Shown here: one piece after another, positions 1 through 64,000 of the stretch
Layout: the number at the start of each line of letters is the position of its first letter
Numbering within the stretch: position 1 is the stretch's first letter
Assembly: GCA_903825445.1 (NCBI GenBank)
Contig: CAIKAS010000136.1
Location: forward strand, 1 to 64,000
DNA length: 64,000 bases
Reading direction: 5' to 3'
From: an uncultured Acidobacteriia bacterium
GTDB lineage: Bacteria; Acidobacteriota; Terriglobia; Bryobacterales; Bryobacteraceae
Made by a program: the position numbers and the translations under genes
Notes under the pieces: model-generated
What the model was told of the DNA's origin: nothing
The model's input: only the letters and a program-made list of their open reading frames with translations
Databases searched by the model: none

Positions 1-72
1 ACGCTCCCTGGCCAGGAAGAACTTGTCGGAAGCCGCCCGGTGCAGGCCCGCTCCCTGATTGAAGTAGAGCAT
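1..72 (-). CDS. possible 5' end of a gene running off the left edge
   Basis: On the minus strand an ATG at 72 opens a frame of 24 codons that stays open to the window edge and begins MLYFNQGAGLHRAA. There is no good Shine-Dalgarno site before it and the fragment is too short to place in a family. The frame is also open upstream of the ATG. It may be chance. Confidence 0.18.
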   Translation of the reverse strand, partial: MLYFNQGAGLHRAASDKFFLARER

Positions 73-203
73 GGGAGGGAGAAGGAGGCTGGGAGTGCGG
101 GGTGGGTTTGACGGAGGCTCGGACGGAGTTAAGTTATGGATGGTGAGTTAGATGCGGATCATCGAAAATATCTTTTTGAAAGCCGTGATCGCGTTCCCTG
201 GGG

Positions 204-231
204 GTGGGCAGATTAACAATCTGCCCCACAT
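204..231. repeat. short intergenic hairpin repeat (GGGCAGATT-AAC-AATCTGCCC)
   Basis: Positions 206-214 and 218-226 form a perfect 9-bp stem around the loop AAC. Related sequence (GGCAGATTACCAATC) lies beside the two-hairpin repeat at 3409-3423, and the tail of the copy at 57311 ends with a similar CTGCCCCACATT. It is therefore probably one module of the dispersed repeat family of this genome rather than a terminator, because no T-tract follows. Confidence 0.5.
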
Positions 232-272
232 TCGCGCGGGGGGAAATCGTGCAACTACAGGGAAAAGCTGCA

Positions 273-1331
273 TTAGGCAACCTGGAGTTCTTCGTCGAAG
301 CAGACGGCGACTTTGCCGCACTCTCCGGCGGCCATCAATGTATAGGCGTCGCCTACCCGATCCAGCTCAAAGCGGTGCGTGACCAGATCTTGTGGATGCA
401 GGTTCCAGCGTACGAGGCGCTCGACGAGTTCATCCATCAGCCAGGTGGAGGTGACCCAGGAGCCGTAGATCGTCTTCTGGTCGTGAATGATGTCGGGCGA
501 GGGCTGGAATTCGACGCGACCACCTTCTCCCAACATTACGATTCGTCCCCACTTGCGCGTGGCGCGTATCGCGGTGGCGCGCGCCACATCATTGGCGGAG
601 CAGTCAACTGCGCGCTCCACACCCTGTCCGCCAGTCATGCGCCGCACATCGGCCACATTCTCCGGCCCGCTCTTTAGCACTTCGTCGCAGAGGCCGAGAT
701 CGAGCGCGAGTTTCATACGCGCTTCCACCACGTCGATCCCTATGATTCTCTGCGCGCCCATTTTTCTGCACAGCGCGCCAGTGGCGAGGCCGACCGGGCC
801 AAGGCCGGTGATCAGCACCGCATCATTCCCACTGATGCCGATCTTTTCGAGGCCTTCATAAACGGTGCCGAAACCGCAAGCGACCTGCGCACCATCGGTA
901 TAAGAAAGTTCGTCGGGGAGGTGGATGAGATCTTTCTCTTCGGCCAGCAGAAACTCCGCCATGCCGCCATCGCGCTGCCAGCCATATGCGCGGCGATACT
1001 TATCGCTGGTGCAGGAGATCATGTAGCCGCGTCGGCAATCGTTGCAAATACCGCAGCCGGAAATGTGATAGACGATCACGCGCGCGCCGACGCCGAAGTG
1101 CCGGCAGCCGGGCCCGACTTTCACAATCTGTCCACTCGGCTCATGTCCGGCGATCACGCCCTGATAGCCTTCCGGGCCCTTGCCCAAATGCTCGCGATAG
1201 ATGCAACGAATGTCCGAGCCGCAGATCGTAGATGCCTTCATGCGCAGCAATACTTCGCCGTGCCCGGGTTCGGGAACCGGAGCCTCGCGCAGATCGGTCG
1301 TGCTGTTGCCAGGTAAGTATGCAGCCTTCAT
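273..1331 (-). CDS. zinc-dependent alcohol dehydrogenase (MDR superfamily)
   Basis: This 352-residue protein is a cytoplasmic NAD(P)-dependent dehydrogenase of the medium-chain family, closest in character to sorbitol/threonine dehydrogenases. The catalytic zinc site is visible as C37-G-S-D40 and G62-H-E64. The structural zinc site is complete, with cysteines 93, 96, 99 and 107. The Rossmann loop GLGPVG lies at 176-181. The length is normal for the family. Its ATG overlaps the stop codon of the upstream aldo/keto reductase gene as ATGA (1328-1331), so the two are almost certainly co-transcribed and translationally coupled. Together they suggest oxidation or reduction of a sugar, polyol or aldehyde; the substrate cannot be read from the sequence. 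Confidence 0.93.
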   Translation of the reverse strand: MKAAYLPGNSTTDLREAPVPEPGHGEVLLRMKASTICGSDIRCIYREHLGKGPEGYQGVIAGHEPSGQIVKVGPGCRHFGVGARVIVYHISGCGICNDCRRGYMISCTSDKYRRAYGWQRDGGMAEFLLAEEKDLIHLPDELSYTDGAQVACGFGTVYEGLEKIGISGNDAVLITGLGPVGLATGALCRKMGAQRIIGIDVVEARMKLALDLGLCDEVLKSGPENVADVRRMTGGQGVERAVDCSANDVARATAIRATRKWGRIVMLGEGGRVEFQPSPDIIHDQKTIYGSWVTSTWLMDELVERLVRWNLHPQDLVTHRFELDRVGDAYTLMAAGECGKVAVCFDEELQVA

Positions 1332-2305
1332 GTCTTAATCACCCCATCCAAATCCCAAAGATCTTCCCAGCTCTGATTGTCTTTCCAGAGAAACACCTGC
1401 CCTTTGATCAGGCGGCAGTTCTTATCGATACCCGCGATCGCGTTCATATCGGCATCGGTCAGTGGCGCCGTTTTCAGGCATTCCAGATTGGCGACATAGT
1501 TTCGCGGCTTCACCGAAAACGGAATCGGGGTCTGCCCTCGCTGCACCGCCCACTTAATGCAAACAGCGGCCGGATGCATACCCAGCCGCTGCGCTATGGC
1601 AACGATCACCGGATCTTCCACATCCACCGTATCGTCAGCGGTGCGGTCCCGCTCAGGTCTGTTCGGGGAACCAAGCGGCGAGTACCCGATCGGCTCTATC
1701 CCGTTTGCGCACACGAAATCGAAGAGTTCGGGCTGTTGAAAATGCGGGTGCAGTTCCATCTCATTCACCGCCGGCTTGATTCGCGCGTCGCGCAGCAAGA
1801 GCCTGAGCTTCGTAATCGTCATGTTCGAGGTGCCGATGTGCCGCGTCAGGCCGAGATCGACGAGCTTTTCCATCTCGCGCCATGTCTTCATGAACTCTTC
1901 GTGAATGTAAGGTCGCGCGTCGGGACTGCGGGATTCCACACTGCATCCGGGCGGGTGGAAATTCGGGAACGGCCAGTGGACGAGGTACATATCCAGCCGT
2001 TCGAGACACAGGTCCGCCAGCGATTTACGACAGGCTTCGAGCACGCGCGAATGCTGATCGTTCCAAAGTTTGGAGGTGATCCAGAGTTCGTCCCCAGCCA
2101 CGCCCGTTTCGCGAATGGCTGGCCCTATCTTGTGCTCATTCGAGTACACTGAGGCGCAGTCCAGATGCCGATAGCCGGCGGCAATCGCGCCTTTCACGGC
2201 TTTGGCTACCTCGTCGGCGGAAATGTGATCGGAACCGAAGGTACCAAGTCCAATGGCAGGCATGGTGGCGCCGGTGTAAAGTGTGCGAACTGGTATCTGG
2301 CCCAA
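1328..2305 (-). CDS. aldo/keto reductase
   Basis: The protein of 325 residues is a TIM-barrel NADPH-dependent oxidoreductase. The catalytic tetrad of the family is present: D49, Y54, K79 and H110, the last within LVHWP. The N-terminal GLGTFG strand and the length fit the family. It is the first gene of a two-gene unit with the zinc alcohol dehydrogenase, whose start overlaps its stop by four bases. A 78-bp gap separates it from the divergent propeller gene and must hold both promoters. The pairing of two carbonyl/alcohol oxidoreductases suggests one degradative pathway. The substrate is unknown. Confidence 0.93.
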   Translation of the reverse strand: MGQIPVRTLYTGATMPAIGLGTFGSDHISADEVAKAVKGAIAAGYRHLDCASVYSNEHKIGPAIRETGVAGDELWITSKLWNDQHSRVLEACRKSLADLCLERLDMYLVHWPFPNFHPPGCSVESRSPDARPYIHEEFMKTWREMEKLVDLGLTRHIGTSNMTITKLRLLLRDARIKPAVNEMELHPHFQQPELFDFVCANGIEPIGYSPLGSPNRPERDRTADDTVDVEDPVIVAIAQRLGMHPAAVCIKWAVQRGQTPIPFSVKPRNYVANLECLKTAPLTDADMNAIAGIDKNCRLIKGQVFLWKDNQSWEDLWDLDGVIKT

Positions 2306-2383
2306 GGGATTAGTTTAAAGCCGTCATGCCCCTGACGATAAAATCGGCTTATCGGCACCTCAACTCTATCCCGGCGCGACTTT

Positions 2384-3400
2384 ATGTCCAGGGCCGTCGG
2401 TATCGTCTCTGCGTCGGAGTTCAAGCGGTACGCCGATCCGGCGACAGAACTCGACGTAGTGCGCCTGACGAATCCGACATTCGCCAGCGGGCTCACCGCG
2501 CCGCACCTCCGGCAGTTTACGAAGCGCGGCGATGCGATGGTCTACTGGAGCGAGCGCGATGGCACGCGCCAGATCTACCGGCTCGATCTGAAGAGCGGCG
2601 AATCGAAGCAACTGACCAGCGCGGGTGCTCTCGATATAAACAACTTCGCGCTATCGCCCGACGACCGTTACCTTTACTACTTCGACGGAACTACGTTGCA
2701 AAGCGTGACGGGCAGCGCGCCGAAACCGCGGGCTATTTATAAAGTTGCCGCAGGCGCGAAGCCATCCTCTCTGACTGTGGCGGCGGACGGTTCCGTGCTG
2801 TTCGTTGAAGACAGGCGAATTACGCGCATCGCGCTGCAGAAGAGCGGCCCGATTGTGGAAGCGCAGGGAACTCCCGACCTGGTAATGGCACGCCCGCGGC
2901 ACGCCCAATTGCTCTACCGGCAGGAAGGCAGGCTCTGGCTGATCAACACCGACGGTACGGCCAGGAAGCAGCTTTCCGTAGGGAACGAGAACGGGACAAT
3001 CGGGGAAGTTCTGTGGGCTCCGAACGGCCATACGCTGCTCTATCTCTATATTCCGGATGACCCCAAGCAATTGATCACACTTCGCGAAATTAATCCGGAC
3101 GACGCGACTGACCAGCTTATTGCCCGGACGAGCCAGTTCGGGGCGTTTTCGCCTAACGGCGACGCGTCGGTCTTCGCGGGGGCGAGCCGTAGCAAGGCGT
3201 CGGCCTACATCATTATTTTGCTGAGGGTGACGAGGCGGGAATTGACGGTTTGCGAACACCGGGCGTCGGATCCCGCGGCGGTGGAGGTGGTTTTCGCGCC
3301 GGATAGTCAGAGTATCTTCTTTACGAGCGATCGGCACGGGAAGCCCGCGATATATCGTGTGCCCGTGGAGAAGTTTGTGGAAGAGACCAGCGACAACTGA
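2384..3400 (+). CDS. TolB/oligogalacturonate-lyase-like beta-propeller protein
   Basis: This 338-residue protein has repeated propeller strands such as LSPDDRYLYYF, WAPNGHTLLYL and FAPDSQSIFFTSD. The N-terminus (VVRLTNP followed by IYRLDLKSGESKQLT) and the C-terminus (FTSDRHGKPAIYRVPVE) resemble PL22 oligogalacturonate lyases from end to end. The histidine-rich blocks that bind Mn in those lyases are not seen at the matching places, so catalysis is doubtful. No signal peptide is evident. The start ATG has only a weak ribosome site. The gene is divergent from the aldo/keto reductase, which could point to pectin-fragment or sugar-acid use. The propeller fold is sure; the PL22 link is from memory of the family. 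Confidence 0.75.
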   Translation: MSRAVGIVSASEFKRYADPATELDVVRLTNPTFASGLTAPHLRQFTKRGDAMVYWSERDGTRQIYRLDLKSGESKQLTSAGALDINNFALSPDDRYLYYFDGTTLQSVTGSAPKPRAIYKVAAGAKPSSLTVAADGSVLFVEDRRITRIALQKSGPIVEAQGTPDLVMARPRHAQLLYRQEGRLWLINTDGTARKQLSVGNENGTIGEVLWAPNGHTLLYLYIPDDPKQLITLREINPDDATDQLIARTSQFGAFSPNGDASVFAGASRSKASAYIIILLRVTRRELTVCEHRASDPAAVEVVFAPDSQSIFFTSDRHGKPAIYRVPVEKFVEETSDN

Positions 3401-3431
3401 GAAGACCGGCAGATTACCAATCAAGGAAGAA

Positions 3432-3475
3432 GAAGCCGGCTGAAAGCCGGCTTCGGGCAGGATTGCCCGCCCCCC
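3432..3475 (+). repeat. two-hairpin intergenic repeat, copy A
   Basis: First hairpin: GAAGCCGGC (3432-3440), loop TGAAA, GCCGGCTTC (3446-3454). Second hairpin: CGGGCA (3454-3459), loop GGAT, TGCCCG (3464-3469). The same architecture recurs at 31666-31717, 57311-57385 and 60681-60733. The first stem has changed on both sides compared with the other copies (GCCGGC instead of GCCGCC), a compensatory change that argues for selection on pairing. It sits between convergent genes and may also act in transcription termination. Confidence 0.8.
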
Positions 3476-3491
3476 AATTCGCACTACGAGG

Positions 3492-3824
3492 CTAGGATTT
3501 TTTGACTTTTACTGCGGTGCCGTAACAGAGGACTTCGGTTACTCCCTGCATTAGCTCGGTTGCGTCATAGCGGACGCCCACTACGGCATCCGCGCCCTTT
3601 TCCGACGCGTGCTGCAGCATGCGGTCGAACGAGTCTTCCCTTGTCTTTTCGCACAATTCGGTGAACAGGGAAATGTCACCGCCCACCATCGTCTGCAGAC
3701 TTGCGCCGATCGTGCCGAATACGGAGCGCGACCGAACCACGATCCCGCGCACAATTCCGAGGTTCGCCGTCACCTCATACCCTGCGAGTTCAAACACCGT
3801 GGACGTCATTTCATGCGGAACCAT
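3492..3824 (-). CDS. YbjQ/UPF0145 family protein
   Basis: A 110-residue protein of the YbjQ family, recognised by YEVTANLGIVRGIVVRS near the N-terminus and GADAVVGVRYD with a closing GTAVKV near the C-terminus. Members form pentameric beta-barrels. A heavy-metal-binding role has been proposed, but no function is established. The length is typical. GGAGG nine bases before the ATG supports the start at 3824. It lies 29 bp downstream of the GH2 gene and is the last gene of a ten-gene co-directional run. Confidence 0.9.
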   Translation of the reverse strand: MVPHEMTSTVFELAGYEVTANLGIVRGIVVRSRSVFGTIGASLQTMVGGDISLFTELCEKTREDSFDRMLQHASEKGADAVVGVRYDATELMQGVTEVLCYGTAVKVKKS

Positions 3825-3853
3825 TTATTGTTACCTCCATTCCCTTGTACGCA

Positions 3854-5656
3854 TTACTTCAGCAAATCGTTCATGGCTTTTAGCTTTGCGACGCTGAACT
3901 TGGGCTTGCGATCGTACGTCATCAGGCCGTTAATCTCCTGCTCCACATCGGTTAACTGCGTGTAACAAATGCCGATAATCTGAGGGATCTTCGCCAGCCC
4001 GTGATACAGGCCATCCAGCCGGTCCAGCGCATCGTCGGCAGTTTTCTCAACGCCGGAATAACCCCAGGCCTCCGGCGGAACGTCGTGACCCGGCGGGATG
4101 AACGCGATGCCGCCGAATTCGGAAAGATAAATCGGCGACCCGTTGTAGACGTAACCTGCGATCAGCGCGGGCTTGCCGCCATCGGGAATCACTACCGGGC
4201 TCTTGCCCAGATCGCGATACCTGTCGTACAGGAGTGCGCCCGTTTTTGCATAGTCGTGGATCGCCATCAGATCCGTCATATCAGTGTGCAGCCAGCCTTC
4301 GTTATCGATCACCAGCCGCGAATCATCGAGCGCACGGGTGATGGAATAGAGTTCCTTGAGATGGTTCTGCTCCTTCTGATCGCGCAGATCGCCGACGCCC
4401 CAGCTTTCATTCAATGGCGCCCAAATGATGATGGACGGATGGTTGATATCGCGATTCACGGCCTCCATCCATTCACGATTGAAGCGTTCCACGTAGCGCT
4501 CATCGAAGCCCTGGGCGTTCGCCATCTCGCCTGAAACCAGATAGCCCATCTTGTCAGCCCAGTAAAGGAAGCGCGGGTCTTCGACCTTTTGATGCTTTCG
4601 CGCGCCGTTGAAACCCATCTCCTTCGACAGGCGAATGTCGTACTGGATGGCCGCATCGGTGGGCGGAGTGAGCACGGAATCCGGCCAGTAGCCCTGGTCG
4701 AGCACGAACTTCAGATAGGTTGGCTTGCCGTTGAGATATACCTTTCCGTCACGGGTTTCCACGGTGCGAAAGCCGAAGTAAGACTTCACCGTGTCAACGG
4801 GCTGGCCATTTCGCAGCACTTCGAGCTTCACATCGTAGAGGGTGGGCGATTCCACGGACCAAAGCTGCGGACTCTGAACGTGCATTGTTACGGATGCTTT
4901 GTCGAGCGCTGCAGCTTCAGTCCCCTGCGAAACCTGCGTTCCGTTCAGCGATACCGTAACCCGCAAACGATCGCCATCTTTCGGATGCACAACAATGCCA
5001 TCGAACCGGACGTTGCCCAGCGGATCGGTGTGAGTCCGCACGCTGCCGAGCCAAGCCGGACCGGTCGCTTCCAGCCAGACCGATTGCCAGATGCCGGAAG
5101 TGCGCGTGTAGAAGATGCTTTTCGATTTTGGTTCCCAATACTGTTTGCCGCGAGGAATCGATTTGTCGGTCGGAGGATCCAAGGCGCGGACGGTGATGGA
5201 GTTGGCACCGGTCTTCAACAGCGGAGTGATATCGAGCTGGAAGGGCGTGTTGCCGCCTTCGTGGGACCCCACCATCTGCCCGTTCACCCAGACCATCGAC
5301 TGGTAATCGACTGCCCCAAAATGCAGCAGCACGCGGCGACCCTGCCATCCGGCGGGAAGCGTGATCTGGCGGTTATACCAGGCCCACGGATGGAAACTGG
5401 TGTCGGCGATGCCACTCAGCTTGCTTTCGAAGCAATAGGGGATGTTGATGCGGCGTTCGAACTTCTGCGAGCCGTTGTACCAGTGGGCGTCGAGACCGGC
5501 ATCGGCGTCATCGAAAGCGAATTCCCAATCGCCATTAAGCGATAGCCAGTCGGCGCGTTCAAACTGTGGTTCAGGAAACTCAGGACGGGGAATGTCGGCG
5601 GCGCGTAGCGCCAGGGCGGAGCAAAAAACTGCGAGTACGACTGGTCGAGGGATCAC
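3854..5656 (-). CDS. exported glycoside hydrolase family 2 protein
   Basis: This 600-residue enzyme belongs to the beta-galactosidase/beta-glucuronidase family. It begins with a signal peptide (PVVLAVFCSALALRAAD), then a sugar-binding jelly roll (about 35-195, including SLNGDWEF), an immunoglobulin-like domain (about 200-295) and a TIM barrel. The acid/base is E417 in IIIWAPLNESWG, and the nucleophile is E513 in YLSEFGG. Both are present, so it should be active. The start codon is GTG and the ribosome site is poor. It follows glcF by 47 bp. It probably acts on beta-linked plant or fungal sugars outside the cytoplasm; the exact sugar cannot be told. Confidence 0.92.
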   Translation of the reverse strand: MIPRPVVLAVFCSALALRAADIPRPEFPEPQFERADWLSLNGDWEFAFDDADAGLDAHWYNGSQKFERRINIPYCFESKLSGIADTSFHPWAWYNRQITLPAGWQGRRVLLHFGAVDYQSMVWVNGQMVGSHEGGNTPFQLDITPLLKTGANSITVRALDPPTDKSIPRGKQYWEPKSKSIFYTRTSGIWQSVWLEATGPAWLGSVRTHTDPLGNVRFDGIVVHPKDGDRLRVTVSLNGTQVSQGTEAAALDKASVTMHVQSPQLWSVESPTLYDVKLEVLRNGQPVDTVKSYFGFRTVETRDGKVYLNGKPTYLKFVLDQGYWPDSVLTPPTDAAIQYDIRLSKEMGFNGARKHQKVEDPRFLYWADKMGYLVSGEMANAQGFDERYVERFNREWMEAVNRDINHPSIIIWAPLNESWGVGDLRDQKEQNHLKELYSITRALDDSRLVIDNEGWLHTDMTDLMAIHDYAKTGALLYDRYRDLGKSPVVIPDGGKPALIAGYVYNGSPIYLSEFGGIAFIPPGHDVPPEAWGYSGVEKTADDALDRLDGLYHGLAKIPQIIGICYTQLTDVEQEINGLMTYDRKPKFSVAKLKAMNDLLK

Positions 5657-5703
5657 AGGAGAGATTCTACTACCGGGGTCCAGAGAAACGACCGCATGGC
5701 CAT

Positions 5704-7014
5704 CTACTTCGAGCGTGCGCCGCGATAGGCCTCATCCAGAATCTCAATCACATGGGCTACCCGCACGCCTTCCTTGCCCCATTTGCGAACGCCCGCCCGC
5801 AGTTGCAACATGCAACCCGGATTCGCCGTAGCCACAATCTGAGTGGCCGCGATATTGACGTTCGCCATTTTCTTCTGCAGAATTTGCAGGGAGAGATCGG
5901 TATGCAACGCGTTGTAAATACCGGCGCTGCCGCAGCAGGCGTCCGCCATTGGCATTTCACGGAACTCGAGCCCTGGAATCGCACGCAGCAACTGCCGTGG
6001 CGCGCTTCGAACTTTCTGGCCGTGAGCCAGGTGGCAGGAATCCTGATAGGTCACGGTCGCGTTTACCGGCTTCATCGCGGCGTTGAGTTCGATTGACGCA
6101 AGGAACTCGGTGACATCTTTCATCATGGCGGAAAAATGCAGCGCGCGCGTGGCGTAGTCGACATCGTGCGCCAACAGTTCTCCGTATTCCTTTAACGTGG
6201 AGCCGCAGCCGGCGGCGTTCGTGATGATGGCATCGAAACCGCCATCGATAAACGCGTCGATATTCTGTCGAGCCAGCTTTCGGGCCACGTCGCGAATACC
6301 CGCATGCACGTGCAGAGCGCCGCAGCAGGTCTGAGCCGCGGGAATCACCACCTCGCAGCCATTCGCCTGCAGCACACGGACTGTCGCTTCATTCAACCTG
6401 GCAAACGACACATTGGCCACGCAGCCGGCGACGAAAGCTACGCGATACCGCTGCGTCCCCTTCGCCGGGAATGTTTTGCCATATTCGCGGAAGAAGAAAG
6501 GAATCTCGGCATCCGGCAGCAAGGCCTCGCGATCTCCCAGCGTTCCGAATAAGCGCGGTAACCCGAGAGCACGCACGATGCGCTGCAGCCCACTCGCCTG
6601 ATAGAGATACAACAAAGCGCCTGCCGCAGTCAGCAGCGCGGAGCAGGGCAGCAATCTCCCGAACAGGAACGCTCTGGCTTTTCTTACCAGCCAGGGACGT
6701 TTCGTATTAGTTTCGATTTCCGCCCGCGCGTCTTCCACAAGACGACCGTATGGCACTCCGGAAGGACAGGCACTCTCGCAGGCGCGGCAGGCAAGACAGA
6801 GATCGATATGTTCGCGGTAGGTGTCATTGATCGGTTCACCGGCGGCAACGCGGGCCATCTGGTAAATTCTTCCGCGCGGCGAATCCATCTCAACGCCGAG
6901 TTCTCTGTAGGTAGGGCAGGCGTTCAGGCAGAGGCCACAATGGACGCAGCGATCCAGGTCGACCTGATGCGGCTTATCGAAAATGGCGAGCGGATTGGAT
7001 TCTGAGGAAACCAT
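5704..7014 (-). CDS. glcF: glycolate oxidase iron-sulfur subunit
   Basis: This 436-residue protein carries two 4Fe-4S ferredoxin motifs, with cysteines 23, 26, 29 and 33 and cysteines 73, 76, 79 and 83. Two CCG-type domains follow (CCGALHVHAG and CCGSAGIYN). This is the layout of GlcF, which passes electrons from glycolate or lactate oxidation towards the quinone pool. It lies 15 bp after glcE. The catalytic FAD subunit GlcD is not in this window, so the complex must take it from elsewhere or use another partner. A fused GlcD-like partner or a role in lactate oxidation is possible. Confidence 0.93.
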   Translation of the reverse strand: MVSSESNPLAIFDKPHQVDLDRCVHCGLCLNACPTYRELGVEMDSPRGRIYQMARVAAGEPINDTYREHIDLCLACRACESACPSGVPYGRLVEDARAEIETNTKRPWLVRKARAFLFGRLLPCSALLTAAGALLYLYQASGLQRIVRALGLPRLFGTLGDREALLPDAEIPFFFREYGKTFPAKGTQRYRVAFVAGCVANVSFARLNEATVRVLQANGCEVVIPAAQTCCGALHVHAGIRDVARKLARQNIDAFIDGGFDAIITNAAGCGSTLKEYGELLAHDVDYATRALHFSAMMKDVTEFLASIELNAAMKPVNATVTYQDSCHLAHGQKVRSAPRQLLRAIPGLEFREMPMADACCGSAGIYNALHTDLSLQILQKKMANVNIAATQIVATANPGCMLQLRAGVRKWGKEGVRVAHVIEILDEAYRGARSK

Positions 7015-7029
7015 TGGATGCGCGAATGT

Positions 7030-8202
7030 TTAGAGAAGACCGTACAGGCGTCCGCGATTGAGCGCCCCCAGAGGATCGAACATCTTCTTGATCCCCTTCA
7101 TGATCTCAAAGTCACCACCGGGAGACGGCCAGAGCGTGAGACTGCGCCGATCCACGCCCGCTCCGCAGTATTCAATGACACCCCGCCATCCGCGTTTGAT
7201 CGACGCATTGAGCCAGGCGGTGGCGGCGTCCGTGTTGTCGAAATAGCCGCGTACGATGCCGGAGGCGATCATGGCATGGCCCACTCCGGGTATCGTTTCG
7301 AGAGCAGCGCCGCACTCGGTAAGCGGCGCGGAAATCCTCACAATGGCTCCCTGCTTCGATGCTTCGAGATGCTGCGGGGTCAGCGCGCCGAGACGGCTCC
7401 AAAAGCTGAATTCGTCGCCTTGCGCCAGCATTCGCACCGATGACTGATTGTGACAGAGGGCCGCGGATTCGCGAGTGGAACGTTCGATCACGGCATTGTT
7501 GCCGCCGAACTGCAATGCCAGAGCAAAGCCTTCGACACCGAACCGGGAGGCCAGCGATGGGTTCAGCAGATCGGCCGCGATCGGATTCAGGCCCGCCTTC
7601 ATCAGGCCTGCCAATACGGTCAGAGCGGACTTCAGATCTTCGAACCGAATCAGCAGCGAGCGCGAAACCGTGGGGATCGGCAAGAGCTTGAAATTCAGCG
7701 TAGCGATGGCTGCCAGCGTTCCGAAGGATCCGATCATCAGCTTGCCCATGTCGAGACCGGCAACGTTTTTGACCACCATGCCGCCGGAGCGTACGAGTTT
7801 ACCTTCAAGCGTGGCGAACTCCATGCCAATCACCAGATCGCGCGCGGTGCCATAGCCCCTGCGGCGCGACTCGCTGACATTCGCGGCGATAACGCCGCCA
7901 ATCGTGGCGTGGTCGGAATATGGCCCTGCAACAGGAATCATCTGGCCGTTGCGGGCCAATTCGCGGTTCAGTTCGGCGAAAGGGATTCCTGCTTCCACAC
8001 TGATGGTGAGGTCGCGCGGCTCGTATTTGAGAATCCGCTTCATGGCGGAAGTACTGATGCGAACGGCTGCAGGCTCGATGGGTCCGGCCATCAGATATTT
8101 CGAACCGTTGCCGAAAACTTCGACAGAACGGTTCGAGCGTGCCGCCTGATGCAGCGCGCTGCGTAGTTCTTCCGCACTCGTGGGATATGAGATTTCAGAC
8201 AA
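7030..8202 (-). CDS. glcE: glycolate oxidase FAD-binding subunit
   Basis: A 390-residue flavoprotein of the FAD_binding_4 (PCMH/VAO) type. VEVFGNGSKYLM near residues 28-39 and VAGPYSDHATIGGVIAANVS (about 92-110) form the FAD cradle, followed by the RGYGTARDLVIGMEFA segment. The length matches GlcE, the shorter partner of GlcD. The start codon is TTG, with AAAGG almost touching it, so the exact start is uncertain. The upstream exported protein gene ends 28 bp before it and glcF begins 15 bp after it. Confidence 0.9.
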   Translation of the reverse strand: MSEISYPTSAEELRSALHQAARSNRSVEVFGNGSKYLMAGPIEPAAVRISTSAMKRILKYEPRDLTISVEAGIPFAELNRELARNGQMIPVAGPYSDHATIGGVIAANVSESRRRGYGTARDLVIGMEFATLEGKLVRSGGMVVKNVAGLDMGKLMIGSFGTLAAIATLNFKLLPIPTVSRSLLIRFEDLKSALTVLAGLMKAGLNPIAADLLNPSLASRFGVEGFALALQFGGNNAVIERSTRESAALCHNQSSVRMLAQGDEFSFWSRLGALTPQHLEASKQGAIVRISAPLTECGAALETIPGVGHAMIASGIVRGYFDNTDAATAWLNASIKRGWRGVIEYCGAGVDRRSLTLWPSPGGDFEIMKGIKKMFDPLGALNRGRLYGLL

Positions 8203-8230
8203 CCTTTAATACTTTAGCTTGCCAGGCGTT

Positions 8231-10255
8231 TTACCTGGAGTGGGGTGCGAGTTGCTGCAGTTCTTCCAATCGGGGAAAGCTGCCGGCACTTATCGGCCGT
8301 TCCACTCCACCAACTGGCAGCGAATCCTTGCCCGATTCTTTATCGATCATTTCCAGCCATCGATTTGGCAGGAAAGACGCGCGGTACTTTGTATTTTCCA
8401 AAAACGAGAGGCCATCCGCCGACCATTCGACAGGGCCATCCGGTGGCAGCACGACGAAGCGGACAGCCTGGGCAAGCGTTGCCGCCCCGGAAACTTTGAC
8501 CGTTCCTTCGTGCACTCCCGCCGAAGCTCCCGCGCTGAACACGCGGAAAGTAACGTCTCGCGCCAGTGACTCACCAACAGTCACGTGGATTTTCTCAGGC
8601 GAGAACTCCAGCCCCGCAACTTCCGGAGTGATATCAAATGTCCGAATCTCCGGCGCATTGTTATGGATTGAGAGGACGATCTCTCGCCCGGACTTTTGAT
8701 TCACTGGAATCGTTGCGGGCGAGACTGTTAACTCCGAGTTTGCCGCCAGCTCAACAGTCACCGCGTCGGGGAAGCTCAATACGGCGGGGGCCAGCAACCG
8801 GAGTTGAGAGTGGCTGAGTTGGAGGCCGTCGGCATCAATCGTCAGTTGCGCGGTATCTCCCGCGATGGATGTGGGGGGGATGGTGATCTTGTATGCAATC
8901 AGGGCGGGTTTATCCTTATCCTCGAACGATACGGCCACTGGGTTCGCCGCTTCCTCGCGAGACACAGCCATTTCCGGAATGGTGCGCACGCGTGACCGTG
9001 CAGCAACGCCGGGTGGCGAATACTCAGCCCAAAGGCGGGCGGTTTCGCCGATCAGGAGCACAGAAGCCGTTTCGAAGAACGCAGTCTCAGGCGGCCCGTC
9101 AATCGCCAGCGCCACGCGAACGCGACCAGTCTTCGCATTGCCTGCGGGGATTGGCAGCCGCACACGCTGGGTCTTTGCTTCCCAATCGAACTCGGCAGGA
9201 CGGCCGCCAGCCACCAGCGGACCTATCGGTTCGTGGGACAACTGCAACACTACCTCACCCGGCGATCTTGAGATGAACTCCATCGCCAAAATGCCGTTTT
9301 CGTACTCCATATCGGTGAGTTCGGCGGTGGCGTAGATGAGATGATCCGTGGTCGCGAAACCAATGCAACCGATGCAAAGCGGACCCGGAGTAAGAGGAAC
9401 ATCGACCGGCAGCCAGAGAACATCGTAAGGCGCAACCGCAACACCCGGCAGGACAATTGGTCGCTGCGCGGCCGGATACATCGCGGCGATGTCGCCCTTC
9501 CAGGTATCGGAAGAATTGTTGACCACGGAGGTGAGGGAGAGGGCCGATGGGAGCGTCGATAAAAGAGCCGGAGGTGGGCCGGACGGCTTCGCGGCGACGT
9601 ATTGATGAACCAGGATGCTGTCCATTGGTGTTGCGGCATGCGCTTCGGACGACTCCGCCAGAGATTCCTGCCGCGATTCCGGCCTGGATTCCAGCAGTGC
9701 CGCCAATGATGCGCCCCAAAGGCGTGCGAGCCGGGCTTCACGGCGAATTAACAACGCCCCCGCGCCTTCGCCTCCAGCCAGCGTAATGGCGCCCGGCTGA
9801 TACCCGGGTATCAGCGTTTCAAAGGCATCGGTCCAGATGATCGCCGGGGTTCCGCTGGTCAGCAACTTACGTTCGTTATCCAGCGCGCGGGGCATCGTCG
9901 CCGAGATGCGGACGCCGCCTGCCAGAGGTTCGGTCAGCGGGCCCCCGTGGGAAATTCTTAGCGCCTGCATGCGTTCCGGCACAGGGCCTTCGAGATCGGC
10001 TTCCAGGCCCAGGCGGCGCACAATGCGAATGGCGTCATCGAGCGCGGGGTCAAGAGCGGGATCGTTGCCGGAAGGCAGACTGACATGCGTGACGCCCATG
10101 TCCTTCAGATGCGTCAGGCTCTGTTCCCACACGGAGCGCGGCAGTGCGGCAAAAGGGAACTCCACCGACATCGTCCACGCATGAAGCGCAGCGGCGGGTA
10201 GAAGCAGGAACAGCAAAATCGCGCCGAATTTGATGCGGTTCGACGATGCGTACAT
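8231..10255 (-). CDS. large exported protein of unknown function
   Basis: This 674-residue protein has a signal peptide (ILLFLLLPAAALHAW). An N-terminal segment reading LTHLKDMGVTHVSLPSG looks like a strand-helix unit of a TIM barrel. A stretch rich in Ser/Arg/Glu around 190-205 follows, and then several beta-rich segments that look like immunoglobulin-type modules, for example VTVELAANSELTVSPATIPV and ITPEVAGLEFSPEKIHVTVG. No catalytic motif is recognised. The ATG lies two bases after the stop codon of the DnaC-like gene, so the genes are co-translated. It is probably periplasmic or cell-surface. I do not know the family. Confidence 0.75.
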   Translation of the reverse strand: MYASSNRIKFGAILLFLLLPAAALHAWTMSVEFPFAALPRSVWEQSLTHLKDMGVTHVSLPSGNDPALDPALDDAIRIVRRLGLEADLEGPVPERMQALRISHGGPLTEPLAGGVRISATMPRALDNERKLLTSGTPAIIWTDAFETLIPGYQPGAITLAGGEGAGALLIRREARLARLWGASLAALLESRPESRQESLAESSEAHAATPMDSILVHQYVAAKPSGPPPALLSTLPSALSLTSVVNNSSDTWKGDIAAMYPAAQRPIVLPGVAVAPYDVLWLPVDVPLTPGPLCIGCIGFATTDHLIYATAELTDMEYENGILAMEFISRSPGEVVLQLSHEPIGPLVAGGRPAEFDWEAKTQRVRLPIPAGNAKTGRVRVALAIDGPPETAFFETASVLLIGETARLWAEYSPPGVAARSRVRTIPEMAVSREEAANPVAVSFEDKDKPALIAYKITIPPTSIAGDTAQLTIDADGLQLSHSQLRLLAPAVLSFPDAVTVELAANSELTVSPATIPVNQKSGREIVLSIHNNAPEIRTFDITPEVAGLEFSPEKIHVTVGESLARDVTFRVFSAGASAGVHEGTVKVSGAATLAQAVRFVVLPPDGPVEWSADGLSFLENTKYRASFLPNRWLEMIDKESGKDSLPVGGVERPISAGSFPRLEELQQLAPHSR

Positions 10256-10257
10256 CG

Positions 10258-11046
10258 TTAGTGTCCTGGCTTTTGTGTCCTCACCCGGTAATCGCCGAGC
10301 GACGGCATCTTAATCACGCGGCACATCTCGAACAGACGGGAGCGCGCGCGCGGGCCAATGCGCTCGGCAAGTGTGGTCCGGTGGTCCACTTTGCCAGAAC
10401 CGGCGCCTTCGTAAGTGACGTATCCTGCGTCCGGATCGATCAAATTTGTGGTGGCAATCAGCGGCTTGCGGTAGTTGCAGCGCGCCGTGATGATCGACGT
10501 CACGGTATCTTCCACCCAGTCGGTGACGCGGTGCGCGCCGAGATCGTCAAGCAGCAGCACTTCCTTATCCATCGCGACGCGGTAGGCCTCTTTGTCGCTG
10601 GTTTGCGACGCCTGGTCATAGCTGGAGCGAATGCGATCCAGCAGGTTCTGATAATCGAAGAACAGGCCTTCAAAACCCTTGGCGAGGATGGCACGGAACG
10701 CAGCGACGGCCAGATGAGTTTTGCCGGAACCGGGGTCGCCCATCAGCAGCAAGCCGGGCTTGGCCGGGTTTGGAAAATCGCGGGCATAGGCGCGAACAGC
10801 GAGAAAAACCTGGGTCAGTTCGCCATCGTGCAGCGTGGAAAAATTATCGAAAGAGGCATTGCGATAAAGCGGGGGCAGATCCGACTCCGCAATCACGCGC
10901 CCGGCGCGCTCCACCGCCACGCACTCGCAGCGAACGGCGCCGGAGACTTCTTCGCGTTCCACGATCTTCCAGCCCGTGCCATTGCAATTTGGGCAAACGC
11001 CGAAATCCGGGTTGATGGTCGCGGTTGCCATAGTGGGTGCTCCCAT
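10258..11046 (-). CDS. DnaC/DnaI/IstB-like AAA+ ATPase
   Basis: The protein of 262 residues begins with a small zinc-ribbon-like region (C18, C21, C40, C42), followed by an AAA+ domain with Walker A GDPGSGKT at 103-110 and Walker B EVLLLDDLG at 162-170. This resembles DnaI/DnaC helicase loaders and the ATP-binding proteins of IS21 elements. No transposase or inverted repeats accompany it, so a helicase-loader-like role is more likely than a transposon origin. The start is supported by a TAATG junction with the stop codon of the biotin carrier gene. A second in-frame ATG five codons later is possible. Its place between biotin carboxylase and exported-protein genes is unexplained. Confidence 0.85.
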   Translation of the reverse strand: MGAPTMATATINPDFGVCPNCNGTGWKIVEREEVSGAVRCECVAVERAGRVIAESDLPPLYRNASFDNFSTLHDGELTQVFLAVRAYARDFPNPAKPGLLLMGDPGSGKTHLAVAAFRAILAKGFEGLFFDYQNLLDRIRSSYDQASQTSDKEAYRVAMDKEVLLLDDLGAHRVTDWVEDTVTSIITARCNYRKPLIATTNLIDPDAGYVTYEGAGSGKVDHRTTLAERIGPRARSRLFEMCRVIKMPSLGDYRVRTQKPGH

Positions 11047-11519
11047 TATCGCGCCTGTTCGGGTGCAGACGGCTCGATGACTGCGAGCACAGCGCCCGCG
11101 ACCACGCTGTCGTTTTCAACCACCTGAACCGACGACACGCGGCCAGCGCGCGGGGCCTTCATTTCATTTTGCATTTTCATGGCCTCCACGACGATAATTC
11201 CCTGCCCCGCTTCCACCTCGTCGCCGACTGCGACCAAAACACGCACGATCTTGCCCGGCATGAGCGCCACAATCGCCGCGCGTCCGTGCGCGCCGGCCGC
11301 ATCGCCGGAACGTTTCCATTGGCGCGGGTCGTCGATTTTGTAGTCGAAATGCCGGTTTCCGACAGTCACCTGTCCGGCACTGTTTTGATTCGGACCGACC
11401 CGCGCTTCATACGACGCTCCGTTTACCAAAATCGAGTACACGCCTGGTTCAGTTTCCACGATCGAGTCGTATGAAACAGGACTTACCGCTTGATCATCGA
11501 TTCGAATTACCGGTTTCAT
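11046..11519 (-). CDS. biotin carboxyl carrier protein of an acyl-CoA or pyruvate-type carboxylase
   Basis: A 157-residue protein whose C-terminal half is a biotinyl domain with the biotinylation motif EAMKM, lysine 115. The N-terminal 80 residues (for example VYSILVNGASYEARV) resemble the part of propionyl-CoA carboxylase alpha chains that lies between the biotin carboxylase and biotinyl domains, rather than the Pro/Ala linker of AccB. The gene overlaps accC by four bases. The two proteins together look like a split alpha chain. No carboxyltransferase gene is in the window. Confidence 0.9.
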   Translation of the reverse strand: MKPVIRIDDQAVSPVSYDSIVETEPGVYSILVNGASYEARVGPNQNSAGQVTVGNRHFDYKIDDPRQWKRSGDAAGAHGRAAIVALMPGKIVRVLVAVGDEVEAGQGIIVVEAMKMQNEMKAPRAGRVSSVQVVENDSVVAGAVLAVIEPSAPEQAR

Positions 11520-13027
11520 CGGAGCAAGTCTCCCCGACCGCCGCTAAGCCATCGTGAGGGCTCGGGCGCCATCGACAACGCTGCATCCAGTGGTTTCGTA
11601 TGGGCCGAGGCCGCTGCGGCCGCAACGGTAGCAAGCTCCGGCGCGGGCGGCAGATCGAATAAACCCGGTCGCTTCAGCAGTGCGTCGAGATAGCCAGTGT
11701 GCAGATCTCCGGCGCGAAACGCAGGGTCACGCAGAATCGCATCAAACAAAGGGATATTCGTGCGAATGCCGTCGATGTGATATTCGCTCAGCGCCCGCAG
11801 CATCCGCTCGATCGCGTGCTCGCGTGTATCCGCCCATACGATCAGCTTGGAAAGCATGGGATCGTATTCGAGCGGCACATTCCAGCCTGGATAAATGCCG
11901 GAATCGAGGCGAACGCCGGGGCCCGCGGGCTCCGCCAGTTGCGTGATGCGGCCGGGGGACGGCATGAAATTATTCAAAGGATCTTCGGCATAGATGCGGC
12001 ACTCCACAGCTGCGCCGCGAAGAGCAATTTGCTCTTGCGTGAACGGCAGCCGACCGCCAGCGGCGATCTCCAACTGCAGCCGGACCAGGTCGAGGCCAGT
12101 CACCAGTTCGGTCACCGGATGCTCCACCTGGAGCCTCGTATTCATTTCAAGAAAGTAGAAATTGCCGTCATTATCGGCAAGGAACTCCACAGTACCGGCA
12201 TTGAAGTAGCCTGCTGCTCGCGCAGCCAGAATCGCGGCTTCCCCCATGCGCCGCCGCATCTCGGGCTTCGCAGCAACCAGTGGCGAGGGCGACTCTTCAA
12301 TTACCTTTTGATGCCGACGCTGCACGGAACACTCGCGCTCGCCCAGGTGGACCATATTGCCGTGCTGATCGCCCAGAATCTGGATTTCGATGTGGCGCGC
12401 ATTCTCCACCAGCTTTTCCACGTACACGCGGCCATCGCCGAAAGCGCGGAGGGCCTCGCTTGACGCGCCGTCGAAACTCGCGGCAAGGTCTTCTGCGCGA
12501 TCCACGCGCCGCATGCCCTTGCCGCCGCCGCCGGCTACTGCTTTCAGCATTACGGGAAAGCCGACGCTTTGAGCAAACACCGAGGCAGCTTTGCGGCCTT
12601 CGGGCGAAGACGTCAGACCTTCGTCAGTACCCGGTACGATCGGTGCGCCGCCATCGCGCGCAATCCGACGTGCCGAGGTCTTCGCTCCCATCGCGGCGAT
12701 GGCCGATGCCGGTGGCCCGATGAAGACAAAACCGGCGTCGGTGCATGCCAGCGCAAATTCGGCGTTCTCACTGAGAAATCCGTAACCGGGGTGGATGGCA
12801 TCCACGTTGTGCCGGCGCGCGGCCTCAAGAATTCGCTCGATATTCAGATAGCTCTCGCGCGATGGGGCGGGACCAAGATGCGCGGCTTCATCGGCTTTTC
12901 GCACATGAAGCGCCGCGCGATCGGCATCGGAATAGACGGCGACGGAGCGAATGCCCATCTCGCGGAGCGTACGAATCACGCGCAGCGCGATCTCGCCGCG
13001 ATTGGCTATCAGAACCTTTTGGAACAC
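11516..13027 (-). CDS. accC: biotin carboxylase subunit
   Basis: A 503-residue ATP-grasp enzyme that carboxylates biotin with bicarbonate and ATP. The glycine-rich loop GGGGKG is at 166-171 and the catalytic EMNTRLQVEHPVTE block is at 294-307. The N-terminus KVLIANRGEIALRVIR is typical. It is about 50 residues longer than AccC of fatty-acid synthesis, in line with acyl-CoA carboxylase alpha chains. It is followed by the biotin carrier gene (overlap of four bases) and preceded at 24 bp by two tiny membrane protein genes. Whether it serves acetyl-CoA, propionyl-CoA or another substrate depends on an unlinked carboxyltransferase. Confidence 0.95.
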   Translation of the reverse strand: MFQKVLIANRGEIALRVIRTLREMGIRSVAVYSDADRAALHVRKADEAAHLGPAPSRESYLNIERILEAARRHNVDAIHPGYGFLSENAEFALACTDAGFVFIGPPASAIAAMGAKTSARRIARDGGAPIVPGTDEGLTSSPEGRKAASVFAQSVGFPVMLKAVAGGGGKGMRRVDRAEDLAASFDGASSEALRAFGDGRVYVEKLVENARHIEIQILGDQHGNMVHLGERECSVQRRHQKVIEESPSPLVAAKPEMRRRMGEAAILAARAAGYFNAGTVEFLADNDGNFYFLEMNTRLQVEHPVTELVTGLDLVRLQLEIAAGGRLPFTQEQIALRGAAVECRIYAEDPLNNFMPSPGRITQLAEPAGPGVRLDSGIYPGWNVPLEYDPMLSKLIVWADTREHAIERMLRALSEYHIDGIRTNIPLFDAILRDPAFRAGDLHTGYLDALLKRPGLFDLPPAPELATVAAAAASAHTKPLDAALSMAPEPSRWLSGGRGDLLR

Positions 13028-13051
13028 GTGTCTCCGATTGTATCGGAGCTG

Positions 13052-13189
13052 TTACAAAGCACGCCGGCCAAGCCAAAGCCACTGCCTGCGCGCATGGCGA
13101 AATGAAACCGCTCGCGCCGCCAGGGCAACCGCTAAGAATGCGATGCCGACGAAGAGACCGAGGTTGTCAAGAATGGTCATGGCCTTCAT
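13052..13189 (-). CDS. small single-span membrane protein (second of a pair)
   Basis: A 45-residue protein beginning MKAMTILDNLGLFVG, with one hydrophobic segment (about 9-27) and a basic tail rich in Arg and Trp. A longer frame starts upstream, but the ATG at 13189 overlaps the TGA of the preceding small gene as ATGA, which strongly favours this start. The gene ends 24 bp before accC. The family is not recognised. Small membrane subunits do accompany some biotin-dependent decarboxylases, but the sequence does not look like OadG, so a link to the carboxylase is only positional. Confidence 0.65.
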   Translation of the reverse strand: MKAMTILDNLGLFVGIAFLAVALAARAVSFRHARRQWLWLGRRAL

Positions 13190-13332
13190 ACTTTGCTGCC
13201 CTTCCGGAGAGGAACCACAAAGCGCTTCAGCCACGCTGGCGCGATTCCCGCAGCCACCATGCGTGCCGCGAAGACGATCGCAAAAAGCACCACGCCGATG
13301 ACGATAGGACCAAGCGTGCCGAACGAACTCAT
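13186..13332 (-). CDS. small single-span membrane protein (first of a pair)
   Basis: A 48-residue protein read directly from the minus strand. It starts MSSFGTLGPIVIGVVLFAIV, followed by a short AARMVAAG stretch and a basic C-terminus ending KRFVVPLRKGSKV. One transmembrane helix is evident at about 8-30. Its TGA overlaps the ATG of the next small gene, so the two are translationally coupled and lead the ten-gene run that contains accC. No Shine-Dalgarno site is clear. The family and function are unknown. Confidence 0.6.
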   Translation of the reverse strand: MSSFGTLGPIVIGVVLFAIVFAARMVAAGIAPAWLKRFVVPLRKGSKV

Positions 13333-13385
13333 ACGTTCATCATAACGCTAATTACGGGTAAACCTATTGCTGCTACAATCCCCGC

Positions 13386-13982
13386 ATGGCTGTGCGATTC
13401 GCGATTCTGGCGCTCGGGGTTATAACCTCACTGCCCACAACCTCACTCCACGCGGCCGACGTCTGGACGTGGTGGGTAGACGACTGCACCGGCGCGGCCG
13501 TGGAGTCCGGTTGTCACCAAGAAGACGCCGAACTCGCGCGTTGGGCATTTGAAAGCTGGCAGCGCGAATCTGACAACCAGATCGTGTTTCAAAAAAGCGT
13601 AAGCCGGCAACATGCGCGTCTGACGGTGCATTGGGCAAACGGCGCCAGTCTCTACGGAGAAACCCGACCGGTGACCGTCGATGGCAAACACGGCGCGGAG
13701 ATCTACGTGCTGCCCGGCGCTAACGCGACAAGGGCCACAGACCCGCTTCTGCGCGACACGATTATCTTCCTGACCTTTGTCCATGAGACGGGCCACGCGC
13801 TCGGTCTGAGCCACACGGCCAACTTCGAAGACATTATGTATACGTTTCAATACGGCGGCGACATCGCGGAGTACTTCGGCCGCTATCGCCGGTTGCTGGC
13901 AAAACGTTCCGATATCGCGCTACATTCCGGCCTCTCCGATGGGGACCGATCCGCTTTGCGCGCGGTTTTGACGGCAAGATAG
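13386..13982 (+). CDS. exported matrixin-like zinc metalloprotease
   Basis: A 198-residue protein with a signal peptide (AILALGVITSLPTTSLHA). The metzincin zinc motif HETGHALGLSH has H133, E134, H137, G140 and H143. M151 follows in EDIMY as the Met-turn, as in matrixins (MMP-like peptidases of family M10). No propeptide with a cysteine switch is seen, so the mature domain starts almost directly after the signal. Cysteines 34 and 43 may form a disulfide. It should act outside the cytoplasm on proteins. It is divergent from the small membrane gene pair. Confidence 0.88.
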   Translation: MAVRFAILALGVITSLPTTSLHAADVWTWWVDDCTGAAVESGCHQEDAELARWAFESWQRESDNQIVFQKSVSRQHARLTVHWANGASLYGETRPVTVDGKHGAEIYVLPGANATRATDPLLRDTIIFLTFVHETGHALGLSHTANFEDIMYTFQYGGDIAEYFGRYRRLLAKRSDIALHSGLSDGDRSALRAVLTAR

Positions 13983-14040
13983 CTTTTGGCCACCCGGGTG
14001 CAGGTAAACATCTCAACATGACGCGCAAGGACGGCCCCGA

Positions 14041-15318
14041 GTGAAGACGATCAACGACTATTGGGTCCGCCTGAAGCAGCATCCTCTTGCCCGCGTGGGC
14101 CCCGGCCTGATCACAGGCGTGGCTGATGACGACCCGAGTGGCATCGCCACTTACTCGCAGGCCGGCGCTCAGTTCGGCCTGAACATGCTATGGACTATGC
14201 CCCTGGCGTACCCTTTGATGGGCGCGATTCAGTCCATGTGTGCCCGCATCGGACGTGTAACGGGAAAGGGTCTGGCCGCGAATATCAAAACGGCCTTCCC
14301 TCCGGTGATACTGCGAGGAGTCGTGCTGCTGCTTTTAATTGCGAACACGCTGAATATCGCCGCCGATGTTGCGGCTATGGGGGAAGTGGCGGAGCTGGTC
14401 ACCGGCCTGAATCGCCATCTCATGACGGCTGGTTTTGTGTTCGTGACGCTGGCCCTGCAGGTGTTCGTTCCTTACCATCGCTACGTTTCATTTCTTAAGT
14501 GGCTTACGCTGTCGCTGCTGGCCTACGCCGCGGTGCTGTTCACGGTGCACGTGCCGTGGGGCGAAGTAGCGCGCCGAACCGTCTGGCCCAAATTCACTAT
14601 GAATTCGGAAGCGGCGGCGATGATCGTCGGCGTTTTCGGCACCACCATCAGTCCTTATCTTTTCTTCTGGCAGGCGTCGGAAGAGGTGGAGGATATGCAC
14701 GCTAACAGCAATGCCGCGTCGCTCCGGAGCGATGGGCGTCAGGCAGTGAAGGAAATCCGCCGCATCCATTGGGATACCTGGAGCGGCATGTTTTATTCCG
14801 ACATCACCGCGTACTTCATCATCCTGGCGACTGCGGTAACACTCCATGTGGCAGGTGTCACCAATATCGATACGGCGGCGAAGGCGGCGAGCGCGCTTCG
14901 ACCGCTGGCGGGCAACTTCGCTTACATCCTGTTTGCACTAGGGATCATTGGCGTCGGATTGATTGGCGTGCCTGTGCTGGCTGGTTCCGCTGCATACGCT
15001 TCCGCGGAGGCCATGGGATGGCGTGAAGGCCTGGAGCGGAAAACGAAAGATGCGCGGGGTTTTTACGCCGTGATCGCCGTCAGTGTCCTCGCTGGACTTG
15101 GCATACAATACTCACCAATCAGCCCGATGCGCGCATTGTTCTGGAGCGCTGTAATCAACGGCGTCGTCGCGGTTCCGCTGATGGTCGTAATCATCCTGCT
15201 GGTCTCGAACAAATCGGTCATGGGGATGTTTACTGCGAGCCGAACTACAGTCATCCTCGGCTGGATCGCAACTCTCGTGATGGGTGCCGCCGCGGTTCGG
15301 ATGTTCATACCGGGGTAA
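14041..15318 (+). CDS. NRAMP family divalent metal transporter
   Basis: A 425-residue membrane protein with about eleven hydrophobic segments. The transmembrane-1 signature is DPSGIATYSQAGAQFG (from D31). Classical Mn/Fe transporters have DPGN here, and the DPSG variant marks a widespread bacterial NRAMP subgroup whose metal preference is less well known. TM6 (IVGVFGTTISPYLFFWQASE) is recognisable but lacks the classical Met pair. The start codon is GTG with AAGGA nine bases before it. It follows the protease gene by 58 bp. Metal uptake coupled to protons is expected; the metal is uncertain. Confidence 0.9.
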   Translation: MKTINDYWVRLKQHPLARVGPGLITGVADDDPSGIATYSQAGAQFGLNMLWTMPLAYPLMGAIQSMCARIGRVTGKGLAANIKTAFPPVILRGVVLLLLIANTLNIAADVAAMGEVAELVTGLNRHLMTAGFVFVTLALQVFVPYHRYVSFLKWLTLSLLAYAAVLFTVHVPWGEVARRTVWPKFTMNSEAAAMIVGVFGTTISPYLFFWQASEEVEDMHANSNAASLRSDGRQAVKEIRRIHWDTWSGMFYSDITAYFIILATAVTLHVAGVTNIDTAAKAASALRPLAGNFAYILFALGIIGVGLIGVPVLAGSAAYASAEAMGWREGLERKTKDARGFYAVIAVSVLAGLGIQYSPISPMRALFWSAVINGVVAVPLMVVIILLVSNKSVMGMFTASRTTVILGWIATLVMGAAAVRMFIPG

Positions 15319-15323
15319 ATAAT

Positions 15324-16754
15324 TTACGCCCGCGCGCTCTCGGCAAGGCGGCCCAACCGCAGCAGCGCCCGCTCGTAAGGCTCCGTCCACGTATGGCCAC
15401 AATTGATGCGGATATAGTTTGTGAAGCGGTTTCCGCAGCAAAACACGGGCCCCGGCAGGATGGTGATGTGCTCCGCCAGAGCCGCCTGATACAGCTTCAA
15501 TGAATTCGTCTTAGGCGGCAGTTCGACCCAGAGGAGATGACCGCCAGCGGGTCTGCTGATGCGCGTCCCGGCCGGAAAATAGCGCGCGATCGCCTGACGC
15601 ATTCTTTCCACCTGCATGGAGATGGCAGCGCGGAGGCGCTTCAAGTGTCTGTCGTATCCGCCGGTTTCCAAAAAGTCGGCCACCACCCGCTGGGCCAGGG
15701 AATTGCTGGCCACCGTAGTAACAAACTTTAGCCGCTCCACTTCGACGCGAAATCGCCCCGGCGCGATCCACCCAACGCGATAGCCAGGCGTCAGCGTCTT
15801 GGAAAATGAAGAACAAAGAACGACCAGCCCCCTTTTGTCAAACGATTTCACTGTGCGCGGACGGATTCCATCGGCCAGGTCGCCGTATACGGCATCCTCA
15901 ATCACCGCCACATTGGCGCGGCCCGTCAGATCCGCCAGCGCGCGCTTGTGTTTGTCTGGCAGCACATAGCCCAGAGGATTGTGACAGTTCGGCATGGTCA
16001 CGCAGGCCTTGATTCGGTGTTTGCGGATGGCGCGCTCCAGTTCATTGAGATCCATGCCATCCTGTGGGTGAGTTGGGATCTCAACGGTCTTCATCCCCAT
16101 GGACGCGATATTGGCCAGAATTCCGAAGTAAGTGGGGCTCTCGACGGCGATGGCATCACCCGGCCGCGCAACCGCACGGAGGCCAAGGCCCACAGCCTCC
16201 AGTGCGCCATCCGTTATGACGATGTCGCGCGGCGAAATACCCTCGATATCCGTTGCCCTCCGCGCCAGCTGCCTCCGCAACTGCTCGTTGCCGGGAGGAA
16301 AGTCGTATCGCGAACTGTGGAGCGGGTCACGATGGATGATGCGCCGAACATTCAGATTCAGCCGCCGAACGGGAAAAAGTTCCGGGCTCGCGCATCCCGC
16401 GCCAAAACCGATATTCGCAGGATCGTTAGCTGTTCTGAGCACGTCTTCCAGGATTTTGTTCATCCCCGGAGGTTTCTCGCGCGCGGGGCCGGCCTCAAAC
16501 TGCGGCTCTGGAATCTCAGCCGCAAACGACTGGCGGATGAAGAACCCGGAGCGCGGGCGAGCCTCCAGATAGCCGCGATTTTCCAGCCACATATAAGACT
16601 GCAATGCCGTTGTCACGCTGACTCGCTGTTGCGCGCTGAGTTGTCGCAGCGATGGGGCGCGATCTCCCGCCCGGAGAAGTCCACGCTCTATTTGTCCGAT
16701 GATGCTTTCCCCAATCCGGACGTAATGCGGGGACGCCGCGGCGGCTGTTGCCAT
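15324..16754 (-). CDS. MocR-type transcriptional regulator (GntR DNA-binding domain fused to an aminotransferase fold)
   Basis: This 476-residue protein has an N-terminal GntR winged helix (APSLRQLSAQQRVSVTTALQ, about 33-52) fused to a class I PLP aminotransferase domain. The PLP lysine lies in SSFSKTLTPGYRVGW. Such proteins sense PLP or amino compounds and regulate a neighbouring gene. It is divergent from the LytTR regulator; the 128-bp gap between the start codons holds two direct repeats that could be its operator. The target could be either gene. Its 3' end lies five bases from the end of the convergent NRAMP gene. Confidence 0.93.
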   Translation of the reverse strand: MATAAAASPHYVRIGESIIGQIERGLLRAGDRAPSLRQLSAQQRVSVTTALQSYMWLENRGYLEARPRSGFFIRQSFAAEIPEPQFEAGPAREKPPGMNKILEDVLRTANDPANIGFGAGCASPELFPVRRLNLNVRRIIHRDPLHSSRYDFPPGNEQLRRQLARRATDIEGISPRDIVITDGALEAVGLGLRAVARPGDAIAVESPTYFGILANIASMGMKTVEIPTHPQDGMDLNELERAIRKHRIKACVTMPNCHNPLGYVLPDKHKRALADLTGRANVAVIEDAVYGDLADGIRPRTVKSFDKRGLVVLCSSFSKTLTPGYRVGWIAPGRFRVEVERLKFVTTVASNSLAQRVVADFLETGGYDRHLKRLRAAISMQVERMRQAIARYFPAGTRISRPAGGHLLWVELPPKTNSLKLYQAALAEHITILPGPVFCCGNRFTNYIRINCGHTWTEPYERALLRLGRLAESARA

Positions 16755-16767
16755 ATCAACAGGTATA

Positions 16768-16826
16768 ACAGATTTTCCAGTTGTGCATCTGTACTGGTAA
16801 TAGATTCACTATTCTGAATCTGTACT
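16768..16826. promoter_or_regulatory. candidate MocR operator: direct repeats ATCTGTACT 31 bp apart
   Basis: ATCTGTACT occurs at 16787-16795 and again at 16818-16826, exactly 31 bp apart (about three helical turns). An inverted half-site ACAGAT is at 16768-16773. MocR regulators such as GabR are known to bind pairs of direct repeats roughly 30 bp apart, so this fits the adjacent regulator gene. Binding is inferred. Confidence 0.5.
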
Positions 16827-16882
16827 TCTTCCGCGAATCGCGTTAGTTTTGGATTACGTTTCAGGAAGGAGTTCTCAGTTGA

Positions 16883-17638
16883 ATGTCCCGCATCGGAATA
16901 CTTATCGTCGACGACGAGCCGCTGGCACGCACACGCCTGCGCCGTCTGGTGTCGCTGGATCCGGACTGCGAGGTAATCGGTGAGTGCGCAAATGGTATCG
17001 AGGCGGTGAGGGCTCATTCCCGTCTGCATCCGGATATTGTATTTTTGGACGAACAGATGCCGGGGATGGACGGCTTCGAAGTCATGCGCGCGATTTCGGA
17101 ATCGCATCCACTCGTGATCCTGGCTTCGGCGCACGGCGAACACGCCCTGCGAGCTTTTGAAGCTTACGTTTTTGACTATCTGCTGAAGCCGTTCGGACGT
17201 CAGCGTTTCTACGAATCACTGCGGCGCGCCAAGGCACGGATTGCATGCAATCGCGCATGCAGCGACGCCCGCGTAGCTGATCCTGTGCGGACAGACCCGT
17301 TGCCGGAACGGATTGCGGTGAAATCCAACGGCTCGCTGGTGTTCGTGAAACTGGAGGAGATCGACTGGTTCGAAGCGGCGGACAATTATGTTACGCTTCA
17401 TCGCGGGCGTGAAACGCACATGGTGCGCGCCACCATGACAGAGCTGGAATTGAAGCTGGACCCGGCGCTATTTCTCCGGGTGCATCGGTCCGCGATCGTG
17501 AATCTGGATCGCATCAAAGAGCTGCGTCCCTGGTTCCGTGGCGACTTCCTCATTGTTTTGCGCGATGGCACGGAACTGACGCTCACGAAGAATCACCGCG
17601 ACAATCTGGAATCGCGCCTTTTGCTCGGCGCGGCCTGA
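16883..17638 (+). CDS. LytTR-family response regulator
   Basis: A 251-residue protein with an N-terminal receiver domain (acidic pocket D10/D11, phosphorylation site D56 in IVFLDEQMPGMDG, and K in YLLKPFG) and a C-terminal LytTR DNA-binding domain (about 150-248, containing VHRSAIVNLDRIKELRPW). LytTR regulators of this type are normally paired with a membrane LytS-like histidine kinase. No kinase gene is adjacent, so it is an orphan here. AGGAAGGAG precedes the ATG at 12-20 bases. It may control the downstream cytochrome/monooxygenase gene or be controlled by the divergent MocR. Confidence 0.93.
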   Translation: MSRIGILIVDDEPLARTRLRRLVSLDPDCEVIGECANGIEAVRAHSRLHPDIVFLDEQMPGMDGFEVMRAISESHPLVILASAHGEHALRAFEAYVFDYLLKPFGRQRFYESLRRAKARIACNRACSDARVADPVRTDPLPERIAVKSNGSLVFVKLEEIDWFEAADNYVTLHRGRETHMVRATMTELELKLDPALFLRVHRSAIVNLDRIKELRPWFRGDFLIVLRDGTELTLTKNHRDNLESRLLLGAA

Positions 17639-17676
17639 AGCCGCTGCGTTATCATGGATCAGAAAATCGATACGGG

Positions 17677-19140
17677 GTGCTAAAGTTGCGACGGAATCTG
17701 CACCACATGATCAAACTCGCCTTGTTTGCCTCGGCAGTGCTGGTGGCACCGGTATCGTCCGGAGCGGCGCCGACTTACAACCAGGACATCGCGCCAATAC
17801 TCAACAGCCAGTGCGCGTTGTGCCATCGCCCCGGCGAGGTCGCGCCATTTTCGCTGCTCACTTATCAGGATGCGGCTAAGCGCGCGGCGATGATCGCAGC
17901 AGTCACGAAGGCCCACATCATGCCGCCGTGGAAAGCAGAAGCGGGCTACGGCACGTTCCAGCACGAGCGCCGCCTCACGCCGGAGCAGATCGCTTTGATC
18001 GACGCCTGGGCCAAAGCCGGAGCGCCGGAGGGTAATCCAAAAGACAAGCCGGCAGCCCCCGGTTTCACCGAAGGCTGGGCAGGAGGCGAACCGAGCCTGG
18101 TCCTCAAGACTGGTAGCGGATTCAACGTTCCCGCACAGGGCAATGACCGTTTCCGGTGCTTCGTACTCCCGCTGAACCTGGATAAAGATACTTACATACA
18201 GACCGTTGAATTCCGTCCCGGCAACCGCAGCGTCGTCCATCACGGCGTGATTTACGTGGACGAGACCGGCGCGGCCCGCCGTCGCGCTGCGAATTCTCCG
18301 GATGGCAGCTATCCCTGCTTCGGCGGACCGGGCGTGGCTGCGACAGGACTGATCGCTGGCTGGGCGCCAGGTTCCATTACTACCCCAGGCGATCCCCAAG
18401 ATTCCACTCCCGTGAAGAAAGGCACAGATCTTGTCCTGCAGATCCACTACCATCCTTCGGGCAAACCCGAGACCGACATCTCTTCGGTCGGTGTAACCTT
18501 CTCCAACCCTCCACCGACCCACGGAAAAACTTCCGTCATCATGGTCAACACGAGTATCGACATCGCGCCCGGCGATTCCGCCTACGTATCGAAGTCGTCG
18601 TTGACCCTGCCGCGCGACGTGGAAATCTCAGCCATATTCCCGCACGCCCACTGGCTATGCAAAGACATGAAGGTGGACGCTTTTCTTCCTAGCGGCGAAA
18701 TCACGCACCTGATCTGGATCAAAGACTGGGATTTCAACTGGCAGGGAGCATACCACTACGACAAGCCGGTGGCGTTGCCTAAAGGCACCCGCATCGACAT
18801 GACGTACACGTTCGACAATTCGGACAAGAATATCCGCAATCCCTCCAGTCCGCCCGCCCGCGTGCAGTTTGGCGAACAGACAACAGACGAAATGGCCGTG
18901 GCGTTTTTCACCGCGATATTGCCCACGCCGGAAGACGTTGCGCCGTTCCAGCGAGATATGAGACTCGCCATGCTGGACTCGTTGCTGGCATCGGGTGACA
19001 TGTCCGCGCTTTCGCGTCTGCCGGGTATGAACGGCCGCGGCCGTCAGGTGATGCAGATGTTCGATAAGAACGGCGATGGCAAGCTGGACGAGGATGAGCG
19101 CGCCGCGCTGATGAACTTCCTCCGTATGATGATGCGGTAG
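17677..19140 (+). CDS. exported cytochrome c / copper type II monooxygenase-like / EF-hand fusion protein
   Basis: This protein has up to 487 residues. After a signal peptide comes a cytochrome c domain with C46-A-L-C49-H50. A peptidylglycine-monooxygenase-like copper domain follows, with H188-H189, H257-Y-H259 and H323-x-H325 plus M331 as possible copper ligands. The C-terminus is an EF-hand, DKNGDGKLDEDE (463-474). Proteins with the heme plus PHM-like core are common and poorly understood in acidobacteria and planctomycetes. The chosen start is GTG at 17677. An ATG at 17707 (MIKLALFAS) would also give a signal peptide. It lies 38 bp after the LytTR regulator. It probably works in the periplasm as a redox enzyme of unknown substrate. 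Confidence 0.82.
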   Translation: MLKLRRNLHHMIKLALFASAVLVAPVSSGAAPTYNQDIAPILNSQCALCHRPGEVAPFSLLTYQDAAKRAAMIAAVTKAHIMPPWKAEAGYGTFQHERRLTPEQIALIDAWAKAGAPEGNPKDKPAAPGFTEGWAGGEPSLVLKTGSGFNVPAQGNDRFRCFVLPLNLDKDTYIQTVEFRPGNRSVVHHGVIYVDETGAARRRAANSPDGSYPCFGGPGVAATGLIAGWAPGSITTPGDPQDSTPVKKGTDLVLQIHYHPSGKPETDISSVGVTFSNPPPTHGKTSVIMVNTSIDIAPGDSAYVSKSSLTLPRDVEISAIFPHAHWLCKDMKVDAFLPSGEITHLIWIKDWDFNWQGAYHYDKPVALPKGTRIDMTYTFDNSDKNIRNPSSPPARVQFGEQTTDEMAVAFFTAILPTPEDVAPFQRDMRLAMLDSLLASGDMSALSRLPGMNGRGRQVMQMFDKNGDGKLDEDERAALMNFLRMMMR

Positions 19141-19182
19141 ATTCCAACCACGCCCCGGCAGGCACTCGCGGTAGCATGTTAG

Positions 19183-20394
19183 TTGGCGTCCAAAGGCTCC
19201 CCGCTACTCCCCATATTTTTGATCGTCCTTGTCGATATTCTCGGCATGACGATCATTCTGCCGCTGCTCCCGTTTTATGCAGTCCACTTCGGCGCGTCCG
19301 CGACAGTGGTTGGCCTGCTGGTTTCCAGCTATGCGTTTTGCCAACTAATCGCGGGGCCGGTGCTGGGCAACTGGTCCGATACCACGGGTCGCAAGCCGTT
19401 GCTGATTGCCAGCCAGTTAGGAACTTTTGTCGGCTTTCTCGTCCTCGCCTCCGCCACCTCGCTCTGGATGGTGTTCCTGTCGCGCATCATTGACGGACTC
19501 ACGGCGGGCAATCTTTCGCTCGCGCAGGCGTACATCGCCGACGTGACCGAGCCGCAACATCGCGCGAAATCGTTCGGCGTGATCGGTATCGCGTTCGGCA
19601 TCGGCTTTTTGGTCGGCCCCGGGATTTCGGGTTTCCTCTCGCAGTACAGCTACACGTATCCAATCCTCGCTGCAGCCGCGCTCTCCGCCTGTAGCGTGAT
19701 CTGCACAGCCACGCTGCTTCCGAAAGTGGAACCGCACACGACTGTTGAGGGACCCGCCGGCCCCGGCGGAAAGCGCCTCGGATTGCTCGACTGGAGCAAG
19801 TACGCCGAGTACTTCGCCCGTCCAGGCCTCGGGAAGCTGCTTTGGGAGTTCTTTTTCTTCGCGTTCCCGTTTTCGTTGTTCATCGGCGGCTTCGCGCTGT
19901 TCGCCAGTCATCGCTACCAGTGGAACGGCCACGCAGTTGGCGCAAAAGAGGTTGGGTACGTGCTCGCCTACGTTGGCTTCCTCGGCATTATTCTGCAGGG
20001 TGGCTTGATGGGCCGCTTGGTGAAGAAATTCGGCGAGCGCAACCTGGTTTGGTCCGGTTATCTCTCAGCTGGCATCGGCTACTCGCTGGTTGCACTGACG
20101 CGCACCATCCCGCAACTGCTGGGTGCGAGCACGGTGAATTCCTACGGCATGGGCGTACTGCGTCCTTCCATCACTGCCCTGATTACGCACAAAGCAGGCA
20201 AACATGAGCAAGGCATCGTACTCGGCCTGACTCAATCGATCACCTCGATCACGTCCATCGTCGCCCCTGTAATCGCGGGCGTGCTGATTGACCGGAATCT
20301 GCTGTCCGCCTGGGCGCTGCTGGTGGCGGTATTTTCATTTGCCGGATTAGTCCTGGCTTTGTCCGGTCCGTCCGAACCCCGCACAGCCCAATGA
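19183..20394 (+). CDS. major facilitator superfamily transporter (TetA/DHA1-like)
   Basis: A 403-residue protein with about twelve membrane segments. The MFS motif between helices 2 and 3 reads GNWSDTTGRKP, and the loop-4 region is DGLTAGNLSLAQAYIADVT, both as in TetA-type drug/H+ antiporters. The start is TTG directly after an in-frame stop, so no longer form is possible. The ribosome site is weak. It is probably a proton-coupled exporter of a small molecule; the substrate cannot be told. It stands alone between the monooxygenase fusion and a TIGR03435 gene. Confidence 0.88.
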   Translation: MASKGSPLLPIFLIVLVDILGMTIILPLLPFYAVHFGASATVVGLLVSSYAFCQLIAGPVLGNWSDTTGRKPLLIASQLGTFVGFLVLASATSLWMVFLSRIIDGLTAGNLSLAQAYIADVTEPQHRAKSFGVIGIAFGIGFLVGPGISGFLSQYSYTYPILAAAALSACSVICTATLLPKVEPHTTVEGPAGPGGKRLGLLDWSKYAEYFARPGLGKLLWEFFFFAFPFSLFIGGFALFASHRYQWNGHAVGAKEVGYVLAYVGFLGIILQGGLMGRLVKKFGERNLVWSGYLSAGIGYSLVALTRTIPQLLGASTVNSYGMGVLRPSITALITHKAGKHEQGIVLGLTQSITSITSIVAPVIAGVLIDRNLLSAWALLVAVFSFAGLVLALSGPSEPRTAQ

Positions 20395-20401
20395 CGTGCC
20401 G

Positions 20402-20418
20402 CTCCGCACGCTGCGGAG
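20402..20418. terminator. short GC-rich hairpin after the MFS gene
   Basis: CTCCGCA, loop CGC, TGCGGAG forms a perfect 7-bp stem nine bases after the MFS stop codon region. No T-tract follows, so it could be a weak or factor-dependent terminator or an mRNA-end stabiliser. Confidence 0.3.
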
Positions 20419-20477
20419 ATATGTCGCGTAACCGAGTGCTACGTGCGTCTCGATTTTAGGCTAGACTGCGGGTAGAT

Positions 20478-21338
20478 ATGAACTCTGGATTGCGTTCGCT
20501 CTTACCCGGCATCGTTGTTTTGGCCATCGTCATCGCGGCCCCACCCCCGTTGAAACCTCTCGATCAGCCCGTGCCGGCGACAAAGCCGAGTACCACGTCA
20601 ACCGCGCCTCTGCTCAGATTTGAAGAAGCCTCCGTGAAGGTTCACCCCGCACCGCCCGGCGCGTACATGATCAAGAATTACAAACACAGCCCGCCGTACG
20701 TGATTCCGACCAGCGCCACCTTCATCGATACCGCCCACGTGCAAGACCTCATCATGGAAGCATACGGCGTGGTCGACAGTCAGATCCGCTACCTCCCCGC
20801 CTGGACGCTCTCGCCATCCGGCCTCATGTATGACGTGGAAGCCAAGGCGGAAGGGTCGGCGCCACCCACGCCAGCCCAGTTGCAGGAAATGCTGCAATCG
20901 CTCCTGAAGGAACGCTTCCACCTCGGCGTGCACTGGGAGACAAAGACGAAAGTTTCCGTTTACGCGCTGGTCGTCGATAAGAACGGGCCGAAGTTTAAGG
21001 AATTTCACGAAGCACCACTCGCGGCAACCGACGCGGAGCGGGCCGCAATTCAGCCCTATACCGGCACATCGCTGTTTGCTCTCGCGCGCTTTCTGACGCA
21101 GAATTTCGACGGCCCGGTATTCGACCGCACAGGCCTTCCTGCCGTCCAGTACGATTTCGATCTCAATAAGCTGCTCGATTTTGAAGAACTGGATCGGGAG
21201 CAGCGGACCGATCCGCTGGCGGCAGCCGATTACATCCGCTCGATAGTTCCGCACGAACTCGGCCTGCGAATGGAGTCGCGAAAAGAGAACATCGACTACC
21301 TGATCATCGATCACGTGGACCAGCCGTCCGACAAGTAG
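20478..21338 (+). CDS. TIGR03435 family exported protein (copy 1 of 3)
   Basis: A 286-residue protein with an N-terminal hydrophobic segment (LLPGIVVLAIVIAAPPP) and the family hallmark LRFEEASVKVHP, a variant of the usual FDVASIKP. LIMEAYGV, a central LQEMLQSLLKERFHL and a conserved ending YLIIDHVDQPS follow. TIGR03435 proteins are numerous in Solibacter-type acidobacteria and have no known function. They are thought to be extracytoplasmic. This copy lacks a close partner: the next gene, proS, is a housekeeping gene 79 bp downstream. It is a strong taxonomic marker. Confidence 0.88.
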   Translation: MNSGLRSLLPGIVVLAIVIAAPPPLKPLDQPVPATKPSTTSTAPLLRFEEASVKVHPAPPGAYMIKNYKHSPPYVIPTSATFIDTAHVQDLIMEAYGVVDSQIRYLPAWTLSPSGLMYDVEAKAEGSAPPTPAQLQEMLQSLLKERFHLGVHWETKTKVSVYALVVDKNGPKFKEFHEAPLAATDAERAAIQPYTGTSLFALARFLTQNFDGPVFDRTGLPAVQYDFDLNKLLDFEELDREQRTDPLAAADYIRSIVPHELGLRMESRKENIDYLIIDHVDQPSDK

Positions 21339-21417
21339 GAACCGGCAGTCGCCGCGTTGGGTGAAGTAACCTGAAAGTTTGGTGTCCGCAGTTCCGCGCG
21401 ACGCCTCCCAAACATAT

Positions 21418-22860
21418 ATGGCCGAATCGCCCATCACTCCCCGTCAAAAAGACTTTGCCGCCTGGTATCAGGATGTCGTTCTCCAGGGGGACATGGCGGA
21501 GCCGGCCGAAATCGTCAAAGGTTGTATGGTGATCCGACCCAACGGCTATGCCGTGTGGGAAGGACTACAGCGCGAACTCGACGCCCGCTTCAAAGCCACC
21601 GGCCACGAAAACGTCTACTTCCCGCTGCTCATTCCTCAAAGCTTTCTTCAGAAGGAAGCCGAGCATGTGGAAGGCTTCGCGCCCGAACTCGCCGTTGTGA
21701 CGATCGCGGGCGGCAAGAAGCTCGAAGAGCCTTACGTCATTCGTCCGACTTCGGAAACCATCATCGGCCACTTTTTCGCGCGCTGGGTGCAGAGCTATCG
21801 CGACCTGCCGCTTCTCTATAACCAGTGGGCCAACGTCATTCGCTGGGAACTGCGCACGCGCATGTTCCTGCGCACCACGGAATTCCTCTGGCAGGAGGGC
21901 CACACGGCGCACTCCACACATGCCGAAGCCGAGCAGGAAGTGCTTCGCATGCTCGACGTTTACGCCGACGTGGCGGAAAACATCATGGCCATGCCCGTCA
22001 TTCGCGGCGTGAAGACAAAGTCAGAAAAGTTCGCCGGAGCCTTGCGCAGTTTCTCCATCGAGGCCATGATGCAGAACGGTCTCGCGCTACAGGCTGGCAC
22101 AAGTCACGACCTTGGCCAAAACTTCGGTAAGGCTTTCGACGTCAAGTTCCAGAGTAAAGAAGGCCAGCTCGAATACGTGTGGCAAACCAGTTGGGGCGTT
22201 TCAACCCGGCTGATCGGAGGACTGATCATGAGCCATTCCGACGACAAAGGCCTCGTGCTGCCGCCCAAACTCGCGCCAAGGAAATCAGTGCTGGTGCCGA
22301 TCTTCCGCAAGGATGAAGAGAAGGCCGCCGTACTCGAAGCCGCCCACCGCATCGCCGCCGATATCGGCGCGAAAGTGGACGACCGCGAAGGCCACAACCC
22401 CGGCGCGAAGTTCTTCCACTGGGAGCGCCGCGGCGTGCCGGTCGTGCTGGAACTCGGGCCGCGCGATCTCGCAAGTGGCAACATTGTCCTCAAACGGCGT
22501 GATACCGGGACCAAAGAAATTCTTCCGCAGGAAGGAATCGCCGGACGCGTCACCGCCACGCTCGATGTGATGCAGACCGACATGCTGGCGGCAGCGAAGG
22601 CGCGGCTCAAAGCGAACACCGTACTCGCGAATTCGATGGAAGAAGTGGAATCGATTCTGAGCGAAGTGACGGCGGAAAAAGGCGGCGGCAAATTCGTGAT
22701 GGCGCATCTGAAAGACGATGCCGTCTGCGACGCGCGCCTGAAGGAATTCAAGGCGACGGTGCGAAATATCCCGCTAGTCGACGAATACGACGGCGCAGGC
22801 AAGTGCATCGTCACCGGTGAAGAAGTGGACCGTCGGGTCGTGATTGCGAAATCGTACTAA
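21418..22860 (+). CDS. proS: prolyl-tRNA synthetase (archaeal/eukaryotic-like type)
   Basis: A 480-residue class II aminoacyl-tRNA synthetase that charges tRNA-Pro. Motif 2 reads [20 protein letters not shown] and motif 3 is [19 protein letters not shown]. The [13 protein letters not shown] stretch and the absence of the editing domain (INS) mark the shorter archaeal/eukaryotic-like form rather than the roughly 570-residue bacterial form. A GTG start 39 bp upstream is possible, but the ATG at 21418 gives the usual length and the N-terminus [17 protein letters not shown]. The stop codon overlaps the convergent GT9 gene by four bases. Confidence 0.96.
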
Positions 22861-23627
22861 CTACGGTCCACTCGCGCTAGATCCACCGAACACCCCCGCG
22901 GTGCCCAAACTTGCGGATCACTCGCCCGAAAGAACACCTTCACCGGCGTCCCCACCGCCGCCGCCAAATGCGAGATCCCGGAGTCATTCCCGACGAACAC
23001 CCGCGCGCCACGCAGCCAACAAGCCAGTTCATACAAGTCCATAATCCGCACCGCACCAGCTAACTCCTCCTCCGGCCCGCACAACCACCGAATCGGCATT
23101 GCGCCCTCCAGTTTCCCCGCCGCCGCCTCAAACACTTCCATCGGCGCGCGCTTCGCCGTCGAACTCGCAAACGGATGAATCACCGCAAACGTCCTCCGCA
23201 CATCCGGACAAACGATCTTCGGATTCCTCTCCACCCCCGCGCCCGCCACGCCCAAACCCCGCGCCTGCGCCGCATAAAAGTTCACCGCGTGGCACGTGCC
23301 CTCCGCCTCCGGCAGCGCCCGTAAAAACCGAAATGGCAACCCCAGCCCCGCCACATAGTCCCGAAACTCCGGCCGATTCTCCCCGTACCACGAAATGATC
23401 TCGTCGAAACCACGCAGTCGCTCAATCGCGTCGTCATCATGAGTAATCCCGAGCCGATCCAGCCCCACCGACGCAATCGACCGCGCTTGATCCGCAAACC
23501 GCGCCAGCGCCACATTCTGCCCAGCGCACCACACCTCCGTATACTCCGCCCGCAGCGCCTCCATCGCTGGCAGACTCACAATGAAGTCTCCAATCGCCCC
23601 TGGCCGAATCAGCAAACGTCGCGTCAT
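22857..23627 (-). CDS. glycosyltransferase family 9 (heptosyltransferase-like) protein
   Basis: A 256-residue protein starting [20 protein letters not shown], the classic GT9 N-terminus. The C-terminal nucleotide-sugar site is [21 protein letters not shown]9 enzymes move heptose or similar sugars onto lipopolysaccharide core or surface glycans at the inner membrane. It is shorter than LPS heptosyltransferases (about 320-350), with a compressed middle. A TTG nine codons upstream is possible, but the ATG at 23627 fits the family better. It is divergent from the cysteine operon and convergent with proS. Confidence 0.88.
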
Positions 23628-23673
23628 AAATGTTGAATCTAAACGTACCTGCAAAGAATCACCTATTGTAAGA

Positions 23674-23686
23674 TGGACTTAGTCCA
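23674..23686. promoter_or_regulatory. palindrome TGGACTTAGTCCA upstream of the cysteine operon
   Basis: A perfect inverted repeat (TGGACT, centre T, AGTCCA) lies 25 bp before the start of the cysteine synthase gene, next to a TAAGAT that could be a -10 element. GACT/AGTC half-sites resemble the operators of Rrf2-family regulators (IscR-like), which sense cysteine or Fe-S status. The match is by eye, and no such regulator gene is in the window. Confidence 0.45.
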
Positions 23687-23710
23687 GATTCTCTCTGCAC
23701 TTCCCGGAAA

Positions 23711-24652
23711 ATGACTACGCCAGCCACCGCGCTCCCCATGGCGCACGACGTCATCAGTCAAATCGGCAATACCCCACTGCTTCGTCTGGCGAAGGTCGAT
23801 AGTGCCTACCCCGGTGTCGAAATCTACGGCAAAGCTGAGTATTTCAATCCCGGCGGTTCCGTAAAAGACCGCGCCGCGCTCAACATGATTCGCGAAGGCG
23901 AACGCGCCGGTCTGCTCACTCCGGGCAAAGTTCTGATCGATTCCACCAGCGGCAACACCGGCATCGCCTACGCCATGATCGGCGCCGTGCGCGGCTACAA
24001 GGTCAAGCTCTGCCTGCCGCAAAACGCCTCACCGGAACGCAAGCGCATTCTGAAAGCCTACGGCGCGGAACTCGTCCTCACCGATCCCGGCGAAGGTTCC
24101 GACGGTGCCATCCGCAGAGTGCGCGAGATCTACGCCGCCGATCCCGACCGCTATTTTTACCCCGATCAATACGGTAACGATGCCAACTGGCGGGCGCACT
24201 TCAACTCCACCGGTCCCGAAATCATCGCGCAGACTGAAGGCCGCGTCACTCACTTCGTAGCGCTGCTTGGCACCAGCGGAACTTTCGTCGGCACCAGCCG
24301 TCGCCTGAAGCAGGATGTCCCCGGCGTGCAGTGCATCTCCGCGCAGCCCTCTACTGGCTTCCACGGCATTGAAGGCACCAAGCACATGGCGACTGCGATC
24401 ATTCCGCGAATCTACGATCCCAGGCTGGCAGACCGTAATATTGAGATTGAGACCGAAGACGCCTACAAGATGGTCCGGCGTCTGGCCCGGGATGAAGGCA
24501 TACTGGTCGGTATATCGGCTGGCGGCAACATCCAGGCCGCCACGCAACTGGCGAAGGAAATTTCCGCCGAAGGCCGCACCGGCGTGATCGTGACCATCCT
24601 TTGCGATGGCGCCGACAAGTATCTGAGCGAGCATTTCTGGGACGAAGAATAA
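23711..24652 (+). CDS. cysM: cysteine synthase (CysM type, probably CysO-dependent)
   Basis: A 313-residue fold-type II PLP enzyme. The PLP lysine is K52 in GGSVKDR, STSGNTG is the substrate loop and GTSGTFVG is the phosphate loop. In mycobacteria the enzyme linked to cysO and mec uses O-phosphoserine and the thiocarboxylated carrier CysO instead of free sulfide. The same neighbours are present here: the JAMM protease gene begins at the next base after the stop codon, then carrier and activator. O-phosphoserine use is therefore inferred. An ordinary O-acetylserine sulfhydrylase role cannot be excluded. First gene of a four-gene operon. Confidence 0.93.
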   Translation: MTTPATALPMAHDVISQIGNTPLLRLAKVDSAYPGVEIYGKAEYFNPGGSVKDRAALNMIREGERAGLLTPGKVLIDSTSGNTGIAYAMIGAVRGYKVKLCLPQNASPERKRILKAYGAELVLTDPGEGSDGAIRRVREIYAADPDRYFYPDQYGNDANWRAHFNSTGPEIIAQTEGRVTHFVALLGTSGTFVGTSRRLKQDVPGVQCISAQPSTGFHGIEGTKHMATAIIPRIYDPRLADRNIEIETEDAYKMVRRLARDEGILVGISAGGNIQAATQLAKEISAEGRTGVIVTILCDGADKYLSEHFWDEE

Positions 24653-25078
24653 ATGATTACCGTTGAACGACAACCCTGGCGCGAAATGGTGAACCACGCC
24701 CAGGCCACTTATCCGAACGAATGCTGCGGCGCCATGATTGGCACTATCGATGGCGACAACAAGACCGTCATCCACGCCATCGCGCTCGATAACGCCGCCG
24801 AAGGTCCGCAGGCAGCCTATTATCAGCTGCGTCCCGAAGATCTGCTGCGCGCCGACCGCGAAGCCCGCGAGCGTAAAATGGATCTGATCGGCATCTACCA
24901 CTCGCATCCTGATTGCGACGCGTATTTTTCCGTCACCGATTTGAAGAATTCCTGCCCGTGGTATTCGTTCGTCGTTCTGTCGATCAAGAACGGGCGTTTC
25001 GACCACGCCAACAGCTGGCTGCCCAACGCCGAACAGACACACGCAGAAAAAGAGGAACTACAATGGCCCGAATCTTAA
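24653..25078 (+). CDS. mec: JAMM/MPN metallopeptidase of the Mec (CysO-cysteine peptidase) type
   Basis: A 141-residue M67 protease. The zinc site is complete: E23, then H83-S-H85-P, S93 and D96 (YHSHP...FSVTD). In Mycobacterium, Mec cuts the isopeptide-like bond that holds new cysteine on the CysO C-terminus. In other sulfur-carrier systems, JAMM enzymes trim extra C-terminal residues to expose the diglycine. Both tasks are plausible here because the carrier has a 12-residue tail after its GG. The gene starts immediately after cysM and its end overlaps the carrier gene by 16 bases. Confidence 0.92.
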   Translation: MITVERQPWREMVNHAQATYPNECCGAMIGTIDGDNKTVIHAIALDNAAEGPQAAYYQLRPEDLLRADREARERKMDLIGIYHSHPDCDAYFSVTDLKNSCPWYSFVVLSIKNGRFDHANSWLPNAEQTHAEKEELQWPES

Positions 25079-25371
25079 TCCCAACCCCCCTCCGCCAGTT
25101 TGCGGAAAAGAATGACACCGTGGAAGCTGCCGGTGCGACCGTTGGCGAAGTGCTCGCCGCGCTCACCACGCGCTTCCCCGATCTGAAGAAGCAGCTCTAT
25201 AACGACGAGGGCAAACTCCGCAGCTTCGTCAACGTCTATCTGAATGACGACGATATCCGTTATCTTCAGAAGGATGCGACGCCCGTGGCCGCCACCGACA
25301 CGCTCTCGATCGTCCCCAGTATTGCTGGTGGTGCCGTTGCCTGCACCGCTGGCGGCGCGAGCAGCATCTAA
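25063..25371 (+). CDS. cysO: ubiquitin-like sulfur carrier protein (CysO/MoaD/ThiS family) with a C-terminal tail
   Basis: A 102-residue beta-grasp protein, with VGEVLAALTTRFPDLKKQLY and VNVYLNDDDIRYL as in CysO. The expected C-terminal diglycine is G89-G90 in VPSIAGG, but the frame runs on for 12 more residues, AVACTAGGASSI, with a second GG at 97-98. The carrier can only be adenylated and thiocarboxylated on a terminal glycine, so the tail should be cut off first. The ATG at 25063 lies inside the end of the protease gene. A longer frame extends upstream but would overlap that gene almost fully. Confidence 0.92.
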   Translation: MARILIPTPLRQFAEKNDTVEAAGATVGEVLAALTTRFPDLKKQLYNDEGKLRSFVNVYLNDDDIRYLQKDATPVAATDTLSIVPSIAGGAVACTAGGASSI

Positions 25372-25380
25372 CATCTGGTC

Positions 25381-26547
25381 ATGTCAAACGAAGTCTCTCT
25401 ATCCAAAGACGAAATCCTGCGCTATAGCCGCCACCTGATCATGCCGGAGGTCGGCATGGAAGGTCAGCTCAAGCTGAAGAAGGCGAGCGTGCTGCTCGTC
25501 GGCACCGGTGGCCTCGGCGCGCCGCTCGCGCTCTATCTGACGGCTGCCGGCATCGGTCGCATCGGCCTGGTGGATTTCGACGTTGTCGACTACACCAACC
25601 TGCAGCGCCAGGTCATCCACGGCACCAAGGACGTGGGCAAGCCCAAGATCGATTCCGCCATTGAAAGCATGCGCGACATCAACCCGTTCGTGCAGATCGA
25701 CCGCCACGAAACGGCGCTCACCAGCGAGAACGCGCTCGAAATTCTGAAGGACTACGACTACATCGTCGATGGCACCGACAATTTCCCCACGCGCTATCTC
25801 GTCAACGACGCCTGCGTGCTGCTGAAGAAGCCCAACGTTTACGGTTCCATCTTCCGTTTCGAAGGCCAGGCGACCATCTTCGCCTACCCCGGTGGGCCGT
25901 GCTACCGCTGCCTCTACCCGGAACCGCCACCTCCCGGCCTGGTTCCCAGTTGCGCCGAGGGTGGCGTACTCGGCATTCTGCCCGGCATCATCGGACTCGT
26001 GCAGGCAACGGAAACCGTGAAGCTCATTCTGGGCATCGGCCAGCCGCTGGTCGGACGCCTGATGTTGTATGACGCTCTCGGCATGAAGTTCCGCGAACTG
26101 AAACTCCGTCGCGATCCCGAATGCCCAATGTGCGGCGACCATCCGACCATCACGAAACTAATCGACTACCAGCAATTCTGCGGCATGCCGCAGCATGAGG
26201 AGCCCAAGCCCGTGTCCGCACAAAAGACGCCCGGAGAAATCAGCGCCGTCGATCTGAAAGCGAAGCTCGACCGTGGCGATAAATTCACGCTGATCGACGT
26301 CCGCGAACCGCACGAATTCCAGATCTGCCGGATTCCCGGCTCCACGCTGATCCCCCTCGGCGAACTGCCGAAACGTCTGAACGAACTCGACCCGTCGGCC
26401 GAGTACGTGATGCACTGCAAGATGGGTGGTCGCAGCGCCAAAGCGGTCGACCTGCTGAAGCAGTCTGGTTTTAAGAACGTCACGAACATGACGGGCGGCA
26501 TTACCGCGTGGAGCGATAAAGTCGATCCGAGTGTGCCGAAGTACTAA
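25381..26547 (+). CDS. moeZ: carrier-activating E1-like adenylyl/sulfurtransferase with rhodanese domain (MoeZ/MoeBR)
   Basis: A 388-residue protein. Its N-terminal ThiF/MoeB domain has the ATP loop GTGGLG (41-46), NLQRQ (73-77), the catalytic C191 in VPSCAEGG, and a four-cysteine zinc site (174, 177, 248, 251). A C-terminal rhodanese domain (about 285-388) has active-site C346 in HCKMGGRSA. It would adenylate the carrier's C-terminal glycine and hand over sulfur as a thiocarboxylate, as MoeZ does for CysO in mycobacteria. Here it is inside the cys operon, 9 bp after the carrier gene. It might also serve MoaD-like carriers elsewhere. Confidence 0.94.
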   Translation: MSNEVSLSKDEILRYSRHLIMPEVGMEGQLKLKKASVLLVGTGGLGAPLALYLTAAGIGRIGLVDFDVVDYTNLQRQVIHGTKDVGKPKIDSAIESMRDINPFVQIDRHETALTSENALEILKDYDYIVDGTDNFPTRYLVNDACVLLKKPNVYGSIFRFEGQATIFAYPGGPCYRCLYPEPPPPGLVPSCAEGGVLGILPGIIGLVQATETVKLILGIGQPLVGRLMLYDALGMKFRELKLRRDPECPMCGDHPTITKLIDYQQFCGMPQHEEPKPVSAQKTPGEISAVDLKAKLDRGDKFTLIDVREPHEFQICRIPGSTLIPLGELPKRLNELDPSAEYVMHCKMGGRSAKAVDLLKQSGFKNVTNMTGGITAWSDKVDPSVPKY

Positions 26548-26572
26548 CAGCCGTCAGCCATCGTTACAAATG

Positions 26573-26617
26573 AAAACCGCCTCTGTCAGCCTTCGTGACA
26601 GAGGCGGTTTTCTCTTT
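26573..26617 (+). terminator. rho-independent terminator of the cysteine operon
   Basis: A perfect 16-bp stem runs from 26573 to 26588 and pairs with 26596-26611 around the loop GCCTTCG. The stem begins with AAAA and ends with TTTT, followed by CTCTTT. It lies 25 bp after the moeZ stop and could serve the convergent DinB gene as well. Confidence 0.95.
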
Positions 26618-26637
26618 CCCTCACTCTAAAGCCTGAT

Positions 26638-27150
26638 CTACAAATACCGTTCACGCAAAATCTTCCGGTGGTGCTCCACATGTCCGGGAATAATAAACCC
26701 CAGCGCCTGCACGCTAATCGGGAGTTCCCGCACTACACCGCTACGCTTCCATCCCGATTCCGGCAAATTGCGATAAAGCGAGATTGTCGACAACCTCACC
26801 TGCCGAAACTCTTCCAAATGCGCAGCCCAGGCCACACCATCCGCCTCCGCACCCGCAGCTGCTACGTCCTGATCGAATCCCGGCAGCGGCGCATCAATCC
26901 CGCGGGCGATCCACAGCATTCGGTACGCAAACACCCGTTCAGTATCGGTAATATGACTCAGCGCCTGCCGTAAACTCCACTTCCCCGGCGCATAACGATG
27001 CATGGACCGCTCCTCGGAAATACCCCCGAACAGCGTCATCGCCTCGTCCAGTTGCCGCTCCACCAGACCCACAGGATCATCCCCTGCAACCTGATTGATG
27101 TAAGTAAAAAAATGAGGCGAAGCCTCCGAGTCCGCGGGTCGTCCAATCAT
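26638..27150 (-). CDS. DinB family protein
   Basis: A 170-residue four-helix-bundle protein of the DinB/YfiT superfamily. WSLRQALSHITDTERVFAYR and the C-terminal HVEHHRKIL supply the three histidines that usually hold a metal ion. Such proteins are often thiol-dependent transferases or hydrolases, but few have a known substrate. A longer frame begins upstream, but GGAGG six bases before the ATG at 27150 fixes the start. It is divergent from the split phosphotransferase genes. Confidence 0.9.
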   Translation of the reverse strand: MIGRPADSEASPHFFTYINQVAGDDPVGLVERQLDEAMTLFGGISEERSMHRYAPGKWSLRQALSHITDTERVFAYRMLWIARGIDAPLPGFDQDVAAAGAEADGVAWAAHLEEFRQVRLSTISLYRNLPESGWKRSGVVRELPISVQALGFIIPGHVEHHRKILRERYL

Positions 27151-27297
27151 ACGAATCCTCCAATCATGGCCTGAGTTTACCGCACCGTTTGGAAACGAAT
27201 TCGCACCCTGAAATCGCAAGACGGTTTGAGGTATTCTAATGTGACAATCGCGTTACTAACCTGGCACGCAAGACGTGGCCAAGAGGGAGTGGTCGGC

Positions 27298-29067
27298 ATG
27301 CCACAAATCGAATTCAAGACGCCCGGTCCAGGCGCATGGGAACTGGAAGAGACTCATTTCGCGAGACCCGTGACTCGCTACATCAGCGGGATCTTCGCGG
27401 AGCCGTTCGCACGCGGCTTCAGCAGCGGCACGAAGCGCTACGGGCTTTTGCTCGACTATTTTCGCTTCGCATTTGTGAACGACTTCTGCTACATGAAGGC
27501 AATGGCAGTCGGTGCGCCTGACAACGCTGCCGGACCGCCGCCGAAACTGATATTCATGCTGCTCGCCCGATTGCATCCAGCCATGCGAAAGCGGCTCGCC
27601 AACGGGTCCGACGCAATTTCGCGGAAGCTTTGGCGCGAAGACCTCCGCGTCTGGGACGAAGAGTATAAGCCCGACTCCATCGCCCGTAACCGCAGATTTC
27701 AGGACGTCGACATCAGAGCCCTCGGCGACGCGGACTTCCTTCAGTACCTCGCCGATGCGCGCAGCAATGTCACTGAAATGATCTATAGGCACCACATGTT
27801 TACCATTCCGTGCTGCTTTCCCGTAGGGCACTTCGTGGCCGAAGTGCAGCACTGGACGGGCCTCTCGTCTGGCGAAGTCCTTGGCGTCCTGAAAGGTGCA
27901 GCGCCTGTTTCGAGAGGCGCTGGCCATGGACCGCTGGAACGCCTCCAATCCGCGCTCCGATCAGGTGGCATCACCGCCGAAAGCGTCCGTGGCCGCGATG
28001 CACAATCGGTGCTGAACGATCTTAGGTCGAAAGCCGGAATCGCCGGCCCCTTGCAGGAATTTCTGGACGAAATCGGTTACCGCGTCGTCACCGGCTATGA
28101 CATCGGCGACAAGTGTGCTCTCGAAATGCCTGAGATGCTGCTGCGTACGATGTTCGGCGCTTCCGGCGTTTCCGATCGCGATGCCGACTTCGCCAAACGC
28201 CGTGACGCGCTCCGGGCTAAGGTTCCCGAAGCCAGCCGCGGGCAGTTCGACGAACTCCTCGAAGAAGCGCGCTTCATCTATCGACTGCGCGACGAACGCG
28301 GGATATATAACGACACCTGGGCAACCGGATTGGCCCGCCGCGCTGTGCTCGAAGCCGGGCGCCGCCTCGTAGCGAACGGCCTGCTGCCGGACGCCGAACT
28401 CGCTATCGACGCCAGTCACGATGAAATTGTCGGGATGCTGAAAGGTGATCAGGGCCCCGGCGTAACAGAACTGCGTCGCCGCCAGACTTGGCGCACAACC
28501 CGGACAGTTGCCGACGCGCCGCCCTGGCTCGGCATGCCCCCCTCCGGACCACCACCCGCCGAATGGCTGCCGAAAAAAGGGCGAGCCAACGCCCGCGCCG
28601 TGGATGCCGTCATCAGCAACATCTTTCACATCCCCGACAAGAAACCCCTGGCAAACAATAACAACGCGTCCGCCACGCATGGATCAGCCATGAACGGCCA
28701 CGTTGGCGAATCCGCGCGCGAAGTCCGCAAAAGCGTCACCGGCCTTCCCGTTCATCCTGGCATCTGCGAAGGCATTGCCAGGATCGTGAATGGCCCTGAA
28801 GATTTCAATCGCCTGCAACAGGGCGATGTCCTCATTACGCGCAACACCAGTCCGTCTTTCAATGTGGTTCTGCCGCTTCTCGGCGCCATTGTCACGGATC
28901 GCGGCGGACAACTCTCGCATGCGGCCATCGTCGCCCGCGAGTACGGCATCCCCGCCGTCGTGGGAACGCGCGACGCCACAGCGCTCTTCCCCGATGGAGC
29001 GCGCATACGCGTGAACGGCGATAAAGGCGAAGTCGATCTCCTGGAGCAAGTGGAGCAACGTTGCTGA
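27298..29067 (+). CDS. PEP-synthase/rifampin-phosphotransferase-like protein: substrate-binding and phosphohistidine domains
   Basis: A 589-residue protein. The long N-terminal helical part (to about 430) resembles the substrate domain of rifampin phosphotransferases. A linker rich in Asn, Ala and His follows. The C-terminal swivelling domain carries the phosphate on H541 in GGQLSHAAIVARE, flanked by VLITRNTSPSF and GIPAVVGT. GAGGGAG eight bases before the ATG at 27298 supports this start over a longer frame. The ATP-grasp domain that would charge the histidine is in the next gene, overlapping by seven bases. It would be a phosphotransferase using ATP on a small molecule; rifamycin-type substrates are only inferred. 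Confidence 0.82.
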   Translation: MPQIEFKTPGPGAWELEETHFARPVTRYISGIFAEPFARGFSSGTKRYGLLLDYFRFAFVNDFCYMKAMAVGAPDNAAGPPPKLIFMLLARLHPAMRKRLANGSDAISRKLWREDLRVWDEEYKPDSIARNRRFQDVDIRALGDADFLQYLADARSNVTEMIYRHHMFTIPCCFPVGHFVAEVQHWTGLSSGEVLGVLKGAAPVSRGAGHGPLERLQSALRSGGITAESVRGRDAQSVLNDLRSKAGIAGPLQEFLDEIGYRVVTGYDIGDKCALEMPEMLLRTMFGASGVSDRDADFAKRRDALRAKVPEASRGQFDELLEEARFIYRLRDERGIYNDTWATGLARRAVLEAGRRLVANGLLPDAELAIDASHDEIVGMLKGDQGPGVTELRRRQTWRTTRTVADAPPWLGMPPSGPPPAEWLPKKGRANARAVDAVISNIFHIPDKKPLANNNNASATHGSAMNGHVGESAREVRKSVTGLPVHPGICEGIARIVNGPEDFNRLQQGDVLITRNTSPSFNVVLPLLGAIVTDRGGQLSHAAIVAREYGIPAVVGTRDATALFPDGARIRVNGDKGEVDLLEQVEQRC

Positions 29068-29888
29068 ACGCCGTCCGCTACTCTGTTCCGCTTGTGGACG
29101 CCGTCGAGGAATCGCATTTTGGCGGTAAGGCGGCGTCTCTTTCGAGCTCGCTTCGCGCCGGCCTTCCCGTGCCTCCCGGTTTCGCGCTCGGCACCACCCA
29201 CGTCGAAGCCATATTCGAAGGCCATGCCGACGCGCTGCAAAGTCTGCGTGCCGAATTCACCCGACTGGATGGACCCTGCGCTGTCCGCTCCTCGGCCATC
29301 GGCGAAGATTCCGAAGGCGCCAGTTTCGCGGGCCAGCACATCACCATCCTGAACGTACGACACGAAGATCAGGTGCCGGACGCCGTGCTAAGCGTGCGCG
29401 AATCTGCCCACACCGAATCAGCCCGGGCCTACCGGCGCAAACTTGGCATGGACGAAACACCGCGCGTCGGCGTGGTGGTCCAGCGCATGATTGAGCCCGA
29501 TTGCGCGGGCGTGATGTTCACGAAGAACCCATTGACCGGTGCGGCTGAGCGCGTCATCGAAGCCGCATGGGGCCTCGGCGAAGCGGTTGTTGCCGGCCTC
29601 GTCGTACCAGACAACTACGCGCTCGATGAGGAAGGCAATATCCTCCGCTGCACTGCGGGGGAAAAAGATATCGCGCTCTCCGGCAGCCCGGAAGGCGGTG
29701 TCATCGAATCAGCTGTCGCCGAAGAGCTGGTGAACGCGCTCTGCCTGAACGACGCGATGCTTGCCGCACTGCACAATCTCGCCACACGCTGCGAAAATCA
29801 TTTTGGCAGAGGACTCGACGTCGAGTGGGCTTTCGCAGCCGGTCAGCTCTACCTTTTACAGTGCCGAGCCATGACAAGAAACCGATGA
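29061..29888 (+). CDS. PEP-synthase-type ATP-grasp domain protein, partner of the preceding gene
   Basis: A 275-residue protein that is only the N-terminal nucleotide-binding part of PEP synthase or rifampin phosphotransferase: GGKAASLSSSLRAGLPVPPG, then AVRSSAIGEDSEGASFAGQ, VVVQRMIEPDCAGVMFTKNP and the closing DVEWAFAAGQLYLLQCR. It lacks the phosphohistidine domain, which is in the upstream gene, so the two proteins should form one enzyme. The TTG start overlaps the upstream stop by seven bases. Its own stop overlaps the MFS start as ATGA. Order of domains along the operon is reversed compared with the single-chain enzymes. Confidence 0.88.
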   Translation: MLNAVRYSVPLVDAVEESHFGGKAASLSSSLRAGLPVPPGFALGTTHVEAIFEGHADALQSLRAEFTRLDGPCAVRSSAIGEDSEGASFAGQHITILNVRHEDQVPDAVLSVRESAHTESARAYRRKLGMDETPRVGVVVQRMIEPDCAGVMFTKNPLTGAAERVIEAAWGLGEAVVAGLVVPDNYALDEEGNILRCTAGEKDIALSGSPEGGVIESAVAEELVNALCLNDAMLAALHNLATRCENHFGRGLDVEWAFAAGQLYLLQCRAMTRNR

Positions 29889-31255
29889 GCGTCGCGGCAA
29901 ACGAACGTCAGGCAGGCTTGCCCCCCTCAGCCCTCACCGGCATGCTGCTCTCGGCGGCTCTTGCTCCACTTGGCAGTACGATGATCGCTGTCGCGCTTCC
30001 CCGCATCGGACACGACATCGGCGCTAACATTTCCGACCTCACCCCGTGGCTGGTTTCAAGCTACCTCATCGCCAGCATCGCGCTACAAAGCCCCGGCGGC
30101 AAACTGGGCGACCTGATCGGCCACGGTCGTGCGCTGATGGTCGGCCTCTCCCTCGTTGCCTCCGGTTCGGTGTTGGGCCTGCTGGCGCGCGAAGTACATC
30201 TGCTCGCTCTGGCGCGCATCCTGATGGCTTCCGGCGGCGCTTCCACCGTCCCCGCCACCATGGCTATTCTTCGTAACCAGACTCCGCAGGACAAGCGCGC
30301 CCGCGTCTTCGGATTGCTCGGTGCATGCCTGGGCCTCGCCGCCGCCATCGGCCCGCTACTAGGCGGCGAACTGACGGAACGCTTTGGATGGCGCGCGGTA
30401 TTTGGCGCCAATCTTCCTGTAATCGCTGTCTCTCTGCTGCTGGTCCTGCGCGGCCGCGCCATGTTCACTAAAGCCGGCGACGCCTCCGCTCGCCAGCCGT
30501 TCGATTGGCCCGGTAGCCTGCTGTTGGCGGGAGGCCTCACCATGGTCGTCGTTGCTCTGCGAATGTCGGGCGGCACCGCCTGGCAACTGGGAGCCCTCGG
30601 CACCCTGTTGCTGATCGTGTTTCCTTTCCGCGAACGCCGCGCTGTATCGCCCGTTGTCGATTTCTCGCTGCTCAGGCGTGGCGCGTTTTTCGGTGGCGGC
30701 AGTATCGTCGCCCTTCAAAACATGGCCATGTACCCCTTGCTGTTTCAGTTGCCCGTGTTCTTCGACCGCGTACGCGGTGTGGGCGCGCGGACCACAGGGC
30801 AGGCATTGCTGGCGCTGACTGTAGCGATGATGCTGGGTTCCATGGCAGGCGGACGCATGACCGAATTTATCGGCGCTCGTCTGCAAACGCTGCTGGGTTC
30901 TCTTCTCGCGCTGGTCGGTTTGTGGTGGTTCACCAACCTTAGCTCGGTGCATCTGCCGACTGAGGTTATGCCCGGCCTGTTGCTTATCGGTCTCGGAATC
31001 GGCATCACCTCCCCGCCCTCGCAGGCCGCCTCCATGAGTACCGTCAGCCGCGAGCAGTCCGGCATGGCTGGCGGCATGCTTTCCACTATGCGCTATATTG
31101 GCGGCGTGGCAGGTACCACCATCCTCGGCGTCTTACTCCACCGGCCTTCCGATGCCTCGTCGCACCAGCCTCCCATCTTCGTTTACGCCGGCGCACTGGT
31201 AGTCTCTGCGGCTTTGTCCGTGTTGTTACCTGGTCGTATGAGAAAAACCGTGTGA
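29885..31255 (+). CDS. MFS efflux transporter (DHA2/EmrB-like)
   Basis: A 456-residue protein with twelve to fourteen membrane segments. The N-terminus has ALAPLGSTMIAVALPRIGHDI, the EmrB/QacA-type helix-1 signature. The motif-A region is GKLGDLIGHGRAL, and motif C is LGACLGLAAAIGPLLGGEL, typical of drug/H+ antiporters. The ATG at 29885 overlaps the stop of the ATP-grasp gene (ATGA), so the pump and the split phosphotransferase are translated together. This is consistent with a drug-inactivation plus export unit, although the pump could also be unrelated in substrate. Confidence 0.9.
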   Translation: MSVAANERQAGLPPSALTGMLLSAALAPLGSTMIAVALPRIGHDIGANISDLTPWLVSSYLIASIALQSPGGKLGDLIGHGRALMVGLSLVASGSVLGLLAREVHLLALARILMASGGASTVPATMAILRNQTPQDKRARVFGLLGACLGLAAAIGPLLGGELTERFGWRAVFGANLPVIAVSLLLVLRGRAMFTKAGDASARQPFDWPGSLLLAGGLTMVVVALRMSGGTAWQLGALGTLLLIVFPFRERRAVSPVVDFSLLRRGAFFGGGSIVALQNMAMYPLLFQLPVFFDRVRGVGARTTGQALLALTVAMMLGSMAGGRMTEFIGARLQTLLGSLLALVGLWWFTNLSSVHLPTEVMPGLLLIGLGIGITSPPSQAASMSTVSREQSGMAGGMLSTMRYIGGVAGTTILGVLLHRPSDASSHQPPIFVYAGALVVSAALSVLLPGRMRKTV

Positions 31256-31271
31256 GAAAACTGGAATCAGC

Positions 31272-31730
31272 GTGACCTCTGAACAAAACGACCCATTCGA
31301 TCTCCAGCGATTCGTCAGCGCCCAGAATCCCGTCTTCGAAGCAGTCTGCGACGAACTGCGTCGTGGCCGCAAGGAATCGCACTGGATGTGGTTCGTCTTC
31401 CCTCAAATGCGCGGCCTGGGCCACAGCGCTATGGCGACCCGTTACGGCATTTCCTCCCAGGCCGAAGCCGAAGCTTATCTTCACCACCCGGTTCTGGGCG
31501 CTCGCCTTCGCGAATGCACCCGCCTGGTCAATCAGATACAAGGCCGTTCGATCGACGAAATCTTCGGTTCCCCGGACAATATGAAATTCCGCTCCTGCAT
31601 GACGTTGTTCGCCTCCGCCACGCCCGATAACGCGGAATTCCTGCACGCCCTCCACTCATGTAGCAGCGCAGACTGGGGGGCTGGCATTCCTGCCCGCAGC
31701 CGCCTTTCAGGCGGCTCGGAATTCCCCTGA
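31272..31730 (+). CDS. DUF1810 family protein with C-terminus rewritten by a repeat
   Basis: A 152-residue protein matching DUF1810: DPFDLQRFVSAQNPVF, SHWMWFVFPQMRGLG, ATRYGI, HPVLGARLRECT and MKFRSCMTLFA. The family has no firm biochemical role. The last twenty or so residues, starting at about 132 (ADWGAGIPARSRLSGG), are encoded by a two-hairpin intergenic repeat, and the usual family ending (a short helix after FLHAL) is missing. The protein may still fold because the core is intact. The start is GTG, 16 bp after the MFS gene. Confidence 0.82.
   Translation: MTSEQNDPFDLQRFVSAQNPVFEAVCDELRRGRKESHWMWFVFPQMRGLGHSAMATRYGISSQAEAEAYLHHPVLGARLRECTRLVNQIQGRSIDEIFGSPDNMKFRSCMTLFASATPDNAEFLHALHSCSSADWGAGIPARSRLSGGSEFP
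31666..31717 (-). repeat. two-hairpin intergenic repeat, copy C, inside a coding region
   Basis: In minus orientation it reads GAGCCGCCTGAAAGGCGGCT, then GCGGGCAGGAATGCC, a C-rich link and CAGTCTGCGC. It matches the copies at 57311 and 60681 almost base for base. It overlaps the last part of the DUF1810 gene, which reads through it to a TGA at 31728-31730. Confidence 0.85.
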
Positions 31731-31773
31731 AAAATCCTCCACTCCTGCCGATAAGAGCTATGGACCCTGTCCT

Positions 31774-33258
31774 ATGCGGAATTCAGCAGACGCTTCAGCG
31801 AAAAGTGCGGCGTGCAATGAAACCGCCGAACTCAGCACTCACGAAAAAGCGCTGAAAATCAACCTCGACCCCATGCGCTACGGCACGTTCGCCGAAATTG
31901 GCGCGGGCCAGGAGGTCGCGCGCTGGTTCTTCCGCGTCGGTGCGGCTGCCGGTTCCATCTCCAAATCCATCTCCGCCTACGATATGGCGGTCAGCGACGC
32001 CATCTACGGCCGCTGCAAGCGCTACGTCTCCCGGGAGCGCCTGCAAAGCATGCTCGATCTCGAGCATAAGCTCAACCTCGAACGTCTGCGCCCCATGCGC
32101 GGCGACACCACTGCCTTCTTCGTCTTCGCCGACACCGTCTCCGCCCGCAATTTCCACGGCACCAACGAGTGTCACGGTTGGATGGGAGTCAAATACCAGG
32201 CGCATCCGCGCGATGAAGACAGCCAGATTCTGATCCACGTCCGCATGCTCGATCATGAAAACAGCCTGCAGCAGGAGGCCCTCGGCATCGTCGGCGTCAA
32301 CCTCCTGTATGCGGCATGCTTCCTGCATCACAAGCCGGAACAAATGCTTGAGTCGCTGCTCGACAATCTCAGCACGGATCGCATTGAAATCGATATGGTC
32401 GAATTCTCCGGCATCGAATTCCGCCATGTCGATAACCGCGTGATGAGTCTGCGCCTCGTGCAGCTCGGTCTCAGCAGTGCCGCCATGTTCGGGCCTTGCG
32501 GTGAAGTTTTGCAACCCTCGGAGATTCTTCGCAAGCGCCCGGTCCTGGTCGAACGCGGCAGTTTCCGACCCGTCACCCGCGTGAATATCGACATGCTCGA
32601 AAGCGCCCACGCCCGCTTTGCCGCTGAGCTCACTCAGGAGCGTCCGCCCGAGCCCGGCGCACCGCCCGTTCAGATTGTGGATCTCATGGAAATCACCATG
32701 CGCAATCTTCTCGTCACAGGCAAAATCGACCTTAAAGACTTTCTTGCCCGCGTCGACATGCTTGCCGCCGCTGGAAAAACTGTTCTCATCTCGGACTACT
32801 TCGAGTACTATCGCCTCGCGGCATGGCTGACGCGTTACACAACCGAACCGATTGCGCTCACCATGGGCCTCTCCAGTCTTCAGGATCTGTTCAAAGAGGA
32901 GTTCTACAACGAACTCGAAGGTGGCATCCTCGAAGCCTTCGGCAAGCTCTTCACCCGTGACCTGAGGATCTATGTCTATCCGCTGAAGGATCCGGCCACC
33001 GGTGCGCTCACGAAGGTGGAGAATGTCGAGATGCCAGAGAACGTCAGGGCGCTCTATCGCCATATCGTGCACGGCGGCAGCATCCGTCAACTCGAAAACT
33101 TCAACGAAAGCGTATTGCACATCTTCTCGCGCGACATTCTGAAGCGCATCAAAGACGGTGACCCCTCATGGGATCAAATGGTCCCCAGTGAAATCGCCGA
33201 CGTGATCCGGAAGCGTCAGCTGTTCGGGTGCCACGAAGCCCAGGAACTCGTCCTATAA
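31774..33258 (+). CDS. conserved protein of unknown function (about 490 residues)
   Basis: A 494-residue cytoplasmic-looking protein without signal or membrane segments. Distinct blocks are EIGAGQEVARWFFRVGAAAG, SISAYDMAVSD, FFVFADTVSARN and GTNECHGWMGVKYQ, then a C-terminal half with KTVLISDYFEYYRLAAWL. I recall near-identical N-terminal blocks in a conserved family of other phyla (for example Bacteroidetes) that carries unreliable names such as nucleotide adenylyltransferase. No nucleotidyltransferase HxGH motif is seen here. Its end overlaps the convergent DUF1080 gene by six bases. Function unknown. Confidence 0.82.
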   Translation: MRNSADASAKSAACNETAELSTHEKALKINLDPMRYGTFAEIGAGQEVARWFFRVGAAAGSISKSISAYDMAVSDAIYGRCKRYVSRERLQSMLDLEHKLNLERLRPMRGDTTAFFVFADTVSARNFHGTNECHGWMGVKYQAHPRDEDSQILIHVRMLDHENSLQQEALGIVGVNLLYAACFLHHKPEQMLESLLDNLSTDRIEIDMVEFSGIEFRHVDNRVMSLRLVQLGLSSAAMFGPCGEVLQPSEILRKRPVLVERGSFRPVTRVNIDMLESAHARFAAELTQERPPEPGAPPVQIVDLMEITMRNLLVTGKIDLKDFLARVDMLAAAGKTVLISDYFEYYRLAAWLTRYTTEPIALTMGLSSLQDLFKEEFYNELEGGILEAFGKLFTRDLRIYVYPLKDPATGALTKVENVEMPENVRALYRHIVHGGSIRQLENFNESVLHIFSRDILKRIKDGDPSWDQMVPSEIADVIRKRQLFGCHEAQELVL

Positions 33259-33942
33259 GCGCTTCACGCGAATATTGCGAAACCACGTCTCCGACGAGTG
33301 ATTCTGGAAACTGATCGGGCTCTCTTCATGCACCGGTCCGTGATCGTCTGCCGCCATATTCGCTCGCAGCAACTTCTCCACCTCCGGCGCATCCGTCGTG
33401 AACGAAACCACCTTCTGCCCGTTCAGCCAGTGCTCCACTCGTTTGCCATCCACCAGAATTCGCGAGTCGTTAAACTCACCAATTCTCGGCGGCACCCGTG
33501 GCGAAGGTGCAATCAGCGAATACAATGATCCTGCCACGCGCCGCACATCAGAAGCCGCATCGGGATCTTTGTCGTCTGCCAGTTGATACTCCAGGCCCCG
33601 CGCACGCGCCTGCCTGCCCTCTGCGTTCACCCACTCATCCACTTTCTGAATCTTGTACTTCACCCCGGAATTACCGCGTTCCAGCAGCTTCCACTCGAAA
33701 CGCAAATCGAAAGATCGAAACGTATCCGCCGTTCGAATGTCCTGAAAACCGTCCGTCCGCACCAGCGCCTTCAGGCACCCGTCTTCAATCGTCCAGCAGT
33801 TGGTTGGGAATGCCTTGCCTGTGATCTCCTGCCAGCCACGCGTAGTCGAGCCGTCGAATAACGAACGCCACCCGTCCGTCTGCGCACCCGCCAACCCCAC
33901 CCCCGCGCATGCCACCCCGAACTCCCGTCTCGTCATACCCAT
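33253..33942 (-). CDS. DUF1080 (3-keto-disaccharide hydrolase-like) exported protein
   Basis: A 229-residue protein with a Tat-like signal (MTRREFGVACAGVGLAGA) followed by a concanavalin-like DUF1080 domain: WRSLFDGSTTRGWQ, FDLRFEWKLLERGNSGVKY, GLEYQLADD and DGKRVEHWLNGQKV. Members bind or cleave sugars; some hydrolyse 3-keto-disaccharides. The longest frame starts far upstream, but the ATG at 33942 with AGAGGTG before it, and the signal peptide, give the real start. It is divergent from the esterase gene, with only 28 bp between the start codons, so the two may share control. Confidence 0.87.
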   Translation of the reverse strand: MGMTRREFGVACAGVGLAGAQTDGWRSLFDGSTTRGWQEITGKAFPTNCWTIEDGCLKALVRTDGFQDIRTADTFRSFDLRFEWKLLERGNSGVKYKIQKVDEWVNAEGRQARARGLEYQLADDKDPDAASDVRRVAGSLYSLIAPSPRVPPRIGEFNDSRILVDGKRVEHWLNGQKVVSFTTDAPEVEKLLRANMAADDHGPVHEESPISFQNHSSETWFRNIRVKRL

Positions 33943-33970
33943 ATTCGACACCTCTGATATAGTACCTGGC

Positions 33971-34888
33971 ATGAACCGACGCGACTCCCTGAACACGTCC
34001 AAACTCATCGCTGTATCACTGGCCTTCTCCGCGGGATGCCTCGCCCAAACGCAGGGCCAGTCCCTTCCCCTGTGGGCCAACGGTGCACCTGGTTCCGAAG
34101 CACTAAAAGGCAAGAAGGAAGTCATCACCGCGCCCTCCGGACCGCACGATTCCATCAAGGTCTCCAGCATCCATGACCCAGCGCTGCTTGTCTATCTGCC
34201 GCAGAAAAGCAAAGCGACGGGTGCGGCCATGATCGTTGCTCCCGGCGGCGCACACCGTTTTCTTTCCATCGATACCGAAGGCACCAACGTGGCCGAATGG
34301 CTGAACAGCGTCGGCGTTGCAGCCTTCGTTCTGAAATACCGGCTCGCCCACGAAGAGGGTTCAACGTACACGGTAGAAGGAAACGCCCTTGCCGACGCCC
34401 AACGAGCCATTCGCACCATCCGCTCCCGCGCGCAGGAGTGGGGTATCGACCCCGCACGAATCGGCATCATGGGCTTTTCCGCCGGTGGCGAAGTTGCGGT
34501 TCTCGCCTCCACCAAATTTGACGCCGGTAAGCCCGCCGATCCCGATCCCATCGAGCACCAAAGCTCCCGTCCCGATTTCCAGATCCTGATCTACCCCGGC
34601 ATCCGCGCCGATACCGTGCAGGTCACCAAAGACACGCCACCCACCTTCCTGCTCTGCGCCGATAACGATAAGGGACCCTCCACGGCTATCCCCGCCGTCT
34701 ACCTCGCGCTGAAGGCAGCAGGCGTGCCGGCGGAACTGCACATCTACGCCAGCGGCGGTCACGGCTTCGGCTACCAGCCGACCGACAACCGCCCGAACGC
34801 AATCTACTCCGGCTGGGTGGCCCGTCTCCAGGACTGGATGGCCGACACCGGCATGTCCCCCGCCAAACCAGCCGCCGCAAAGAAATGA
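33971..34888 (+). CDS. exported alpha/beta-hydrolase esterase (BD-FAE/acetylxylan-esterase-like)
   Basis: A 305-residue protein with a signal peptide (LIAVSLAFSAGCLAQ). An alpha/beta-hydrolase domain follows: oxyanion MIVAPGGAHRFLS, nucleophile S170 in GFSAGGE, aspartate in LCADNDKG, histidine in ASGGHGFG. Such enzymes remove acetyl or feruloyl groups from plant polysaccharides. The start ATG at 33971 gives the signal peptide; a longer frame upstream overlaps the divergent DUF1080 gene. The alanine/lysine-rich tail (SPAKPAAAKK) has no known role. Probably part of periplasmic or surface carbohydrate breakdown. Confidence 0.88.
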   Translation: MNRRDSLNTSKLIAVSLAFSAGCLAQTQGQSLPLWANGAPGSEALKGKKEVITAPSGPHDSIKVSSIHDPALLVYLPQKSKATGAAMIVAPGGAHRFLSIDTEGTNVAEWLNSVGVAAFVLKYRLAHEEGSTYTVEGNALADAQRAIRTIRSRAQEWGIDPARIGIMGFSAGGEVAVLASTKFDAGKPADPDPIEHQSSRPDFQILIYPGIRADTVQVTKDTPPTFLLCADNDKGPSTAIPAVYLALKAAGVPAELHIYASGGHGFGYQPTDNRPNAIYSGWVARLQDWMADTGMSPAKPAAAKK

Positions 34889-34937
34889 GATGTGGCAGCC
34901 CCTCCATATAGTTCCCGTTTGCCGTTATAGTTGAGCC

Positions 34938-35249
34938 ATGGTGCAACATCTCGAAGCCGTGTTTGAGCAAGGCGTGCTCCGCCCGCTCCAGCCGCTCGCC
35001 TTGGCGGAGCGCCAGCATGTTCAGTTGACTGTGACGGAACTTCACGACACCTCGCATTCCACCGGCTCATCGGATTCGGCCCGAATACCGGAGCAGGAAT
35101 GGATTAGAGACCACGGTGCGGACTATCGGGGACAATGGGTGGCTCTGCAAGGAAGCGAGCTCATCAGCCACGGACCGCGCGGCCGCGATGTCCACGACGA
35201 AGCCCGCGCCAAGGGTTTTTCACGCGCTTCTCGTCCATCTGCCGGATGA
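34938..35249 (+). CDS. DUF104 (antitoxin-like) protein with a DUF5678-like C-terminal segment
   Basis: A 103-residue protein. The first 35 residues, with AVFEQGVLRPLQPLALAERQ and VQLTV, are the DUF104/AF2212 antitoxin-like fold often found ahead of PIN toxins. The second part, YRGQWVALQGSELISHG, looks like DUF5678. No PIN toxin follows. Instead an aspartic-protease-like frame starts 30 bp downstream. DUF5678-type and retropepsin-like genes are often neighbours, so the pair may form a processing or quality-control unit. This is an inference. Confidence 0.7.
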   Translation: MVQHLEAVFEQGVLRPLQPLALAERQHVQLTVTELHDTSHSTGSSDSARIPEQEWIRDHGADYRGQWVALQGSELISHGPRGRDVHDEARAKGFSRASRPSAG

Positions 35250-35279
35250 ACCAGAGTTACCTTCAGCCGGCTGGCTTTG

Positions 35280-35693
35280 ATGCCCCAGCTTGAGTTCAAA
35301 CACTTCCATCGGTATGTGTCGCAGTCGGCGGGAATCCCGCTTCCAGTTACACTCAGAAACGCAGATCGAACTGTCGATCTGCTCGCATATGTAGACACTG
35401 GCGCGGCCAATTGCCTGTTTGAACGCGGTCACGCCGACATTCTCAATATTGAAATTTAACTGGGCCAGTCAAAAATATTCGCGACTGCCACCGGCCGTGT
35501 CGAAACCTTCGGCCACGTAGTGCAAATCGAATTTGCCGGAATGCGTGTGGAGTCAATCGTCTGCTTCTTCGCAGATGAGCGCATCCGCAAAAATCTCCTC
35601 CGACGCATTGGCTGGCTCGACCGCGTGCGAATGGGCATCGTTGACCATGATCAGAGTTTGTACCTTGCAGCTTATGACTTTCAATTGGAATAA
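35280..35693 (+). pseudogene. retropepsin-like aspartic protease interrupted by an in-frame TAA
   Basis: One reading frame of 138 codons, counting both stops, encodes MPQLEFKHFHRYVSQ, the catalytic AYVDTGAANCLF (D-T-G), a flap-like TATGRVETFGHVVQIEFAG and the conserved RIGWLDRVRMGIVDHD near the end. Codon 60 is TAA (35457-35459) within LNIEI-stop-LGQSKIF, and the frame stays open on both sides. A single GAA-to-TAA change would explain it. The gene is therefore probably broken in this strain, or there is a base-call error. The first part alone would lack most of the fold. It follows the DUF104/DUF5678 gene. Confidence 0.8.
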
Positions 35694-35818
35694 TCTTACG
35701 GCCCGATACACCCGGCTCACTAGTGGAGCGAAACATCGCCTTCGTACCCGTCACAGACCTGGGCTGCCATACAACCAGTTTTTCCGCATCCCCGGTTTAC
35801 GTGCGCACGGCCACCACC

Positions 35819-36772
35819 TCAGAATGCCTTAATCAGCGTCCCCACCGTGACATGGGGATAGCTCATCCCCTTAAAATTCAGCAACGCCGTTTGCGAATAC
35901 TGCAACTGCAGAAAACTATCACCCGCAGGGTTCTGCACCACTTCAATCGCAAACACCGATTCCAGCCCCGGCGCATCCGCGTTACTCGTAATAAACGGAA
36001 TATTACTCACCCCTCCCGCCGCCGGTGTCGATGTGATCAGTCGCGTGATCTTCGTCAGCTTCTGCCCCTGCAGCGCGCTCCGCAGCATCGAATTCGGATC
36101 GTCGATCAGCGCCTGCGTAATTTCAGGCGGCAACGCATCGGTGCGAAACTTGCTCGGAACGCTCAGATCATACTCCGCCAGCGGATTCTTCGTCCCCGCT
36201 GCGGGTGCATCGCCGCCGATCTTAAACGGCACCGTGTTCGCCGGCGGAATCTGCGGCAGCCCATCAAATACCACGTTCTGTGAAAACCCCACCGTGCAAA
36301 TCGCGTTCCCGTGAGGGATAGTCGCCAGCCGCGCAATGCTCGCATCCGCCTTTGGATTCGTCGTCGCCGGAATATTCAGCCACAGACCCGGCTCGATATG
36401 CAGCGCGCCCCCGGTTACCCCGTCCGTCACCCGATGCAGATAACTCAATCCGTAAATCGCAATGTCGTCCTGCATGCTGCCCCGATTAAATACAGGCGAC
36501 CCGATCGGCCTGAATTCAAGCGTCTCGCGCAACAAATTCAGTTCCAGAAATATTCCGTTCGGGTTACCCCCTGAAAAGTTCGGACGCGCAATCAGACTGA
36601 AGCCCACACCTTCCCAAAAGCCCGGAAGATCCTGCAGGGGTCCCAGCCTGTCAGCTGTCGCCTTGTGCGAAGATGCCGCACGATAAGAACCGGCATCGCC
36701 GGCACTCACGCCCATTGGAGTGCCCGGGATAGAGGCCGCGCCCAGCCGGGTTGTTGGATTGGAATCGCTCAT
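35819..36772 (-). CDS. conserved protein with a nitrobindin/lipocalin-like heme-binding look
   Basis: A 317-residue protein with no signal peptide. LPGFWEGVGFSLIARPNFSG, LRETLEFRPIGSPVFNRGS and GALHIEPGLWLNIP resemble a family sometimes named heme-binding or peroxidase-like (FABP/nitrobindin type). A family assignment would need a profile search. AAGGA seven bases before the ATG at 36772 shows that the longer frame starting 78 bp upstream is not used. It is divergent from the giant membrane protein gene; the 156-bp gap between them probably holds two promoters. Function uncertain. Confidence 0.7.
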   Translation of the reverse strand: MSDSNPTTRLGAASIPGTPMGVSAGDAGSYRAASSHKATADRLGPLQDLPGFWEGVGFSLIARPNFSGGNPNGIFLELNLLRETLEFRPIGSPVFNRGSMQDDIAIYGLSYLHRVTDGVTGGALHIEPGLWLNIPATTNPKADASIARLATIPHGNAICTVGFSQNVVFDGLPQIPPANTVPFKIGGDAPAAGTKNPLAEYDLSVPSKFRTDALPPEITQALIDDPNSMLRSALQGQKLTKITRLITSTPAAGGVSNIPFITSNADAPGLESVFAIEVVQNPAGDSFLQLQYSQTALLNFKGMSYPHVTVGTLIKAF

Positions 36773-36928
36773 AAAGTTTCCTTTCAGGTAAATTTCCAGG
36801 ATTTCAGGATAACTCAACTCGTCTGGCGATGATTCCACAGATATCTGCATGCGGAATGGAAAAAGTGAGATACTACGTCTCTATAAACTGTCTGCCGTTC
36901 CGAATACGGGAGGGAGGTAATAAAAATC

Positions 36929-39900
36929 ATGAAACGCGACATTGCACCAGGCGCAGGCCTACTCGCCCTCCTCGCGCTCGCCATCCACACACTCGCTCCG
37001 CCCGCCGGAGAACAAGGCGGACCTTCCGGCAAATCTCAGCACACCCCCCAAAACCAGCCCGCCAAGCCAGCCGCCGATGAAAAAACCGCCCGCGAAGGTC
37101 CCTGGCTGGCCACCCGTTCTGTAGCGGACGAAACTCCCGCGTTCGAGCTTCCTGAAACTGCCGACAAGCTCGACCCCATCCTGAAGGGCATCTCTTCCGC
37201 CGCTGGTCCGAATTCGGCAGTCACCGCCAGCCTGACAGGTCTATTTGGCCTGTCACCCGCGAATTACGACATCACCCCTATCGTCGCCACCGTTGCCGAC
37301 CCGCTCCACACCCGGCTGGCCGCCTTCTTTGACCGCCAGATCGAGGCGTTGGAACGAGCGGCGGAAGCGAAGGGCTGGGTCTTCACTTCCCAGTGGCTTC
37401 CCTGGCTCGATCATTTCGACGCCTCCGAGCCCGATATTAACGAACGCAGACATCAGCGTTTTCTCGAAGATGCGCAGGAACAGATCCCTGGCATTCTGAT
37501 ATTTCGGCCCGCCAAACCAGTGTCCGGGGCTCGCCGAAGACTGCTGCTGGTTTTCCTTGTACCCGAATCACCCACTAGCGGAATCGCCACCGCTCCCTTC
37601 TACTCGGCGCTGAACATGGCCAATTTGCTGTCCGCGCACGGTTCCCGAATCGGCCTCCTGGCACCGTCGTTTTCAGGTTCCTTCCAGTCTCTGTCCGGCC
37701 TGATGAAGGGCTGGATGGACCCCGCATTTGCCAATCGGACAGATCGTGTTCACAATCATGTCTTCGGCGGCTCTCCGTCCAGCGCGTCCGGCGCCGACTA
37801 TTTCACAGCAAGCCTGAAGGGATTGACAAACACCAATGGAGGCTTTGACTTTTATTCCGGCGTTGTCAGTTCCGAAGCCGGCATCAACGCGTTGAAAACC
37901 GTCCTGCCGAAATTTGGACTCAGCACGAGTGACTCCGCACTCCTCATTGAAGGTGAAAGTGGCTTCGGCGAAGACGTCGTGATCACACGCGACAACCTGC
38001 CGGGCGTAGCTTCCACGCCCGATGGTCTGCCGATCTACCGCTTCCCCCGTGACATCGCCCACCTGCGGGACGCCTACCAGCAGGCCACCGGGAGCGGGCA
38101 AACACACGGCCTCCAGCCCACCGTCGACTTTTCCCTCCGCGATTCCGCTCTCGGAGAAGACAGCATTCCCGTCTTCTCCGACGTCCATACTGCCGCCTCC
38201 CAGGGCGCCGTACTCAGCCTGATCGCCGACGATTTTAAGCGCAAGAAAATACGCCTGGCTTACCTTGCCGCCACAAATCCCCTCGATTCCATTTTTCTCG
38301 CAACCTTCATGCGACGCCAGGCGCCTGAGACCCGGATCCTCATTGGCACCGACGCCGATGTTCTGTTCCTCTCAGCTTCGCAACAGCAATCCCTTACCGG
38401 AACGCTGTTCTTTTCAACCTACCCCATGTTCGTGCAGGGCAACGACTGGCTAAGACCTCCGGCCGCGCCTGGACGCACCCAGTCCCCCAATTCCCATCTC
38501 GTCATGCCTTCGGAAAACTACCGGGCTCTGTTTAACGTGGGCCAGTTGCTGATTGGACAATTGACAAACACGCCTTCCGACACAGACCCCAGCAGGTTGC
38601 GTGGCTATGGAGCCTTCACCAAAGACCTGCCAGCCAGCGACTTTCCCGGCCTCTGGCTCTTCTCCCTCACCGGCAGCGGATTCGCGCCTGTGGACTGGAT
38701 CAATCCCTATGCGGACACTGCCGTCGGTAATCTCTTATGGCCCGTTCAACACGTGACTGCGGCTTCGCGGACATACAAGAGTCTCGAAGAGCGTTTTAAA
38801 TCCCCTGAACCACCGCTGGATTGGTTCGTCGCCTCCTGGGCCTTTGCGGTTGCCATCCTCACCGTCTGCGCATGCATCGCGCTGGCGAACTTCGCTCCGC
38901 GCAGTTCCCTTCCTCTGTGGCTCGCCGTTCGCTCCAGCTATGCGGCGCGTCTCCCGGAACTGGCAGGCCTCTGTTTCTCGTTGAGTATGACCGCGTGGGT
39001 CTTCCTCTGTCCTGCTCCCTCCTCGCTGGAAGCCTCGTTTCTCCGTGAATCGACCCTCTTCATTCTGCGTGCCGCGTCCATGGCCCCGTTGTTGACGTTG
39101 ACTGCGGTGTCGTGTGCCTCGGTAGTCCGTGTCTCCATTCTTTCGGAGTGGAAGTCCGCCATCGGCCCCGCGCTTCTCTCCCTCATTTACTTCAGTTGTT
39201 ACCTGTATGCCATCAACCTCTGGAAAGTGGCCTGCGGCGGTATCCGCGACACAGTCGACCAGGGCGATTTTCTCTTCCGTCTTCGCGCCCTGGACATTAC
39301 CGCGGGTGCCTCGCCTGCTGTGCCTCTGCTGCTCCTCGCCCTTCTGTTCTCAGTGAGCTTCTTCTGTTACTTCTATCGCTGCTCGAAGGCCAGCGATGAT
39401 CGGCCCCGCCTGAATTTCCCGGACCCTGCTAAGGCGACCGACGCAGTTGTGCATCATGCTGGTACGCACGACGCCGGGGTGCATACGGCGGCGCACGACA
39501 GAGGACTGCCAGATACCGAGGCGCTTGATACTGATCTGTTCAGGCACAACTACGACTCCCTCAACCGGACCTTCCCCGGCCCTCTCGGTATGCATCTGTC
39601 AGACTCGCTCTTGCGCGCTCTCGCCTGCCTTTCCATCACAATCCTCGGCGTCGCATTTCTCCAGTTGCGACTGAGGTCCTTCGAGCGCCTGCCAGTGAAT
39701 GAGCTCCTGATCGCCGCAATCGGCGTGTGGATTTTTGCCCTCACTGGAGCCATCCTCGATATCACCTCCGCATGGAAACGATTGCTGGGCATGCTGCTTC
39801 TCGCCGAACTCACTCCGTTGAGAAACGCCTTCGATCGTGTTTCGAAATCATGGCCCCGCAGTCCCGCCTGGAGCCTCCGACAGCCCGTCTCATCTCAGGT

Positions 39901-40594
39901 GATCGCCGGTCATGCCGTCAAGGCCCTTCACGATCTCAACGTCTCCGGGCAAGAGGCGCGAAAGCACGAGGACAACGCCTACTCGTCCGAAGACCTGCGT
40001 AAATTCGTGCGCCAGCGTTATTCCACTTCGCATAAAACCACGGAAGACTGGCTAAAAGCAGTCCGCAATCACGAACAGAAAGTGGCTGAAATTGCCCTGA
40101 AATGCTACGGACGACTGACAGCCGAATGGGCGAATATCGCCGTCGGCGAACAGGCCCCGGAACCGATCCCTCCCTCAACCGCTATATATATCGACTGTCT
40201 CGCCGACTTCGTAGCGCTGCAACTCTGCAACTATTTCATCTATGCCATGCGCCACATTCGCCGCATGGGAATGGTCATTTCCTTCGCCATGCTGATGGTG
40301 CTTCTTGTTCTGAGTTCGTACAGCTTACAGGAGCCCCTCGCAGTCGGCCGTTTTCTTGCGGTCGCATGGCTCGTTGTCAGCGTTATGATTTTCTACGTTT
40401 TTGCAGGTATGGAACGAAACTGGGTATTGAGCAAAATCGCCCGCACACGACCCGGAGAACTCGACTCCCGCTTTTGGCTGCAGATCCTCGGCATGGGGGC
40501 GCTTCCGCTCCTCGCCGTCCTCGGCCACCTGTTCCCGTCCATAGCCAACTTCCTCTACTCCTGGGTTACACCCAGCATTAATGCCTTGCAATAG
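36929..40594 (+). CDS. giant membrane protein with a large extracytoplasmic N-terminal domain
   Basis: This 1221-residue protein starts with a signal-like segment and a Pro/Gln/Lys linker. Residues of about 60-625 are soluble and include alternating strand-helix stretches such as SRIGLLAPSFSGSFQSLSGL, IRLAYLAATNPLDSIF and RILIGTDADVLFLSAS. These look like a type-I periplasmic binding fold. About ten membrane segments follow (near 631, 676, 710, 743, 793, 892, 925, 1111, 1140 and 1184), with a cytoplasmic region at 946-1105 that has a helical, charged character. No enzyme motif is seen. It could be a receptor or transporter; the family is not recognised. GGGAGG precedes the ATG. Confidence 0.75.
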   Translation: MKRDIAPGAGLLALLALAIHTLAPPAGEQGGPSGKSQHTPQNQPAKPAADEKTAREGPWLATRSVADETPAFELPETADKLDPILKGISSAAGPNSAVTASLTGLFGLSPANYDITPIVATVADPLHTRLAAFFDRQIEALERAAEAKGWVFTSQWLPWLDHFDASEPDINERRHQRFLEDAQEQIPGILIFRPAKPVSGARRRLLLVFLVPESPTSGIATAPFYSALNMANLLSAHGSRIGLLAPSFSGSFQSLSGLMKGWMDPAFANRTDRVHNHVFGGSPSSASGADYFTASLKGLTNTNGGFDFYSGVVSSEAGINALKTVLPKFGLSTSDSALLIEGESGFGEDVVITRDNLPGVASTPDGLPIYRFPRDIAHLRDAYQQATGSGQTHGLQPTVDFSLRDSALGEDSIPVFSDVHTAASQGAVLSLIADDFKRKKIRLAYLAATNPLDSIFLATFMRRQAPETRILIGTDADVLFLSASQQQSLTGTLFFSTYPMFVQGNDWLRPPAAPGRTQSPNSHLVMPSENYRALFNVGQLLIGQLTNTPSDTDPSRLRGYGAFTKDLPASDFPGLWLFSLTGSGFAPVDWINPYADTAVGNLLWPVQHVTAASRTYKSLEERFKSPEPPLDWFVASWAFAVAILTVCACIALANFAPRSSLPLWLAVRSSYAARLPELAGLCFSLSMTAWVFLCPAPSSLEASFLRESTLFILRAASMAPLLTLTAVSCASVVRVSILSEWKSAIGPALLSLIYFSCYLYAINLWKVACGGIRDTVDQGDFLFRLRALDITAGASPAVPLLLLALLFSVSFFCYFYRCSKASDDRPRLNFPDPAKATDAVVHHAGTHDAGVHTAAHDRGLPDTEALDTDLFRHNYDSLNRTFPGPLGMHLSDSLLRALACLSITILGVAFLQLRLRSFERLPVNELLIAAIGVWIFALTGAILDITSAWKRLLGMLLLAELTPLRNAFDRVSKSWPRSPAWSLRQPVSSQVIAGHAVKALHDLNVSGQEARKHEDNAYSSEDLRKFVRQRYSTSHKTTEDWLKAVRNHEQKVAEIALKCYGRLTAEWANIAVGEQAPEPIPPSTAIYIDCLADFVALQLCNYFIYAMRHIRRMGMVISFAMLMVLLVLSSYSLQEPLAVGRFLAVAWLVVSVMIFYVFAGMERNWVLSKIARTRPGELDSRFWLQILGMGALPLLAVLGHLFPSIANFLYSWVTPSINALQ

Positions 40595-40598
40595 CAGT

Positions 40599-40645
40599 CG
40601 GGATATCCAGCGCGCGAAATCTCCCGTTGGCCGATATCCCGTTTT
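40599..40645 (+). terminator. probable rho-independent terminator after the giant membrane protein gene
   Basis: CGGGATATC (40599-40607) pairs with GATATCCCG (40633-40641), which is followed directly by TTTTAAT. The loop of 25 bases is long and may fold further. Confidence 0.5.
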
Positions 40646-40691
40646 AATCGTCTGCTATTCTTGCAACTAAACAGGGAAAAAGGCAGCCAGG

Positions 40692-43151
40692 GTGATCAAA
40701 CGTTTCGAGAGGTTATACGCGGCCTCGCGGCAAGTCATGTATGCCATTCTGCGCAGCCGTTCGCAAAACGATCTGCTGGATGCGGTTTCGCAGGTCATGG
40801 TCGAGTTCGGCGGTTTTGCCATGGCAAATGTTGCGCTTCACAACCCTGCATCGAACGAATTATTGCCCGTGGCCCGGTATGGAGATGAACTGGGCTATCT
40901 GGATCGTGTCCGGATGTTTACCGATAACCGGCCGGAGGGGCTGGGTGCGGCCGGTATTGCCTTCCGTCAGGGCAAAGCCACTATCGTGAATGATTTTTTG
41001 AACGACCCAAGAAACGGGGCCTGGTCGGAGGCCGCCCGGGTGTCGGGATGGCGCTCATCTGCCGCCATTCCGATTCGCGCAGATGGAAAAACACTCGGCA
41101 TACTCGGCGTCTACTCGCGGGATGCAGGTTTCTTCGGGGAGGAAGAACGGGAACTGCTGGAACAGGTCGCCCTCGATTTAGGTTTTGCTTTAGAAAACCT
41201 CGAAAAAGAGGCTCACCGCCGTCGCGTGGAAGCATCTTTGATCGCGACAGAACGCAGGCTCGAACTGGCGCTCGAATCGGGCGGCATCGGCATCTTCGAG
41301 CGCGATCTTCAGACCGGCCTGATCGAGTGGACCGGACAGACCGCACGTCTACTCGGATATACCCCTGAAGAGTTTGACACCACGAATTCTGGTTTCTATT
41401 CGAGGGTCCACCCCGATGATCTCGCCGGGCTGCAACGTGACCTTGAGCAATCGCGCGTCACCAGCACTCCCTTCGCCGTGGAATATCGCGTGGTCTGGCC
41501 GGACGGAAGCGTCCATTGGATGAGTTCACGGGGCGAATTCTTCCGCGACGAGAGTGGCGCAGTGCGTCTTCGTGGCGCATTTAAGGACATCACTGATACA
41601 AAACAAGCGCAGGAGGAACATACAAAACTAGCTGCGATGATCGCCATGAACCGGGATTTTATAGGTATTGCCGAACTCTCGGGCAAAGTGGAATACCTGA
41701 ACCCCGCCGCAATGGCCCTGGTCGGAATCGAGAGTATCGCGGAGGCGCGCAGCAAGAACCTGTCCGAATTCTCGCCGGACACGGAGACTATTGGCCAAAT
41801 GCTCTCTGCTCTTGAGGCCGAAGGCTATTGGATTGGCGAGTCGAAACTCAGGCATTTCGGAGATGGCAGCCTCATTGACGTGGAGATTACTGGTTTTGTC
41901 ATCGCGGATCCGGATGGAAAGCCACTGTACCTGGCGACGGTAACACGCGATATCCGCGAACGCAAGCGCGAGGCGGCCGAGCGCGCCAAGCTGGAATCGC
42001 AACTGGCACAGTCGGCAAAAATGGAGTCCATCGGTCGCCTCGCGGGAGGTGTCGCCCATGACTTTAACAATATGCTGACCGTGATTCTGGGCTATTCGTC
42101 GTTGATTCGGGACTCCGTACCCCCCGACTGGCCTCAGTTGAGACGGCTCAACGAAATCATTACTGCCGCGCACCGCTCGAAAGACCTTACACAAAAGTTA
42201 CTCGGTTTCTCCCGGCGTCAAATCATTGCCCCGGTGCCTTCAAATCTGAACGAGCTGGTTGCCGATCTCGAAGAACCGTTGGCCCGTGTAATCGGCGAGG
42301 ACATCGAACTCCGGTTTCACCCGGCCCAGGATTTGTGGAAAGTCGCCGTGGACCATTCGCAGATCAATCAGATCCTTCTCAACCTTGTCGTCAACGCGCG
42401 CGACGCCATGCCGAAAGGTGGAAAGCTGACAGTCGAGACGGCGAACGTCGCTGTTTCGCAGGAATACTGCAGAATTCAGCCCGGAGCGACACCCGGGCAA
42501 TTTGTGTTGCTGGCTGTTAGCGACACGGGCATCGGAATGGACGAGGAGACATTAAGCCAAATCTTCGAGCCGTTCTTTACCACCAAGGGGAGGGAGATGG
42601 GTACAGGCCTTGGACTCGCTATGGTCTATGGCATCGTGAAGCAGAACGGCGGATTTGTCACTGTCTACAGCGAACTCGCCCACGGCACTACGTTCAAGAT
42701 CTATTTTCCGAAGGTGACCGCAACTGCCGGCGTCGAAAATATGACCGGGAAGCCGGAACACGCGCCGGTCGGACGCGGCGCGACAATACTCCTCGTGGAA
42801 GACGACGATCTCGTGCGTACTATGGCGGCCGAGACGCTGACCAGCATCGGATACAAACCGCTGGTCGCGGCTACTCCGAAGGAGGCGATCGAGATCTGCC
42901 AGAGAGTTGAATCTGAAATCCATTTGATGCTGGCCGATGTCGTCCTGCCTGGCATGAACGGAATGGAACTGCGGGAGCGAGTCCTCGCGCTGAGGCCCGG
43001 GCTCGATGTTCTCTTCATGTCGGGTTATACGTCGAACGTGATCGTCAACCACGGCGTCCTGAAAAAAGGTGTGAATTTTATTCAGAAACCGTTCAGCAAG
43101 GAAGATCTCGCCCGGAGCCTCGACACGGTTCTGATGGCAAAAAAACTCTGA
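40692..43151 (+). CDS. hybrid sensor histidine kinase (GAF-PAS-PAS-HisKA-HATPase-REC)
   Basis: An 819-residue soluble kinase. Residues of about 15-175 are a GAF domain, 190-310 a PAS domain with PAC ([10 protein letters not shown]), and 320-435 a second PAS. The HisKA box [19 protein letters not shown] has H456 as the phosphorylated residue. The ATPase boxes are [17 protein letters not shown] and [13 protein letters not shown]-terminal receiver has D749 in [11 protein letters not shown]. It has no membrane segment, so it senses an internal signal. The start codon is GTG. No partner regulator gene is adjacent; the built-in receiver may pass phosphate to another protein or act as a sink. Confidence 0.95.
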
Positions 43152-43175
43152 CGAACTGCACGCCCCGCGCGTGCC

Positions 43176-44864
43176 TCAGATCTCCAGAATCACCGGCATA
43201 ATCAGCGGACGCCGTTGCGCCTCTCGGCTGATAAACCGCTTCAGATCTGCGCGGATTTTTTCCTTCACCACGCCCCAGTCTGATTTCTCTTCATCGCTCG
43301 ACCCCTCAAGCGTATGCTCCACTGCGGCCTTTGCCCGCGCCATGAACTCCGGATCGTCGTCCAGGCCAAACCCTCGGCTCACAATCTCCGTCGATTCGAT
43401 CTTCCCCGTCAGCTGATTGATGGCAATGATAGGGATCACGATCCCGTCCTCGGCAATCACCTTGCGGTCGCGAATCACCATATCGCCGACCACTTCGCCC
43501 ACTGCGCCGGAATCGATACAAACCCGTCCTACAGTCACCCGTCCTGCCTTCCGCGCGCCCTTCTTATCGAACTCCAGCAAATCGCCGGTTTCGAGGATGA
43601 ACGTTTCCTTCAAACCGTGCGGACGCAAATGCTCCGCCAGCCGGGCATGCTTCGAAAGCTGTCTGTACTCACCATGCACCGGAACGAAATACTTCGGCCG
43701 TACCAGATTCAGCACCAGCCGCAATTCTTCCATCGATCCGTGCCCTGAAACGTGCAGAGGCGGATTCATGCTCCCGTAAATCACGTCCGCCCCGCGTCGC
43801 GAAAGATGATCGATCATGCGGAAGATCGTCTTCTCGTTCCCGGGAATGATACGCGAACTCAGCACCACCATATCGCCCGGGTCCACCGAAATATGTTTGT
43901 GGTTGTCCACCGCCACCCGCGAAAGCGCCGACATCGGTTCGCCCTGCGTCCCCGAAATCAGCACGGTCACTTTCGACGGCTTCGTGTTCGCCACGTCCTG
44001 CGGCCGGATCAGCACGCCATCGGGTATCGAAAGCAGCCCGTGCCTGTGCGCGATCTCCGTCACCGAATTCATACTGCGCCCGACCAGCGCAACTTTGCGC
44101 CCATTCTCGTGCGATAGATCCAGGATCACCTGCAGGCGGTGAATCGACGAACTGAAACACGAAACGAACAGCTTGCTCTCAGCTCTGTGAAACACGTCCT
44201 CAAGGCGAGGCCGTACTGCGCGCTCTGAGTCCGAATAGCCCGGACGGTCCGCGTTCGTCGAATCCGAAAGCAGCAGCAGCACTCCCCGCTTGCCGTAATC
44301 TGCCAGCGTGTGCAGATCAAATAGCTCGTTATCGATCGGCGTCGGGTCCACTTTGAAATCGCCCGTATGAATAATGACGCCGAGCGGCGTCGTGACGGCG
44401 ATCGCCACGGCACTCACAATCGAGTGCGTCACGTGAATGAACTCGATCTTAAATGGACCGATATCGAAAATGTCCTTCGGCTTTTTCGGACGAAGGTCCG
44501 GCTTTTCCACGTCGTACTCTTCGAGCCGACGCTCCACCAGCGACAGCGTGAACGGCGTACCGTAAACCGGCACGTCAAACTCCGTCAGAAAGAAAGCCAC
44601 CGCGCCGATATGATCTTCGTGGCCGTGCGTCAGCAGCAGCGCCTTCACATGCTGCCGGTTCTCCTTCAGAAATGTGAGGTCTGGCGTGACGATGTCCACA
44701 CCCAGCAACTCATCTTCGGGGAACATCATGCCGGAGTCGATCACTATGATGTCGTCGCCGTAGCGAATACACATCATGTTCTTGCCGAATTCGCCGAGCC
44801 CGCCGAGCGCGACGATCTGAAGTTTTTTATCTGATGGGGACAAATCAAATTCTACCGCGACCAA
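43176..44864 (-). CDS. rnj: ribonuclease J
   Basis: A 562-residue metallo-beta-lactamase/beta-CASP ribonuclease with both 5'-exonuclease and endonuclease activity in RNA turnover. The N-terminus LQIVALGGLGEFGKNM and the zinc motif THGHEDHIGA (H80, H82, D84, H85) are typical. VLLLLSDSTNADRPGYS and MNPPLHVSGHGSMEEL are further RNase J signatures, and the C-terminal dimer domain is present. The start is TTG at 44864. A second TTG seven codons later (before SPSDKKLQ) is equally possible. It is convergent with the kinase gene; the 24-bp gap holds only a weak hairpin (GCACG/CGTGC). Confidence 0.95.
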   Translation of the reverse strand: MVAVEFDLSPSDKKLQIVALGGLGEFGKNMMCIRYGDDIIVIDSGMMFPEDELLGVDIVTPDLTFLKENRQHVKALLLTHGHEDHIGAVAFFLTEFDVPVYGTPFTLSLVERRLEEYDVEKPDLRPKKPKDIFDIGPFKIEFIHVTHSIVSAVAIAVTTPLGVIIHTGDFKVDPTPIDNELFDLHTLADYGKRGVLLLLSDSTNADRPGYSDSERAVRPRLEDVFHRAESKLFVSCFSSSIHRLQVILDLSHENGRKVALVGRSMNSVTEIAHRHGLLSIPDGVLIRPQDVANTKPSKVTVLISGTQGEPMSALSRVAVDNHKHISVDPGDMVVLSSRIIPGNEKTIFRMIDHLSRRGADVIYGSMNPPLHVSGHGSMEELRLVLNLVRPKYFVPVHGEYRQLSKHARLAEHLRPHGLKETFILETGDLLEFDKKGARKAGRVTVGRVCIDSGAVGEVVGDMVIRDRKVIAEDGIVIPIIAINQLTGKIESTEIVSRGFGLDDDPEFMARAKAAVEHTLEGSSDEEKSDWGVVKEKIRADLKRFISREAQRRPLIMPVILEI

Positions 44865-44893
44865 CGGCCACCGGAGTGCATCTTAGAAATCGC

Positions 44894-45460
44894 ATGCCCG
44901 ATACACACCAATTGAACGACCTCATCGCGCGGCGCTGGAGCCCCCGTTCTTACAACGGAAGAGAAATAGAAACCTGGAAGCTCCGCACTCTTTTCGACGC
45001 CGCCATTTGGGCCGCCTCCTGCTTCGGCGAAGAGCCGTGGCGATACATCTGCGCCCCTCGCACGGACAAGGAACAATTCGACCGCCTCCTCGGCTTGCTT
45101 GTCGAAAAAAATCAGCAGTGGGCCAGGGACGCCGGCGCATTGGCCATTTCCGTAGCTAAGAAGACGTTCACGCACAACAACGCCCCCAACCGTTTCGCCG
45201 TCCACGATATAGGCACGGCCTTCGGCCAGCTCAGCCTCCAGGCCGTTGCCCTGGGTCTCCAGGTCCACGGTATGGGTGGATTCGACGCCGCCCGCACCCG
45301 TGCCGAATTCGCCATCCCGGGCGACTTCGAAGTCGGTGCCGCCTTCGCCATCGGCTACCTGGATGGCGATGGAGTCCCGCCGGCCGGCCGCAAACGCCGC
45401 CCCCTCTCCGAAACGGTCTTCACGGGCGCCTGGGGCTCGCCAGCCTCATTTGCCCCGTAG
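44894..45460 (+). CDS. nitroreductase family flavoprotein
   Basis: A 188-residue FMN enzyme. The N-terminus LIARRWSPRSYNGREI and AAIWAASCFGEEPWRYI form the FMN-binding part. The C-terminal region carries GYLDGDGVPPAGRKRRPLSE. It would reduce nitro, quinone or enone compounds with NAD(P)H in the cytoplasm. A frame open 60 bp further upstream exists, but the ATG at 44894 matches the usual start of the family. It is divergent from rnj with only 29 bp between the two starts. Confidence 0.9.
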   Translation: MPDTHQLNDLIARRWSPRSYNGREIETWKLRTLFDAAIWAASCFGEEPWRYICAPRTDKEQFDRLLGLLVEKNQQWARDAGALAISVAKKTFTHNNAPNRFAVHDIGTAFGQLSLQAVALGLQVHGMGGFDAARTRAEFAIPGDFEVGAAFAIGYLDGDGVPPAGRKRRPLSETVFTGAWGSPASFAP

Positions 45461-45808
45461 TCCCTCCCCATACCCCTCCGCTGGCCCACCTGAACCCTCC
45501 AGCCACCCCCAAACGCAGAAAGGCCCGCCTCTCACGAGCCGGGCCTTGTACGCAACCTCGGTTCCCCGAGGTTTCGATTGGGAGAATTTTCGACGGCTTC
45601 AACAACCGGCAAAAACTTTGTGATTGGATCTTAGAATTTTAAGGGGGGCGGCGTCAAGTCTAAAAAATCTGCGATTTGTCCACAGTCTAACCCCATGAGT
45701 TCCAGCGTGTTGCGAAAGTTGTGGATAAGGGCTTGAATTTGCACCAAGATCGTGCATTGCCCCTTCGGGGGAGCGGTAAACAGCTACAACCAAAACCAAA
45801 CAAGAGAC
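45461..45808. other. convergent intergenic region with two hairpins and two DnaA-box-like 9-mers
   Basis: No gene is seen in these 348 bases. A terminator-like hairpin (AAGGCCCG at 45520-45527 with CGGGCCTT at 45540-45547) and a second hairpin (CCTCGG-TTCC-CCGAGG, 45557-45572) follow the nitroreductase gene. TTGTCCACA at 45676-45684 and TGTGGATAA at 45720-45728 resemble DnaA boxes (consensus TTATCCACA; the second is a perfect match in reverse). A CCCC-TTCG-GGGG stem is near 45761. The genes around it are not typical of an origin, so origin function is unlikely without more boxes. Confidence 0.4.
45520..45547 (+). terminator. hairpin after the nitroreductase gene
   Basis: AAGGCCCG (45520-45527) pairs with CGGGCCTT (45540-45547) around a 12-base loop in which CTC and GAG may also pair. 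It lies 59 bp after the stop codon. The T-run is only TTG, so it is a moderate intrinsic terminator at best. Confidence 0.45.
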
Positions 45809-46831
45809 TTACGGGCGGCCGGTAAGGTGCAGAGAGATCATTTCATCGGCATCACTGGCCGATCCCTTGCGTCTCCAGGCGTGTCGAATGAAGCCGAACA
45901 CGAGCCCCGAGACTATGCAAAACGCTATCAAAACGCCACAGAGTATGACTATGTTAAGGAACAGGTTAGCCGGGTTGTCCTTGAGGGTGGGGGGGTGTTC
46001 GGCGAGGGTTACTTCGGCCTGGTATTTGACCTGTGCCAGGAGCCTTTCGGCCTCGTCGGGGGTGGCCGGGTGGAGGGCGACGGCGACCAGCGGGCCGGTC
46101 CTTTTGGCGACGGCACCGGGGATTGCCTCGAACATGGGGTACTGTTTCTGGGCCATCTCGATGGCCGGGAAGTTGAAGACTACGATGGTAGTCTTGCCTT
46201 TGCCCTTCGGCGGGAGGTAGTCGGCGGCTTCCGCCTCGGAACTGAAATGGAAGGCGGCGGTGGACGAGGGGATCACGGGCGCGTATTTGGCCAGGCTTTC
46301 GGGGCCCAGGATATAGCGTTCGGAATTCGCAATGGCACCAGACGGCATATAGCGCGGCAGCGTCGGAAGCTGCGCATTCGAGTAGTGTGGGGCAGTCAGG
46401 AAGACGTGTCCCAGCTCTTCCTTGCTGGGCTTCAAGCCGCGAAAAATGAAGAGGAAATTGCCTACCGCAATGTACTGGGCGCTGTTCGGGCCGTCGGGGG
46501 TTTCGACGCCCATGCCGTCCACCTCAAACTTGTGCACGTCGGCGGGGCGAATCGCATTCCACGCGGCGAATGAGCCGGTAGAATCGCTGAAACGCCAGGC
46601 CGTAATGGTGAACGACTTGTTGGTGGCGGGGTCCGTGTACGGCGCCTGTTCGGATTCCTGGAGACCGTACTCGCCCCACACTTTGGGATCGGGCGCGGGG
46701 ACTGCGACGGGGTCGCCGCGTTTCCACTGGCCGATGGTGTCCGGCAGAATTGTGGCGTGTGCCATGGCCGGAAGCAGCACAAGAATCGCAGTGGTGAGTA
46801 GTCTCAGACGCAAGATCAGGCTCCGTGGCAC
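45809..46831 (-). CDS. exported DUF6599-like protein with a C-terminal membrane anchor
   Basis: A 340-residue protein with a signal peptide ([16 protein letters not shown]) and a C-terminal hydrophobic helix (about 292-316, [19 protein letters not shown]) followed by a basic tail. The middle has [17 protein letters not shown] and [20 protein letters not shown] associate it with a family known mainly from acidobacteria (DUF6599), with moderate certainty. Function unknown. Its ATG lies 16 bp inside the end of secA, so it is co-translated with the secretion ATPase gene, which may hint at a role near the Sec pathway or simple operon packing. Confidence 0.72.
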
Positions 46832-49674
46832 TTCTTATATTTTTTGCCGCTGCCGCAGGGGCAGGGATCGTTGCGGCCGACTTTGGGGCCACCGTTCGAT
46901 ACGGTCTGGCTGGCCGTGCTTTCGCCCGGCGCGCCGAACTGGAGTTCCTTCAGTTCCTTCTCGTGTTTCTTCTGCAGGCCGCGTGTCATATCCTGCACGG
47001 CGCTTTGGGCGGCGCGCTTGCGCTCTTCGGCCGCAGCCTGCGATTCCTGAAGGCGACGCAGTTCGGCTTCGGCTTCCTCGCCGCCACCGTTGTCATCATC
47101 GTCGTCGTTATTTGAAAACGGCAGAGCGGGACCGCTCTCGCCCGGGCCCCTCTCAAAGCGCAGGAAGTAGAGATAGCGCACCGTTTCGTCTTCGATGCGA
47201 TCCATCATGTCCTGGAAGAGGACGAACGACTCCTTCTTGTATTCGACCAGCGGATCTTTCTGCCCGTAGCCGCGAAGACCAATGCCTTCCTTCAGGTGGT
47301 CCATCGAGAGCAGGTGGTCTTTCCACTGATCGTCGATGATGTGGAGCATGATGTTGCGCTCGGCTTCGCGCATCAGGCTGGCGCCGACGAGTTCTTCTTT
47401 GGCGTCGTACATGGCGGCCGCGCGCTGGGCCAGTTCGTCTTCGATTTGCTCGGCTGTCCGGCCGGAGAAATCGTTCGGATTCATGCGGAGGCCGAAACGG
47501 CTCAGCAGATCAGTTTGGAGCGACGTGAGATCCCACTCTGTGGGGCGCGCATCCTGCGGGCAAGCCGTCTCGACGGCAGCGGCGATGACGCCGCGCGTCA
47601 TTTCCATCACTCGCTCTTTCTGATCGACGCCTTCGAGCAGACCGCGACGCAGGGTATAAACCGCGAGGCGCTGCTTGTTCATGACGTCGTCGTATTCGAG
47701 GAGGTGTTTGCGGGAATCGAAATTCTGCGCTTCGACGGCTTTTTGCGCGGCTGCGATGCGCTTGGTGATCATGCCGGACTCAATCGGTACATCTTCTTCC
47801 ATGCCGAGGCGCAGCATGAGATTTTGCATTTTGTCGCCGCCGAAGATGCGCAGCAGATCGTCCTGCAAAGAAAGATAGAAACGCGAACTGCCGGGATCGC
47901 CCTGACGACCGGCGCGGCCACGCAACTGATTATCGATACGCCGTGAATCGTGGCGTTCGGTGCCGGTGATGTGCAAGCCACCGAGTTCGGTTACCGCGTC
48001 GTGCTCGACTTTGCACTGCGCCTTAATTTCTTCCAGCGTCCGTTCCCAATCGGCTTTGAACTCTTCGCGATCCGGATCCTTGCCCTGTTTGCGCATGGAG
48101 TCGCGCGCCATGGATTCCGGATTGCCACCGAGCAAAATATCGGTACCGCGTCCGGCCATGTTGGTGGAAACCGTGACCGCGCCGCGACGTCCAGCCTGGG
48201 CAACGATGTGCGCTTCGCGTTCGTGATTCTTGGCGTTGAGAACTTCGTGTTTGACGCCCATCTTCGAGAGCATCTTCGACAGATACTCCGACTTTTCGAC
48301 CGAGATGGTGCCGACGAGCACGGGCTGGCCGCGCTCCTGGAATTCCTTGATTTCCTTGGCGGCGTTGCGGAACTTTTCATCGGCGGTGCGGAAAACCACG
48401 TCCTGAAATTCCTTGCGGATCATGGGCCGGTTGGTCGGGATTACCGTGACATCCAGCTTGTAGATCTTCTGGAATTCGGCGGCTTCGGTTTCGGCGGTAC
48501 CGGTCATGCCGGAGAGCTTGGAGTAGAGGCGGAAATAATTCTGGAAGCTGATGGTCGCGAGCGTCTGCGTCTCGCGTTCGATCTTGACGCCTTCCTTCGC
48601 TTCCACTGCCTGGTGGAGACCGTCCGACCAGCGGCGACCCGCCATTAAGCGCCCGGTGAACTCATCGACAATGATGACTTCGCCGTCTTTGACGACGTAG
48701 TCTTTGTCCTTCTGGAACGTGACGTGAGCTTTGAGCGCCTGCTGAATGTGGTGGTTCCACTCAACGTTCTGCGGCTCATACATGTTGCCGATCCCGAGCA
48801 GTTTTTCCACGCGCAGAACGCCTTCTTCAGTGAGGGCGCAGGTGCGGTGCTTTTCTTCCACCGTGTAATCGCCGGTAGTGTATTTTTCGCCGGGCTCTTT
48901 GCCTTCGATCACTTCGCCGCGCACGAGATGCGGGATAACCTTGTTGGCCTTGTAATATTTGTCGGTAGATTCTTCGCTGGGGCCGGAGATGATGAGCGGG
49001 GTGCGCGCTTCATCTATAAGGATGGAGTCGACTTCATCGACGATGGCGAAGTTGTGGCCGCGCTGGGCGCAGTTGGCCAGCTGGAACTTCATGTTGTCGC
49101 GGAGATAGTCGAAGCCGAATTCGTTGTTGGTGCCGTAGGTGATATCGGAAGCGTAAGAGACTTTGCGCTCCTGATCGTCGAGATCGTGCACGATGATGCC
49201 TACGGTAAGGCCGAGAAATTTGTGGATGCGGCCCATCCACTCGGCGTCGCGCTTGGCGAGATAGTCGTTGACGGTGACGATGTGGACGCCTTTGCCGGAG
49301 AGCGCGTTGAGATAGCTGGGCGCGGTGGCAACGAGCGTTTTGCCTTCACCGGTTTTCATTTCGGCGATCTGGCCTTTATGGAGGACCATGCCGCCGATCA
49401 GCTGAGCGTCGAAATGCCGCATGTTGAGAACGCGGCGGCTGGCTTCGCGAACGGTGGCGAAGGCTTCGGGCAGAATATCGTCGAGGGTGGCGCCACGGGC
49501 GAGACGTTCTTTGAAGTCGATGGTCTTCGCTGCCAGATCGATATCGGAAAGCTGTTGGATCGCCGGTTCCAGATCGTTGATCTTAGCCACCAGCGGACGC
49601 AACGCTTTTATCTCGCGTTCGTTCCGCGTGCCAAAGATTTTGGCCAGTACTGTATCAATGATCTCAAAAGCCAT
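46816..49674 (-). CDS. secA: preprotein translocase ATPase SecA
   Basis: A 952-residue motor protein that drives export through SecYEG. The nucleotide-binding domain begins with [18 protein letters not shown] (Walker A). [14 protein letters not shown], a [19 protein letters not shown] Walker-B region, and [10 protein letters not shown] follow. The C-terminus ends with the zinc-binding SEC-C motif [15 protein letters not shown] used for SecB or ribosome contact. A longer open frame exists upstream, but the N-terminus [20 protein letters not shown], with ATG at 49674, fits the family. No clear Shine-Dalgarno site is seen. The DUF6599-like gene follows with a 16-bp overlap. Confidence 0.97.
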
Positions 49675-49712
49675 AAGAGGGGATGTTGTTATTTTAGCGC
49701 GAAGAATATGGC

Positions 49713-49742
49713 CACGGATGCACACGGATGCGCACGGATTGA
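49713..49742. repeat. 10-bp tandem repeat (CACGGATGNN) x3
   Basis: CACGGATGCA, CACGGATGCG and CACGGATTGA follow one another with a period of 10 bp between secA and the GxxExxY gene. Such CACGGATG-rich tracts are familiar beside GxxExxY genes in several phyla. A related unit ACCACGGATGGTCA occurs twice at 56805-56837. Confidence 0.7.
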
Positions 49743-49777
49743 CGGAGCTAAGACATTGAAGGGAATGTGCCGAATAG

Positions 49778-50161
49778 ATGGGCATGGAATGCTCCGAACT
49801 AAATGCTTTGTGTGAGAAGGTCATTGGGGCCTCTTTTGCGGTTTCGAATTCTTTGGGGGCGGGATTTTTGGAGAAGGTTTATGAGAGGGCGTTGCTCACG
49901 GAGTTGAGATTGGCTGGGATTCGGGTGGTGGCCCAGGCTCCGTTTCCTGTGATGTATCGGGAGGAGGTGGTGGGTGAGTATTTTGCGGATTTGCTGGTGG
50001 AGGGGTCGCTGATTGTGGAGTTGGAGTGCACGGAGCGGCTGGGGGCGGAGCATTTGGCTAAGTGTTTAAATTACCTGAAGGCGTCGGGATTGAGGCTTTG
50101 TTTGCTGGTCAATTTTTATCGGACGCGGGTGGAATTGAAGAGGGTCGTGGTGGGCTACTGA
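49778..50161 (+). CDS. GxxExxY family protein
   Basis: A 127-residue protein with the name-giving motif [13 protein letters not shown] (G-x-x-E-x-x-Y). A PD-(D/E)XK nuclease-like core follows: [20 protein letters not shown], then [14 protein letters not shown]. The family is widespread, often in multiple copies with repeat tracts, and its role is not established. Three 10-bp CACGGATG repeats lie just upstream. It is convergent with the HNH gene and overlaps it by seven bases. Mobility or DNA processing is suspected from the nuclease fold only. Confidence 0.9.
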
Positions 50162-50787
50162 AGGGTGTTGCTTTTGCCCTGATTGCAGGGTTCGCAGAGA
50201 GTCTGGAGATTGGTCATGGTGCTGGTTCCGCCACGGCTGATGGGGAAGATGTGGTCGACGACCAACTTGACGCCTTTTTCCTTACAGATGCAGCAGGTGT
50301 AGCTGTCGCGCTGGAAAACGAGGAAACGGGTACGGACGGAAACTGCGGCGCGGGGGCGCGGCACGGAAGGCTGCACTTCACCGGTTGCGGCGAGGCACTG
50401 GGCGGCACGGAGCGCGTTTCGCCAGGTGCCGAAGCGATTGATAAATGCGGCGCCAGTGACGGGGAGGTAGTGTCTCTTCAAATCGCGAATTCGCGGGGGC
50501 CGACCGTCGTTGCGCAGGGTCAGGACCCAGAGGTCGATGAGCATGGTGAGCATGTCTTTGTCAGAGTGGGCGCGGGCCGTACGGGGCTCGAGGCCGGCGG
50601 CGGCGAGCGCGACGTGGATAGGGCCGAAGGTTCTCCAGACGCATTGGGAACTGACGCGCGAGTACTTTGTGATCTCGGCGTAAGTGAGCGTGTTTTTTCC
50701 GAGGGAGTCGGCGGTGCGACGCAGTTCCTGCGCGATGCTTTTCTTGTCGTATGAATCGAGGAAATCCGTTTCGAAAGTTGTGTTCAT
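50155..50787 (-). CDS. HNH endonuclease with two HEAR-type DNA-binding repeats
   Basis: A 210-residue protein. The N-terminal half has two homing-endonuclease-associated repeats (TLTYAEITKYSRVSSQCVWR with an ending FGPIHVALAAAGL, and FINRFGTWRNALRAAQ). The C-terminal part is an HNH nuclease with zinc-binding CCICKEKG and LCEPCN cysteines and the catalytic VVDHIFPISRGG plus NLQTLC. This layout is usual for free-standing homing-type or phage/defence-linked nucleases. The start ATG at 50787 follows ACAGG. It has no restriction-methylase partner here. Confidence 0.88.
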   Translation of the reverse strand: MNTTFETDFLDSYDKKSIAQELRRTADSLGKNTLTYAEITKYSRVSSQCVWRTFGPIHVALAAAGLEPRTARAHSDKDMLTMLIDLWVLTLRNDGRPPRIRDLKRHYLPVTGAAFINRFGTWRNALRAAQCLAATGEVQPSVPRPRAAVSVRTRFLVFQRDSYTCCICKEKGVKLVVDHIFPISRGGTSTMTNLQTLCEPCNQGKSNTLQ

Positions 50788-51043
50788 GGCTACCTGTGTC
50801 CTAGTCGAACAGTAGCCTGCGGGGTGGGCGGGAAAATGCGCCGAAAAATGTAAAGCGCTGAAAACAGGGCAGATTGAGTTTGCAAGTTGGTTGGACTCAG
50901 TTTTCCGGGCCATCGACGAACCGCGATTAGAGGTGTTGAGAGGTGGTCTCCGGAATCTGCCCCAAACGCTGACGATTGCTGAACATTTTGGTGCATCGCG
51001 GGTCCTCTTATGTGGTATATTTCACCGTGGTGAGGAGGACGCT

Positions 51044-51295
51044 ATGCGGAAAAGTAGCGGCAGCATGATCCAGGTACCGCGAGATATGATCTCCGGCATG
51101 ATGTTTGCGTTGGTCCCCGCCTTCTTTCTGGTCCTCAAGGTAGTTGACGATCCGGGACTCCACGGCGTCCGCGGCGTGGAGATTTTGAGACTCATCACAA
51201 TCGGATTCGGCGCGGGCGTCTTCTTTGCCGGACTCATGCTGCGCATCAGGTCGAAGGGCGCCAACCGGACCTCGGCCTCATCCGACCTCGACTAA
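51044..51295 (+). CDS. small two-span membrane protein
   Basis: An 83-residue protein with two hydrophobic segments (ISGMMFALVPAFFLVLKVV and LRLITIGFGAGVFFAGLML), an N-terminal MRKSSGSMIQVPRD and a basic/Ser-rich tail. A longer frame exists, but GAGGAGG five bases before the ATG at 51044 gives the start. The ribosome site lies in the right arm of a possible stem (GTCCTC at 51002-51007 with GAGGAC at 51035-51040), which could mask it. The family is unknown. Confidence 0.65.
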   Translation: MRKSSGSMIQVPRDMISGMMFALVPAFFLVLKVVDDPGLHGVRGVEILRLITIGFGAGVFFAGLMLRIRSKGANRTSASSDLD

Positions 51296-51547
51296 ACCAG
51301 GCGGCTGTCCCAAATACCCAAGGTCAAAGACGGCGACAGAAGGTATCAGGCACGAACCACGGAGTTGATGTGAGTGTCGCGCTGCTCCCTGCCCCGTCGG
51401 ATCCTGGACGGATCAAGCCGTTTCGTGGAAATTGAGGAAGCATCGCCGACTTATGGGTACTGATTTCCGAGAACGCCGTTTCGGGATAAGCCTCACCGGC
51501 CACCAACGGAGAACTGCAGGGTTTCGGCGACTGTCATATAAGCGATG

Positions 51548-51880
51548 CTACTGCGTCCCCTCCATAACTCTGCGCAGGATGCCGTTGATCCGGGTCGAAT
51601 AGCCCTTGCCGTACTTCATAAGCCAGTCGTAAACCTCCTTATCGATGCGAGCGGCCACCAGCACCTTCGGAGTGCGGCGAAACTGCGCCAATTGCTCGTC
51701 CGTCAGGAGAGGGATGTCCGAATAGTCAATCCCCGAATCGTCTCCCGCGGCCTGCCTCTTCGCGATCCGGAACAAGACACCCTGCTGTGCCTTACTCACC
51801 GGTTTGCTGAAGATAGATTCGGCGCTCACGCTTGTTTGCTTCGCGAGCCGAGATGATGCGGATGATTTCTTCTTCGTCAT
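51548..51880 (-). CDS. brnA: BrnA family antitoxin
   Basis: A 110-residue protein of the BrnA type: a basic N-terminus (MTKKKSSASSRLAK), a middle linker DYSDIPLLTDEQLAQFRR and the ribbon-helix-helix part VLVAARIDKEVYDWLMKYGKGYSTRINGIL at the C-terminus. BrnA neutralises BrnT and represses the operon. GGGAGG seven bases before the ATG at 51880 marks the start. The gene overlaps brnT by 89 bases, more than usual, so translation is tightly coupled. Confidence 0.9.
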   Translation of the reverse strand: MTKKKSSASSRLAKQTSVSAESIFSKPVSKAQQGVLFRIAKRQAAGDDSGIDYSDIPLLTDEQLAQFRRTPKVLVAARIDKEVYDWLMKYGKGYSTRINGILRRVMEGTQ

Positions 51881-52091
51881 TTTGTGCCTCCCTGCGATAG
51901 ACATGAACAACCAGCAGTACGGCGCTCAAAGCGGACCCGATGGCGTGCCACCGCTGTTCCCCCTCTGCGACGCGGTCCTTTCGGAAAACTGCGAGGGGAT
52001 CGTGAAAAACCAGTGCAGCCGTCTCAAACGCCAGGCCGTCGTGCTTCTGCTGGTTGATCCGGTTCTTCTCATCGTCCCATTCGAACCGCAT
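51792..52091 (-). CDS. brnT: BrnT family ribonuclease toxin
   Basis: A 99-residue protein with the BrnT landmarks FEWDDEKNRINQQKHDGLAF, ETAALVFHDP and EIIRIISAREANKRERR. BrnT is an RNase-fold toxin that slows growth by cutting RNA until bound by BrnA. A longer frame starts 24 bp upstream, but the ATG at 52091 gives the usual N-terminus MRFEWDDEKN. A 15-bp palindrome sits four bases before the start. The key Arg/His region in the C-terminal half appears intact, so the toxin is probably functional. Confidence 0.9.
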   Translation of the reverse strand: MRFEWDDEKNRINQQKHDGLAFETAALVFHDPLAVFRKDRVAEGEQRWHAIGSALSAVLLVVHVYRREAQNDEEEIIRIISAREANKRERRIYLQQTGE

Positions 52092-52094
52092 CGC

Positions 52095-52109
52095 TATACA
52101 AAATGTATA
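52095..52109. promoter_or_regulatory. palindromic operator candidate of the brnTA operon (TATACA-AAA-TGTATA)
   Basis: TATACA (52095-52100) and TGTATA (52104-52109) form a perfect inverted repeat immediately before the brnT start, overlapping the likely -10 region on the minus strand. Autorepression by the ribbon-helix-helix antitoxin BrnA at such a site is established for the family. The assignment here is inferred from position. Confidence 0.6.
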
Positions 52110-52165
52110 ACACATCAGGATGGGTCTCTTCCGTCAAGGAAGGGCCCCGCCGAAAAGCGGGCACG

Positions 52166-53059
52166 TCAGTTTTCGACCGGAACTGTGTCCACGCTGTCGA
52201 CTACGATCACGTCAACCGGAACGTTCGCGGTCTTATTGAGCCGCAGCCCGAGTTTGTCACGGAGGGCGGCGAACAGATCCGGCAGATCGGTTGGAGGACT
52301 ATCGGGTCCCGGCAGGAATCCGGGCGGAGTGAAATCCAGACTGAACGTATATTTACCGTTTAAACCGGTCTTGTCCACAACTCGCGGTGTCGGCAGACTC
52401 ATGTTCTGCGTTTGTACCCGCTCGACAATGCTGAGCGCCATTCCAAGTGCTTTGACGAGATCGTCCAGGCTCCGATCCTTCAGGGAGATGTGTCCAGAGC
52501 TGGCGGTCAGAGTAGTCCGGCCATCGTCCGATGGGAAAGCTCCCTCCTTCAGCTTTGATCCTGCCTTATCATTCACAAGCACAAGCTCGTAGCCGGGAAA
52601 GTTTCGCGTCTCGTGATGCACGACGAGATGGAAACGCTCGACTAGAAGATTCTGGAACATCTTCTGGAACTGCTCCTTTGTGGTATCCGGGGGCATGGCG
52701 GCAGTAACTTCGTAGAAATTTGCGCCGACGCGAGGCCGCACCGCTGCGCCCAGGATCTGGTCCGATTCCGCTCCATAGGCCTTGAGGAGCAGCCCCAACA
52801 TCGTGGCCGCGGGGTAGGAGAATCGTCCCGGATCGCTGGTTCCGGGGCCGCCGGTGGAACCCCCGCGACCGCCGATTGCTCCACCGCGGCCACCGCGGCC
52901 CCCGCCTCCACCGGCAGCCAAGGTGTTGATGTCGACAATCTTCACCGACGCCGCGTCGAACTTTGGCGTTCCGGACGCAGTGGGCACCGGGGCCTGAGCC
53001 AGGGCCATGGCGGCGGCGCCGAAAACGAGCCATAACAAAAGGGCTGCACGTTTGACCAT
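52166..53059 (-). CDS. TIGR03435 family exported protein with a glycine-rich insert (copy 2 of 3)
   Basis: A 297-residue protein with a signal peptide (ALLLWLVFGAAAMALAQ). The family hallmark PKFDAASVKIVD follows, then a Gly/Arg-rich insert (GGGGGRGGRGGAIGGRGG) unusual for the family. FQKMFQNLLVERFHLVVHHE, RVVDKTGLNGKYTFSLDF and the ending VDVIVVDSVDTVPVEN close it. GGAGG five bases before the ATG at 53059 gives the start; a longer frame continues upstream. Function unknown. It is divergent from the exported protein at 53201. Confidence 0.88.
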   Translation of the reverse strand: MVKRAALLLWLVFGAAAMALAQAPVPTASGTPKFDAASVKIVDINTLAAGGGGGRGGRGGAIGGRGGSTGGPGTSDPGRFSYPAATMLGLLLKAYGAESDQILGAAVRPRVGANFYEVTAAMPPDTTKEQFQKMFQNLLVERFHLVVHHETRNFPGYELVLVNDKAGSKLKEGAFPSDDGRTTLTASSGHISLKDRSLDDLVKALGMALSIVERVQTQNMSLPTPRVVDKTGLNGKYTFSLDFTPPGFLPGPDSPPTDLPDLFAALRDKLGLRLNKTANVPVDVIVVDSVDTVPVEN

Positions 53060-53200
53060 AGTTTCCTCCGGCGACGGAAGTGATTTTAGCAGAAAAACGG
53101 GTGTATATCGCCGATTAGTCTGAGCGGCGGCCAACTTGACAAGGGATCGGAACTTAGTCAGATTGTTTGAGTGGGCCCTCACACGACCAGACACCTCTTG

Positions 53201-54307
53201 ATGAACAACTTTTGCCTGGCGCTCCTGGCGTTGGCCACGCCGAGCCTGGTCGGCGCTCAGACTGTTTCAGCGCGTCCGGACACCGTCTACTGGGCGAGTT
53301 GGACCAGCCCGACGAACAACGACCACACCGCGGGTTCGGCAGGAGGGTCGATTCGGGAGTTGGGGCTCAACGTCACTTACCGGGGCGAGGTGGAGGAACT
53401 GAGCGTCGATTACCCCAGCTGGACACCGTCAAGGACCTTCCGGGGCGGAACAGTCGGAAATGCTCCTCCCAAAAAGAATAATGCCATCGCCCTGCAGGGC
53501 GGCTATGGAGCCGTGGATGTAATCACTTTCTCTCAGCCAATAACAAATCCATCTCTGGCTATTTGGAGTCTTGGCGATCGTCTTCGCGATCCTGGTATCG
53601 AGGCGAAATTCACCTTCAATGCTCAAGAGCCATTCACGGTTGTGGCTGGCGGGGGATCCGGCGAGTACGGCGGAGCTTCGATCTACGTTTGCCCGGACGA
53701 CCCTCATGCAGTCTGCGGCAAGGAGGGCAATGGCATCGTGCAATTCAGCGGAACCTATAGTTCGATCACATGGACGAACCCCGTGTATGAGAACTGGTAT
53801 GCCTTTACCGTTGGCGCTCATGGACTGGCGAATGTATTGAGCACGATCTCAGCCCCGGCCCCAACCGGACTCTCTGCTTCAGTCTTCATCGCTCCTCCTG
53901 TATGCCTCAGTGACAAGCACCGGCTCTGTACGCCAGAAAAGTCGTCCGTCGAATCGCTTGGGGGCGGCCGCTATCGCATTCGGCTCCCGGCGAATCTCGT
54001 GGTGAGCATTCCAAATCCCGATGGCCGCAGAGCGGAAGTGAGCAACGCGGAGGGGAAGGTTTGCTGGGATACATCCCTGCCCGAGACCTATGGCTGCAAC
54101 GGACCTGAAGGCAACGGCAACCTGGCAGGCGCCACATTTGTTTCACCCGCCGGAAAAGCCGGGGCGCTAATTGTGACTACAGAGCCAGGCAGAACGACTC
54201 TGATGGTAAACGGGCGATCGGCTAACGCCATCAAAGAAAACGACGGCTCTTTGTCAGGCTTCTCCGGACATGAGGGCTACTTTGAGCTTGACCTGCGGAT
54301 CCACTGA
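53201..54307 (+). CDS. exported protein of unknown function
   Basis: A 368-residue protein with a signal peptide (NNFCLALLALATPSLVGAQ) and a largely beta-type sequence: VYWASWTSPTNNDHTAG, VDVITFSQPITNPSLAIWSL and FSGTYSSITWTNP, followed by a Cys-containing segment. The central part looks like PEP-CTERM-associated or carbohydrate-binding-like beta sandwiches, but no sorting signal is present at the C-terminus. An alternative GTG start 30 bp upstream is possible; the ATG gives a better signal peptide. The family is not recognised. Confidence 0.65.
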   Translation: MNNFCLALLALATPSLVGAQTVSARPDTVYWASWTSPTNNDHTAGSAGGSIRELGLNVTYRGEVEELSVDYPSWTPSRTFRGGTVGNAPPKKNNAIALQGGYGAVDVITFSQPITNPSLAIWSLGDRLRDPGIEAKFTFNAQEPFTVVAGGGSGEYGGASIYVCPDDPHAVCGKEGNGIVQFSGTYSSITWTNPVYENWYAFTVGAHGLANVLSTISAPAPTGLSASVFIAPPVCLSDKHRLCTPEKSSVESLGGGRYRIRLPANLVVSIPNPDGRRAEVSNAEGKVCWDTSLPETYGCNGPEGNGNLAGATFVSPAGKAGALIVTTEPGRTTLMVNGRSANAIKENDGSLSGFSGHEGYFELDLRIH

Positions 54308-54386
54308 GGTTTTTTGGCCAACGCCTTCATGACCCGGTTCAGCTGTCGCGTGCGGCAATTCGACCGCCTCCCGGCGGTCCATCGTT

Positions 54387-54420
54387 CGTTGCAAGGCACT
54401 ACCGGCGTTGCAAGGCACTA
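54387..54420. repeat. 15-bp direct repeat CGTTGCAAGGCACTA
   Basis: The 15-mer occurs at 54387-54401 and again at 54406-54420, separated by CCGG. The rest of the 223-bp gap between the exported protein and the sigma-54 regulator shows no gene. Confidence 0.6.
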
Positions 54421-54530
54421 GTCGCTGCCCGCGTGAGTTTCACCCGTGATTTTTACCCTGGAAACAACAGAGAACGCTCCTTGCGGTCGCGGCCTCCATC
54501 TCATAACAAACGTCGCACGCACCGAGAATC

Positions 54531-56828
54531 CTAAAGGCCGGTGCGTGAGATGTGCAATCTTTTCATGTGGGCGTTGAGGGTGGTGCGGGGGACACGGAGG
54601 CGGCGGGCGGCGAGGGTGATGACGCCTCCACTTTCCCGCAGGATGCGAACGATGTGGTCGCGTTCGACGTCTTCGAGGGCGACGCCGGTGGTGTGGATTT
54701 CCGGGGTTGCCTGAAGTTCGGCGATGGGTGCGCTGAGGCTGGCGCCGCGAGAGAGAATGACGGATTTCTCGATAAAGTTTTCGAGTTCGCGGATGTTACC
54801 GGGCCAGCCCCAATTGGTCATAGCGGCGAGGATCGGCGACGAGATGAGATCGATGCGACGCCCCATTCGTTCCGCGTATTTTTTGGTGAAATGGCGGGCG
54901 AGAAGAGCGATGTCTTCGGGTCTTTCACGGAGGGCCGGCAGAGTGAGGGGAAAGACTTTGAGGCGGTAATAGAGATCACTGCGGAAGAGCTTATCGCCGA
55001 CCATTTGGATGAGGTTCCGGTTGGTGGCGGCCACGAGGCGAACGTCAATCGGCGTGGTGCGCGTGCTTCCGAGACGCTCAAAGCACTTTTCCTGTAAGGC
55101 GCGGAGTAGTTTGGGCTGCAATTCGAGAGGAATGTCGCCCACTTCGTCGAGGAAGAGCGTACCCCGGTTCGCCATTTCGAAGCGGCCGATTTTTTGCTGG
55201 AGGGCACCGGTGAAGGCGCCTTTTTCGTAGCCGAACAGCTCGCTTTCGAGGAGGCCGGTGGGAATGGCGGCGCAGTTGACACTGACGAAGGGGAAATTGC
55301 GGCGAGGGCTGAGCCGGTGGAGCGCGAGAGCGATCAGTTCCTTGCCCGTGCCGGTTTCGCCGAGCACGAGAACAGTGGCGTCTGTGGGAGCAACGAGTTC
55401 GACCTGAGCGAGCACGCGTTTGAGCGCACGGCTGGAACCGATTATCTCCGGAAAGTTTTGCCTGGGCTCGTTGACAAGAGAATCGAGAGACACCAGCGCG
55501 ACGAGTTCAGACCGCAGGTCAGTTACGAAGGTAATCCAGCGAAAAGGGGCGAGCTTGAGAACTGCGGTGGCTACGCGGACGCGGACGCGGGAGCCATCTT
55601 TACGGAAGAGCTCTTTTTCGAAGGGACTGGAGGCACCGAACCTTAATCCTTCTTCGTGAGCGAACTCATCGGAGGCGGCGTATTCCTTTGGCGTGAGGTC
55701 GGCCCAAACGATGTTACCGGCCAGGAGATCCGCGCGAGTATAGCCGAGCAGTTCGAGAAGCGTGTCATTCATCTCCGTGATACGGTCGAACTCGCCAGAG
55801 GCGACGCCGGCTATGGCGGACTGATCGGCCTGGGCCTGAGTGCCGCCGCGCTGACGATCGAGGACTTCGTCGCGCTCATGGCGGTCAGTGAAGTCTCGTA
55901 CGACGCGGGCATAGCCCTGAAGGACGCCGGCTCCGTCATAGAGCGCCATGGTGACGGCGTTGGCCCAAAATCGAGAGCCGTCCTTTCGGGAGTGCCAGGC
56001 TTCATTGGCAGCGTGGCCTTCCCGAGCGGCGCGCAGAAGTTTACGTTCCGTTCGGACGAGGAGCCGGTCATCGGGAGGATAAAAGAACGAGAGATCGACT
56101 CCGAGGACTTCCGAAGTCTTGTAGCCGTACATGCGTTCGGCGCCACCGTACCAGGCGACGACGCTGCCGTGGGCGTCGAGAAGACAAAGGGCGTAATCCT
56201 GCACCCAGTTGGGAATTTCCTCAGCAGCAGCAGCGCCGGCGGATGAGGCGGGCTTGTCTTTCAGGAGCAGCAGGTGACGGACGGGGAGGACGTTGCCGCG
56301 AGCACGGTACTCGACATCGTAAGCGGTGCCGTCCGGGCGCAGGAGCTGGAGAGTGCCGACCTGGTCGCCATCTTTCAGGAATTGCTGCCAGCGTTCGCGA
56401 AGGAGAGGGGAAAGGGAGGGGGCGAGGAAATCATCCAGGCGGCGGCCGATGATGTTTTCGCGCTGAAGCCCGAGAAGTTTCGCCGCTCCGACGCTGGCTT
56501 CCTGATAGGTGCGATCGTCGTCGGCGATAAGGATGGGGGAAGACGGGTGGAAGACGACGCTGCGGAAGAGGCATTCGAGTTCGCGGGGCCCGTTTTCGGC
56601 GAGCCAGGGAGAGAGGGGAATGTGCGGCTCGGGCCGGGATTTTGGGGGCGGGACGGGAACGGTATGTGGATGCGGCCTGGCGTCTTCTTTCGATTTCGGG
56701 TTGTGCGGTGACTCCTGCAAGCAGGTGTGTAAAGGGCAATTGAGGTGCCAAAGGCGATGGGCGAGATTGCGCTGACTTGGGAGGGATAGTTGGGAACGAA
56801 GGCAACCACGGATGGTCAGAGAGACCAC
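54531..56828 (-). CDS. sigma-54-dependent transcriptional activator with PAS sensor domains
   Basis: A protein of up to 765 residues. It has three PAS-type domains (about 95-185, 210-325 and 340-445), an AAA+ sigma-54 activation domain with Walker A GETGTGKE and the sigma-contacting GAFTGA loop, and a C-terminal Fis-type helix-turn-helix ([20 protein letters not shown]). It would activate sigma-54 promoters in response to a soluble signal sensed by PAS. The GTG at 56828 lies inside a repeat, and the first 50 or so residues are of low plausibility. The true start is uncertain and likely further in. No receiver domain is present. Confidence 0.9.
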
Positions 56829-56837
56829 GGATGGTCA
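56805..56837. repeat. duplicated unit ACCACGGATGGTCA, 19 bp apart
   Basis: The 14-mer occurs at 56805-56818 and 56824-56837. It shares CACGGATG with the tandem repeat ahead of the GxxExxY gene at 49713, so both may come from one repeat family. Confidence 0.6.
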
Positions 56838-57069
56838 TGGGGCGGAGGCTAACCAAGGCGGATCCGCAGTATTGATGCGTCCCTTACCGGTGGGTGCTCA
56901 GCGGTTTACGCGAAAAGAAGACGCCCACCGGGTTCAGGTACGGGTCGGCCCAGTTGGCGCGCGGTTTCGGGTAGTATCCGCGAAACTGTGTAAACGTCCC
57001 GCAGGTTGATTCAAGACCCTTGACTCCGGCACTCAGCTGTGGCCAAATTCTTATATAGGAGGTCTCCGG

Positions 57070-57276
57070 ATGGACGACCTGCGAATCGGCTCAATGACCC
57101 GCGCCGACTGGTATGCGGGGCAGACGAAGGAAGCGGCAAGAAGGCGTTCGCGGCATACGCACGCGGAGACATCGGACGGGCCTGTCGATGAGGTTATTCT
57201 CTCGTCTGACGCTGAGTTCGGGGATGAAGCCGGGGGGCAGTCCGGGCGACGGGATTCTGAGTCGCCAGGGGAATAG
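57070..57276 (+). CDS. small soluble protein with a strong ribosome site
   Basis: A 68-residue charged protein starting MDDLRIGSMTRADWYAGQTK, followed by an Arg/His stretch and an acidic C-terminal half with DEVILSSDAEF. AGGAGG seven bases before the ATG is among the best ribosome sites in the window, and this argues for a real gene. The VILSSDAEF element could recall FlgM-like or other short disordered proteins, but no family is assigned. It is followed 34 bp later by a two-hairpin repeat. Confidence 0.55.
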   Translation: MDDLRIGSMTRADWYAGQTKEAARRRSRHTHAETSDGPVDEVILSSDAEFGDEAGGQSGRRDSESPGE

Positions 57277-57310
57277 TGGCGCGTTAGGCAGATTATCGGC
57301 GCGACAGGGG

Positions 57311-57385
57311 AAGCCGCCTGAAAGGCGGCTGCGCGCAGGAATGCCCGCCCTCCAGTCTGCGCGGGTTACCAACCTGCCCCACATT
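57311..57385 (+). repeat. two-hairpin intergenic repeat, copy D (extended)
   Basis: AAGCCGCCTGAAAGGCGGCT forms the first hairpin, then GCGCAGGAATGCCCGCCC and TCCAGTCTGCGC. It extends to a tail GGTTACCAACCTGCCCCACA similar to the module at 204-231. It lies between convergent genes. Confidence 0.85.
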
Positions 57386-57389
57386 CCTT

Positions 57390-57842
57390 TCATTTAGGCA
57401 GGGGGACGGGGATGGTTACCGTTTTTGGCGGCAGGCACATTTTGTCGTTGCAACACTGATAGCGAATTCGAAGCTGCAGCGTGGTGGACGTTGTTTGGTC
57501 CAGTTCCATTGGCACTCGGAACCGCACTTTTTCCAGATAGAATTCTACTGGCATTTTGAAGTTTGCATCGAAGACCTTGAGCGGCTTCGGCGCGGTGATC
57601 GTTCCGGCGAAGGCGAAGGGCTGACCGTCGGGCAATGTGATTTCAGTGGCGATCGGACCGCCTTCCGGCTGGTCCATCGCGTATAGATGCCAGCCCGACT
57701 GGATGGTGGCCTGCAAGTTCACGTTGAACTTTGCACCTTTCGTCAGGGGCTTCTGAGGGGAACTCGTGGCGGTCCAGGTGATTGGGTCGTCACCTGCGCC
57801 GATCAGGAGCAGGGCGATGGTCAGCAGCAGACTACTTCGCAT
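57390..57842 (-). CDS. exported DsbD-alpha-like (N-terminal DsbD) domain protein
   Basis: A 150-residue protein with a signal peptide (LLLTIALLLIGAG) and the immunoglobulin-like N-terminal domain of DsbD: FNVNLQATIQSGWHLYA, FYLEKVRFRVP and RYQCCNDKMCLPP, with the cysteines of the redox site. In DsbD this domain hands electrons to periplasmic partners. Here it is free-standing, without the membrane domain. It overlaps the upstream thioredoxin-like gene by 11 bases, so they probably work as a thiol-redox pair in the periplasm. Confidence 0.87.
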   Translation of the reverse strand: MRSSLLLTIALLLIGAGDDPITWTATSSPQKPLTKGAKFNVNLQATIQSGWHLYAMDQPEGGPIATEITLPDGQPFAFAGTITAPKPLKVFDANFKMPVEFYLEKVRFRVPMELDQTTSTTLQLRIRYQCCNDKMCLPPKTVTIPVPLPK

Positions 57843-59424
57843 CGGGCTCCAGGTATGTGGCCTGCAGGACGCGTTTTGTTTCCATGTCCTGCACGAACGC
57901 GACGACGGCGAGGTTCGCGGGATCGATGGAGTACTTCTTTTCCGAAAAATGGATGGGACCGAAGCGGTCGTTGGTTATTTCGTAGTCGTCGAGGTATGAC
58001 TTCAGGTCCGCGCTGATTTGCGATACGTCGAAGGTGGTTTCCACCGGCTCATTCAGCGCGAAGCCGTCGGCCATGGCACGCACGACCATGGGATGAAAGC
58101 GAATGCCGTTTTCGCCGCTGTAGCGCAATTGTTTTTCGGCCAGGGCGATTTGCAGACGCAATGGCTTTGCCGACTCTGCGCGAGCATGCACTGTCACAAC
58201 ACTGCCGGATCTCGACGCGGAGACTGTCAGGCTTGCGCCTGGCGCGGACTTTAGTTCAGCTTCGATCTTCGGCTGCACTCTGGCGTAGAACGAAGGTGCG
58301 TCGGAGCGCGATCCGCCTCCGGTGAGACTTTCACCGTCCACTTCGAGGGTCGGGGTTCCCATCGCGCCATAGAACAAGAGCCGCTTCAACGTAACCGGAT
58401 TCGCCATTGGATCCGGCTCCGGAATATGCTCGTGATACATGAGGACGACGAGGTCGCGTTTCCCAAAACGCTCCATGGCGGCATCGAGCGCGACGTCGGC
58501 GGCGGCGCATGGCGAGCAGCCTGCGCCGGTGAAAAGTTCGGCAAGTACGGTTTTGGAGTGATCCGTCGTTTTATATGGCTCGACGTGGATGTTCTCCGGA
58601 TACTTTCCGCGGTACGCCTGATCGAGCCAGGCGTCGAGGCCACCGGCTTCGCCAGGGTGAAGGGTCTTAAATAGCTCTTCCAGATGTTGCCGCTGCTCTA
58701 AGGTCGGCTTACCGGATAGCTGGGCGCTCACGAGTAAGTCCAGGGCGTCGGTCTTCCTGCCTGCCTGCAGTGCCAGTTCACCGAGTTCGGCCGCCGCCTG
58801 GGAGTTTTCGGCATCCGTTTTGTGCGCCTGTTCCAGGAGCAACTGGCCCTTCGCCGTATTGCCGCGCGCTACTTCGATTCGGCCCATAGTGGTCAGCAGG
58901 TCGGCGTGCACCTCATCGACATAATGCCGCAGGGTGGCGTCGGCCACCGGCATTTTCGCCCCGGCGCTCTGGCGTTTCTGTTGAGCGAACAACCGTTTTT
59001 CGTCGAACGACTTCAGCGCGGCCGTTTCCACCCTGGCGGCAATTTCCGTCAGATCTTTTTGAGAAGCGCCGTTGGTCACCAGAATGTCTGCGACGGTGTC
59101 GAGGGCATCCAACTTGTCGTCGGGGTCGACGCCTGTCGTCATACGCTTCACCTGATCGCGAATTTCGGCGAGTCCCTGGGGCCAGTTCTGCACCAGCGTC
59201 TTAAGAATCAACTCTTTTGCCAGGTGCGCGCGTCCGCTCTTCGGATAGGCCGCGAGGAATTTGCGCAGCGCTTCTATACGTGCGCGAGCGTCTTTTTGAA
59301 GAACCGCTTGTTTGTAAGCGACGCGATCCGGAGTTTCGGCGGCGGGCTTGTCCTGTCCTAAGACGACGGACACCCAGGTGATCAACACGCACACGGTTAG
59401 TGCGGGCAGACGAAACGATCGCAT
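57832..59424 (-). CDS. exported TPR plus thioredoxin-like protein
   Basis: A 530-residue protein with a signal peptide (LTVCVLITWVSVVLGQ). A helical TPR-like region follows (about 40-260, including LLEQAHKTDAENSQAAAELG). The thioredoxin-like domain has C303-S-P-C306 in LFTGAGCSPCAAAD, then VVLMYHEHIPEPDP, a DUF1223-like or DsbA-like pattern. The C-terminal part may bind partners. It would act on disulfides outside the cytoplasm. The DsbD-like gene overlaps its end. The gene follows a TIGR03435 gene by 35 bp, in the same direction. Confidence 0.82.
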   Translation of the reverse strand: MRSFRLPALTVCVLITWVSVVLGQDKPAAETPDRVAYKQAVLQKDARARIEALRKFLAAYPKSGRAHLAKELILKTLVQNWPQGLAEIRDQVKRMTTGVDPDDKLDALDTVADILVTNGASQKDLTEIAARVETAALKSFDEKRLFAQQKRQSAGAKMPVADATLRHYVDEVHADLLTTMGRIEVARGNTAKGQLLLEQAHKTDAENSQAAAELGELALQAGRKTDALDLLVSAQLSGKPTLEQRQHLEELFKTLHPGEAGGLDAWLDQAYRGKYPENIHVEPYKTTDHSKTVLAELFTGAGCSPCAAADVALDAAMERFGKRDLVVLMYHEHIPEPDPMANPVTLKRLLFYGAMGTPTLEVDGESLTGGGSRSDAPSFYARVQPKIEAELKSAPGASLTVSASRSGSVVTVHARAESAKPLRLQIALAEKQLRYSGENGIRFHPMVVRAMADGFALNEPVETTFDVSQISADLKSYLDDYEITNDRFGPIHFSEKKYSIDPANLAVVAFVQDMETKRVLQATYLEPDAK

Positions 59425-59459
59425 GCCCGCCAGCTTAGCACCGAGTCGCGCGCAAGATG

Positions 59460-60236
59460 TTAGTTCTCAGAAGGCTTTTCGGCGTGATCGATCACCAGGG
59501 TATCGAAAGGCGCTGTGGCTGGTTCCAGTTTCAAGCCCAACCGCTCCTGCACAGCGGTGAATACGGATGGCCCGTTGGTATCTGGCGAGGAGGCGTCGGG
59601 GCCAGGCGCTGACATGCTCTCGTAATGCCACTCCATGTCAAAGTCGTAGAAGCCTGCGAGGCCGGTCTTGTCGAACACGGGGCGTCGGGTGGCACCTGAG
59701 AGCTGGTCCATCAGATTCAACAGGTGAGAATGCACTGCTACGATCTTCATCGTTCGGTCGCCGCTGACGTTGAAGGAAAACTTCGCGTCGGGCGCGCTTT
59801 CCTTCAGCTTTGGTCCATTCTTCGCCACGACCAGATTGAGCACCGGGAGATCTTTCGGCGTGTGATGGATTTTCAGTTGAAAGCGATCCGCCAGCAAGGT
59901 CTGCATCATTAATGGAAACTGATCCTGAGGCGGGGGCGTGTCGCCTGACGCTTTTGCTATTACCTGAAACAGTGTGGAGTCATTCAGCATGCCGTGCCGG
60001 GCCCAGGACGGGCCACCGGAAAGCTGGAGGTCATCCATGCGCAAGCCGTAGGCGTACTCGATGAGACTGTAGAGGTCGACATGTTCGACGGTGAGGGTAT
60101 TGCCGCGAACCTGGAAGACGCCGACGCTCCCCTGCCCTGTGAATGGCTGGAGTTTGATGGAGGCTACGTCGAAGGTGGGCTGCGGCGATTGCGCGAAGGC
60201 TATGGATGCGGCGAAGAAAAACGGAAGGTATTTCAT
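59460..60236 (-). CDS. TIGR03435 family exported protein (copy 3 of 3)
   Basis: A 258-residue protein with a signal peptide (YLPFFFAASIAFAQS) and the complete hallmark PTFDVASIKLQPF. LYSLIEYAYGLRMDDLQLSG, FPLMMQTLLADRFQLKIHH, RPVFDKTGLAGFYDFDMEW and the ending FDTLVIDHAEKPSEN follow. It is the most typical of the three copies here. It overlaps the VOC gene by four bases and stands upstream of the thiol-redox pair. Function unknown. Confidence 0.92.
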   Translation of the reverse strand: MKYLPFFFAASIAFAQSPQPTFDVASIKLQPFTGQGSVGVFQVRGNTLTVEHVDLYSLIEYAYGLRMDDLQLSGGPSWARHGMLNDSTLFQVIAKASGDTPPPQDQFPLMMQTLLADRFQLKIHHTPKDLPVLNLVVAKNGPKLKESAPDAKFSFNVSGDRTMKIVAVHSHLLNLMDQLSGATRRPVFDKTGLAGFYDFDMEWHYESMSAPGPDASSPDTNGPSVFTAVQERLGLKLEPATAPFDTLVIDHAEKPSEN

Positions 60237-60622
60237 TCAGCCTCCAGTTCGCGACCGATTTCCCAATGGTGGCCGTAGGGATCGACCACACGGCCCACTC
60301 GCCAGCCGTGACCCTCACTTACGGGCCACACGACTTTTGCCCCCGCGGCTACGGCCTGCGCGAAGGCCGCGTCGGGATCTGCAACAGTGAAGATAAGGCG
60401 CACGGAGCAGCCGCCGAGAGTCTCGGGGCCGGAATTTCCTTGTTCCGGAGATTCATCGCTCACCCAGAATTCCGCTCCGCCGACGGAGAGCCTGGCTACG
60501 ATGCCTTTGTCGCCGCCGTCCAGACGGTAGACTTCCGTGGCGGAGAAGGCGGTTTGGTAGAACGCTACGGCTTCCCTGCTGCCGCGGACTGCCAGCCATG
60601 GTGTGATTTTGGGCGCCAGCAT
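60233..60622 (-). CDS. VOC family (PhnB/glyoxalase-like) protein
   Basis: A 129-residue protein with the paired beta-alpha-beta modules of the vicinal-oxygen-chelate fold: ITPWLAVRGSREAVAFYQTAF near the start and RVGRVVDPYGHHWEIG at the end. The PhnB-like subgroup is often annotated as bleomycin-resistance-like, but its substrates are mostly unknown. Its stop overlaps the TIGR03435 start by four bases. A two-hairpin repeat lies just upstream. Confidence 0.9.
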   Translation of the reverse strand: MLAPKITPWLAVRGSREAVAFYQTAFSATEVYRLDGGDKGIVARLSVGGAEFWVSDESPEQGNSGPETLGGCSVRLIFTVADPDAAFAQAVAAGAKVVWPVSEGHGWRVGRVVDPYGHHWEIGRELEAE

Positions 60623-60680
60623 TGTGAGTGGAGTCTCTCCCTGTAGAAATACAATACCAGGAAATGGGACTGTGCTTGTG

Positions 60681-60733
60681 GAGCCGCCTGGAAAGGCGGC
60701 TGCGGGCAGGATTGCCCGCCCTCCAATCTGCGC
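60681..60733 (+). repeat. two-hairpin intergenic repeat, copy E
   Basis: GAGCCGCCTGGAAAGGCGGC makes the first hairpin, with one more base in the loop than copies C and D. GCGGGCAGGATTGCCCGCC makes the second, followed by CTCCAATCTGCGC. It lies between the VOC and Gfo/Idh/MocA genes, in the plus orientation although both genes are on the minus strand. Confidence 0.85.
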
Positions 60734-60749
60734 TTCAAACTCACAGCGG

Positions 60750-62234
60750 TTAGCCGACTTTGAAGGGGGGCTTCAGGAATTTGTTGGCGTCCTTGTTGTT
60801 GGTAAAGATGCCCTTTGCGTCGTCCCATTCCAGTTTGCCATCCACGCGCAGAGAGATCACTCCCAGCAGCATCCATGAAACGAACGGCACGGCGACGTTG
60901 AAGTTGGAGCAGGCCGGATCACCACCCTTGCAGGCGCGGATCCAATCCTGGTAATGGCCTGGCGAGCGGGTGAGCAACTGGTCAGGGAACTTGTAGTCCT
61001 TCATCTTTTCGACGGCGGGGATTAGTCGGGTCTGTTCGCCGTAGGTACCCGTCGTCATCATGCCTTTGTCGCCGATGAAGACGCTGCCGTTGGGGCTCGG
61101 GCGCTTGACTTCCGGCGGCAGCACGGCCTGGTAGGCATCCCAATTGAAGACGCCGCCGATGTAGCCGGTTTTCGGAGCTGGCGTCGCAGGCACGCCCGGT
61201 TTGCGGGGTACAGAAGGCAGATCGCCCAGAAGTTCGCCGGCGGGGACGCCATCGATTTTGGGGGATTCTTTCAGACCGTCGTGCCAGAAGAGCTTGAGGG
61301 CTGGCATGTTGCCGCGAGCAGGAAAGTCGAACCGGACGATCGACTTCTTCGGGTACATGAAGGTGCTGGCGCCTTCCTTCATGATGCATTCGACACTGGT
61401 GGGCGCGCCGAGTTTGAGAGCGAGGTTGGGAGCTCCGAGGATGTGGCAGGCCATATCGCCGATGGCTCCGCAGCCGAAATCGAAGAAGCCGCGCCAGTTG
61501 AAGGGCTGATAAAAATTGCCGTACTGATTGGGATAGCCTTCGCCACCGGTGGTGTAGGCGCGCTTCTCAAGCGGACCCTGCCAGAGGTTCCAGTCGAGTG
61601 TTGCGGGCGGATCATTGGGGGCAGGGATTGAAGTGAGACCCTGCGGCCACCAGGGGCGGTCGGTCCAGGCGTGGACTTCGGTCACGTTGCCCAACTGGCC
61701 GGACCAGACGATTACGGCGGCCTGCCGGGTGCCTTCATTCGAGTAGCCCTGGTTGCCCATCTGGGTGGCAACTTTGTATTTCTGCGCCGTTTCCAGCATT
61801 AACCGTGCTTCGGCGATGGTATGGACAAGCGGCTTCTGGGTGTAAACATGCTTGCCGCGTTCCATGGCGGCGATGGCGGCGGTAGCGTGCATGAAGTCCG
61901 GGATGGTGACGATGCAGGCGTCGATATCTTTGCCCTTCTCATCGAGCATCTTGCGGAAGTCTTTGAACTTGGGGACATCGGGATACTGCTTGTATTTGTT
62001 GGCGGCGCTCTTGTCGTCGACGTCGCAGAGGGCAACGATGTTCTCGGCCTTGCAGCCATCGATATCGCTGGAGGCCTTGCCGCCCGCGCCGATGGAGGCG
62101 ATGTTTAGTTTCTCATTCGGGGACTTATACCCGGCGGCGGCAAGGGAGGGCACAGAGCCAAAACCGCGCGGGGGAATGGCTCCGGCGAGAAGAGAACCGT
62201 AGAAGAAGTATCGTCTGGAAAAATTGTTACTCAT
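60750..62234 (-). CDS. exported Gfo/Idh/MocA family oxidoreductase
   Basis: A 494-residue protein with a Tat-like N-terminus (SRRYFFYGSLLAGAIPP). The Rossmann motif NIASIGAGGKASSD is followed by DACIVTIPDFMHATAAIAAM and GKHVYTQKPLVHT. The usual EKP motif is QKP. The large C-terminal domain contains WNLWQGPLEKRAY and FDFGCGAIGDMACH, typical of the planctomycete/acidobacterial group of exported oxidoreductases. It probably oxidises or reduces sugars with a tightly bound cofactor after Tat export. The ATG at 62234 is chosen over one further upstream because it starts the signal directly. Confidence 0.92.
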   Translation of the reverse strand: MSNNFSRRYFFYGSLLAGAIPPRGFGSVPSLAAAGYKSPNEKLNIASIGAGGKASSDIDGCKAENIVALCDVDDKSAANKYKQYPDVPKFKDFRKMLDEKGKDIDACIVTIPDFMHATAAIAAMERGKHVYTQKPLVHTIAEARLMLETAQKYKVATQMGNQGYSNEGTRQAAVIVWSGQLGNVTEVHAWTDRPWWPQGLTSIPAPNDPPATLDWNLWQGPLEKRAYTTGGEGYPNQYGNFYQPFNWRGFFDFGCGAIGDMACHILGAPNLALKLGAPTSVECIMKEGASTFMYPKKSIVRFDFPARGNMPALKLFWHDGLKESPKIDGVPAGELLGDLPSVPRKPGVPATPAPKTGYIGGVFNWDAYQAVLPPEVKRPSPNGSVFIGDKGMMTTGTYGEQTRLIPAVEKMKDYKFPDQLLTRSPGHYQDWIRACKGGDPACSNFNVAVPFVSWMLLGVISLRVDGKLEWDDAKGIFTNNKDANKFLKPPFKVG

Positions 62235-62305
62235 GGCTAGAACCTTATAACGTTGCAATCATCATATACCGGGGAGTACGGTCAATTAGCCGCTCCAGGG
62301 TTTCA

Positions 62306-62341
62306 CGCAGAGTTCGCAGTGACCCGCAGAGTCCGCGGAGA
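62306..62341. repeat. imperfect repeat CGCAGAGTTCG / CGCAGAGTCCG, 19 bp apart
   Basis: CGCAGAGTTCG (62306-62316) and CGCAGAGTCCG (62325-62335) are followed by CGGAGAA. Such CGCAGAG/CGCGGAG tracts are dispersed in acidobacterial and planctomycete genomes. The spacing of 19 bp equals that of the repeat at 56805. Confidence 0.4.
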
Positions 62342-62347
62342 AGAATT

Positions 62348-63109
62348 TTATTTTTTTAAGGCCTGGTCGATGGCTGCCTGCACTACGGGAACCATCAGGT
62401 TGTAGCCTTGCTCGTTGGGGTGGAGGCCGTCGGCGGAAATGCCGGGTTTGAGCATGCCTTTGTCGTCGACTAGCGCGCTGAAGTAGTCGCAGTAGATGGC
62501 GCCGACCTGCGCGGCGTACGACTTCATCCATGCATTAACGCGGAGAATGTCGGCTGGCGGGCGACCCTCGCTCATTTTTGTGCGACCGTAATCCGCGACA
62601 GGCGTGACGGAGCAGAGAACGACCTTGATGCCGTGGGCGTGGGCGAGTTCGGTGATGGCCATTACGTTCTCTTCGATCATGGCCAGGGTGGTGGGACCGT
62701 TGTTGCGCGCGATGTCGTTAGTTCCGGCAAGGAGAACGACTACGGCGGGCTTCAGATCGATCACGTCGGGGTACATGCGGACGAGCATTTGGGAGAGCAC
62801 CTGGCCGCTGATGCCGCGGTTGACGTAGGGCTTCGAGGGGAAGAAATTGGCGAGTTTCCAGCCGTCTGTGATGGAGTCGCCGAAGAAGACGACGCGGTTG
62901 GGCTCGGCGGGCTGGGCTTTGAGCTTTTCGTTATCCGCGTGATAGCGGCCAAGGCCGTTCCAATCCTGCAGGGCGTTGGCCAGCGTCTGCGCCGATCCGA
63001 GGAGGCAGCATTGGGTGCGGGGCGGATTGTAGTCGTCGGAAATCTGGGCGGACAGGGCGATTGGCAGAGCCAGGGAGGCGAGCAGGAGGAAGGACGATGG
63101 TCTTGGCAT
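62348..63109 (-). CDS. exported SGNH/GDSL hydrolase
   Basis: A 253-residue protein with a signal peptide (SFLLLASLALPIALSAQ). The SGNH blocks are complete: VVFFGDSITDGW (catalytic Ser), NRGISGQ (Gly), LLAGTNDIARN (Asn) and DGLHPNEQGY (Asp and His). It resembles acetylhydrolases that trim acetyl groups from sugars or glycans. The start ATG at 63109 is chosen because it begins the signal peptide. It precedes the Gfo/Idh/MocA gene by 113 bp, consistent with a role in carbohydrate processing. Confidence 0.92.
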   Translation of the reverse strand: MPRPSSFLLLASLALPIALSAQISDDYNPPRTQCCLLGSAQTLANALQDWNGLGRYHADNEKLKAQPAEPNRVVFFGDSITDGWKLANFFPSKPYVNRGISGQVLSQMLVRMYPDVIDLKPAVVVLLAGTNDIARNNGPTTLAMIEENVMAITELAHAHGIKVVLCSVTPVADYGRTKMSEGRPPADILRVNAWMKSYAAQVGAIYCDYFSALVDDKGMLKPGISADGLHPNEQGYNLMVPVVQAAIDQALKK

Positions 63110-63279
63110 GTGTCGGTTGGAATTATATAACGACGGGGCGGAAGGTATGCGAATTTGCATATTTTTAAACTTCGCACGGAAACCCCGGCGGCGGTAAATC
63201 GTCTATCCGATCGGAAGCCCAAACCGGTATCATCCGGGGGCGGAAAATCCAAAAATCCAACATTGAACAGGAGTCAACC

Positions 63280-63840
63280 ATGTCTGTTTTTGCGAGTATT
63301 CGTGCGTCGCTCCTTACGGCGACGCTGCTGACCGGATGGGTCGTTTTCACGACTCCCGCCACGGCGGCCGATAATGCTGAATCGGATCAGGTATCGGCGA
63401 GTCTTTCGGACGCAAGGATGCAGGCGTTCCAACTCAAAGAGGACGCCAGTTTGCTGGAGAGCTACACGAGGTCGAGCGTGAGTTGGGAGTCGCACCAATC
63501 GGCCATCCTCAAGATCAAGGACGACGTAAACAAGATGGCGGGAGAGCTGACGCGCCTGCAGGAGAGCCGCGACGGGGCGGCGCCCTGGCAGCGGGCCGCG
63601 ATCGACCGCATCGTGCCGGTCGCGAAGGAACTGGCAGCCAACACCACGACGGCTCTCGAAGCGCTGAACAAGAATCCGCGGCAGGTACACACGCCCGCTT
63701 ACCAGGAATACCTGGAAGCCATTTACGACGCCGCAAATAATATGGCGGCCACTATTGCGGATTTTTCCAATTACGGGAAAACGAAGGAACGGCTGGACCG
63801 GCTGGCTAAGAAGCTTGAAATTCCGGAGAGCGCCCACTAG
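63280..63840 (+). CDS. exported helical protein of unknown function
   Basis: A 186-residue protein with a signal peptide (SLLTATLLTGWVVFTTPATA) and a helical mature part rich in Ala, Lys and Glu. Recognisable stretches are LKEDASLLESYTRSSVSWES, ILKIKDDVNKMAGEL and YLEAIYDAANNMAATIADF. It could be a periplasmic four-helix-type protein. AGGAG six bases before the ATG supports the start. It is followed by a hairpin terminator. No family is assigned. Confidence 0.75.
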   Translation: MSVFASIRASLLTATLLTGWVVFTTPATAADNAESDQVSASLSDARMQAFQLKEDASLLESYTRSSVSWESHQSAILKIKDDVNKMAGELTRLQESRDGAAPWQRAAIDRIVPVAKELAANTTTALEALNKNPRQVHTPAYQEYLEAIYDAANNMAATIADFSNYGKTKERLDRLAKKLEIPESAH

Positions 63841-63863
63841 AGTTCCGAACAAATCGGGAGTGC

Positions 63864-63894
63864 GTGCGGTCCGTTTTCGGCGGGCCGCACGTTT
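63864..63894. terminator. bidirectional intrinsic terminator
   Basis: GTGCGGTCC (63864-63872) pairs with GGGCCGCAC (63882-63890), one G-T pair, followed by GTTTCT. It lies between the convergent genes that end at 63840 and 63895. Confidence 0.7.
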
Positions 63895-64000
63895 CTATTG
63901 AAGGAACATTTTCCAGACCGCCACTGTTAAGGCGTGCGCCACCATGCCGGCCTGAATGCCGCCGGTTTGTCGACGGGCGAGGCCGCAAAAGAGGCCGAGG
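63895..64000 (-). CDS. CPBP-type intramembrane protease, C-terminal fragment (runs off the right edge)
   Basis: Only the last 34 residues are in the window: GLFCGLARRQTGGIQAGMVA, then HALTVAVWKMFLQ and a TAG stop. A Gly-rich loop, an Arg-Thr-Gly pair and a His at the start of the last membrane helix match the end of CPBP (CAAX protease/bacteriocin-processing) proteins. The rest of the gene lies beyond position 64000. Confidence 0.65.
   Translation of the reverse strand, partial: LGLFCGLARRQTGGIQAGMVAHALTVAVWKMFLQ

Follow-up and report, generated by a model that had tools for sequence, protein, structure and literature searches.

The window, the whole 64,000-nucleotide stretch of DNA analysed here, comes from an uncultured Acidobacteriia bacterium of the Bryobacteraceae (contig CAIKAS010000136.1 of GCA_903825445.1, a draft assembly of 364 contigs with 9.2% contamination). 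Between positions 23711 and 26547 it carries, in one run on the same strand, genes for a cysteine synthase, a JAMM protease, a sulfur carrier and a ThiF-rhodanese activator:

23711..24652, + strand: cysteine synthase, CysM-like PLP enzyme, 313 aa (profile match)
24653..25078, + strand: JAMM (Prok-JAB) metalloprotease, 141 aa (motif ECCG ... HSHPDCDAYFSVTD, profile match)
25063..25371, + strand: predicted sulfur carrier precursor, ThiS/MoaD fold, CysO-type, 102 aa (profile match)
25327..25332, + strand: diglycine G89-G90, where the mature carrier is predicted to end (GG conserved, end of ThiS profile)
25333..25368, + strand: tail AVACTAGGASSI, mostly a private insertion relative to near relatives
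25351..25356, + strand: second GG (97-98), part of the private insertion and not conserved
25369-25371, + strand: carrier stop codon, TAA
25381..26547, + strand: activator, 388 aa, with ThiF (E1-like) adenylyltransferase and rhodanese domains and a pair of CXXC motifs

The genes are joined, in order, by a gap of 0 nt, a 16 bp overlap (JAMM/carrier) and a gap of 9 nt between the carrier stop and the activator gene, which lies in the same frame as the carrier. An earlier note on this DNA had described a complete four-gene cysteine operon in one run, as gene calls and profiles confirm, with junctions of 0-16 bp; the sizes do fall in that range, but one junction is an overlap and not a gap. Adjacent genes for carrier, E1-rhodanese, JAB and cysteine synthase on one strand constitute operon type 4c. 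The best profile for the cysteine synthase is TIGR01138 cysM, at 359 bits under its cut-off of 394, and the operon as the sole route to cysteine is unsupported, with cysE above cut-off in 129 of 150 genomes of the family, the window's included. In the available portion of PMC3227635, a pair of CXXC motifs separates MoeBR from MoeZR, which is without it; with CYRC at 174 and CPMC at 248, the activator is by this criterion classed as MoeBR-type rather than MoeZR-type, so that its earlier description as MoeZ-like does not hold in the strict sense. The JAMM translation contains the catalytic E23 and HSH-x7-S-x2-D and, at 87 bits, is the sole strong Prok-JAB match in the window's genome.

By predicted function the carrier is a CysO-type sulfur carrier, with a ThiS/MoaD fold, a conserved GG and CysO among its closest solved relatives (by sequence, chains 4n6e and 3dwg, the latter of which we take to be CysO of M. 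tuberculosis). The ThiS profile match stops exactly at residue 90, but the encoded protein, unlike the mycobacterial one, does not terminate at GG: 12 residues, AVACTAGGASSI, follow G90, as the coordinates bear out for the G89-G90 and tail reported earlier. There is no support for the tail as such being special. It is largely the product of an insertion of about 45 nt that is absent from genus mates, which have 2-4 different residues instead, and near relatives have ends such as AYGD, AHVG, SHVG, HV, SLV or KNA. The alignment of C-termini proposed in the earlier note therefore finds no conservation of tail sequence, and a conserved signal in the window's family is ruled out; the general trait is having some tail. 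The second GG at 97-98 is present as described but private to the window's genome, which gives no support for any significance, and it is ruled out as an alternative carrier end because the homologous GG is that at 89-90.

Carrier ends and JAMM proteases across Acidobacteriota

Of 296 Acidobacteriota genomes with a match to the carrier, 257 were read, one carrier per genome; the remaining 39 were mostly the weakest matches. None of the 257 carriers ends at GG. In 105 genomes a separate carrier continues for 1-26 residues beyond it, and in 152 the carrier is fused in frame to the ThiF-rhodanese activator, giving proteins of about 480 aa. The GG itself is kept in all 257 homologues, which were retrieved by similarity to a query containing GG, whereas the following residue is variable. 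Residues past GG are thus more than chance, and relatives ending at GG, named at the outset as the case that would refute a need for maturation, are not found among the 257. In Actinobacteria, all five records seen end at GG, so that the contrast previously drawn with mycobacteria holds there, for these few records.

Fused and split forms have interchanged at least 24 times (FastTree gene tree, 253 rows), 15 of them within the window's family, and the sequence after GG is therefore interchangeable. Parsimony on the midpoint-rooted tree needs 24 changes under either order of events, with solutions such as 4 fusions plus 20 splits and 15 fusions plus 9 splits. Within the window's genus, a split from a fused ancestor appears to be favoured because the genus sits among mostly fused relatives; its four other members in the tree are all split and all have residues after GG. 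In a structure model of one fused relative, poor as a whole (pLDDT 65.5, pTM 0.44), the GG and linker (residues 85-99) fall below pLDDT 50, a weak indication given that parts of the ThiF domain are equally low.

Residues after an invariant GG occur together with a JAMM protease in the same genome almost throughout (256/257). In 244 of the 257 genomes the JAMM gene ends no more than 400 nt upstream of the carrier start or overlaps it, and 239 of the 245 JAMMs lying near a carrier have the complete catalytic motif. Twelve genomes lack a JAMM in the stretch read; elsewhere in the genome, 11 of these give a strong match and the twelfth a weak one.

Several carrier genomes thus encode their JAMM away from the carrier, an observation that counts against maturation by an adjacent JAMM. 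In Tsukamurella a JAMM is encoded beside a carrier that already ends at GG; the presence of a JAMM alone is therefore no proof of maturation. Three genomes of the window's family without this carrier (G006, G021 and G039, 80-87% complete) have no Prok-JAB match, and their MoaD matches lie in open frames of 235-267 aa, which in G006 and G039 are fusions and in all three are as long as MoaD fusions. The lack of a JAMM match in these genomes would count against maturation by JAMM.

Other carriers of the family served as controls. ThiS has glycine as its last residue in 18 of the 24 proteins read, and the remaining six have 1-2 residues past GGG, so that tails this short may be removed by other means. 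MoaD continues for 150-175 residues in all 26 proteins read; the window's own copy, the one so tested, is MoaD-MoaE by Pfam, and is a second carrier of this genome needing a cut.

Proposed maturation and its alternatives

Taken together, these comparisons make it very likely that the operon encodes a CysO-type route in which the carrier is always made as a precursor and the JAMM protease cuts after GG and may also release cysteine. The window's carrier must almost certainly be trimmed, and the trimming enzyme is probably the protease encoded next door. The earlier proposal that the carrier needs maturation, with the adjacent JAMM as best candidate, is strongly supported by the comparison of 257 genomes, and the apparent need extends further than first thought, to every carrier read in the phylum, 152 of them fused.

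In outline, the operon would direct a CysO-like synthesis of cysteine in which the sulfur is bound to a protein. The carrier would be made inactive by residues past Gly90 (12 here, 1-26 or the whole activator in relatives) until the JAMM encoded upstream cleaves after Gly-Gly and frees the carboxylate. The ThiF-rhodanese protein would then adenylate and thiocarboxylate Gly90, and the cysteine synthase would form a carrier-cysteine adduct with O-phosphoserine or O-acetylserine as substrate. The same JAMM may finally cut the same type of bond after the glycine, releasing cysteine and resetting the carrier. The sequence past GG would be free to vary because the cut discards everything after it, and what lies downstream could be a brief overlap into the following gene, an insertion private to one genome like that in the window, or the activator. 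Cleavage as such, the enzyme assigned to it, that enzyme's second function and the choice of substrate are all inferred. There are precedents for such cuts in the accessible parts of the literature: DRJAMM cleaves MoaD-MoaE in Deinococcus (PMC8832034), CsRpn11 takes off nine residues after GG, and CsJAMM cleaves SAMP precursors (PMC6043591).

It is conceivable, though unlikely, that another peptidase, a carboxypeptidase or general protease, trims the tail and that the JAMM only releases cysteine, as in mycobacteria. The Actinobacterial carriers that already end at GG, one of them beside a JAMM, are consistent with such a division of labour, as are the six ThiS controls with 1-2 extra residues, and the protease that cuts MoaX is given as not known in the available text of PMC4326299. 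However, a carboxypeptidase leaves unexplained the 152 fusions of about 480 aa with an invariant internal GG, and among the sources at hand a JAMM is the one enzyme identified as cutting a fused bacterial carrier (PMC8832034).

Less probable still is a carrier that works uncut, its internal GG being structural only or the activator reacting at the internal glycine without proteolysis. Covalent joining to the activator in 152 of 257 carriers would keep enzyme and substrate together, but the repeated changes between fused and split forms speak against a need to stay joined. Adenylation, moreover, requires a free C-terminal carboxylate, as is established for MoeB-MoaD. MoaX likewise requires a cut, at Gly82-Ser83, according to the portion of PMC4326299 available. 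There is very little to commend the idea that the tail is an artefact of assembly or gene calling, through a false stop or an indel. The source is a contaminated draft in 364 contigs and the tail is private, but the four genus mates are split with residues after GG and no carrier of the 257 ends there; were the stop false, the protein would simply be a fused form because the carrier and activator frames match.

Maturation by the JAMM would turn one odd C-terminus into a phylum-wide rule, the carrier of the cysteine operon being born blocked in every case read, and a single small protease would gate both entry to and exit from the carrier cycle. There is a parallel in ubiquitin, which is likewise born as fusions and tailed precursors, and the natural carrier-activator fusions offer ready-made test substrates for maturation.

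Cysteine-codon tails in a sister family

In a sister family of the same class (f2), the tails of split carriers have many cysteine codons, an enrichment confined to the coding frame. The codons are mostly TGT, the locally rare synonym, and lie ahead of the activator gene, with 29-393 nt from carrier end to activator start (30 first-set loci measured). A tentative possibility, which we would not favour outright, is that the tail acts as a cysteine sensor, a cysteine-responsive leader in the disposable end of the carrier, its codons being free for control because the JAMM would discard them. When charged Cys-tRNA is scarce, ribosomes would pause at the tail and more activator would be made. Such a leader would form part of a metabolic protein, in a segment later discarded, and not be a separate leader peptide; if regulatory, these tails would represent a novel location for amino-acid sensing. 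The reading does not apply to the window, with its one TGC codon and 9 nt gap.

An attenuator structure was considered for the sister family and set aside. A similar hairpin followed by T's lies directly after the stop at six similar loci out of 31 (L236, L238, L318, L330, L333 and L334), of which only L238, L318 and L330 beat all ten crude shuffles by energy; the unrelated hairpins of L324 and L353 pass the same comparison. Base pairing between the end of the tail and the pre-activator region is no better than in dinucleotide shuffles (27 loci, mean z -0.34, two below -2).

Comparison with known systems

Carriers with 1-2 residues after GG that are trimmed by a JAMM protease occur in siderophore and methionine routes, in the pairs QbsE/QbsD and HcyS/HcyD. 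The literature already contains the operon type (2006), the cleavage of a carrier fusion by a JAMM, and a fusion of MoaD to its activator that Acidobacteria share (2024). Operon type 4c has the same four genes, already lists Acidobacteria ('Susi'), and came with the suggestion that JAB could free carriers from fused proteins (PMC1779556; Iyer, Burroughs and Aravind 2006); the part of that paper available to us contains no statement of carriers past GG or of activator fusion. The CysO/CysM/Mec+/MoeZR system of M. tuberculosis, as far as described in the accessible text of PMC3227635, has in common the carrier fold, the operon partners and the protease releasing cysteine. Its 3dwg chain ends at GG, as no Acidobacteriota carrier read does, and in contrast to MoeZR the window's activator is apparently MoeBR-type and lies inside the operon.

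The MoaD-MoeBR fusion families of Euryarchaeota and Poseidoniales, with Acidobacteria proteins more than 55% identical, have the same domains as the carrier-activator fusions of Acidobacteriota (PMC11237513). They are placed there under molybdopterin biosynthesis, and the portion of the source available does not connect the fusion with cysteine synthase, with maturation by a JAMM or with split forms. The MoaD-MoaE fusions, MoaX of M. tuberculosis (PMC4326299) and MoaD-MoaE of Deinococcus (PMC8832034), are, in the passages at hand, likewise GG sulfur carriers joined to a partner protein and cleaved behind the GG. However, they belong to another pathway and carry another partner, whereas in Acidobacteriota the partner is the carrier's own predicted activating enzyme.

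The operon and the end of its carrier

The earlier note had placed four genes in a single run, and their positions were confirmed; in gene order, neighbours are 0 nt apart, overlap by 16 bp and are 9 nt apart:

23711-24652, + strand, cysteine synthase
24653-25078, + strand, Prok-JAB (JAMM) protease, full motif in the translation
25063-25371, + strand, carrier, ThiS profile match
25381-26547, + strand, activator

The carrier ends ...SIVPSIAGG-AVACTAGGASSI, and its ThiS profile match stops at residue 90; the source assembly is a 6.27 Mb draft in 364 contigs. Carrier matches were found in 129 of 150 genomes of the window's family (that in G092 being a distant paralogue only) and, at 1e-10, in 171 of 396 genomes of the phylum, with three genomes common to the two sets and 296 distinct genomes matched. 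The best match of each was read in 257 (128 from the window's family, 37 from f2, a sister family of the same class, and 92 from other families), the other 39 being mostly the weakest matches.

The diglycine is kept in all 257 carriers, none ends at it, and the first residue past it is variable. In 152 genomes the activator match lies in the carrier's own open frame (fused; 64/128 in the family, 6/37 in f2, 82/92 in others), and in 105 the carrier is separate (64, 31 and 10, respectively), with a tail of 1-26 residues that comprises a single residue in 26 cases and two in 31. Eighty named loci, which overlap the same genomes, divide into 32 fused and 48 split, with 0 ending at GG. Since no carrier read stops at GG and what follows it varies, a tail is universal in presence among the carriers read and unconserved in sequence. 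The alignment of C-termini that the earlier note proposed thus bears out conservation of the tail as such (257/257) but not of its sequence, and relatives ending at GG, the case it set against a need for maturation, were absent from these carriers. The shortest linkers seen, in which some eight residues separate GG from the RYSR motif, occur in the fused family members L292 (G111) and L298 (G071), whose JAMM is encoded at another place in the genome. MAG contigs titled Bifidobacterium breve and Acidimicrobiia (loci L124 and L101) carry acidobacterial-looking operons; they may have wrong titles or derive from mixed bins.

Other carriers served as controls. ThiS, matched in 58 of 61 genomes of the window's family, ends at glycine (VGGG) in 18 of the 24 readable among the 30 best loci, and has one or two more residues in the other six. 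MoaD, matched in 56 of 61, runs on for 150-175 residues in 26 of 26 readable among its 30 best loci; the window genome's own (G000:C220:12448-12684, L414; relatives L390-L419), the sole copy tested by Pfam, is MoaD-MoaE. MoaD in this family is a second GG carrier needing a cut, possibly by the same JAMM. CysO-type actinobacterial carriers end at GG in 5/5, namely the solved chains 3dwg and 4n6e, which we take to be actinobacterial, and records from Nonomuraea, Tsukamurella and an Arthrobacter plasmid, the last a weak match. Outside the Acidobacteriota and Actinobacteria, the carrier ends ...AGGI in Aliarcobacter cibarius, ...AGGRS in Burkholderia multivorans and at GG in Piscinibacter. The A. 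cibarius plasmid pACIB (L154, 41-5995) encodes cysteine synthase, M67 protease and carrier in a run that is broken by two transposase genes; the annotation places a rhodanese-like gene downstream of it.

In an alignment with eight near relatives, some 45 nt between the GG codons and the activator start are found in the window alone, and the carrier's second GG falls within this private piece. In those relatives the apparent activator start, an ATG in all but two (GTG or TTG), falls out of frame within the final carrier codons (GG-CAT-GTC-TGA type). The five genomes of the window's genus, all split, sit among mostly fused relatives on a gene tree that covers 253 of the 257 rows. Switches from one form to the other, in either direction, number at least 24 on this tree and 15 on that of the window's family alone.

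The JAMM protease and carrier maturation

A JAMM gene overlaps the carrier start or ends within 400 nt upstream of it in 126/128 genomes of the family, 35/37 of f2 and 83/92 of others. The full motif is found in 239 of the 245 JAMMs within the stretches read; five of the other six keep HxH...S..D and one is truncated by a contig end. Twelve genomes have no JAMM in the stretch read, and of these four have one elsewhere with complete motif, seven a strong match elsewhere and G289 a weak match only. Judged from these matches, a JAMM is present in 256 of 257 carrier genomes. In the window's genome the operon JAMM is the sole strong Prok-JAB match. Two weak ones (G000:C347:11853-13345 and G000:C268:30281-31542) are each next to a ThiF-like match, forming pairs that are possibly defence-type E1/JAB systems. 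Among the 21 family genomes without this carrier, 20 were tested and 14 gave a Prok-JAB match. G006, G021 and G039, genomes 80-87% complete, speak against a simple rule: their MoaD frame has the length of a fusion, yet they gave no Prok-JAB match. The open frames that contain the Prok-JAB matches at L479 (G163:C145) and L481 (G324:C16) are 482 and 490 aa long and may encode JAMM fusions.

Activation by ThiF/MoeB-type enzymes requires a free carboxylate on the last glycine. The same requirement is stated for MoaD in PMC4326299, where the protease that cuts MoaX is given as unidentified. With no glycine end encoded, the carrier must be cut, and within a 480-residue fusion it must be cut internally. 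JAMM maturation of carriers is known in other systems: DRJAMM cuts MoaD-MoaE (PMC8832034), CsRpn11 acts on a precursor that extends nine residues past GG, and SAMP precursors are substrates of CsJAMM (PMC6043591). In M. tuberculosis the pathway protease hydrolyses the carrier-cysteine adduct (PMC3227635). By analogy, we infer that the operon JAMM would cut the carrier after GG, exposing the glycine carboxylate for activation, and would also release cysteine from the carrier-cysteine adduct, one enzyme for both steps being the simplest reading. Such a cut would also account for the freedom of the sequence past GG to vary and to be either a tail or the activator.

Cysteine codons in the tails of the sister family

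In the first f2 set, 27 of 31 split carriers have cysteine in the tail (57/235 residues); it occurs at 0/3330 positions of the carrier bodies (37 genomes) and 0/90 of six fused linkers. A second set (30 loci listed from 152 matched genomes, 19 further f2 genomes read) gave 15/19 split, 12 of these with cysteine and none ending at GG. Cysteine is thus carried by 39 of 46 split tails (e.g., L195, L202, L216, L330, L353, L467, L468), at the end of the carrier gene and ahead of the activator gene. It accounts for 86/370 codons in the coding frame, 8/370 and 7/370 in the other forward frames and 5-7 in any one reverse frame; the last five codons before the stop hold 62 of the 86, and the control of 20 codons past the stop, in the same frame, holds 25/920.

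In the first set, the JAMM and activator genes adjoining the carrier have 312 TGC and 37 TGT codons, and the tails 48 TGT and 9 TGC (67 and 19 in all 46). Among the remaining codons of the first 31 tails that end in T or C, 37 end in T and 82 in C; the reversal is thus specific to cysteine. Eighteen of the 27 cysteine-bearing tails have TGT only, five TGC only and four both; the rows are related, so p-values for codon bias are overstated. This codon-level preference points to decoding rather than a protein role. A cysteine-sensing leader ahead of the activator gene is harder to reconcile with the seven of 46 split tails that lack cysteine, with negative pairing tests and with a common hairpin confined to six similar loci and not in all clearly above shuffles. 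Cysteine-codon tails were not found in the window's family, where tails hold 7 cysteines among 188 residues, all TGC.

Activator type and known systems

The window's activator carries CYRC and CPMC, and when it is aligned with 25 fused relatives both CXXC motifs stand in the consensus. By the criterion in PMC3227635 it is of MoeBR type, rather than MoeZ-like as the earlier note had it. Since cysE is above its cut-off in 129 of 150 genomes of the window's family, the classical cysteine route may coexist with the carrier route.

In the titles and abstract openings searched, largely without subscription journals, neither the obligate-precursor rule for this operon nor cysteine-codon tails found a match. 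The operon type is already known (PMC1779556), and PMC11237513 mentions a MoaD-MoeBR fusion to which Acidobacteria proteins are related. In PMC3227635 mycobacterial CysO was thiocarboxylated by MoeZR only, so the MoeBR type of the window's activator marks a real difference from the mycobacterial model.
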